Positions 1 through 32,813 of a stretch of DNA of 32,813 bases are shown here, one piece after another. The position numbers were made by a program, and so were the translations under genes. A model generated the notes under the pieces. The model saw only the letters and a program-made list of their open reading frames with translations, was not told where the DNA came from and searched no databases. This DNA is from an uncultured Cetobacterium sp. (lineage in GTDB: Bacteria > Fusobacteriota > Fusobacteriia > Fusobacteriales > Fusobacteriaceae): positions 1-32,813 of the forward strand of contig NZ_CAMQXC010000015.1 in the NCBI RefSeq assembly GCF_947038635.1. Reading direction: 5' to 3'. Position 1 is the first letter of the stretch, and every line of letters begins with the position of its first letter.

Positions 1-579
1 AACTCTGTTAGCTGAAGAATAATTTCCAGACTCAATAGCAGAGTATAGAGCTAATGGTAAAGTTTGTGTTCTTCCAGGAATATTTCCAGCAATTAAAATA
101 GTTGCTCCAAATTCTCCAAAAGCTCGTCCAATTCCTAGGATAACTCCAGAAAAAACTTTTCGATAACTTAAAGGAAGATAAACGTACTTAATCATATTTA
201 ATTTAGAAACTCCAAGACATTGAGCTGTTTCTATATAAGCCTTGTCAATAGTATCAAAACCGACTTTAACTCCTTGATATATAATAGGTAAGGAAACTAT
301 AGTTGCTGCAATAGTAGCTCCTTCAAAAGAAAATATAAATCTAAAGTTAAAAAAATCATAAAAAATTTTTCCAATGAAGCTATTTTTTCCTAAAAAAATA
401 ATTAACATATATCCAATAACAGAAGGTGGTAAAAAAATAGGTAAAGTAACTACAAACTCTATTATTTTTTTTAGAGTATTTTTATTATTAAAAGAAAAAT
501 AAAGTATAATACTAAAAAGTAAATTAAATGTTAGAGATAAAAAAACAATACTCAAAGACAGTTTAAGAGGTGTAATCAT
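1..579 (-). CDS. modB: Molybdate ABC transporter permease ModB (3' end outside window)
   Basis: Inner-membrane permease of the molybdate ABC importer. It works with periplasmic ModA and an ATPase (ModC) that would lie beyond the left edge. I translated 193 codons from an ATG at 579 and the frame stays open to base 1. The protein starts MITPLKLSLS and has several hydrophobic spans. Near its visible end is FGEFGATILIAGNIPGRTQT, the EAA-type cytoplasmic loop of ModB/CysT-like permeases, followed by LPLALYSAIESG, which is characteristic of ModB. The ATG overlaps the modA stop codon in an ATGA arrangement, which implies translational coupling. Only the C-terminal part, usually some 30 residues, is missing. 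A tungstate or other oxyanion permease is the main alternative. Confidence 0.88.
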   Translation of the reverse strand, partial: MITPLKLSLSIVFLSLTFNLLFSIILYFSFNNKNTLKKIIEFVVTLPIFLPPSVIGYMLIIFLGKNSFIGKIFYDFFNFRFIFSFEGATIAATIVSLPIIYQGVKVGFDTIDKAYIETAQCLGVSKLNMIKYVYLPLSYRKVFSGVILGIGRAFGEFGATILIAGNIPGRTQTLPLALYSAIESGNYSSANRV

Positions 580-1235
580 TCCCAATTTTTTCCTTTTAAA
601 AATTCTAAAAAGTTCTCTGCATCCTCTTTATTTTTAGTTGTTTTTGAGACACCAATTGAATATTCAATTGGTTTATGAAGATTTTTTGGAAAAACTTCAA
701 CAATTTTTGAATTTTTTAATAATTTTGTATCTGTTAGGTAGATAATTCCAAAATCAGCTTCTCCTAATTCAACGTAGGAAAGTACACTTCGAACATCTTT
801 TCCGTATACTAAAGAATAACTTTCTAAAGGTAGGTGATTTAAAACTTCAGTTGCATATTGTCCGGCAGGAACATACTGAGGATCACCAATAGCTAATGTG
901 CCACTGTTAGAAGATGTAGTGTTATTTTTTATTAAAACAAGAGAATTTTCCAAAATAACTTCTTCATTGAATATGTAGTTATTATCTTTTAAATCAATCA
1001 TATAATCTCTATTAGCAAGAAAAATAATATCAACATCTCCACCTTGTTCAAGTTGTCTTTTTAGAGTTCCAGATCCACCTAAATTCAAAGTTATATTTAA
1101 GTTTGGATCTATCTTTTTATATTCTTGAATATTTTTTTCTAAATACTCTTTTAAAGATGCGGCTCCACTAATTAAAATCTCTTTTGAAAAAATAGATTGA
1201 ACTAAGATAACAAATAGAAAAATAATTTTGCTCAT
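576..1235 (-). CDS. modA: Molybdate-binding periplasmic protein ModA
   Basis: Solute-binding protein that captures molybdate (or tungstate) and delivers it to ModB. The 219 residues begin with a hydrophobic signal sequence (about 3-16) ending in a likely signal peptidase I site near FSKE. There is no lipobox cysteine. The mature start, ISGAASLKE (22-30), is the typical ModA oxyanion-binding segment, and NLGGSGTLKRQLEQG (51-65) followed by DIIFLA is also family-typical. At 219 residues it is slightly shorter than the usual 230-260. It is preceded by a strong G-rich ribosome binding site and lies 29 bases downstream of coaX on the same strand, so the three genes are probably co-transcribed. Specificity for molybdate versus tungstate cannot be read from the sequence. 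Confidence 0.87.
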   Translation of the reverse strand: MSKIIFLFVILVQSIFSKEILISGAASLKEYLEKNIQEYKKIDPNLNITLNLGGSGTLKRQLEQGGDVDIIFLANRDYMIDLKDNNYIFNEEVILENSLVLIKNNTTSSNSGTLAIGDPQYVPAGQYATEVLNHLPLESYSLVYGKDVRSVLSYVELGEADFGIIYLTDTKLLKNSKIVEVFPKNLHKPIEYSIGVSKTTKNKEDAENFLEFLKGKNWE

Positions 1236-1264
1236 TAAAAATACCCCCCTAAGATTTATTTTTA

Positions 1265-2032
1265 TTATTTATTCATTTGATAAAGTGTGTAAAGACCTCT
1301 GATGCTTAATTCAGGACAATATTCATCAATCTCTTGAATCTCTGCAAAAAGGATTTTACCTAAACCTCCTGTAGCTATAACATATGGATCAGGAACAATT
1401 TTTTTGATTTCATGTATAATGTTTTTTAATTGTCCAGCATATCCATAGAAAATTCCAGCTTGAATTTGTTCTGCTGTATTTCTTCCAAGAACACTTTCAG
1501 GTGTGCTAAATTTAACTTTAGGAAGTTTAGCAGTATTCCCAAATAAAGCATTAATAGACATCTCTATTCCCGGTAAAATTCCACCACCAATATAAACTCC
1601 ATCTTTTAAAACTTCATATGTCGTAGCAGTTCCAAGGTCAAATATAACAAGATTTCTGTTTGGATAATCAATTATAGCTTGAGCAATATCAATAATTCGA
1701 TCAGCTCCAAAACCATTAATTTGAAGATTTTCAGCAAAAGAAAATGGAAGTTTTAAATTTAAATCTATAATCATAGGTTCAATTTTAAAGTATTTTCTTC
1801 CTAGGAATTGAAATATACCTATTAAATTTGGAACAACAGATGAAATAACAATTCCGTTTAACTCTTTAATTTCGACTTCATTAAAATCACATATATTTTT
1901 TAAGTATGAGAAGTATTCATCCTCAGTTAATTTTTCATTTGAAGACACTCTAAAGCTGAGTAATACTTCTCCTTTTGGATTAAGTAAACCAGTAACAATA
2001 TGAGTATTTCCAATATCTACAGCTAAAAGCAT
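1265..2032 (-). CDS. coaX: Type III pantothenate kinase
   Basis: Cytosolic kinase that phosphorylates pantothenate, the first step of coenzyme A synthesis. The type III family belongs to the ASKHA fold. The 255-residue length is normal. Visible motifs are the N-terminal phosphate loop DIGNTH (6-11), GADRI (109-113), the second phosphate motif DLGTATT (132-138) and GGGILPG (149-155). The ATG is preceded by AGGCGGTGA at good spacing. A consensus promoter (TTTACA, 17 bases, TATAAT) lies at 2068-2096. The gene is first in an operon with modA and modB, a pairing with no obvious metabolic logic. Confidence 0.93.
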   Translation of the reverse strand: MLLAVDIGNTHIVTGLLNPKGEVLLSFRVSSNEKLTEDEYFSYLKNICDFNEVEIKELNGIVISSVVPNLIGIFQFLGRKYFKIEPMIIDLNLKLPFSFAENLQINGFGADRIIDIAQAIIDYPNRNLVIFDLGTATTYEVLKDGVYIGGGILPGIEMSINALFGNTAKLPKVKFSTPESVLGRNTAEQIQAGIFYGYAGQLKNIIHEIKKIVPDPYVIATGGLGKILFAEIQEIDEYCPELSIRGLYTLYQMNK

Positions 2033-2067
2033 GTAATCACCGCCTAATAAAAATTTAGATAATCCAT

Positions 2068-2096
2068 ATTATAAACTATATTTGAAAAAATGTAAA
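2068..2096 (-). promoter_or_regulatory. Promoter of coaX-modAB
   Basis: On the minus strand a TTTACA -35 (2096-2091) and a TATAAT -10 (2073-2068) are separated by exactly 17 bases. The -10 lies about 36 bases upstream of the coaX start. Confidence 0.75.
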
Positions 2097-2125
2097 TTTT
2101 TCTCGGATAAATTATTTAAATGAAT

Positions 2126-2131
2126 TATAAT
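2126..2131 (+). promoter_or_regulatory. Probable -10 of the tmcAL operon
   Basis: A perfect TATAAT lies 27 bases upstream of the tmcAL start, in the divergent gap shared with coaX. No good -35 is seen at 16-18 bases, so the promoter may be weak or activated. Confidence 0.45.
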
Positions 2132-2158
2132 GTAATAAATAGAGTATGAGGTGTTTGT

Positions 2159-3322
2159 ATGAAGAAATCAGTAGGAATAGTTGTAGAATATAATCCCTTT
2201 CATAATGGACATAAATATCATTGTTTAAAGGCTAGAGAGCATGGTGATATTGTTGTTGCAGTTATGAGTGGAGATTATGTCCAAAGAGGAGAACCAGCTT
2301 TTATAGATAGATGGACAAGAGCAGAGTTAGCTTTAAAAAATGGAGTTGATATAGTAGTAGAGTTACCAATATTTTATTCAACTCAAAGTGCAGAGATATT
2401 TGCTAGAGGAGCAGTAGGGATATTAAATTTAATGAATATAGAAAAAATAGTTTTTGGATCTGAAACAGGAGATGTAAAAAAATTAATTGAAAGAGGAGAT
2501 TTAGAAGAGCAAGAGGAGTTTAAAATAGAACTAAAAAAGCAATTAAAAGAGGGACATTCTTATCCAACAGCTTATTCAAATACTTTAAAAATATTGGATA
2601 AAATAGATGAACTAGATTCTAATGATATTTTAGGTGTTGAATACATTAAAGCTTTAAAGTTTTGGAAAAGTAAAATAGAACCAATTGCTATAAAGAGAGA
2701 AAAAAGTGGATATTATTCAGAAGATATAAGAGATGGGATTGCTAGCGCTACTGGTATTAGAAAAAAAATTCAATCTGGAGAAGAAATAAAAGATGTTGTA
2801 CCTAATACAACATATGAAATATTGAAAGAGAGTTTAGAAAAAAATAGTTTTGCAAAACTACAAGATTTTTACCCACTTATAAGACATAGAATACTTTTAG
2901 AAAAAGAAAGACTAGAAAGAATTCAAGATATAGAACAGGGGTATGAAAATAGAATATATGAGGCTGCTTTTTCATGTAAAGAGTTTGAAAGTTTTTTTGA
3001 GAAAATAAAAAGTAAAAGATATACTCAAGGAAGAGTTCAAAGAATTTTAATTCATATATTATTAGGAATAGAGAAGAAACAAATAGACAGAGTAAAAGAA
3101 AAAATCCCATATATAAGGGTTTTAGGATTTACTAAAGAGGGACAAAATTATTTAAAAAGATTAAAAGATGAGGAGGTTGAAGTTTTAACTTCATTAAAAA
3201 ATATACAAAAATATTTAGAAAAAGATTCACTAGATTTACTAGAGCAAAATGAGATTGCTAGTAAAATTTATGCTATGGTAAATCCATATGAAGATAGAAA
3301 AATACCGATAATTATAAAGTAG
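2159..3322 (+). CDS. tmcAL: tRNA(Met) cytidine acetate ligase TmcAL
   Basis: The family (YlbM in Bacillus subtilis) uses acetate and ATP to make N4-acetylcytidine at the wobble base of elongator tRNA-Met. The 387-residue length matches family members. The N-terminus shows the nucleotidyltransferase core GIVVEYNPFHNGH (6-18) with its HxGH-type motif, followed by MSGDYVQRGEPA (36-47) and IVFGSE, all conserved in the family. The ATG follows a GAGGTG ribosome binding site. It heads a run of six genes with short gaps or overlaps, the next one another tRNA-acting enzyme 7 bases downstream. The older annotation as an uncharacterised nucleotidyltransferase refers to the same family. Confidence 0.9.
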   Translation: MKKSVGIVVEYNPFHNGHKYHCLKAREHGDIVVAVMSGDYVQRGEPAFIDRWTRAELALKNGVDIVVELPIFYSTQSAEIFARGAVGILNLMNIEKIVFGSETGDVKKLIERGDLEEQEEFKIELKKQLKEGHSYPTAYSNTLKILDKIDELDSNDILGVEYIKALKFWKSKIEPIAIKREKSGYYSEDIRDGIASATGIRKKIQSGEEIKDVVPNTTYEILKESLEKNSFAKLQDFYPLIRHRILLEKERLERIQDIEQGYENRIYEAAFSCKEFESFFEKIKSKRYTQGRVQRILIHILLGIEKKQIDRVKEKIPYIRVLGFTKEGQNYLKRLKDEEVEVLTSLKNIQKYLEKDSLDLLEQNEIASKIYAMVNPYEDRKIPIIIK

Positions 3323-3329
3323 AGGTACT

Positions 3330-4535
3330 ATGAAAAAAATAAAATTAACAAAAGATATAAAAGATATTTTAAATATTTTAAATACTTATGGGAAAGGATA
3401 TATTGTTGGAGGTTATGTAAGAGATTATCTTCTTGGATTAAGTCCTAAAGATTGTGATTTTTGTACAGATATAGATTATCCTAAGTTAAAAGAAATTTTT
3501 AAAGATTATTCACCAAAAGAGATAGGTAAAGCTTTTGGAATAATTCAAATAATTTATAAAGGAAAGAGCTATGAGATAGCTAAATTAAGAAAAGATTTAG
3601 CATTTACATCTTTTAGAAATGTAGCCGAAGTAGAGTTTATTAGTGATATTTATGAAGATTTAAAGAGAAGAGACTTTACAGTTAACGCAATAGCTTATAA
3701 TGGAGAGAATTTAGTTTATTCATCAGAAATAGAGATGAGCGATATAAGAAATAGAGTTTTAAGATTTGTTGGCAATGGAAAAAAGAGAATAGAAGAAGAT
3801 CCTTTAAGAATACTAAGAGGTATAAGAATTGCAGGAGAAAAAGAATTATTAATATTAAAGGAGACAGAAAAAGAGATTAAAGAGTGTAAAAGTGAAATAA
3901 AAAGAGTTTCTATTGAGAGAATTCAAGATGAGTTTTTTAAGATGTTAAAAGGAGAAAATTCAAGTAATTCCTTTAGGCTTTTATATGATTTAGGAGTTTT
4001 TGAAGAGGTATTTCCCAAAACATATGAAAATATGAACTTAAATGAGGTTCTAGAAGAATTAGATAAAATAGATAGATTATTTTTATTAGAAGAATCTTTA
4101 ATATTAAAATTAGTTATTATTTTTAGTAAAAATGAAGAGGAGCTAAATATTTTAAAATTGGATAATAAAAATAAAAAATCGATTTTGAATATAATTAGAA
4201 ACTTAAAAAAAGTAAGAAATGACTGTAGTAAATATGAAATAAAGAAGATTATTATAAATATTGGAATAAAAGATTTTGAAAGTTTATTAAAGATAGAAGG
4301 TTTAAGAAATAACATATCTTTAATAAAAGAAAGATTTAATGAAATTATTGTAAATAATGAACCTATTTTTATAAAAGATTTATTGATTTCAGGAAAAGAT
4401 ATATTAGATTTGAAGATAAAAGATGGAAAAAAAATTAAGGAATTATTAGAAAAATCCTTAGATATAGTTTTAAAAAATCCTAAATTAAACCAAAAAAAAT
4501 ATTTACTAAAATTAATAGAGGAGGAAAAAATTTGA
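3330..4535 (+). CDS. cca: CCA-adding tRNA nucleotidyltransferase / poly(A) polymerase family
   Basis: Class II nucleotidyltransferase expected to build or repair the 3' CCA end of tRNAs. Visible features in order are GGYVRD (27-32), the metal-binding pair in DCDF (41-44), RRDFTVNA (113-120) and the neck motif EEDPLRILRGIRIA (155-168). A helical C-terminal half follows, rich in Lys, Glu and Ile and lacking an obvious HD phosphohydrolase domain. The 401-residue length fits bacterial CCA enzymes. It starts 7 bases after tmcAL, and its TGA overlaps the TTG start of the next gene. Class II CCA enzymes and bacterial poly(A) polymerases share these motifs. I prefer CCA addition because of the length and the tRNA-modifying neighbour. 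Confidence 0.83.
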   Translation: MKKIKLTKDIKDILNILNTYGKGYIVGGYVRDYLLGLSPKDCDFCTDIDYPKLKEIFKDYSPKEIGKAFGIIQIIYKGKSYEIAKLRKDLAFTSFRNVAEVEFISDIYEDLKRRDFTVNAIAYNGENLVYSSEIEMSDIRNRVLRFVGNGKKRIEEDPLRILRGIRIAGEKELLILKETEKEIKECKSEIKRVSIERIQDEFFKMLKGENSSNSFRLLYDLGVFEEVFPKTYENMNLNEVLEELDKIDRLFLLEESLILKLVIIFSKNEEELNILKLDNKNKKSILNIIRNLKKVRNDCSKYEIKKIIINIGIKDFESLLKIEGLRNNISLIKERFNEIIVNNEPIFIKDLLISGKDILDLKIKDGKKIKELLEKSLDIVLKNPKLNQKKYLLKLIEEEKI

Positions 4536-5824
4536 AGCGAAGAATACCTTTAGCAACACAGATATTTTATGGAGTAGGAGTAAGTTACGCTATTGTGGAT
4601 CAAATATTTGCACAGTGGATATTATATTTTTATCTTCCGCCAGAAACTTCAGGACTTAAACCATTTTTAACACCAGTTTTAATATCATTGGCATTAGCTA
4701 TTTCAAGAGTTGTAGATATGATCTCAGATCCAGTAGTGGGATATTTATCAGATAAATTTAACAGTAGATGGGGAAGAAGAATACCATTTATTGCCGTAGG
4801 AGCTATTCCATTGGCTATAACAACAGTAGCCTTTTTCTATCCTCCAATGGTAAGTGAAAAGGGAACATTTATTTATTTAGCACTTATAGGATCTTTATTT
4901 TTTACTTTTTATACAATTGTAGGAGCTCCATATAATGCTTTGATACCAGAAATTGGAGAAAATTCAGAGGAGAGATTAAATCTCTCTACGTGGCAATCAG
5001 TTTTTAGATTATTATATAGTGCAATTGCAATGATTCTACCTGGAGTTTTAATTAAGTATTTTGGTAAGGGAGATACATTAGTTGGGATTAGAGGTATGGT
5101 TATTTCATTAAGTATTTTATGTGTTTTAGGATTATATGTAACTGTTTTTTTAGTTCCAGAAAAAAAATACTCAAGACCTGTTGAACATGTTGGGGATATT
5201 AAAGAGATTTTAAAAGAGGTAGTAAAAGATAAAGATTTTAGGAATTATTTGTTAGGATTATTATTTTTCTTTGTAGGATTTAACTCTTTAAGAGCTATGA
5301 TGAACTATTATGTTGAAGATATAATGGGGTATGGAAAGGAAACGATAACTATAGCATCAGCCTTATTATTTGGAGCATCAGCTTTATTTTTTTATCCAGT
5401 AAATAAATTATCTAGAAAATTTGGATATAGAAAAATTATGCTAGGATCTTTAGTTGGATTAATAATATTGACAATAGCTTTATCATTGCTAGGAAAAGTA
5501 ATACCTGTAAAATATGGCTTCTTAATATTTGCTCTTTTAGGAATACCAATATCAGGGGCAGCATTTATATTTCCTCCAGCAATGATGAGTGATATAAGTG
5601 AAAAAATAAGTAAAAGAATAAATAATAGAATTGAAGGAGTTTGCTTTGGAATCCAAGGGTTTTTCTTAAAAATGGCATTTTTAGTATCAATAGTTGTCTT
5701 GCCATTAATGCTTGTTTTAAGAGGAAGTGGAGAGGTAACAAAGTTTGGGATATACTCATCAGCAATATTTTCAGCAGTATCTTTTGTAATCTCATATATA
5801 TTTTATTTTAAATATAATGAATAG
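4532..5824 (+). CDS. GPH-family (MFS) sugar:cation symporter
   Basis: Inner-membrane transporter of the glycoside-pentoside-hexuronide:cation symporter group, with about 12 hydrophobic spans in 430 residues. The diagnostic loop between helices 2 and 3 is clear: D62, DP at 66-67, then GYLSDKFNSRWGRRIPF (70-86). A second family-typical segment, APYNALIPEI, follows further in. The start is TTG, supported by a GAGGAGG ribosome binding site 7 bases upstream, and it overlaps the stop codon of the nucleotidyltransferase gene. The substrate cannot be deduced: no glycosidase is nearby and the gene sits among housekeeping genes. Confidence 0.85.
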   Translation: MKRRIPLATQIFYGVGVSYAIVDQIFAQWILYFYLPPETSGLKPFLTPVLISLALAISRVVDMISDPVVGYLSDKFNSRWGRRIPFIAVGAIPLAITTVAFFYPPMVSEKGTFIYLALIGSLFFTFYTIVGAPYNALIPEIGENSEERLNLSTWQSVFRLLYSAIAMILPGVLIKYFGKGDTLVGIRGMVISLSILCVLGLYVTVFLVPEKKYSRPVEHVGDIKEILKEVVKDKDFRNYLLGLLFFFVGFNSLRAMMNYYVEDIMGYGKETITIASALLFGASALFFYPVNKLSRKFGYRKIMLGSLVGLIILTIALSLLGKVIPVKYGFLIFALLGIPISGAAFIFPPAMMSDISEKISKRINNRIEGVCFGIQGFFLKMAFLVSIVVLPLMLVLRGSGEVTKFGIYSSAIFSAVSFVISYIFYFKYNE

Positions 5825-5832
5825 GAGGGACG

Positions 5833-6951
5833 TTGAAAAAAACAGAAATTGGGGCATTAATTATAATTTTTGCCTCAATTTTCTTTTTTAGGTTGTATTG
5901 GACAACTTTTAAAGAGAGGATTGAGGTAGGAGATATTATTGAATTAACTGGTAGAGTTGATGCAGGAAGAGGAAAAATTGAAAGTATAAATGGAAAATAT
6001 CCAGCAAAAAACATGTATTTTACAGTAAATAAAATTGAAGATGGAGAAAAAATTATTTTAGGAGAAGTGCAGAAAATAAATTATTCTAAATGGGGAGTTC
6101 AGTACAAAATAGAGGTAGAGGAAGTAAAAAATAAAGAGAATATATTAAAAAGTTTTTTTATAAAAAAAATAAAAAAAATAAGTGAAGATTATTCTTTTAA
6201 TTTAGAGCATTTTTTAAGAGCAACAGTCTTAGGAGAGGGGCATTTATTAGATGAAGAGATAAAAGAAAAGTTTAGATATACAGGAACAGTCCATCTATTA
6301 GTAATATCAGGATTACATATAGGAGTTATTATTGCTGGAATATCAATTTTTTTATTAAAGTTAAATATTCAAAAAAGAAAAAGGTATATCATAGCTTTTT
6401 TTATTTTAACATTGTATGTTATTTCTATTGGAAAATCTCCGTCAATATTTAGAGCTTATATAATGGGATCAATTTACTTATTAGGAAATATATTGTATGA
6501 AAAAGTAAATAGTAAAAAAAGTTTTGTACTAGCTTTTTGTTGTTCGCTTTTAATTTTTCCAACATGGATTTACTCTATATCTTTTTGGATGTCATATGTA
6601 GCAGTATTTTCTATAATTTTTATTTATGAAAAAATACCTAAAATAAAAAGATATAAAAATAAATATCTAAATAAAATATTAAATACATTATTAATGACTT
6701 TAACAATTCAACTTTGTATGACACCAATTTTTTTCATATATTTTAATACTATTCCGTTATTTTCAATTTTTAGTAACTTAATTATAATCCCAATAGCTTC
6801 AACTTTTATAATGATAAGTTTTATAACAATATTTTTATCAAATTTTTATTTGGAATTTTTGACGTCTTCATTGGTTAACTATATTTATATACTTTTGATA
6901 AAGAGTGTTGAATTAATGAGTGAAATTCCTTATTTGACTTTAGAATTATAG
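5833..6951 (+). CDS. ComEC/Rec2-like competence-domain protein, short form
   Basis: ComEC proteins form the inner-membrane channel for single-stranded DNA during transformation. The 372 residues have an N-terminal membrane helix (about 6-23), a beta-rich soluble segment resembling the ComEC N-terminal OB-like region (about 30-100), then the competence membrane domain. The competence domain starts near LRATVLGEGHLLDEEI (128-143) and carries the hallmark HLLVISGLHIG (154-164). The C-terminal metallo-beta-lactamase-like domain of full ComEC (usually 700-800 residues in total) is absent: the frame ends at 6951 and another gene begins at once. The TTG start has a GGAGGG ribosome binding site. It could act with a separately encoded hydrolase or be a degenerate relative, so a role in DNA uptake is inference. 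Confidence 0.8.
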   Translation: MKKTEIGALIIIFASIFFFRLYWTTFKERIEVGDIIELTGRVDAGRGKIESINGKYPAKNMYFTVNKIEDGEKIILGEVQKINYSKWGVQYKIEVEEVKNKENILKSFFIKKIKKISEDYSFNLEHFLRATVLGEGHLLDEEIKEKFRYTGTVHLLVISGLHIGVIIAGISIFLLKLNIQKRKRYIIAFFILTLYVISIGKSPSIFRAYIMGSIYLLGNILYEKVNSKKSFVLAFCCSLLIFPTWIYSISFWMSYVAVFSIIFIYEKIPKIKRYKNKYLNKILNTLLMTLTIQLCMTPIFFIYFNTIPLFSIFSNLIIIPIASTFIMISFITIFLSNFYLEFLTSSLVNYIYILLIKSVELMSEIPYLTLEL

Positions 6952-6983
6952 TTATGTTAAGCTATTTATGCGAGGTGATAAAA

Positions 6984-7583
6984 ATGATTGTTTTAAAGGT
7001 TATAATTTTACTATTTTCTTTGGTGTTACATGAATTAGCTCATGGATATATGGCATTGTTTTGTGGAGATAAAACAGCAAAATACTCAGGAAGACTATCA
7101 TTGAACCCACTAAAACATTTAGATCCAATAGGAGCACTAATACCAATTTTTATGTTATTAAGTGGTTCAAATTTTATAATAGGATGGGCTAAGCCAGTAC
7201 CAGTAAATTATTTTGCTTTTAGAAATGGTAGAGTAGGAGAGTTCTTAGTCTCAATAGCAGGGGTTCTAACAAATTATTTGTTGATGATACTTGGAGCTAT
7301 TTTAATAAGATATGGAGTTATACCTTTTAATGATATATCAATTTATTTTATAATAATAAATATGGCTTTGGGAACATTTAATCTTTTACCAATTCCACCA
7401 TTAGATGGATCAAGAGTTATAGCATCATTTTTAAATGATGAAAATAGAATAAAGATATTTACTTTAGATACATACGGAATTTTATTTATAATAGCATTAA
7501 GTTATTTTGGAGCGTTAAATAAAATAATGTCTCCTATATATAATATTTTAGTGAGATTTATAGATTTGATAATTAGGAGTTAA
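6984..7583 (+). CDS. Site-2-protease family (M50) membrane metalloprotease
   Basis: Membrane-embedded zinc protease of the M50 family, close to the YwhC-like small members. With the ATG at 6984 the product has 199 residues. That start follows GAGGTGA at ideal spacing, whereas the in-frame ATG 30 bases upstream has no such site. The zinc motif HELAH is at 16-20, and the third ligand lies in NLLPIPPLDG (133-142), as expected for the family. Four to five hydrophobic spans are visible, with no PDZ domain. It lies 32 bases after the ComEC-like gene and 4 bases before the YigZ-like gene. The substrate is unknown. Confidence 0.87.
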   Translation: MIVLKVIILLFSLVLHELAHGYMALFCGDKTAKYSGRLSLNPLKHLDPIGALIPIFMLLSGSNFIIGWAKPVPVNYFAFRNGRVGEFLVSIAGVLTNYLLMILGAILIRYGVIPFNDISIYFIIINMALGTFNLLPIPPLDGSRVIASFLNDENRIKIFTLDTYGILFIIALSYFGALNKIMSPIYNILVRFIDLIIRS

Positions 7584-7587
7584 ATAG

Positions 7588-8163
7588 ATGAAAAGTATAA
7601 AAAAAGCTGTGAGAATAGAGTTTGAAGAAAGAAAATCAAAGTTTATAGGTTATGCTAAACCGATCTCAACAAAAGAAGAAGCTGAAGATTTTATAAGCAT
7701 GATTAGGGAGATGCATCCAGATGCTACTCACAACTGTACTGTTTATAGAGTTATTGATAATGGACAGGAGTACTTTAAAGCAGATGATGATGGAGAACCT
7801 AGTGGAACTGCAGGAAAGCCTATGGGTGAGATATTAACTTATATGGAAGTGAATAATGTAGTAGTAGTTGCTACACGATATTTTGGTGGAATAAAATTAG
7901 GAGCAGGTGGGTTAGTAAGAAATTATGCCAAAACTGCAAAATTGGCAATTTTAGAAGGAGAAGTTATTGAATTTATAGAAAGGTTTGAATGCTTGTTAGA
8001 TTTTTCTTATGAAAAGATAAATGAAGTAGAAGCACTACTTATAAATGGAAACGAAGAGTTAGTAAATAAAGATTTTAATGAACGAGTAACGTATAGAGTG
8101 AAGGTTTCTAACGAAACATTAGAGAAGTTAAAAGAGATAAAAGATATACTAGTAATTATGTAA
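7588..8163 (+). CDS. YigZ/IMPACT family protein
   Basis: Member of the conserved UPF0029/IMPACT family; bacterial YigZ has no firmly established role, and eukaryotic IMPACT affects translation control. The 191 residues show the hallmark DDGEPSGTAGKPM (67-79) and RYFGGIKLGAGGLVRNY (97-113), followed by a smaller C-terminal domain as in YigZ. A GGAG-type ribosome binding site lies just upstream, overlapping the end of the protease gene. It is the last gene of the 2159-8163 run and ends at a strong shared terminator. Confidence 0.9.
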   Translation: MKSIKKAVRIEFEERKSKFIGYAKPISTKEEAEDFISMIREMHPDATHNCTVYRVIDNGQEYFKADDDGEPSGTAGKPMGEILTYMEVNNVVVVATRYFGGIKLGAGGLVRNYAKTAKLAILEGEVIEFIERFECLLDFSYEKINEVEALLINGNEELVNKDFNERVTYRVKVSNETLEKLKEIKDILVIM

Positions 8164-8189
8164 AAACAGGTAGATTAATCTACCTGTTT
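8164..8189. terminator. Bidirectional terminator between yigZ-like and ywaF-like genes
   Basis: A perfect 26-base palindrome (AAACAGGTAGATT and its complement) is flanked by A-rich sequence on the left and T-rich sequence on the right, so it can end transcription from both sides. The stop codon of the minus-strand gene (8182-8180) lies inside it. Confidence 0.85.
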
Positions 8190-8863
8190 ACTTTTATTTT
8201 ATAATCTTTTTTTTTGAATAAAAATAACAATAATATAGTTAAAGTAATATAAGCAAACTCAACGACAATTATATAATATGGCCATTCTCCAAAATAGTTA
8301 AGAGGAGAGGAAAAAGTCGGCTTTCTATTAATGTAAAGATAGTTTGTTCCAAGAACAGTATTGATGAAATAAACACCAGCTGCAATAATATTTAAACCTA
8401 AAAATGAACCTGTCCAAGATTCTAAAGATGGTCTCAACTTAAATACTTTATATTCAACTATTGCAACGAAGATTATATAAAAATGTGTTGAAAAAAAGCT
8501 TATATTGAAAAAATGAGGGAATGTTTCTCTTACCTCAGGTGTTAATAGAGCAAAGACAGCTCCAATGGACCAAAAGAATGTTGCATATAAAAATGGTGTA
8601 AACCTAAATATAGATCCAAAGACCGCAAATATAAGAGTTATATTGCAAAGGTGTAGTGGAAGTAGCTGATACCAAGCCTCACCAATTAATTTATATCTAA
8701 TAAAAAGCTCACCACATTTAATTAATAAAATAACAAAAGATATAATCCGCATAATTTTTTTAGGCTGTGGATTATATGCAACTCCAAAATAAAGAAACAG
8801 AAAAACCAAAGAATATCCCAAAAGATAAAAAAGATGTAATTTATCAAATAGTTCGAACTCCAT
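8180..8863 (-). CDS. YwaF/TIGR02206-type integral membrane protein
   Basis: A 227-residue protein with about seven hydrophobic helices and short loops. It shows the YwaF-like segment QLLPLHLCNITLIF (66-79) with a buried His-Leu-Cys, and a helix near 200-220 ending in a Lys-rich tail. The bacterial family is uncharacterised. From memory it is grouped with eukaryotic TMEM164, reported as a cysteine-dependent acyltransferase, so a lipid-related role for His71 and Cys73 is only a hypothesis. The ATG at 8863 has an AGGAGG site. The gene follows the RNase H gene by 14 bases and is likely co-transcribed with it. Confidence 0.75.
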   Translation of the reverse strand: MEFELFDKLHLFYLLGYSLVFLFLYFGVAYNPQPKKIMRIISFVILLIKCGELFIRYKLIGEAWYQLLPLHLCNITLIFAVFGSIFRFTPFLYATFFWSIGAVFALLTPEVRETFPHFFNISFFSTHFYIIFVAIVEYKVFKLRPSLESWTGSFLGLNIIAAGVYFINTVLGTNYLYINRKPTFSSPLNYFGEWPYYIIVVEFAYITLTILLLFLFKKKDYKIKVNR

Positions 8864-8877
8864 GTACTCCTCCTAAT

Positions 8878-9498
8878 TTATTTATGAAAACCTAAATCTG
8901 CAGGATTAATATCCCCAGAAACATGCTGAATAGTTCCACCTATACTTTCAAACTGAGCTCTTTTTTCAGCGGTTTTCGTAATAAGATTTATAGTTTTTTC
9001 ATTTAGTGACGATTTATTATAATGCCCTTTAGACCAATAATCAATAATTAATTTACTATCTCCAAAAATTTTAAAATTTCTTTCTCTCAAAGCAATATCA
9101 ATAGCTAGAAAAACACCGATTAATTCACCGTAGTTATTCGTACTACCTTGAGGAGCAAGATAATTTCCAAATTCATTTATCATTTTTTCAGGAAGAATAT
9201 TATCGAGTAAAGAGATTCCTAAACGATTGGTAACTCTAACCTCAACTCCAATACCTCTTCCAGTTCCAGCATCAAAATAGATACCATCTTCTAATTTATT
9301 TTTAGCTTCCTGGATTTTTAATTTCTTATCCTCGTATAGACCACCATTTTTTAACCACTCTTTAGCTTCAAGCTCTGTTTTAAATGATTTATAACGAGCA
9401 TTTTTTCCCTTAGTAGCATTTTGACATTCAGCCCAAGAGGTAACAATTTTTGAATAATTTTCTTTATCTATAATAAAAGCATAATATTTTATAGCCAT
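8878..9498 (-). CDS. rnhA: Ribonuclease HI with N-terminal viroplasmin domain
   Basis: Degrades the RNA strand of RNA-DNA hybrids. The 206 residues begin with a viroplasmin-like RNA/DNA-hybrid-binding domain (about 3-50: KYYAFIIDKE, then RYKSFKTELEAKEWL). The catalytic RNase HI domain follows from about 72. Its four acidic residues are visible: D76 in YFDAGTG, E125 in NNYGELIG, D147 in GDSKLI and D201 in NPADLG. H192 fits the catalytic histidine position. Viroplasmin-RNase HI proteins are common in Firmicutes and Fusobacteria. A well-placed AGGAG ribosome binding site and an extended -10 lie upstream. Confidence 0.9.
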   Translation of the reverse strand: MAIKYYAFIIDKENYSKIVTSWAECQNATKGKNARYKSFKTELEAKEWLKNGGLYEDKKLKIQEAKNKLEDGIYFDAGTGRGIGVEVRVTNRLGISLLDNILPEKMINEFGNYLAPQGSTNNYGELIGVFLAIDIALRERNFKIFGDSKLIIDYWSKGHYNKSSLNEKTINLITKTAEKRAQFESIGGTIQHVSGDINPADLGFHK

Positions 9499-9523
9499 AA
9501 TTCTCCTTATGAATTTTTATACT

Positions 9524-9532
9524 ATTTTATCA
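9524..9532 (-). promoter_or_regulatory. Extended -10 promoter of the rnhA-ywaF operon
   Basis: On the minus strand TGA is followed by TAAAAT (9529-9524), the same extended -10 seen before rpmE and the radical SAM gene. The matching -35 (TTTTTA at 17 bases) is poor. Confidence 0.5.
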
Positions 9533-9602
9533 TAAAATTAAAAAAAATAAAAAGGAAAGAGAAAAAATACTAAAAAAACTTCAGATCATTAGCAAAAAAA
9601 TG

Positions 9603-9631
9603 TTGCAAAAGTTAAAAAATTATGATAAAAT
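9603..9631 (+). promoter_or_regulatory. Promoter of rpmE
   Basis: TTGCAA (9603-9608), 17 bases, then TAAAAT (9626-9631) with TG at 9623-9624 forming an extended -10. Confidence 0.8.
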
Positions 9632-9670
9632 CTTTACGATAAATAGAAAGATTTTAGGAAGGTGAAATTA

Positions 9671-9883
9671 ATGAGAAAAGGAATTCATCCAGAGTACAAA
9701 GTAATAACTGTTGATTGTACATGTGGAAACAAATTTGAAACAAGATCAACTTTAGCAAAGGGAGACGAGCTTAAAATAGCTGTTTGTTCAAACTGTCACC
9801 CATTCTACACTGGAAAAGCTAAGTTTATAGATGCAGCTGGAAGAGTAGAGCAGTTCAACAAGAGATTTGGATTAAAGAAATAA
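9671..9883 (+). CDS. rpmE: 50S ribosomal protein bL31, zinc-binding form
   Basis: Ribosomal large-subunit protein of 70 residues, starting [10 protein letters not shown]. The ATG at 9671 fits the AGGAAGGTGA ribosome binding site and the usual N-terminus. An in-frame GTG at 9662 lies inside that site and is rejected. Cysteines at C16, C18, C39 and C42 (CTCG and [10 protein letters not shown]) make this the C+ zinc-binding type, as opposed to the zinc-free paralogue induced under zinc starvation. It has its own strong promoter and terminator. Confidence 0.96.
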
Positions 9884-9885
9884 GA

Positions 9886-9912
9886 AAACGGGACTATGTC
9901 CTGTTTTTTTTT
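9886..9912 (+). terminator. Terminator after rpmE
   Basis: A nine-pair stem (AAACGGGAC with GTCCTGTTT, one G-T pair) and a three-base TAT loop run into a series of T. upp begins 27 bases downstream with no clear promoter between, so partial read-through is likely. Confidence 0.8.
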
Positions 9913-9938
9913 AAAGAAATATAACTAGGGAGGTTAAA

Positions 9939-10562
9939 ATGGCTGTAATAGAAATAAATCATCCGCTAATACAACATAAATTAACATTATTAAGAAATAA
10001 GAATACGGATACAAAATCATTCAGAGAAAATTTAAATGAAATATCAAAGCTGATGACTTATGAAGTAACAAAAAATTTAGTTTTAGATGAAATTGAGGTT
10101 GAAACTCCTCTAATGAAAACAACTGGGTATACATTAGGAACAAACATCGCAGTTGTGCCTATTTTAAGAGCTGGATTAGGAATGGTAGATGGAATTGTAT
10201 CATTAATCCCAACAGCAAAAATAGGGCATATAGGAGTTTATAGAGATGAAGAAACTCTACAACCTGTATATTACTACTGCAAACTTCCTGTAGATGTTCA
10301 AAATAAGCAAGTTATATTAGTTGATCCAATGTTAGCAACTGGAGGATCAGCAATTTATGCAATAGATTATTTAAAAAATGCTGGAGTAAAAAACATAGTA
10401 TTTATGTGTTTAGTAGCGGCTCCAGAAGGTATTGCAAAAGTTTTACAAACACATCCAGATGTAGCAATCTATACAGCTAAAATAGATCAAGGATTAGATT
10501 CAAATGGATATATATATCCTGGACTAGGAGATTGTGGAGATAGAATATTTGGAACAAAATAG
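9939..10562 (+). CDS. upp: Uracil phosphoribosyltransferase
   Basis: Cytosolic pyrimidine salvage enzyme that converts uracil and PRPP to UMP. The 207 residues match the family length. The PRPP-binding motif [14 protein letters not shown] is at 125-138, and the uracil-binding C-terminal segment [17 protein letters not shown] ends the protein. PILRAGLGM (74-82) is also conserved. A GGGAGG site precedes the ATG. No convincing promoter is seen between it and the rpmE terminator, so it may depend on read-through or a weak promoter in the T-rich tail. It ends at a terminator shared with the convergent MarR gene. Confidence 0.96.
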
Positions 10563-10565
10563 ATA

Positions 10566-10597
10566 AAAAATAGCTGAAATTATTTCAGCTATTTTTT
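10566..10597. terminator. Bidirectional terminator between upp and the MarR operon
   Basis: A fourteen-pair stem (AAAAATAGCTGAAA and its complement) with a TTA loop has a T-run on the right and an A-run on the left. The TGA of the minus-strand MarR gene (10587-10585) lies within the right arm. Confidence 0.87.
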
Positions 10598-11010
10598 ATT
10601 AAATTATTTTCAAGAAAAGTAAGCAAATTTTCTAGCTGATTTAAACTATTATCATTTAAAATTAATTTAAATTCATTATTTAAGTTTTCAATAAATTCGT
10701 TAACACACTCTTCTATTTTTTCTCCTTTTTTTGTTAAAGATACAGAAAAACTTCTGGCGTCAATTAACGAGGGTATTTTTGTTATATATCCTAATTTTTC
10801 TAATTTTGTTAAAGTTTTGCTAATAGCTGGTTTTTCGATAATTCCCATTTCAATAAGTTGTTTTGGCGTAGTTTCACCTAACTCTTTAATTTTAAAAAGT
10901 ATTATACCTTGAGAAGCTTCTAAATTAAAATTTTTTAACTTTTCATTAAGGATTTTTCTTTGAAGTTTACTTATTCTTGAAACTAAAATGGGTATTTTTA
11001 TTCTATTCAT
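10585..11010 (-). CDS. MarR-family transcriptional regulator
   Basis: A 141-residue winged-helix DNA-binding protein. The recognition region TPKQLIEMGIIEKPAISKTLTKLEKLGYI (positions about 48-76) is followed by the wing DARSFSVSLTKKG (84-96), with helices at both ends for dimerisation, as in MarR. It is the last gene of an efflux operon and its start overlaps the upstream transporter gene by 8 bases. The long palindrome at the operon promoter (13089-13126) is the obvious candidate operator, so autorepression lifted by a transported compound is the likely scheme. That is inference, and the inducer is unknown. Confidence 0.9.
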   Translation of the reverse strand: MNRIKIPILVSRISKLQRKILNEKLKNFNLEASQGIILFKIKELGETTPKQLIEMGIIEKPAISKTLTKLEKLGYITKIPSLIDARSFSVSLTKKGEKIEECVNEFIENLNNEFKLILNDNSLNQLENLLTFLENNLIKNS

Positions 11011-12019
11011 TTGTACCTCCCTCTATAAATAAAAGAAATCTAGTCAAAAACATTGAAAAAATAAGAAAAATAGTAATCTGTAAAGCTCTAGTAGAAGCTT
11101 TTGTTATAATATCACCATAAGGTGTAAGATATAGACATATTGGAAGTATAATGGCTCGAATCATTCCTAGAAAAAAATTTTTTTGAAGTTGAGATTTTCC
11201 ATAATAGCCCATGAAAACCATAGGATATATAAAAATCATTAGTGCAAATGCAAAAATAATGGGATTGTTCCCAATTCCATTTATAAAAAATGAAAAGATT
11301 ATAGCAAAAAAGCATCCTAGGCTATGTATAAAAATATTTAAAAAAGATAGTTTGTGAATTTTCTCTAAATTTAAATTTGTATATATTCCAGCTAAAGTAG
11401 CATAGGCAAAAAAAGTATCTCTAATATCGAAAAACATATATCCTAACCATAAACTAAAAACAATAATGGTTATTATTAAAATATGTATAATATTTTTATG
11501 AATATCTTCGCGATTAGATTTTTTCATTTCTAGATTAGTTTTTCCAGTTGGAAAAATTAATAATAATCCCCAACCAATTAACCCACCTAAAATTGTTACT
11601 AAAACAATATCAGTAACCATATTCTCAACTATTTTATCATTATATGTTGCGTATATGCTAGTAAAAGAATATCCTAAAATACTACTTCGAATACCATTAG
11701 GATGTTTATATGAGAAAAAAAAGCAACTAAAAAAAATTATAAAAGTAATACTAGCAAAAGCTAAAAGGTTTTCTCTAAAAATTTCTGTAAATAATAAGCC
11801 TACACCTGCAAAAAATGGAATCCACCAGTAGTTATAAAAGAAAAGTTTTATAGAAAAGGTTTTCATTGTGGTGACTACTCCAAAAGCTATTATTGGAATT
11901 TGAAAATTAAAAGAAAGATCAGTATACTTACTTAATAAAATTCCAATAGTAATTGCTAAAAGACTTCTCAAAATATCAGGTATAAAATTAGAATTTTGAT
12001 TATGAGTATTAGTAGACAT
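11003..12019 (-). CDS. FUSC/DUF2955-like inner-membrane efflux component
   Basis: A 338-residue membrane protein with two groups of helices separated by a hydrophilic stretch (about 155-175, KTNLEMKKSNREDIHK). This arrangement resembles half-size members of the aromatic acid exporter (AaeB/FUSC) group, often annotated DUF2955. The segment GIYTNLNLEKIHKLSF in the second half is a loop between helices. It sits between an HlyD-like adaptor (11-base overlap) and a MarR regulator (8-base overlap), which strongly suggests a membrane-fusion-protein-dependent exporter. The substrate is unknown. The family assignment rests on topology and context more than on a signature motif. Confidence 0.68.
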   Translation of the reverse strand: MSTNTHNQNSNFIPDILRSLLAITIGILLSKYTDLSFNFQIPIIAFGVVTTMKTFSIKLFFYNYWWIPFFAGVGLLFTEIFRENLLAFASITFIIFFSCFFFSYKHPNGIRSSILGYSFTSIYATYNDKIVENMVTDIVLVTILGGLIGWGLLLIFPTGKTNLEMKKSNREDIHKNIIHILIITIIVFSLWLGYMFFDIRDTFFAYATLAGIYTNLNLEKIHKLSFLNIFIHSLGCFFAIIFSFFINGIGNNPIIFAFALMIFIYPMVFMGYYGKSQLQKNFFLGMIRAIILPICLYLTPYGDIITKASTRALQITIFLIFSMFLTRFLLFIEGGTNE

Positions 12020-13076
12020 AATTAAACACCATTATTATATTAATCCAAATTTTAGCTAAGAAATTATAAAATATATTATTGGTATCTGATAAAAGTATAA
12101 CGGAAGCCATAGAACCACTAGATAAATGTTTTATTAATTTTGAATTTTCTACAATAATAGAAACTCGTATTTTTCCATTGTCTCTAATCCAACGATTATC
12201 ATTAGGAATACTAACTAAAGTACTAGAAGTACTATATCCTTGAGCTAAAATTGGACTTATATTTTCAACAGTACCATTAAAAATAACTCCTGGAATTCCA
12301 TCGAATAGAATTAAAGCTTTTCTACTAGATGTGATTGATTTTATATTTTTTTCTTTTAAATCAACATTGACTTTTAAAATATTGTCATTTTTTATATAAA
12401 ATAAAGGTGTATTTTCTTTAATAGATGTATTTTGATAAAAATTATCCATAACTACTTCACCATTAATAGGAGAAAGAATAGTTGTATCTTTAAGATTAAT
12501 ACTAGCTTTTTCGAGAGCTCCTTTTGCTATTAAAAGAGCAGGTGTAGAATCTTCGTTTATTTTATACTTAGTTAAAAGATTATCTAAGGTTCCTTCACTA
12601 TTTTTTAAAGTTTTTTCAGATTCAAGAGTTTTTATTTTCATATTATTTAAATCAATTTCACTGACAAAGGTTTTTTTGTATAAAGCTTCAAATTTTGACA
12701 ACTCTTTTTTATTTCGTAAGTAGATATTTTTATTTTTTTCAACAATTATTTTATTTTTCTCAATATCACTTTTTAAAGTTTTAATAGAATCTAAAACTTC
12801 ATTATATTGACCTAAAGCTGAAGTGTAAGATGCTTCATACAGATTTTTATCAATACTGAATAATGGTTGATGGATATTAACAATTTCTCCATTTTTTACA
12901 AAAATTTGATCGACACTACCAGAGACTTTACTATAAACTGGAGCTATTTGATATTCTAAAAATGCTCTAGAAGAATAGGGAATATTCATTTGAAAAGTAA
13001 CAGATAAAAATAGAAATACTAAAAAACTCAAAAAAATACTAATGTAAATTAACAAAGCTTTCTTTTTATAATTCAT
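12009..13076 (-). CDS. HlyD/EmrA-family periplasmic adaptor protein
   Basis: Membrane fusion protein anchored by one N-terminal helix (about 8-27). A lipoyl half-motif follows (APVYSKVSGSVDQIFVKNGEIV, 45-66), then a long alpha-helical hairpin rich in Lys and Glu (about 80-170), the second lipoyl half (TTILSPINGEVVMD, about 195-208) and a beta-barrel region. In diderms such proteins link an inner-membrane pump to the outer membrane or periplasm. The 355-residue length is usual. It leads the operon with the FUSC-like and MarR genes. A TTGTAT-17-TAAAAT promoter and a 38-base palindrome lie just upstream. The C-terminal stretch is unusually hydrophobic (FLAKIWINIIMVFNYVY), possibly a membrane contact. 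Confidence 0.87.
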   Translation of the reverse strand: MNYKKKALLIYISIFLSFLVFLFLSVTFQMNIPYSSRAFLEYQIAPVYSKVSGSVDQIFVKNGEIVNIHQPLFSIDKNLYEASYTSALGQYNEVLDSIKTLKSDIEKNKIIVEKNKNIYLRNKKELSKFEALYKKTFVSEIDLNNMKIKTLESEKTLKNSEGTLDNLLTKYKINEDSTPALLIAKGALEKASINLKDTTILSPINGEVVMDNFYQNTSIKENTPLFYIKNDNILKVNVDLKEKNIKSITSSRKALILFDGIPGVIFNGTVENISPILAQGYSTSSTLVSIPNDNRWIRDNGKIRVSIIVENSKLIKHLSSGSMASVILLSDTNNIFYNFLAKIWINIIMVFNYVY

Positions 13077-13088
13077 GTTATCACTCCT

Positions 13089-13126
13089 AAATTAAAAATA
13101 GTTTCCTTGGAAACTATTTTTAATTT
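13089..13126. promoter_or_regulatory. Palindromic operator candidate for the MarR efflux operon
   Basis: An almost unbroken inverted repeat: 18 bases each side of a TT centre, with TTAAAAATAGTTTCC (13092-13106) mirrored by its complement at 13109-13123. It overlaps the -10 of the efflux operon and covers the expected transcription start. The placement and the TAGTTTCC half-sites fit a MarR dimer site that blocks RNA polymerase. There is no T-run to make it a convincing terminator for the flanking divergent genes. Confidence 0.72.
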
Positions 13127-13151
13127 TACTATTTTTGGAAAAAAAATACAA
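13123..13151 (-). promoter_or_regulatory. Promoter of the HlyD-FUSC-MarR operon
   Basis: On the minus strand TTGTAT (13151-13146), 17 bases, TAAAAT (13128-13123). The -10 is inside the palindrome at 13089-13126. Confidence 0.75.
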
Positions 13152-13162
13152 GATAAATTTAT

Positions 13163-13191
13163 TTGAATTATTATATTTATCATTATATAAT
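13163..13191 (+). promoter_or_regulatory. Promoter of the glycan gene cluster
   Basis: TTGAAT (13163-13168), 17 bases, TATAAT (13186-13191), 32 bases ahead of the glycosyltransferase start. Confidence 0.75.
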
Positions 13192-13223
13192 TTAAAACAA
13201 AATTAAAAGTAACGGGAGGAAAA

Positions 13224-14195
13224 GTGTTAAGTGTTATAATTCCAGCTTATAATGTTGAAAAGTATATTAAAAGATGTATAAATTCTGTTTTAAGTCAAGA
13301 TTTAAAAAATATTGAAATTATAGTTATAGATGATGGATCAAAGGATAAAACGTCTGATATTTGTTTAGAGATATCTAAAAATAATAAAAATATAATATAT
13401 AAAAAAGCTCAAAATAGCGGATGTAGTGCAGCTAGAAATTTAGGGATTTCAATGGCTAAAGGAAAATATATAGCTTTTCTAGATTCAGATGATTGGGTGG
13501 ACTTAGATATGTATATAAATATGGTAGAAGAAGCTGAAAAAAATCAAGCAGATATTGTAATATGTGGATTTAAGAAATTAGATGAAAATAAAAATCTCCT
13601 TTCAACAGTTAAAATTCCTAAAAGAAATACCAAAGATGAGTATATAGATTGTACTACAGAGTGGTTTTCATCACCGTGTAATAAAATTTATAAAAGAGAT
13701 TTATTAGAAAAAAATGATATTAAATTTTTATTAAATATCTATACTGGTGAGGATATGTTTTTTAATTTTATATGTTTTTTTTATAGTAAAAATATTATTT
13801 CTTTAGATGAACCATATTATAATTATTTTATGAATCAAAATTCGGTTTCAAATAATTACAAAAATAGGACAGATATTTATATTGTTATAAGAGAATTAAT
13901 CTTTTTTTATAAAAGAAATGGGGCATATGAAGAAAATATAAATAAAATTAGGGAATGCTTTAAATATCATGGTATAATGTATCCCTTTGATGTACTTCAA
14001 AAATTAAGTGAAAATAAAGTTAAGAACTGGAAAAGGTTTTATAGAAAGATAAAAGAAGAAATAGATAAATTAAAAGAAATAGATAAATTAAAAGAAATAG
14101 AAACTATAGATATAAAAATATATTACTATTACAGAATTTTTAGATTAAAAATGATGTGGCTTAAGCGATTTAAAAAAATGTTAATAGAAAAATAG
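13224..14195 (+). CDS. Glycosyltransferase family 2
   Basis: Cytosolic GT-A fold glycosyltransferase, probably adding a sugar to a lipid-linked surface glycan. The N-terminal half has the full signature: SVIIPAYN (3-10), VIDDGSKDKT (34-43), NSGCSAARNLG (64-74) and the metal-binding DSDD (87-90). The C-terminal half is Lys-, Glu- and Tyr-rich and contains a duplicated six-residue unit EIDKLK near 280-291. The start is GTG (13224), behind GGGAGGA. It is the first of three same-strand genes for glycan synthesis and export, separated by 11 and 8 bases. Donor and acceptor cannot be predicted. Confidence 0.88.
   Translation: MLSVIIPAYNVEKYIKRCINSVLSQDLKNIEIIVIDDGSKDKTSDICLEISKNNKNIIYKKAQNSGCSAARNLGISMAKGKYIAFLDSDDWVDLDMYINMVEEAEKNQADIVICGFKKLDENKNLLSTVKIPKRNTKDEYIDCTTEWFSSPCNKIYKRDLLEKNDIKFLLNIYTGEDMFFNFICFFYSKNIISLDEPYYNYFMNQNSVSNNYKNRTDIYIVIRELIFFYKRNGAYEENINKIRECFKYHGIMYPFDVLQKLSENKVKNWKRFYRKIKEEIDKLKEIDKLKEIETIDIKIYYYYRIFRLKMMWLKRFKKMLIEK
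14061..14096 (+). repeat. Tandem 18-base duplication inside the glycosyltransferase
   Basis: ATAGATAAATTAAAAGAA occurs twice, identically and back to back (14061-14078 and 14079-14096). It is in frame and duplicates six residues. A perfect 18-base unit suggests recent slippage. Confidence 0.9.
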
Positions 14196-14206
14196 GGTGA
14201 GGGACA

Positions 14207-15292
14207 GTGAAAAAAATATTAATAAAGGCATATGCACAATTAAATTTAGGAGATGATCTTTTTATAAAAATGCTTTGTGAAAGATATAAAGATACAGAGT
14301 TTTATCTTTTTGCTACTCCTGAATATGAAAATTTAAAAGGGATTGAAACAAACAATTTAAAGATTTTATACAATAATACTTTTGCAAAAAAGATATTGTT
14401 TCGTTTAGGAAGAAAATTTGGAGTATCTAATATATTAGAAGATTTAAAGGCAAAAGAGTTAGATGGTGTTGTCAATATAGGGGGATCAATTTTTATAGAA
14501 AATGATTTTTCAAAAGAGGACTTTAAAATAAGAGAAAGAAATTTGGAGTTTGGAAAAAATTATTTTATTTTGGGAGCAAATTTTGGTCCTTATAAAAGTG
14601 AAGCATTTAAAAGTATGTATCATGATTTTTTTAAAAAATGTAAGGATGTATGTTTTAGGGAAAGATATTCATATGAACTTTTTAAAGATTTAGAAAATGT
14701 AAGATTTGGAAAAGATATAGTTTTTAGTTTAAAGCAAGATACTGTAGCAAAAGAAGATTACGTTTTATTTTCTATAATTTTACCATCAGCAAGACCAGGA
14801 TTTTCGGGAATAGAGTCAGAGTATTTTAATAGATTGAAAACATTAACTTTAGATATTATAAAAAGTGGAAAAAAAGTTAAATTTATGTCATTTTGTCAAG
14901 GTGAAAAAGATGAAGAAGCTATAAAAAAATTACTAAATATGATCCCAAATGAACAACATAAGTATATTTCTAAATATTTTTATAGAGGAGATATGAATGA
15001 AGCATTAGAAATATTAAATAAAGCTGATAGTATTGTAGCCACAAGATTTCATGCAATGATATTAGGATTTGTTCTTAAAAAACCTGTATTTCCAATAGCA
15101 TATAGCAAAAAAATGACAAATGTTTTAGAAGATTTAGAGTTTAAGCAAAATTATGCTTCTTTAGAAAATTTACAAGGTTTAAATTTTGAAAAATTTAAAG
15201 AAAATGAAGTGTTGTCTCCAAATATACTTATAAGAGCAGCTCAAGATGGAGAGAGACATTTTTTAAAATTAGATGATTTTTTAAGTGAATAG
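14207..15292 (+). CDS. Polysaccharide pyruvyl transferase family protein
   Basis: The family (CsaB/WcaK-like, GT-B-like fold) moves pyruvyl from phosphoenolpyruvate to sugars of surface polysaccharides. The 361 residues show the N-terminal KAYAQLNLGDDLFI (8-21), a glycine-rich VNIGGSIF in place of the usual GGG segment, GANFGPY, and the C-terminal motif IVATRFHAMILGFVLKKPV with the conserved R-FH. GTG start at 14207 behind GGGTGAGGG. Its position between a glycosyltransferase and a flippase supports a role in decorating an exported glycan. Some relatives act on other substrates, so the pyruvylation itself is inference. Confidence 0.8.
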   Translation: MKKILIKAYAQLNLGDDLFIKMLCERYKDTEFYLFATPEYENLKGIETNNLKILYNNTFAKKILFRLGRKFGVSNILEDLKAKELDGVVNIGGSIFIENDFSKEDFKIRERNLEFGKNYFILGANFGPYKSEAFKSMYHDFFKKCKDVCFRERYSYELFKDLENVRFGKDIVFSLKQDTVAKEDYVLFSIILPSARPGFSGIESEYFNRLKTLTLDIIKSGKKVKFMSFCQGEKDEEAIKKLLNMIPNEQHKYISKYFYRGDMNEALEILNKADSIVATRFHAMILGFVLKKPVFPIAYSKKMTNVLEDLEFKQNYASLENLQGLNFEKFKENEVLSPNILIRAAQDGERHFLKLDDFLSE

Positions 15293-15300
15293 AGGTTGAT

Positions 15301-16794
15301 ATGGCTAGAAATGAACTAAAAATAGGAACGGCTCTTTCAATGATGACGATAATTATAAGTTCAGTTATTCAGATTGTGTATACACCTTTATATATGAGAT
15401 ATTTAGGACCAGGAGATTATGGGATAAACTCATTAGTTCAATCAATAATGGGATATATAGCTATTTTGAACTTAGGATTAGGAAATACAATGCTAAGATA
15501 CACAACAAGATATAGAGCTGAAGGAAAAGTAGAAGAAGAAAAGTCATTAAATGGAATGTTTTTAGTAATTTTTTCTATTTTAATGACAATAGCTTTTATT
15601 ATAGGAGTTTATATTTATATTAATATAGGAAGATTTTTTGGAGAAAGATTCACGCAAATAGAACTTCAAAAAACAAAAGCAGTATTTGTAATATTAGCTT
15701 TAAATGTGATTATATCTTTTCCAATGGGAATTTTTTCTACTAATATAACATCTAAAGAAAAATTTATATATCAAAGAGGAATAAAATTGATAACAATTAT
15801 ATTAAATCCTATTGTAGGAGCAATCCTGATGATGAATGGATTTGGTCTAATAGCAGTAACTGTTTCAACTGTATGTTTTGCAATAGTGTCTTATTTGTTT
15901 GATATGATTTATGCTTTCAGATTAGGAATGAAAATAAAATTTTCTAAATTTAATAATGATATTTTAAAAGAGATATTTGTTTACTCGTTTTTTATTTTTT
16001 TAAATGTATTAATTGATCAAATTTATTGGGGAACAGATAGAGTTATAATTGGAAAGTATGTTGGAGTTCAAGGAATTGCTATATACTCTGTTGGAGCAAT
16101 ATTTAATACTCTTTATATGGGATTTGCATCAGCTGTTTCAGGTGTTTTATTTCCAAGAATAAATAGATTAATAGTAGAGGAGAAGCATCAAGAAGTAGAT
16201 GATATGTTTTTAAAAATTGGAAGATTACAATATATTCTTTTAGGACTAATTTCTTCAGGATTTATATTATTTGGAAAAGATTTTATAACTTTGTGGGTTG
16301 GAAAAGAATATATTGAGGCATATAAAATAGCATTATGGATAATGATACCGTTAACAGTTCCCTTAATTCAAAGCACTGGTGTAAGTATAATGCAGGCTAA
16401 AAATATGCATCAATTTAGATCAATAGTTTATTTTATAATAGCTATTTTAAATTTAGTTCTAAGTATTATTTTTGTAAAAAAAGTTGGAGCAATAGGATGT
16501 GCAATAGCTACGGGAATTTCTTTTATTTTAGGACAGATAATAGTTATGAATATATATTACAAAGTTTCAGTAAAACTAGATATAATTAAATTTTGGAAAA
16601 ATATTATAAAAATGTCAATACCAATAGGAATTGTTATGGTATTTGGATATATTCTAAACTATTATTTAATAGAGATTAACTATTTAAATTTTTTAATAAA
16701 AATAGGACTTTATACAGTAGCTTATGGAATACTACTTTGGTTTATGGGATTAAATAGTTATGAAAAATCTCAAGTTTATATATGGAAAAAATAA
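15301..16794 (+). CDS. Wzx-like polysaccharide flippase (MOP superfamily)
   Basis: A 497-residue membrane protein with about 14 hydrophobic helices, expected to flip lipid-linked oligosaccharides across the inner membrane. The N-terminus (IVYTPLYMRYLGPGDYGINSL, near 25-45) is the classic RfbX/Wzx start, and a central loop has WGTDRVIIGKYVG. It begins 8 bases after the pyruvyl transferase gene behind AGAGG and ends at a strong terminator. No polymerase or ligase gene is in the window, so the glycan may be a short unit or be completed by genes elsewhere. Confidence 0.87.
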   Translation: MARNELKIGTALSMMTIIISSVIQIVYTPLYMRYLGPGDYGINSLVQSIMGYIAILNLGLGNTMLRYTTRYRAEGKVEEEKSLNGMFLVIFSILMTIAFIIGVYIYINIGRFFGERFTQIELQKTKAVFVILALNVIISFPMGIFSTNITSKEKFIYQRGIKLITIILNPIVGAILMMNGFGLIAVTVSTVCFAIVSYLFDMIYAFRLGMKIKFSKFNNDILKEIFVYSFFIFLNVLIDQIYWGTDRVIIGKYVGVQGIAIYSVGAIFNTLYMGFASAVSGVLFPRINRLIVEEKHQEVDDMFLKIGRLQYILLGLISSGFILFGKDFITLWVGKEYIEAYKIALWIMIPLTVPLIQSTGVSIMQAKNMHQFRSIVYFIIAILNLVLSIIFVKKVGAIGCAIATGISFILGQIIVMNIYYKVSVKLDIIKFWKNIIKMSIPIGIVMVFGYILNYYLIEINYLNFLIKIGLYTVAYGILLWFMGLNSYEKSQVYIWKK

Positions 16795-16825
16795 AAAAGT
16801 GATGTAATTAAACATCACTTTTTTT
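16794..16825. terminator. Bidirectional terminator between flippase and HdeD-like genes
   Basis: A stem of about twelve pairs (AAAAAGTGATGT and its complement) with a six-base loop, ending in seven T on the right and an A-run on the left. The stop codon of the minus-strand gene (16810-16808) lies in the loop. Confidence 0.85.
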
Positions 16826-17356
16826 ATTAGTAATATATTCCTCTGTTAAGAAATGAATTCCTAAAAATAAGATATACCATCCAAAAACAACATACACAGC
16901 TTTGTCAGTTAATAGAGGTAATACTATAATTAAAGAACCAAATAAAAAATGTAAAAGACCTTTTACAATAACTAAGATTTTTACTTTAGCTTTTGTATTC
17001 TCCCAAGATGTAAGTTTATTATCTCTACCTAAAATTAAGATTAAGCCCTTTAGACATAGAAGCCCACCAATATAACTTGTAAAAAATAATTGACTAGTAA
17101 AAGTGTTTAAAAGAATGATAGCTACAGATATAAGCTCAATTATTCCTTCACCTAGAACAAGTCCCCAATGGAAGTATGGACTTTTTCGATTTGTCATTGA
17201 ATAGAAAATATGATATATACCATTTAAAAATAAAACAGTACTTAAAATATACTCTATATTTTGATTAAAAAATCCCATATTACTAATTCCAAGAGCACCT
17301 ATTAAAATATAAAAAATTCCTAATGTTAAGAAAAATGATTTAAATTTTATTGCCAT
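16808..17356 (-). CDS. HdeD-like DUF308 membrane protein
   Basis: A 182-residue protein with about six hydrophobic helices arranged as three helical pairs, the pattern of HdeD/DUF308 proteins. Typical segments are LGIFYILIGALGI (12-24) and a repeated glycine-rich helix with LCLKGLILILG in the middle. The family is linked to acid resistance in E. coli only by its gene context there; its molecular role is unknown. It has its own consensus promoter, arranged back to back with that of the aminotransferase. The family assignment is moderately secure, the function is not. Confidence 0.72.
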   Translation of the reverse strand: MAIKFKSFFLTLGIFYILIGALGISNMGFFNQNIEYILSTVLFLNGIYHIFYSMTNRKSPYFHWGLVLGEGIIELISVAIILLNTFTSQLFFTSYIGGLLCLKGLILILGRDNKLTSWENTKAKVKILVIVKGLLHFLFGSLIIVLPLLTDKAVYVVFGWYILFLGIHFLTEEYITNKKSDV

Positions 17357-17394
17357 TATAAAATCTCTCCTTATAAAGAATAGTTAGTAAATGA

Positions 17395-17423
17395 ATTATA
17401 TCAGAGTTTAGAAAACACTTCAA
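17395..17423 (-). promoter_or_regulatory. Promoter of the HdeD-like gene
   Basis: On the minus strand TTGAAG (17423-17418), 17 bases, TATAAT (17400-17395) preceded by TGA, an extended -10. Confidence 0.75.
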
Positions 17424-17434
17424 TTAAAAAAAAC

Positions 17435-17463
17435 TTCACATAAATGCGATAGATTGATATAAT
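17435..17463 (+). promoter_or_regulatory. Promoter of the aminotransferase gene
   Basis: TTCACA (17435-17440), 17 bases, TATAAT (17458-17463) with TGA just upstream, an extended -10. Its -35 is 11 bases from the divergent -35 of the HdeD-like gene. Confidence 0.75.
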
Positions 17464-17491
17464 ATTAAAAAAGTTTTTTTAGGAGGGACAG

Positions 17492-18682
17492 ATGTTTTCA
17501 AAAAATATACAAAATTTAAAAACATCTCCAGTGAGAGAGTTAATACCATATTCAAAAAAAGCTAAGGATGCTGGTGTAGATATAATACATTTAAATATAG
17601 GTCAACCAGATTTAGAAACTCCAAAGGAGTTCTTTGAAGCAATAGAGAATTTTGGAGAGAGAACAATAGCTTATTCAGACTCATCAGGGAGAAAAGAGTT
17701 AATAGACTCGATAAAAAAATATTATAATAATTTAGGGATAAATTATGAAAATGATGAAATACTAGTAACTGCAGGTGGAAGTGAGGCACTACTATTTACA
17801 CTAATGACACTTTTTAATACAGGTGAAGAAGTTTTAATTCCAGAACCATATTATGCAAATTATAATAGTTTTTTTGCTATGTTAGGAATTAAAGTTGTTG
17901 GAATTCCAACAAAATTTGAGGAGAATTTCAAACTTCCAGAAAAAAATGTAATTGAAAATTTAATTACAGAAAAAACAAAAGCTATAATGTTTTCAAATCC
18001 AGGAAACCCGACAGGATCAGTTTACTCGAAAGATGAGCTTTTAATGTTAAACGAAATTTCAAAAGATAGAAATCTATTTTTAATAAGTGATGAAGTTTAT
18101 AGAGAGTTTATTTATGATGGGAAAGATACAGTTAGTTGTGGAACTTTTGTAGATAATTTAGAGAGAATAATCCTTATAGATTCTATTTCAAAAAGATTCT
18201 CAACATGTGGTGCAAGAGTTGGAACGATATTAAATAAAAATAAAGAATTTATGTCTTATATTTTAAAATTATGTCAATCGAGATTATCAATATCAACTCT
18301 TGATATGGTTGGAGCAGAAGCATTATATAGATGTATGGGTAAAGATTATTACGAAGCTGTTAATAAAAAATATATGGAAAGAAGAGATTTTCTGTATGAA
18401 GGATTAAATAAAATAGATGGAGTGGTACTAAATAAGCCAGAAGGAGCATTTTATTGTATTGTTGAACTTCCTGTAAAGGATGCAACAGATTTTTCTAAGT
18501 GGTTATTAGGAGAGTTTTCATATGAGAATTCAACAGTTATGTTAGCACCAGCAAAAGGTTTCTATCAAAATGAAGAGTTAGGATTAAATAAAATTAGAAT
18601 ATCATATGCTTTAGAGTTGGATAGATTAGAAAAAGCGATAAAAATAATAGATTTAGGATTGAAAAAATATAATAATAAATAA
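17492..18682 (+). CDS. Class I/II PLP-dependent aminotransferase
   Basis: Fold type I aminotransferase, probably acting on aspartate, an aromatic or another amino acid with a 2-oxoacid. The 396 residues carry NIGQPD (35-40), SNPGNPTGS (168-176), SDEVY (199-203), the PLP lysine in SISKRFS (K234) and an arginine at 242 that may contact phosphate. GAFYCIVELP and IRISYAL near the C-terminus complete the pattern. An AGGAGGG site precedes the ATG. The gene stands alone, with its own promoter and terminator. The amino-acid specificity cannot be told from the sequence. Confidence 0.9.
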   Translation: MFSKNIQNLKTSPVRELIPYSKKAKDAGVDIIHLNIGQPDLETPKEFFEAIENFGERTIAYSDSSGRKELIDSIKKYYNNLGINYENDEILVTAGGSEALLFTLMTLFNTGEEVLIPEPYYANYNSFFAMLGIKVVGIPTKFEENFKLPEKNVIENLITEKTKAIMFSNPGNPTGSVYSKDELLMLNEISKDRNLFLISDEVYREFIYDGKDTVSCGTFVDNLERIILIDSISKRFSTCGARVGTILNKNKEFMSYILKLCQSRLSISTLDMVGAEALYRCMGKDYYEAVNKKYMERRDFLYEGLNKIDGVVLNKPEGAFYCIVELPVKDATDFSKWLLGEFSYENSTVMLAPAKGFYQNEELGLNKIRISYALELDRLEKAIKIIDLGLKKYNNK

Positions 18683-18683
18683 A

Positions 18684-18714
18684 AAAACGCTAGAATTCTA
18701 GCGTTTTATTTTTT
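18684..18714. terminator. Bidirectional terminator between aminotransferase and ruvC
   Basis: A perfect 24-base palindrome (AAAACGCTAGAA and its complement) centred on GAATTC at 18695/18696, followed by a T-rich run on the right and preceded by A on the left. The ruvC stop codon (18708-18706) starts within it. Confidence 0.85.
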
Positions 18715-19281
18715 TGAAAGAAGCTCTCTAAATTCTTTAGCAGTCATTCGATTACTTTTAATCTCTTTTTCTATTTTTATAGGAGCAGCCACCTTAGGTG
18801 TATATAAAGAGTTTGTAAGAGAGTTAATATGTGTAATAGCTACAGCAATGGCATCAGCGGCGTCATCTGGTTTAGGAATATCTTCTAGCTTTAAGATTTT
18901 TTGAACCATAAGCTGTACCTGTTTTTTATCAGCTTTACCATAACCAGTGATACCCATCTTAACTTGAAGTGGGGTATAACTTTCTATTTGTAAATTATTT
19001 TTTTTCCCAGCTAGGATTATAACACCTCTAGCTTGTCCGACACTAATAACCGTTTTATTATTTTTAAAAAAGAAAAGCTCTTCAACAGCCATGAATTGTG
19101 GAGTATAAAAATCTATAATCTCCTCAAGTTCGTTAAAAATTTGTAATAGTCTATCTTCCATAGGAAGATTTTTATCAGTGAAAACACATCCATATTTTAT
19201 TAAATTAATTTTATTTTCTTTATAATCTACAATTGAATACCCAACGATTGCAGTACCAGGATCAATACCTAAAATTCTCAA
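18706..19281 (-). CDS. ruvC: Holliday junction resolvase RuvC
   Basis: Endonuclease that cuts Holliday junctions with RuvA and RuvB. I place the start at a TTG at 19281, giving MRILGIDPGT and 191 residues. It lies about six bases after GAGGTGA, while the upstream in-frame GTG (19290) falls inside that site. Catalytic acids are visible: D7 in GIDPG, E67 in the VEE segment, and the DDAADA cluster at 139-144. GQARGV and TPLQVKMGITGYGKADK are also RuvC-typical. ruvA and ruvB are not adjacent. Confidence 0.94.
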   Translation of the reverse strand: MRILGIDPGTAIVGYSIVDYKENKINLIKYGCVFTDKNLPMEDRLLQIFNELEEIIDFYTPQFMAVEELFFFKNNKTVISVGQARGVIILAGKKNNLQIESYTPLQVKMGITGYGKADKKQVQLMVQKILKLEDIPKPDDAADAIAVAITHINSLTNSLYTPKVAAPIKIEKEIKSNRMTAKEFRELLSKK

Positions 19282-19354
19282 AAAAATCACCTCTAAAATA
19301 GTTTAACATGAGATAAGAAAAAAAACTAGGAGGTGTATATAAGTTTAAAAATTA

Positions 19355-19363
19355 TGGTATAAT
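19355..19363 (+). promoter_or_regulatory. Extended -10 promoter of the rfaE2 operon
   Basis: TGG followed by TATAAT (19358-19363), 37 bases upstream of rfaE2. No good -35 is seen at 17 bases. Confidence 0.6.
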
Positions 19364-19400
19364 AGAAAACATAAAAAGATAGCATAATAGGAGAGTATAT

Positions 19401-19862
19401 ATGATTTTAAAAAGAGCTATGGCAGCACAAATAATAGAAGAGTTAAAGATACAAAATAAAAAAGTAGTTTTTACAAATGGATGTTTTGACATTTTACATG
19501 TGGGACATTTAACATATTTAAATGAGGCTAAAAGACAGGGAGATATACTTGTTGTTGGAGTAAATTCAGATGCATCTGTAAAAAGATTAAAAGGTGAAAG
19601 TAGACCAATTAATAATGAGGTAGATAGATCTGAAATGCTTTGTGGTTTAAAAGCTGTAGATTATACAGTTATATTTGAAGAGGATACTCCTTGTGAGTTA
19701 TTAGATGAACTAAAACCTTCAATTCATGTAAAAGGAGGAGACTATACAAAGGATGATCTTCCAGAAACAAAGATTGTAGAGAAAAATGGTGGAGAAGTTA
19801 GAATTTTAGGGTTTGTAGAAGGAAAGTCTACAACAAATATAGTTAATAAGATACAAGGATAG
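19401..19862 (+). CDS. rfaE2: D-glycero-beta-D-manno-heptose 1-phosphate adenylyltransferase
   Basis: Cytosolic enzyme that makes ADP-heptose for the lipopolysaccharide inner core. The 153 residues correspond to the nucleotidyltransferase half of bifunctional HldE, here a separate protein. The nucleotide-binding motif FTNGCFDILHVGH spans 24-36 (HxGH at 33-36). VVGVNSDASVKRLKG and VKGGDY are family-specific, and the C-terminal GKSTTNIVNKI fits. The kinase partner (HldA/RfaE1) is not in the window. This gene is direct evidence for a heptose-containing LPS and so for a diderm. It leads a run with tsaE, tsaB and the flavodiiron gene. Confidence 0.92.
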   Translation: MILKRAMAAQIIEELKIQNKKVVFTNGCFDILHVGHLTYLNEAKRQGDILVVGVNSDASVKRLKGESRPINNEVDRSEMLCGLKAVDYTVIFEEDTPCELLDELKPSIHVKGGDYTKDDLPETKIVEKNGGEVRILGFVEGKSTTNIVNKIQG

Positions 19863-19869
19863 GTGAATT

Positions 19870-20346
19870 ATGAAAAAAATATTAACATTTGATGAAATCA
19901 ATAGATTAGCTAAAAAACTAGCAGATTATGTTTCTCCAAATACAGTAGTAGCTTTAATAGGTGATTTAGGAACAGGGAAAACAACGTTTACAAAAACTTT
20001 TGCAAAAGCTTTTGGAATAGAAGATAATTTAAAAAGTCCAACATTTAACTATGTTTTAGAGTATTTAGATGGAAGATTACCTCTTTACCATTTTGATGTG
20101 TATAGATTAGGAAGTCCAGAAGAAATTTATGAAATTGGTTATGAAGATTATATAAATAATGAAGGAGTAGCTCTTATAGAGTGGGCAAATATAATTGAGA
20201 GTGAACTACCTAAAAAATATATAAAGATAGAGTTTGAATATGCTTTAGATAAAGAATATCAAGAGGTTAGAAGTATTAGTTTAGAGTATATAGGAGATAA
20301 AGAAAAAGAGGAGGAGATGTTAAAATATGTTGATTTTAGCAATTGA
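19870..20346 (+). CDS. tsaE: tRNA t6A biosynthesis ATPase TsaE
   Basis: ATPase that supports the TsaB-TsaD complex in making threonylcarbamoyladenosine at position 37 of ANN-decoding tRNAs. The 158-residue length is normal. The Walker A motif is GDLGTGKTTFTK (31-42), followed by SPTFNYVLEY (switch-like) and LYHFDVYRLG, both conserved in TsaE, and a Walker B-like segment ending IEWANI. It begins 7 bases after rfaE2 and overlaps tsaB by 20 bases, consistent with translational coupling of the two partners. Confidence 0.95.
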   Translation: MKKILTFDEINRLAKKLADYVSPNTVVALIGDLGTGKTTFTKTFAKAFGIEDNLKSPTFNYVLEYLDGRLPLYHFDVYRLGSPEEIYEIGYEDYINNEGVALIEWANIIESELPKKYIKIEFEYALDKEYQEVRSISLEYIGDKEKEEEMLKYVDFSN

Positions 20347-20998
20347 TACATCTACAAATATAGGAACGGTAGCTATCTATGATAGTAAAAAAGGTGTTGT
20401 TGGAGAAATAACTTTAAATGTAAAACAAAATCACTCAGCAATAACAATGACAACAATAGATACACTATTTAATTTAACTGGAATAGATAAAAAAGAGATT
20501 GATAAAATTGCTGTTAGTACAGGACCAGGTTCATTTACAGGAATAAGAATAGGAGTAGGATTAGCTAAAGGATTAGCATATGCTTTGAAAAAGCCAATCG
20601 CTGGAATAAATGAATTAGATTTACTTGCAAATACGTATAATGGTGATAAAAAAGTTATAGCAATGTTAGATGCAAGAAAGGAAAGAGTATTCTCTGGAGT
20701 ATATAAGAAAAAGAATGATGCCTTTATGTTAGATGGAGAATATATGGCTGAAGAACTAGAGAATATATTAAATATTGTGGATGAACAAACTGTATTTGTT
20801 GGAGATGGAGCATCTGCGTATGAAGGTATAATAAGAGAAAGATTAGGAGATAAATGTATATTTATTAAAAAATCTTTAAATATATCTAGAGCTTCTTTAT
20901 TAGCTGAATTAGCTGAAAATAAAGAGGATAATTTATTTACTCTTGAGCCATACTATGTAACAAAATCTCAAGCTGAAAGAGAAAAAGAAGGTAAATAA
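20327..20998 (+). CDS. tsaB: tRNA t6A biosynthesis protein TsaB
   Basis: Non-catalytic ASKHA-fold partner of TsaD in t6A formation. The 223 residues start MLILAIDTSTNIG, the degenerate phosphate loop, and contain STGPGSFTGIRIGVGLAKGL (64-83), the best-known TsaB signature. The start lies inside the end of tsaE, about 11 bases after a GGAGGAG site, which is slightly long. The immediately following TTG codon is an alternative. tsaD is not in the window. Confidence 0.94.
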   Translation: MLILAIDTSTNIGTVAIYDSKKGVVGEITLNVKQNHSAITMTTIDTLFNLTGIDKKEIDKIAVSTGPGSFTGIRIGVGLAKGLAYALKKPIAGINELDLLANTYNGDKKVIAMLDARKERVFSGVYKKKNDAFMLDGEYMAEELENILNIVDEQTVFVGDGASAYEGIIRERLGDKCIFIKKSLNISRASLLAELAENKEDNLFTLEPYYVTKSQAEREKEGK

Positions 20999-21014
20999 AT
21001 ATCGAGGTGGGCTT

Positions 21015-23603
21015 ATGAACTCTTTTAAATTAAAAGATGGAATCTATTGGATTGGAGCACTAAATCCAGATCTGAAAGTGTTTGATGTAATTATGGAGAC
21101 TCAATTTGGGACAACGTATAACTCTTATTTAGTTAAGGGAGATAAAAAAATAGCAGTTTTTGAAACTGTAAAAGAAAATAAGTTTCAAGAGTTTTTAGAA
21201 AGATTAAAAACATGTTTAGATGACATCAGTAAAATTGACTATATTGTATTAAACCACACAGAACCAGACCATTCGGGATCTGTTGGAAAATTATTAGACT
21301 TAGCACCAAATGCTAAAGTTATTGGATCAAAAAATACAATTGAGTTTTTAAGAGGTATATTAAATAAAGATTTTCCCCATATAATTGTAGGACAAGATGA
21401 TACTATATCTTTAGGAAATAAAACATTGAAATTTATATCAGCACCGTTTTTACATTGGCCAGATTCAATGTATACTTATATAGAAGAGGATAAATATCTA
21501 GTGACATGTGATTCCTTTGGTTCTCATTTTAGTTTTGATGGTATATTATTATCAAAGGTTCCAGCTGAAAGACATAAAGATTATATGGTCGCTTTAAGAT
21601 ATTATTACATGTGTATATTTTCACCTTTTAGAAAATATATGTTAGAGGGAATTGAAAAAATTAAGGATTTAAAAATTGATGCTATACTTCCAGGGCATGG
21701 TCCTGTTTTAGACATTGATATTGATAAAATGATACAAACATATAAAAATTGGTCAACAGTAAAAAATCCAAATGAATTCAAAAGTATTATAATTCCATAT
21801 GCAACAGCTTATGGCTATACAAGAGAGTTAGCTCAAGAGATTGAAAAAGGAATAAAGGATTACAATTCTACTATAGAGGTAAAAAGTTATGATTTAAACA
21901 TAGATAACTTTGGAAAATTAGAAGGTGAAATTTTAAGAGAATTTCAATGGGCAGATGGAATACTATTTGGAAGTTGCACTATAAATGGAGATACATTACC
22001 GGTTATTTGGAATCTTTTAACATCGCTAAATCCAATTGTTCATGGTGGAAAATATGTATCAGCGTTTGGAAGTTATGGATGGAGTGGAGAGGCTGTTCCA
22101 AATATAATTTCTAGATTAAAAGAACTTAGAATGCATGTTATAGATGGAATGAAAGTTAATTTTAGAGCATCTAGAAAAGATTTAGATATGGCATTTGAAT
22201 TTGGAAAAGAGTTTGCAATGCATATGTCTTTGAAAACACTTCCAGAGAAGGTGGTGGATACAGTTATGGAAAATTTAAATCCAGATAGAAAATTAATGAG
22301 ATGGACATGTAGCGTTTGTGGAGAATCTTATATTCAAATTGATCCTCCAGAAGTTTGTCCGGCATGTGGAGTTGGAAGAGAATTCTTTGTCCCATCATCA
22401 TTAGATAAAAAAATTGAAAAAAGTGATGTCGAAGAAACAATAGTTATAATAGGTGGAGGAATTGCAGCTTTATCAACTGCTCAAGTAATTAGAGAAAGAA
22501 ATGACAAAGCTAAGATAGTTATTTTATCTAAAGAAAAAGAGTATCCATATTATAGAACACTATTATCAGAAATGATTGGAGAAAATATTTCAAGAGAAAA
22601 ATTCTTAGTAAAACCAGAAGAGTGGTATAAAGATAAGAAAATTGAAATTTCTTTAGAAAAAACAGTGGAGGATATAGATTCTAAAAATAAAATTATTAAA
22701 ACAGAAGATGGACAAGAAATATCGTATGATAAACTTATTATAGCTACAGGAGCAAGAGCTATGGTCCCAAGCATTGGTAACTCTCATTTAGAAGGAATAT
22801 TTACTGTTAGAAATAAAGAGGATGTAGATGCGATAAAAAACTATTGTATTGGAAAGAAAAAAGCTGTTGTAATAGGTGGAGGAGTTTTAGGACTAGAATC
22901 AGCATGTGGGCTTCAGAAATTAGGATTAGAAGTTTCTGTTATTGAGATGATGCAAAGGATGCTTCCAAGACAACTTGACGAAGAAGGTTCAAAAATATTT
23001 GAAACATGTATAAATAAAAGTGATATAAAGCTTTATAAAAACTCTAAAGCAGAAAAATTTGATGGAACTCAAAAAGTAGAGGGAATTCATTTAGATAGTG
23101 GAGAAGTAATTGAAGCAGATATTGTTATAATTAGTTCAGGAATAATTCCGAATAAAGAGTTAGCTGAAAAAGCAGGTATTGCTATTAATAGAGGAATAAT
23201 TGTCAATGAAAAAATGGAAACTTCTATAAAAGATATTTATGCTTGTGGAGATGTGGCTGAATACAAGGGAAATGTAATTGGATTGTGGCAAATATCTTCA
23301 GATCAAGGTAAAGTAGCAGGTCTTAATGCAGTTGGAATTGCTGAAAAATATGAGGATAAAATACAACCAGTTACTTTTGAAGGAATGGGAACAAAAATAT
23401 TCTCAGCAGGTGGTGTTTTAGAAACTCAAGATTCTATTTGTGAAAGAGATTATGATGATTTAATTTATAAAAAATTAAACTTTAAAAATAATGAATTATC
23501 ATCTGGAATATTAATTGGAGATATAGAAAAAGGTATAGTCATAATTAAAGGATTAAAAGATAAAGAAAAAAAAGGAAATCTATTAAAAAAGTTCTATAAA
23601 TAG
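21015..23603 (+). CDS. Multidomain flavodiiron protein: flavodiiron core + rubredoxin + NADH:rubredoxin oxidoreductase
   Basis: Probable soluble NADH:oxygen (and possibly nitric oxide) reductase for an anaerobe, with the whole electron chain in one 862-residue chain. Domain 1 (about 1-250) is a metallo-beta-lactamase-like diiron domain with every ligand visible: H81, E83, D85, H147, D166, H228. Domain 2 (about 255-405) is flavodoxin-like, beginning IIIPYATAYGYT. Domain 3 is a short rubredoxin with cysteines 432, 435, 448 and 451; the 12-residue gap between the pairs is far shorter than in classical rubredoxin. Domain 4 (about 474-862) is a pyridine nucleotide-disulfide-type oxidoreductase with IIGGGIAAL, a second VIGGGVLGLE and IYACGDVAE. 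The layout matches class F flavodiiron proteins known from clostridia. Confidence 0.93.
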   Translation: MNSFKLKDGIYWIGALNPDLKVFDVIMETQFGTTYNSYLVKGDKKIAVFETVKENKFQEFLERLKTCLDDISKIDYIVLNHTEPDHSGSVGKLLDLAPNAKVIGSKNTIEFLRGILNKDFPHIIVGQDDTISLGNKTLKFISAPFLHWPDSMYTYIEEDKYLVTCDSFGSHFSFDGILLSKVPAERHKDYMVALRYYYMCIFSPFRKYMLEGIEKIKDLKIDAILPGHGPVLDIDIDKMIQTYKNWSTVKNPNEFKSIIIPYATAYGYTRELAQEIEKGIKDYNSTIEVKSYDLNIDNFGKLEGEILREFQWADGILFGSCTINGDTLPVIWNLLTSLNPIVHGGKYVSAFGSYGWSGEAVPNIISRLKELRMHVIDGMKVNFRASRKDLDMAFEFGKEFAMHMSLKTLPEKVVDTVMENLNPDRKLMRWTCSVCGESYIQIDPPEVCPACGVGREFFVPSSLDKKIEKSDVEETIVIIGGGIAALSTAQVIRERNDKAKIVILSKEKEYPYYRTLLSEMIGENISREKFLVKPEEWYKDKKIEISLEKTVEDIDSKNKIIKTEDGQEISYDKLIIATGARAMVPSIGNSHLEGIFTVRNKEDVDAIKNYCIGKKKAVVIGGGVLGLESACGLQKLGLEVSVIEMMQRMLPRQLDEEGSKIFETCINKSDIKLYKNSKAEKFDGTQKVEGIHLDSGEVIEADIVIISSGIIPNKELAEKAGIAINRGIIVNEKMETSIKDIYACGDVAEYKGNVIGLWQISSDQGKVAGLNAVGIAEKYEDKIQPVTFEGMGTKIFSAGGVLETQDSICERDYDDLIYKKLNFKNNELSSGILIGDIEKGIVIIKGLKDKEKKGNLLKKFYK

Positions 23604-23617
23604 GTAGTAAATTAAAA

Positions 23618-23646
23618 TTGACAAAAATAGTTGTCTATGTTAAAGT
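23618..23646 (+). promoter_or_regulatory. Promoter of thioredoxin with internal inverted repeat
   Basis: A perfect TTGACA (23618-23623), 17 bases, TAAAGT (23641-23646) preceded by TGT (extended -10). GACAA (23620-23624) and TTGTC (23631-23635) form an inverted repeat across the -35 and spacer, a possible regulator site. Confidence 0.65.
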
Positions 23647-23690
23647 ACAAATATATTTAAAGGAATATTTTCCATATTAAGGAGGAAAAA

Positions 23691-24005
23691 ATGGGAAAGG
23701 TTTTAAGTTTAAATAATTCAAATTTTAAAGGTGAAGTTATTGAATCAAAAGGATTAGTATTAGTTGATTTCTGGGCTGATTGGTGTGGACCTTGCAAAAT
23801 GTTAGCGCCAATATTAGAAGAGCTTTCAGGAGAAACTGAAGCAAAAATCTGTAAGGTAAATGTAGATGAAAGTGGAGACTTAGCAGGAGATTATGGAATT
23901 AGAAGTATTCCAACAATGATTATATTCAAAGATGGAGTTAAAGTTGATCAAATCGTTGGGTTAAGACAAAAATCAGAGCTTTTAGAAAAATTGAATTCTT
24001 ATTAA
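23691..24005 (+). CDS. trxA: Thioredoxin
   Basis: Small cytosolic disulfide reductase of 104 residues. The active site WCGPC is at 31-35 in VDFWADWCGPCKM, followed by the cis-proline loop RSIPTMIIFKDG, all canonical. AAGGAGG precedes the ATG. It has its own promoter 88 bases after the flavodiiron gene and a strong terminator. Its thioredoxin reductase partner is not in the window. Confidence 0.96.
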   Translation: MGKVLSLNNSNFKGEVIESKGLVLVDFWADWCGPCKMLAPILEELSGETEAKICKVNVDESGDLAGDYGIRSIPTMIIFKDGVKVDQIVGLRQKSELLEKLNSY

Positions 24006-24017
24006 AATAATAAATAA

Positions 24018-24043
24018 AAAGGTTGCTACTGGCAACCTTTTTT
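24018..24043 (+). terminator. Terminator after thioredoxin
   Basis: A nine-pair stem (AAAGGTTGC with GCAACCTTT), a five-base loop and six T. Confidence 0.87.
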
Positions 24044-24049
24044 GTTTTA

Positions 24050-24058
24050 TGGTATAAT
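24050..24058 (+). promoter_or_regulatory. Extended -10 promoter of the lptD-like gene
   Basis: TGG followed by TATAAT (24053-24058), just after the thioredoxin terminator and 35 bases upstream of the start codon. The same TATGGTATAAT string precedes rfaE2. The -35 is weak. Confidence 0.65.
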
Positions 24059-24093
24059 TGAAATTAACATAAAATGGGAAAATGGGAGGGCCA

Positions 24094-27000
24094 ATGAAAA
24101 GTAAAATCTATTTAATTTTAGCTTTAATGGTTGTTGCGATAACCAGTTTAAAAGCACAAACAGAAAAGATTGATGATTTACAAAACGAAGTTGAGATAGA
24201 CCTGAATTCAGACACAATGACTTCGACAGACGGAGTAAATGTAAGATATGGATCTTTAAAGTTAAAAGCTTTTGAAGTTAAAGTTGACAGAGAAAAAAAT
24301 AGAGCTTATATTCCAGGAGAGTTCTATCTAGAAGCAGATGAGCCTACAGGAAAATTGAGAATGGACTCACTAAATGGAGAGTTTGATACAGAGGGGAAAA
24401 CTGGAAGTTTTGGTAAAAGTTTTGGATATCTTGAAGTTGGTCAGGTAACTGGTGCAGAAAAACCAAATGATAGAATCTATTTTGGTGGAAATAAAACAGA
24501 ATACTTAAATGGAAAAACATATTTAAGAGATGCATGGTTTACAACAGATCCTAAAATTCTTGAGAATAGAAACCCAGAAGAAGTTGGTTATCATTTACAA
24601 TCTGACACAATAGTAATTGAACCAGACAAACAAGTAACCTTTAGAAATACAAATCTTTTCATAGGAGATACAGATGTAATCCCATTTTCATTACCTTGGT
24701 ATAGGTTTAATATAAGACAAGGTTCAGAAGTTCCTTTATTCCCAAGTTGGGGAAATGATGATGACTACGGATGGTTTATAACATCAGGAGTTTTATGGGG
24801 AGATAAAGATAGTAAATTTAAAGGTGGTATAGCACCAAAATTTGGAGATAGAATAGGACTTTTAATAGGTAGAATGGAAAATTGGTATGATTTTGGAACC
24901 TATGGAAAAGGACAATTAAATATTAATGATTGGTTAATAGATAAAAAAGCTGATGGAAATGATGTAGAAAGAAACTTCAATAGATGGGACTTCAATTATA
25001 ATCATAACTATTCTGGTGAATATGGATTCTTTAATTTAAACTATAAAAATGCAACATATAACATGATACCAACTTTAGATGATGCAATAGATAAGTATTT
25101 TTATGGTTCAGGAAATCAAGGAAGACCAGGTAATACTTGGAAATATATTGATGGCATACCAGATCGTGGTGGAAGCTTAGGTTTTTATACTTTAAATACA
25201 GAGTTAACAAATTTAGGAGAAGATAAAGATATTAGTATCAAAGCTGATGTGAATCTTGTTTCTGATAAAAAAGTATATGGAGTAATAGTAGCAGATCAAT
25301 TAGATGATATGGACTATGGATCATCAGCAGATTATGATTTAACAAGTGATGTGTCTATAAAGAAAGAAAACGATAGATACTCAGTAGGAGCATATTATAA
25401 TTATCTTTATGATATGGATCCAGGATCTACAAAACAAGATTTACAATCAAGAGCTGAAAACTTTGGATTTAATTTTAATGATAAAGTAAATAAGATTAAT
25501 ATATCTTATGACGATAAAACAGGAAACAAATTTAGAGAGTTAAACTCTTGGGAAAGAGATCCGAATTTTAGTAAATTAGATAATCAAGGTTTTTATGGAA
25601 TAAAGTTTGATTATACTCCATGGACTGTAGAGCAGTATAGTATATATGACAGTAAGGATTTAAAGACATCTTTAGGTGAATACCATTTATATAAAGATGT
25701 ATTTTATAAAGTTGGTTATGATTATACCGAGTTTGAGCATAAATTAAACTTAGAAAATGATCCATTTAGAAAAACTGCTTTATTTGATGGAACTACAAAA
25801 ACTAATAACTATAGAGACTTACAATATAATAGATATGAAAATATAATTTATAACAAAACATCTGAAAATAGAGCTTATGTAGACTTTATGTATGATTCAT
25901 TAAAGCTAACAATAGCTGGAGGTAATACAAAAGAGGAGATATGGGATAGAGAAGGAATATATCACTATAGTGATATAAATAACCCCTGGGATAGAAATGC
26001 ATATAGAATCTATATAAATAATTCTAATTTCTATGAGGTAGGGTTATCTGATGAAAAATTATCACTATCAAGACTTGGAAACCTAGAAGTTTATGGAAAC
26101 GTAAGATTTGATCAGTACGATAAAGGTTATGATAATCTAGCTGATAAAGAGATTTCAACAGATGATAGTTCAACTAGATATAGAGCTGGATTTACTCATG
26201 ATGTGACGATATTCGATAATAGCGAAAACAAAGAGAGAAAAACAGATTTATCTTTAATTAATAGATTAACTTATATGTTCCAAGAGTACTCTTATAACTC
26301 AGATTCAAAAATTACTAAAGATGTAAGAATGGCTCAAAAGGATAATATTCAACAAGTTACAGATACTATTACATTTGATTTAGGAAATACTGAAACTGTA
26401 TATAAAGTTGATTATAAAGAGATAAAAAGAGCTAGTAATGATAATAAAAAAGGTGAAATATTAAATCAAAATTTAGATTTTTTAATTGATGACAAAAATA
26501 GTTTTGGTTTAGAATATGGTTCAGATAAAAGATTTACAGATTACAATAAAAAAGATGAAAATCATAATGATTTAACTTTTGAAAATTATGGTGCTAACTA
26601 CAGATATGCAAATAACTATTTCTATTATAAAAATCGTAGAATAGATTCTAGCATCTGGGAAATAGAAAACGTAAATGATGCTGAAGAAAAAATTAGAGAA
26701 GATGTATATGGTTATACTTATGATTTTGGAAAAAATAAATTAAATTTAGAGTATATTCAAGGTAAAGATGAAAGAGATGAGTTAGGAGCAAAAGTAATTA
26801 ATACTAAAAATAAGACTTATTCAGTTTCGTACTTAGTAGGAGGAGATGTAGAGCATCTATATAGAGCTAGTTATGAAGATTATAAAAATGCTGGTGAGTG
26901 GAATCCAACTTTGAGCAGATATAACTCAGATATAGTTTATTTAGCTTATACTTATAAAGATAAAAGATTTACAGATGCAGAGTTAGTTTCATACGCATCT

Positions 27001-27717
27001 TCAGAGTACAATAAAACTCCAGATCAATTATCACAAGTAGAAATAGATAGAATTAGACAAGTTCTTGAAGATAGAGAAAACTCTAGAGCTAGAACATTTA
27101 ATTTAAATAGAATAATTGATGATAGAACATATTTTGGAGATTATAAAAGAGGTTTTCATGCTTCTTTAATGATGCAAAGAAATGATAAGAGATATGAAAT
27201 GACTGGTGATTATTTAAAATCATTAGAAGAGTTAGAGGGAAGATTATTCTATTCATACAATAGAATAGGATTAGGTTATATATATAATCAAAAATCTAAT
27301 TATACAAATTATGGAGTATCGGATGAGAAAAAATTAGATTGGAGAGACTCAGAAAGAGAGCATGAGTTTAGTTTAAATGCTAAGGTTGGAAAACCAAGTG
27401 AAGGTTGGAGAACAAAAGCTTATGTTAAATTCTATGATCAACTTGGAGGACAAGGAGATAATGGAAGAAGTACCTTTGATGGATTTGGTGTTGAAATAGG
27501 AAAAGAGTTTGGATACTATGAATGGGCAGTAGCTTATGAAAGAGATTACTCATATAGAACCAAAGACTATGAGTGGAGTATGGCTATCCAATTTAAACTA
27601 TTAACATTCCCAACAAGTAATATATTTGGATTAGGTGCAACAACTGACCAAAATAAAAAGACAACTCCAGATACATACCTATTTAATGGAATTAAAATAG
27701 ATGATCTAGAGGATTAA
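24094..27717 (+). CDS. LptD-like outer-membrane beta-barrel protein
   Basis: Probably the outer-membrane LPS-insertion porin LptD or a close analogue. I start at ATG 24094 behind GGGAGGG (1207 residues), since the ATG 12 bases upstream begins within that site. Residues 1-21 form a signal peptide with cleavage after LKA. An OstA-like N-terminal domain follows (about 30-190: NDMTSTDGV-type beta repeats, YLEADEPTGKLRMDSLNGEF, FGGNKTEYLNGKTYLRDAWF). The linker DTDVIPFSLPWYRFNIRQG resembles the LptD segment before the barrel. The remaining roughly 950 residues are aromatic-rich and polar, typical of a barrel with long loops. E. coli LptD has 784 residues, so this is much longer. There is no terminal Phe/Trp signature. 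It is co-oriented with thrS 28 bases downstream. Confidence 0.75.
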   Translation: MKSKIYLILALMVVAITSLKAQTEKIDDLQNEVEIDLNSDTMTSTDGVNVRYGSLKLKAFEVKVDREKNRAYIPGEFYLEADEPTGKLRMDSLNGEFDTEGKTGSFGKSFGYLEVGQVTGAEKPNDRIYFGGNKTEYLNGKTYLRDAWFTTDPKILENRNPEEVGYHLQSDTIVIEPDKQVTFRNTNLFIGDTDVIPFSLPWYRFNIRQGSEVPLFPSWGNDDDYGWFITSGVLWGDKDSKFKGGIAPKFGDRIGLLIGRMENWYDFGTYGKGQLNINDWLIDKKADGNDVERNFNRWDFNYNHNYSGEYGFFNLNYKNATYNMIPTLDDAIDKYFYGSGNQGRPGNTWKYIDGIPDRGGSLGFYTLNTELTNLGEDKDISIKADVNLVSDKKVYGVIVADQLDDMDYGSSADYDLTSDVSIKKENDRYSVGAYYNYLYDMDPGSTKQDLQSRAENFGFNFNDKVNKINISYDDKTGNKFRELNSWERDPNFSKLDNQGFYGIKFDYTPWTVEQYSIYDSKDLKTSLGEYHLYKDVFYKVGYDYTEFEHKLNLENDPFRKTALFDGTTKTNNYRDLQYNRYENIIYNKTSENRAYVDFMYDSLKLTIAGGNTKEEIWDREGIYHYSDINNPWDRNAYRIYINNSNFYEVGLSDEKLSLSRLGNLEVYGNVRFDQYDKGYDNLADKEISTDDSSTRYRAGFTHDVTIFDNSENKERKTDLSLINRLTYMFQEYSYNSDSKITKDVRMAQKDNIQQVTDTITFDLGNTETVYKVDYKEIKRASNDNKKGEILNQNLDFLIDDKNSFGLEYGSDKRFTDYNKKDENHNDLTFENYGANYRYANNYFYYKNRRIDSSIWEIENVNDAEEKIREDVYGYTYDFGKNKLNLEYIQGKDERDELGAKVINTKNKTYSVSYLVGGDVEHLYRASYEDYKNAGEWNPTLSRYNSDIVYLAYTYKDKRFTDAELVSYASSEYNKTPDQLSQVEIDRIRQVLEDRENSRARTFNLNRIIDDRTYFGDYKRGFHASLMMQRNDKRYEMTGDYLKSLEELEGRLFYSYNRIGLGYIYNQKSNYTNYGVSDEKKLDWRDSEREHEFSLNAKVGKPSEGWRTKAYVKFYDQLGGQGDNGRSTFDGFGVEIGKEFGYYEWAVAYERDYSYRTKDYEWSMAIQFKLLTFPTSNIFGLGATTDQNKKTTPDTYLFNGIKIDDLED

Positions 27718-27745
27718 TATATTTATAGAAGAAAAGGAGAAAAAC

Positions 27746-29659
27746 ATGAAAGTAATATTACCAAGTGGAGATATAAAAGAGTTTGAAAACAGCGTAAATA
27801 TGTTTGAAGTTGCAAAGTCAATTAGTAACTCTTTAGCTAAGAAAGCTGTTGGAGCAAAAGTAGATGGAAAGGAAGTTGATATGAGCTATGTACTAGATAG
27901 AGATGCTCATGTTGAAATAATAACTCCTGAAACTGAAGAAGGAGAAGAGATAATAAAGCACTCAACTGCGCACTTATTAGCACAAGCAGTTATTAGACTT
28001 TTCCCAGGAACTAAAGTGGCAATAGGTCCAGCAATAGAAAATGGATTCTACTACGACTTTGATCCTGAAAATCAATTTACAGATGAAGATTTAGAAAAAA
28101 TCGAAGCTGAAATGAAGAAAATTACAAAAGAGAATATAAAAGTTGAAAGAATTGAGATGACTAGAGATGAAGCTATAGAACATTTTAAAAATCTTGGTGA
28201 AACTTATAAAGTAGAGATTATTGAAAGTATTCCAGCTAATGAGATGTTAACGTTTTATAAGCAAGGAGATTTCATCGATTTATGTAGAGGACCACATGTA
28301 CCTTCTACATCATATTTAAAAGCTTTTAAATTAAAGTCAGTGGCAGGAGCTTATTGGAGAGGAGATTCTAATAACAAAATGTTACAAAGAATCTATGGAT
28401 TTGCATTTGCAACTGAGCCTCAATTAAAAGCACATTTAAAGTTTTTAGAAGAAGCTGAGAAAAGAGATCATAGAAAGTTAGGAAGAGAGCTAGAGCTATT
28501 CTTTACAAGTGATTTCGGACCAGGATTCCCATTCTTTTTACCAAATGGAATGAAGATGAGAAATGTTTTAACAGATTTATGGAGAAGAGAGCACGAGAAA
28601 GCTGGATATGAAATGATTCAAACTCCAATAATGTTAAATAAAGAGTTATGGGAAACTTCAGGACACTGGATGAATTATAGAGAAAATATGTATACATCAG
28701 AAATTGATGAGACAGAGTTTGCTATAAAACCAATGAACTGTCCAGGTGGAGTTTTAGTATATAAACATGGAATGCATTCATATAAGGATCTACCAATAAG
28801 AGCAGGAGAGTTAGGAATTGTTCATAGACATGAGTTTTCAGGAGCTCTTCATGGATTAATGAGAGTAAGAAACTTTACTCAAGATGATGCTCATATTTTT
28901 ATGACACCTGAGCAAATAGAAGATGAAATTATAGGAGTAGTAAACTTAATAGATAAATTCTATAGAGGATTATTTGGATTTGAGTATGCTATTGAGTTAT
29001 CAACAAGACCTGAAAAAGCTATTGGATCTCAAGAAATTTGGGATAAAGCTGAATCTGCATTAGAAGGAGCTTTAAAGAGACTTGGAAGAGACTACAAATT
29101 AAATCCAGGAGATGGAGCATTCTACGGACCAAAATTAGACTTTAAAATTAAAGATGCTATTGGAAGAACTTGGCAATGTGGAACTATTCAACTAGACTTT
29201 AACTTACCAGAGAGATTTGATATCTCTTATGTTGGAGAAGATGGAGAAAAGCATAGACCAGTAATGATTCATAGAGTTGTTTATGGATCTTTAGAAAGAT
29301 TTATGGGGATTTTAATAGAGCATTATGCAGGGGCATTCCCAACTTGGTTAGCACCTTGTCAAGTTAAAGTATTAACTATAAATGATGAAGTTGCTCCTTA
29401 TGCACAAGAAGTTGTAGATATGTTAAAAGCAGCTGGAATAAGAGTAGAAATAGATACAAGAGCTGAATCTATTGGATATAAGATTAGAGAAGCTAATGGA
29501 AGATATAAAGTTCCAGTTCAATTAATAATTGGAAAAAATGAAGTAGAGAATAGAGAAGTAAATGTAAGAAGATTTGGTTCTCAAAATCAAGAATCTATGT
29601 CATTAGAAAACTTTATAGATATGATAAAAGAGGAAGCAACACCAAAATTTAATAACTAA
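27746..29659 (+). CDS. thrS: Threonyl-tRNA synthetase
   Basis: Charges tRNA-Thr. The 637 residues have the usual order: a TGS domain (1-60), an editing domain with HSTAHLLAQAV (about 72-82), a class II catalytic core with PMNCPGGVLVYKH (zinc ligand Cys) and RVRNFTQDDAHIF (motif 2), and a C-terminal anticodon-binding domain from about 535. AAAGGAG precedes the ATG. Only 28 bases separate it from the lptD-like gene, so it has no T-box leader and is probably transcribed from the lptD promoter or an internal one. It ends at a strong terminator. Confidence 0.97.
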   Translation: MKVILPSGDIKEFENSVNMFEVAKSISNSLAKKAVGAKVDGKEVDMSYVLDRDAHVEIITPETEEGEEIIKHSTAHLLAQAVIRLFPGTKVAIGPAIENGFYYDFDPENQFTDEDLEKIEAEMKKITKENIKVERIEMTRDEAIEHFKNLGETYKVEIIESIPANEMLTFYKQGDFIDLCRGPHVPSTSYLKAFKLKSVAGAYWRGDSNNKMLQRIYGFAFATEPQLKAHLKFLEEAEKRDHRKLGRELELFFTSDFGPGFPFFLPNGMKMRNVLTDLWRREHEKAGYEMIQTPIMLNKELWETSGHWMNYRENMYTSEIDETEFAIKPMNCPGGVLVYKHGMHSYKDLPIRAGELGIVHRHEFSGALHGLMRVRNFTQDDAHIFMTPEQIEDEIIGVVNLIDKFYRGLFGFEYAIELSTRPEKAIGSQEIWDKAESALEGALKRLGRDYKLNPGDGAFYGPKLDFKIKDAIGRTWQCGTIQLDFNLPERFDISYVGEDGEKHRPVMIHRVVYGSLERFMGILIEHYAGAFPTWLAPCQVKVLTINDEVAPYAQEVVDMLKAAGIRVEIDTRAESIGYKIREANGRYKVPVQLIIGKNEVENREVNVRRFGSQNQESMSLENFIDMIKEEATPKFNN

Positions 29660-29665
29660 TATTTT

Positions 29666-29700
29666 AGAGACTGTATTTTAATGAGTACAGTCTCTTTTTT
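29666..29700 (+). terminator. Terminator after thrS
   Basis: A ten-pair stem (AGAGACTGTA with TACAGTCTCT), a ten-base loop and six T. Confidence 0.9.
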
Positions 29701-29711
29701 ATTTTATAGAA

Positions 29712-29740
29712 TTGATTTTATTTTAAAACTATGATAAAAT
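29712..29740 (+). promoter_or_regulatory. Promoter of the queuosine-precursor locus
   Basis: TTGATT (29712-29717), 17 bases, TAAAAT (29735-29740) with TG at 29732-29733. The expected start near 29747 leaves a leader of about 165 bases before the first gene. Confidence 0.75.
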
Positions 29741-29778
29741 TAAGAGTAAAATAAATATAAATCCATAATTTATATGGT

Positions 29779-29813
29779 AGATGTTCGGAAACCTCCATCT
29801 TAAAAAAACTAGG
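29779..29813 (+). promoter_or_regulatory. preQ1-I-like riboswitch aptamer
   Basis: A small stem AGATG (29779-29783) / CATCT (29796-29800) encloses a loop beginning TTC and containing AACC. An A-rich tail ending in AAAAAAACTAGG (29802-29813) follows. This is the layout of the preQ1-I aptamer: P1, a TTC-starting loop, a ligand-pairing C, and a tail AAAAAACTA that folds back into a pseudoknot. Tail AGG (29811-29813) can pair with loop CCT (29792-29794). The downstream genes (a QueL-like radical SAM protein and a YhhQ transporter) independently point to queuosine-precursor control. The call is by eye and no covariance model was run; the P2 pairing differs from the textbook examples. Confidence 0.75.
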
Positions 29814-29831
29814 CTTAAAATATTAAAATAC

Positions 29832-29855
29832 AAGGGAGAATTACACCCTTTTTTT
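29832..29855 (+). terminator. Proximal hairpin of the riboswitch expression platform
   Basis: AAGGG (29832-29836) pairs with CCCTT (29846-29850) across a nine-base loop, followed by T (29849-29855). Its left arm contains GGAG (29835-29838), which could pair instead with CTCC (29793-29796) in the aptamer loop. This would be a simple ligand-controlled switch, but it is inference. Confidence 0.6.
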
Positions 29856-29861
29856 AAATTT

Positions 29862-29887
29862 GAGCAGGAGTTTCCTGCTCTTTTTTT
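29862..29887 (+). terminator. Distal strong terminator before the radical SAM gene
   Basis: GAGCAGGA (29862-29869) pairs perfectly with TCCTGCTC (29873-29880) around a three-base loop, followed by seven T. It lies 27 bases before the downstream start codon, so the coding genes are expressed only if it is read through. Confidence 0.88.
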
Positions 29888-29914
29888 ATTTAAAAATAAA
29901 ATTAGGAGAAGAAA

Positions 29915-30619
29915 ATGGGAATTAGGTATAGTAAAATAGAAAATAAAAATAAAAGAGAGATAGTTTTATTAAAAAGTTTTCCATGTAAATATGGAAAGTG
30001 TAAATTTTGTAATTATATAGAGGATAATTCAACTGATGAACTAGAAATAGATAGAGTTAATTTAGAAACTTTACAAGAGGTAACAGGAGAGTTTGGGGCT
30101 TTAGAGGTAATAAATTCAGGTTCAGTATTTGAGTTGCCTATAAAAACATTAGAAAGAATTAGAGAAGTTGTTTATGATAAAAATATAAAATTATTATATT
30201 TTGAGATTTATTATGGATATAAAAATAGATTAGATGAAATTAGAGAATTTTTCAAAGGTGTAGATATAAGATTTAGAATGGGAATGGAAACATTTGACAA
30301 TGATTTTAGAATAAATTCATATGGAAAAAATTTTAAAATAGATATACCAGAAATAGAAGAGTTAAGTAAAAAATTATATTCAGTGTGCCTTTTAATATGT
30401 GTAAAAGGTCAAACAAAAGAGATGATAAAAAAAGATATTGAACTTGGATTAAAGTATTTTAAAAGTATAACTGTAAATATATTTATAAATAATGGAACTG
30501 AAGTTGAAAGAGATGAAGAACTTGTAAAATGGTTTGTAGAAAATTATAATCAGTTACAAGAAGATCCAAGGGTAGAACTATTAATTGATAATAAAGATTT
30601 AGGAGTTTTTGAACAATAA
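29915..30619 (+). CDS. QueL-like radical SAM protein (putative queuine lyase)
   Basis: A compact 234-residue protein with an N-terminal FeS motif CKYGKCKFC (24-32): cysteines 24, 29 and 32 spaced CX4CX2C rather than the usual CX3CX2C, with an aromatic residue before the last cysteine as in radical SAM enzymes. No clear GGE motif is seen; EVINSGSVFEL occupies that region, and RFRMGMETFDNDFR lies further on. It is followed 18 bases later by a YhhQ-family transporter and preceded by a preQ1-like riboswitch. In Clostridioides difficile a radical SAM queuine lyase (QueL) releases preQ1 from queuine for tRNA salvage. Assignment here rests on context, size and motif, with no alignment, and another radical SAM subgroup is possible. 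AGGAG site and ATG are well spaced. Confidence 0.68.
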   Translation: MGIRYSKIENKNKREIVLLKSFPCKYGKCKFCNYIEDNSTDELEIDRVNLETLQEVTGEFGALEVINSGSVFELPIKTLERIREVVYDKNIKLLYFEIYYGYKNRLDEIREFFKGVDIRFRMGMETFDNDFRINSYGKNFKIDIPEIEELSKKLYSVCLLICVKGQTKEMIKKDIELGLKYFKSITVNIFINNGTEVERDEELVKWFVENYNQLQEDPRVELLIDNKDLGVFEQ

Positions 30620-30637
30620 TTTTTGAAGGAGATAGTT

Positions 30638-31348
30638 ATGAGAAATGAAATTTTATGGGTAATAATGCTTTTTGTTAATTTTTTTAGCATAATTTTTATA
30701 TATAAAAAATTTGGAAAGTTAGGACTTTTTATTTGGGTTCCAATTAGTAGTATATTAGCGAATATTCAGGTTGTACTTTTAGTAAATCTTTTTGGATTTG
30801 AAACAACTTTGGGAAATATAATGTATGCAGGTGGATTTTTAGTGACAGATATTCTATCTGAAAATTATGGTGAAGAAGAAGCAAAAAGTGCTGTTAAATT
30901 AGGATTTGTAAGTATGATTGTAACTGCAGTAATAATGAAGTTAGCGGTGTCTTTTGTTCCAAGTACAGTTCAAGCTGGTGCAGAGAACTTTAAAAGTCTA
31001 AAAATGATATTTGACTTTATGCCTAGAATACTTTTTGCGGGACTAGTAGCTTATGGAGTTTCACAAAGACATGATGTTTGGGCTTATAAATTTTGGAAAA
31101 ATAGATTTCCAGCTAAGAAACATATATGGATAAGAAATAATTTTAGTACTTTAGTAAGTCAATTAATTGATAATCTTATTTTTACAACAATCGCTTTTGT
31201 AGGAGTTTATCCAGTTGAAGTTTTAGTAGAGATCTTTTTAGTAACTTATGTTATGAAAGTTATAGTAGCTACAATGGATACACCATTTGTTTATTTAGCT
31301 AGTTACTTAAAAGAAAATAAAAGTGTAACAGAAAAGATAATTATCTAG
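30638..31348 (+). CDS. YhhQ/VUT-family queuosine-precursor transporter
   Basis: Inner-membrane importer of the family to which E. coli YhhQ (preQ0/preQ1 uptake) belongs. From the ATG at 30638, behind AAGGAG, it has 236 residues; an in-frame TTG at 30623 lies upstream of the ribosome binding site and is rejected. About six hydrophobic helices are visible. The hallmark after helix 3 is GGFLVTDILSENYGEEEA (about 67-84), and the C-terminal half has SQLIDNLIFTTIAF and MDTPFVYLASYL. Some members carry queuine instead. Pairing with a QueL-like enzyme would suit queuine import, but the substrate is not decided by the sequence. Confidence 0.88.
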   Translation: MRNEILWVIMLFVNFFSIIFIYKKFGKLGLFIWVPISSILANIQVVLLVNLFGFETTLGNIMYAGGFLVTDILSENYGEEEAKSAVKLGFVSMIVTAVIMKLAVSFVPSTVQAGAENFKSLKMIFDFMPRILFAGLVAYGVSQRHDVWAYKFWKNRFPAKKHIWIRNNFSTLVSQLIDNLIFTTIAFVGVYPVEVLVEIFLVTYVMKVIVATMDTPFVYLASYLKENKSVTEKIII

Positions 31349-31373
31349 TGTTGAGTATTCTCAACACTTTTTT
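31347..31373 (+). terminator. Terminator after the yhhQ-like gene
   Basis: A nine-pair stem (AGTGTTGAG with CTCAACACT), a four-base loop and a T-run. It starts at the stop codon. Confidence 0.87.
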
Positions 31374-31387
31374 ATTTTAAAATAGTA

Positions 31388-31416
31388 TTGAAAAAAAAGG
31401 ATATCTATACTAAAAT
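31388..31416 (+). promoter_or_regulatory. Promoter of the glycerate kinase operon
   Basis: TTGAAA (31388-31393), 17 bases, TAAAAT (31411-31416), 35 bases before the start codon. Confidence 0.75.
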
Positions 31417-31451
31417 AAGTAAAATAACTAAAAATGTTTATAGGAGGAGTT

Positions 31452-32606
31452 ATGAAAGTAGTAGTAGCTATAGATTCGTTTAAAGGAAGTTTAAGCTCTT
31501 TTGAACTTGGACAAGCAATAGAAGTTGGAGTAAAAAGAGTATACCCAGAAGCTGAAGTAATAAAGGTACCGATTGCTGATGGAGGAGAGGGAACAGTAGC
31601 TTCTTTAGTTGAAGGAACAAAAGGGAATTTCGTAACAGTAATAGTAAATAATCCTCTTATGGAAAAAATTGAAGCTAGATACGGAATAATGGGAGATGGA
31701 AAAACTGCGGTAATTGAGATGGCAGAAGCATCAGGATTACCATTAATACCAGTGGAAAAAAGAAATCCTATGAAGACAACAACTTTTGGAACAGGAGAGT
31801 TAATAAAAGATGCAATATTAAAAGGATGTCGTGAATTTATAGTTGGAATAGGTGGAAGTGCTACAAATGATGCAGGGCTTGGTATGTTACAAGCTTTAGG
31901 TTACAAATTTTTAGATGAAAATAAAAAGGAGTTAGGATTTGGAGGAGAGATACTGTCTAAAGTAAGATATATAGATTCAACAAACAGCTTACCTGAATTA
32001 AAAGATTGTAAATTTTTAGTGGCTTGTGATGTTGATAATCCTTTCTATGGTCCAAAAGGTGCAGCAGAAATCTATTCAAGACAAAAAGGTGCCACTGAAA
32101 ATATGGTGAAAGAATTAGACAAGGGGTTAAAAGATCTAGCAGAAGTGATAAAGAAAGAGATGAGTGTAGATGTTTCTAATCTTTCAGGAGCTGGAGCAGC
32201 CGGTGGATTAGGAGGAGGCTTAGTAGCTTTCTTAAATGGTAAATTATCACCTGGAATAGATATGATATTAGAAAAAGTAGGTTTAGAAAAAGAATTAAGA
32301 CATGCTGATTTTGTTATAACAGGAGAAGGAAGACTCGATCATCAAACAGCTATGGGAAAAGCACCAGTGGGAGTTGCAAAAATAGCTAAAAAATTTGATA
32401 TTCCTGTAATAGCATTGGCAGGAGGATTAACAGATGATGCAGTACAAACTCATGAAAAAGGAATAGATAGTTTCTTCTCAATAATAAATTATCCAATAAC
32501 TTTAGAAGAAGCTATGAAAAAAGAGACAGCTGAAAAATTTGTAAAAGGAAATACTGAGGAGATATTTAGATTAATAAAAGTTTGTGAGAAAAAATACTCA
32601 AAATAA
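31452..32606 (+). CDS. Glycerate kinase (GarK/GlxK family)
   Basis: Phosphorylates D-glycerate, most often to 2-phosphoglycerate in this family, feeding glycolysis. The ATG at 31452 follows AGGAGGAG; the in-frame ATG at 31434 lies before that site. The product has 384 residues. Family segments are MKVVVAIDSFKGSLSS (1-16), IADGGEGT (41-48), FGTGELI, IGIGGSATNDAGLGML and ITGEGRLDHQTAMGK. It is followed 14 bases later by a GntP-type permease, as in many glycerate or sugar-acid utilisation operons. Confidence 0.93.
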   Translation: MKVVVAIDSFKGSLSSFELGQAIEVGVKRVYPEAEVIKVPIADGGEGTVASLVEGTKGNFVTVIVNNPLMEKIEARYGIMGDGKTAVIEMAEASGLPLIPVEKRNPMKTTTFGTGELIKDAILKGCREFIVGIGGSATNDAGLGMLQALGYKFLDENKKELGFGGEILSKVRYIDSTNSLPELKDCKFLVACDVDNPFYGPKGAAEIYSRQKGATENMVKELDKGLKDLAEVIKKEMSVDVSNLSGAGAAGGLGGGLVAFLNGKLSPGIDMILEKVGLEKELRHADFVITGEGRLDHQTAMGKAPVGVAKIAKKFDIPVIALAGGLTDDAVQTHEKGIDSFFSIINYPITLEEAMKKETAEKFVKGNTEEIFRLIKVCEKKYSK

Positions 32607-32620
32607 AATAGGAGGCAAAA

Positions 32621-32813
32621 ATGACAGCGTTTGGAGCAGTATTGGGATTAATAATAGCTATAATATTAATAATGAGAAAAGCTAATCCAGCTTATAGTTT
32701 AATTTTAGGAGCTATAATAGGAGGATTAGCAGGAGGAGTGTCTCTTCCAGAGACAGTAAACTTAATGGTTAGTGGAGTAAAGGATGTAACACCAGCAATA
32801 GTTAGAATTTTAA
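32621..32813 (+). CDS. GntP-family permease (5' end only)
   Basis: The first 64 codons of a membrane transporter that continues beyond the right edge. The start MTAFGAVLGLIIAIILIMRK, followed by a second helix (YSLILGAIIGGLAGG) and VNLMVSGVKDVTPAIVRIL, matches the N-terminus of GntP/gluconate-type symporters. AGGAGG lies 5 bases before the ATG. Position after glycerate kinase suggests glycerate or a related sugar acid as the substrate. Confidence 0.8.
   Translation, partial: MTAFGAVLGLIIAIILIMRKANPAYSLILGAIIGGLAGGVSLPETVNLMVSGVKDVTPAIVRIL

What the first reader, a model, noticed from the sequence alone, without database searches (positions are those of the whole stretch)
29712..31373. Complete candidate queuosine-precursor salvage locus: preQ1-like riboswitch, QueL-like radical SAM enzyme, YhhQ transporter
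One transcription unit combines a preQ1-I-like aptamer, a small radical SAM protein and a YhhQ-family importer. QueL-type conversion of queuine to preQ1 is established in gut clostridia, where uptake is by ECF transporters. Coupling to YhhQ instead would suggest queuine (or preQ1) import in this lineage with feedback from preQ1. The gene calls and leader are seen directly; the pathway is inference.
Basis: partly seen in the sequence, partly recalled or inferred. Interest (0 to 1): 0.78.

Follow-up and report, generated by a model that had tools for sequence, protein, structure and literature searches.

The report
PreQ1-controlled queuine salvage operon
A bacterium of the Fusobacterium group carries a small gene pair, probably switched off by the tRNA-modification precursor preQ1, that appears to import the modified base queuine and cut it back to preQ1; the enzyme is of a known kind, and its pairing with this type of importer is a variant of what is described in gut clostridia.

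Summary
The finding holds. The leader is a preQ1-I aptamer (RF00522, 36.6 bits, E 8.7e-6; cut-off 39, which the same operon's leader passes in two same-genus genomes). The small protein is a QueL: best PDB match 6P78 'Queuine lyase' (E 7e-65; 51% identity, shared CX4CX2C). The third part is a QPTR/YhhQ transporter (TIGR00697, 215 bits).

QueL occurs in 70 of 98 genomes of the phylum. In 59 of 70 it abuts a QPTR gene, in either order; my model finds the aptamer upstream of 54 of those 59 and 0 of the other 11. QueT passes its cut-off in 0 of 98. Among 80 non-fusobacterial QueL loci, 57 have an ECF S-like neighbour, 5 QueT, 2 a QPTR.

The locus is not complete alone: the same genome has a second aptamer-led operon (QueK-like hydrolase plus another QPTR), and queA and queH; full-length queC and queF were not found; tgt falls in an assembly gap. 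The preQ1-I/QueK/QueL pathway is known from C. difficile; QPTR in place of an ECF transporter, split over two operons, is a variant. Transport substrates are inferred.

The parts
29774..29818 (+). preQ1-I riboswitch aptamer; P1 29779-29783 with 29796-29800, loop 29784-29795, A-rich stretch 29801-29808, probable pseudoknot P2 29792-29794 (CCU) with 29811-29813 (AGG)
   Evidence: RF00522 36.6 bits, E 8.7e-6; P1 paired in 105 of 105 cells of 21 fusobacterial aptamers, two pairs with changes on both sides, both in the same two sequences; P2 placed by eye
29813..29865 (+). predicted antiterminator hairpin (GCUUAAA 29813-29819 with UUUGAGC 29859-29865 and inner helices)
   Evidence: pair probabilities 0.64-0.79 for the outer helix; tail-arm pairing beats shuffles at p 0.035 here, but p <= 0.05 in only 5 of 34 leaders: inference
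29862..29880 (+). intrinsic terminator stem-loop in the leader, followed by a run of T
   Evidence: 8 pairs, 5 G-C; in 30 of 52 fusobacterial leaders against 0.1 expected from shuffles
29915..30619 (+). queL: queuine lyase-like radical SAM protein, 234 aa, CX4CX2C motif
   Evidence: PDB 6p78_A 'Queuine lyase' E 7.2e-65, 51% identity; no Pfam or NCBIfam family passes its cut-off
30638..31348 (+). QPTR/YhhQ-family queuosine precursor transporter (QPTR1), 236 aa
   Evidence: TIGR00697 215.5 bits (cut-off 50.95); PF02592 163 bits (cut-off 27.2)
31347..31368 (+). intrinsic terminator at the end of the operon

Best explanation
A two-gene queuine salvage operon under a preQ1-I riboswitch. QPTR1 brings queuine into the cell (most likely substrate, inferred); QueL cleaves it to preQ1 by radical chemistry (inferred from the solved homologue); TGT with a preQ1-type pocket inserts preQ1 into tRNA, and QueA and QueH finish queuosine. 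A second operon on another contig, with a preQ1-I-like leader, a QueK-like nucleoside hydrolase and a paralogous transporter QPTR2, would feed the same route from queuosine nucleoside. When preQ1 is plentiful it binds the aptamer, its P2 strand is taken from the antiterminator, the terminator at 29862-29880 forms and transcription stops before queL. Shown by computation: the aptamer, protein families, operon arrangement and their conservation. Inferred: catalysis, transport substrates, direction of the switch.
For: Aptamer. QueL. QPTR. Adjacency in 59 of 70 QueL genomes in both gene orders, 29 QueL-first and 30 QPTR-first. Aptamer upstream of 54 of 59 adjacent and 0 of 11 non-adjacent (15 of the 54 were in the model's training set). 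All 70 QueL genomes have a QPTR, against 15 of the 28 without QueL. No QueT over cut-off in 98 genomes. No full-length QueC or QueF in the window's genome, QueA and QueH present. TGT of sister genome G010 carries GGLAVG, the preQ1-type pocket by PMC11570991 (passages). QueK-like enzyme 54-56% identical to its best clostridial QueK matches, 34% to RihA. Terminators in 30 of 52 leaders against 0.1 expected.
Against: The window's aptamer is under Rfam's cut-off, and the leader of the QueK-like operon had no RF00522 match up to E 1; it was found by eye, by pattern and by a model trained on it. Characterised E. coli YhhQ takes preQ0 and preQ1, not queuine (passages), and QPTR1 is only 30% identical to it. 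15 genomes of the phylum have QPTR without QueL, 8 of them lacking full-length QueC as well or more, so QPTR can serve without QueL. 15 of 70 QueL genomes also have full-length QueC, so salvage is not always the only source. The antiterminator is not general: 5 of 34 leaders at p <= 0.05, and in the unconstrained fold of the window leader the terminator stem has low probability (about 0.2). TGT, QueD and QueE are untested in this very assembly.
Confidence: 0.72

Rival explanations
1. QPTR1 imports preQ1, as E. coli YhhQ does, and QueL works only on queuine made inside the cell by the QueK-like enzyme or brought by QPTR2. The operon is then a collection of preQ1 sources rather than an import-and-convert pair.
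For: E. coli YhhQ specificity (passages); 15 genomes have QPTR without QueL; in G018-G021 and G023 the aptamer stays with a lone QPTR while QueL lies elsewhere without one.
Against: QPTR and QueL are adjacent in both gene orders in 59 of 70 genomes; genomes G009, G012 and G013 keep queL-QPTR1 but have no QueK-like match at E <= 1e-60, so their QueL would lack a queuine source unless QPTR1 brings it.
Confidence: 0.2
2. The radical SAM protein acts on a different substrate and only resembles QueL.
For: No Pfam or NCBIfam family, not even the general radical SAM one, passes its cut-off; activity cannot be tested here.
Against: 51% identity over the 225 aligned residues of 6P78, invariant cysteines in 8 of 8 aligned sequences including 6P78, and preQ1 aptamer plus queuosine-precursor transporter beside it.
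Confidence: 0.04
3. The leader is a degenerate or differently tuned aptamer that no longer senses preQ1.
For: Score below the curated cut-off.
Against: Same operon's leader over the cut-off in G009 and G013; paired changes in P1 among relatives; a class I aptamer of F. nucleatum binds preQ1 with KD 283 nM (PMC3905878, passages; I did not check that it is the aptamer of this operon).
Confidence: 0.04

Closest known systems
C. difficile preQ1-I riboswitch > queK-qrtT-queL operon (PMC11477304, passages; primary paper Yuan et al. 2019 PNAS not held)
   Same: preQ1-I control, queuosine hydrolase, queuine lyase, salvage to preQ1 for TGT
   Different: Transporter is QPTR/YhhQ and not an ECF S component; QueK-like and QueL are in two separately controlled operons, each with its own QPTR paralogue
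QueL, PDB 6P78 'Queuine lyase'
   Same: 51% identity, CX4CX2C, length
   Different: Comes with a different transporter family; activity here untested
QPTR/YhhQ (COG1738): E. coli takes preQ0/preQ1, Chlamydia queuine (PMC11570991 and PMC11130926, passages)
   Same: Family TIGR00697/PF02592, control by preQ1-I riboswitch is known for yhhQ (PMC11625349, passages)
   Different: Coupled to QueL; 30% identical to E. coli YhhQ; substrate unknown
preQ1-I riboswitches (RF00522) in Fusobacteriota
   Same: Phylum already listed among holders (PMC11625349, PMC11477304, passages)
   Different: Genes under control (queL-QPTR, QueK-like-QPTR) were not named for Fusobacteriota in the passages I saw

Membership tests
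preQ1-I riboswitch (RF00522) | significant covariance-model match at the leader | tested here: met
   36.6 bits, E 8.7e-6; below the curated 39 bits in the window, above it in the same operon of G009 and G013
preQ1-I riboswitch (RF00522) | P1 hairpin with A-rich tail and P2 pseudoknot | tested here: inconclusive
   P1 supported by paired changes at two pairs in two sequences; P2 pairing assigned by eye, and not evident by eye in genus g14
preQ1-I riboswitch (RF00522) | binds preQ1 | not testable with these tools
   needs in-line probing or calorimetry
QueL queuine lyase | full-length similarity to the characterised enzyme | tested here: met
   6p78_A, residues 4-231 of 234, E 7.2e-65
QueL queuine lyase | CX4CX2C cluster motif | tested here: met
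   C24, C29, C32 invariant in 12 of 12 fusobacterial sequences and in 6P78
QueL queuine lyase | turns queuine into preQ1 | not testable with these tools
   needs anaerobic enzyme assay
QPTR/YhhQ | match to TIGR00697 / PF02592 | tested here: met
   215.5 and 163 bits, both over cut-off
QPTR/YhhQ | transports a queuosine precursor | not testable with these tools
   needs uptake assay
C. difficile-type queK-qrtT-queL operon | ECF S component beside queL | tested here: not met
   the neighbour is a QPTR; QueT over cut-off in 0 of 98 genomes; QrtT-type S components were not searched genome-wide
C. difficile-type queK-qrtT-queL operon | queK in the same operon as queL | tested here: not met
   QueK-like gene is on contig C23 with QPTR2, queL on C15

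The most novel reading that the evidence does not exclude
Two QPTR paralogues in one cell are specialised for different salvage substrates: QPTR1, beside QueL, for the base queuine, and QPTR2, beside the QueK-like hydrolase, for the nucleoside queuosine. Together under two preQ1 riboswitches they replace the single broad ECF-QrtT transporter of clostridia. QPTR2 forms its own clade (10 rows, 99/99 support), and sister genomes keep one or the other: G007, G008 and G011 have no QPTR1 and no aptamer at queL but keep QueK-like-QPTR2; G009, G012 and G013 keep queL-QPTR1 but have no QueK-like match at E <= 1e-60. No QPTR that prefers queuosine nucleoside is described in the passages I read.
Probability: 0.3. 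Interest if true: 0.58.

Novelty: new variant of a known kind. Interest (0 to 1): 0.42.

Why it matters
It shows the indirect queuine route in most sampled genomes of a phylum of mouth and gut bacteria (70 of 98), with a different importer than in clostridia, and explains on a gene level why papers list Fusobacterium and Leptotrichia as consumers and not makers of queuosine precursors (PMC11130926, PMC6593275, passages). The two paralogous importers, each tied to one enzyme, make the open question of what decides QPTR substrate choice directly testable. Queuine is also a micronutrient of the host.

Tried and rejected
Rejected: a de novo queuosine route in this genome (no full-length QueC, no QueF over cut-off); real loss of tgt (contig C155 starts 8 bases past where tgt ends in G010, and nothing strong matches the 4.9 kb before it); a phage or plasmid origin of queL (no phage match; one plasmid-collection match, on a 2.1 Mb record that is probably a chromosome).

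Led nowhere or weak: a general antiterminator rule for all leaders (5 of 34 at p <= 0.05, 11 of 34 at p <= 0.2); promoter scan (no more than chance); Rfam search of the QueK-like leader (no RF00522 match up to E 1). The first alignment of aptamers mixed strands and was not used; misread the gene order where the genes overlap, and one search gives the corrected order (the counts of adjacent genomes agree, 59). RihB and a clostridial tree were not used for the QueK comparison: RihB was fetched but not compared.

Not done: structure prediction, QueD/QueE searches, a genome-wide search for QrtT-type S components, and any search of the metagenome collection. The 2019 PNAS paper that describes QueL is not in the library, so it may already show fusobacterial queL-yhhQ clusters. 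Paper searches made.

Full report
Observation. They lie between thrS (27746-29659) and a glycerate kinase gene (31434 or 31443-32606; PF02595). Terminator-like sites close the thrS unit and the operon, and a third sits in the leader.

Leader. RF00522 matches 29774-29818 with 36.6 bits and E 8.7e-6. This is below the curated 39 bits, and the window has no match at that threshold. Over the phylum, 21 of 98 genomes have an RF00522 match at E <= 0.001 under strict filters and 5 pass the cut-off: G053, G047, G013, G048, G009. In G009 and G013, of the window's genus, it is the leader of the same operon. In 21 aligned fusobacterial aptamers P1 pairs in 105 of 105 cells, and two of its five pairs change on both sides, in the same two sequences of one genus; three pairs never vary and say nothing. 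I built a covariance model from these 21. The pseudoknot P2 was assigned by eye.

QueL. phmmer of the ORF against the PDB gives 6p78_A, 'Queuine lyase', E 7.2e-65; the only other match up to E 1 is a chance-level uroporphyrinogen decarboxylase at 0.35. Identity to the 6P78 stretch is 51%. The CX4CX2C motif is invariant in 12 fusobacterial sequences. No Pfam or NCBIfam family passes, including the general radical SAM model.

Transporter. TIGR00697 'queuosine precursor transporter' 215.5 bits, PF02592 163 bits. It is 30% identical to E. coli YhhQ and 52% to the second QPTR of the same genome.

Conservation in the phylum. QueL: 70 of 98 genomes. QPTR: 85 of 98, that is all 70 with QueL and 15 of the 28 without. 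In 59 of 70 the two genes are adjacent on one strand with gaps of at most 355 bases: 29 QueL-first, all in family f1, and 30 QPTR-first (22 in family f4, 7 in genus g14 of f1, and G097). My model finds an aptamer (E <= 0.06 over 425 kb) upstream of 54 of the 59 and of none of the 11 non-adjacent QueL genes; 15 of those 54 were in its training set. The five without are G022, G052, G064, G083 and G097. In G018, G019, G020, G021, G023 and G046, where QueL is elsewhere, the aptamer matches at the lone QPTR. Two gene orders with one pairing argue for function and not for inheritance of one arrangement alone. The named record Fusobacterium vincentii NZ_CP084075.1 has the same trio: QueL 71% identical, QPTR overlapping its end, aptamer E 3.4e-8; it is the only name that ties this unnamed set to Fusobacteriota, with thrS at 75%.

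Rest of the pathway in the window's genome. QueA (453 bits) and QueH (218 bits) are present. QueC has only partial matches of up to 31.7 bits; the 27 genomes with a full-length QueC score 195 bits or more. QueF: 22.6 bits, under the 27.3 cut-off. QueT: none; over cut-off in 0 of 98. QueD, QueE and QrtT-type components were not searched. TGT is in 92 of 98 genomes but not in this assembly, which is 93.9% complete. DNA of the tgt neighbourhood of G010 matches contig C155 from 8 bases after the end of tgt onward, and nothing strong before it, so two further genes are missing with tgt (I read them as apt and relA by eye). I take this as an assembly gap. TGT of G010 has GGLAVG, the pocket of preQ1-inserting enzymes according to PMC11570991 (passages). 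15 of the 70 QueL genomes also have full-length QueC.

Second operon. On contig C23 of the same genome a nucleoside hydrolase (PF01156, 286 bits) is followed directly by a second QPTR. Its leader (L054 1060-1115) has the same P1 and A-rich tail and scores 45.1 bits with my model, which was trained on it; Rfam's own model did not report it up to E 1. The hydrolase is 54-56% identical to its four best matches among hydrolases lying beside clostridial queL genes and 34% to E. coli RihA, 30% to RihC. 14 of 98 genomes have this hydrolase at E <= 1e-60; in 10 of the 14 a QPTR lies next to it and in those 10 the pattern search shows the aptamer upstream. Sister genomes keep one operon or both: G007, G008, G011 lack QPTR1 and have queL directly behind thrS or nearly so, without aptamer, but keep the QueK-like pair; G009, G012, G013 have the reverse.

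Outside the phylum. A scan of named genomes gave 282 relatives of which the best 80 were kept, ranked by likeness to the clostridial QueL, so the sample leans away from distant relatives. Within 3.5 kb, 57 of 80 have a protein of one cluster, 43 a hydrolase cluster, 5 a third cluster, and 12 none of these. One member of each was identified: ECF S component-like (NF045596, 82.9 bits, under its cut-off of 180, and no Pfam match), PF01156, and QueT PF06177. A QPTR lies in 2 of 80 loci, both from spirochaetes and on the opposite strand. My aptamer model matches at E <= 0.07 in 58 of 80, on the QueL strand. So riboswitch control of QueL is general and known; the QPTR pairing is what sets this phylum apart.

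Mechanism. In the window leader the outer antiterminator helix (29813-29819 with 29859-29865) has probabilities 0.64-0.79 and takes up the first four bases of the terminator stem; forcing the ligand-bound aptamer lets the terminator form. The overlap with P2 is one base, and the unconstrained fold gives the terminator only about 0.2. Terminators follow the aptamer in 30 of 52 leaders against 0.1 expected from shuffles, but the tail-arm pairing exceeds shuffles at p <= 0.05 in 5 of 34 only. Transcriptional OFF control is likely here; most leaders without a terminator are from family f4, which may use another platform.

Known and new. C. difficile has a preQ1-I riboswitch before queK-qrtT-queL (PMC11477304, passages). 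A review states that queL, queK and yhhQ are under preQ1 riboswitches in bacteria (PMC12519234, passages). Fusobacteria are described as auxotrophs or consumers of queuosine precursors (PMC6593275, PMC11130926, passages). In paper searches and the passages read I found no fusobacterial QueL-QPTR pairing, but the primary QueL paper is not held. I therefore file it as a new variant of a known kind.

Noticed in passing
L062 (G047:C67) 2868-5238: In a sister of genus g11 the preQ1 aptamer precedes a de novo queF-queC-queD-queE-like run, while G048 and G049 of the same genus have it before salvage genes: the same switch with swapped cargo.
   Followed up: partly
G015:C1:165212-165921: queL is split into two reading frames in this complete-looking genome.
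   Followed up: no
G027:C1:1138246-1138739: The QPTR gene beside queL is broken, with a stop inside one piece.
   Followed up: no
G049:C56:326-1298: The QueK-like gene is split into two overlapping frames.
   Followed up: no
L039, L041, L047-L050 (genus g14): Aptamers with a CCAAAG tail in which I could see no P2 pairing by eye, although RF00522 gives about 35.7 bits.
   Followed up: no
NZ_CP084075.1 (L216): A 2.1 Mb Fusobacterium vincentii record carrying thrS and queL is listed as a plasmid in PLSDB with one annotated feature; probably a mislabelled chromosome.
   Followed up: no
L103, L127: Two spirochaete genomes have queL and a QPTR side by side on opposite strands, the only QPTR neighbours among the 80 loci outside the phylum.
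   Followed up: no
G054, G059, G060, G061: QueK-like hydrolases 51-53% identical to the window genome's, not next to a QPTR.
   Followed up: no
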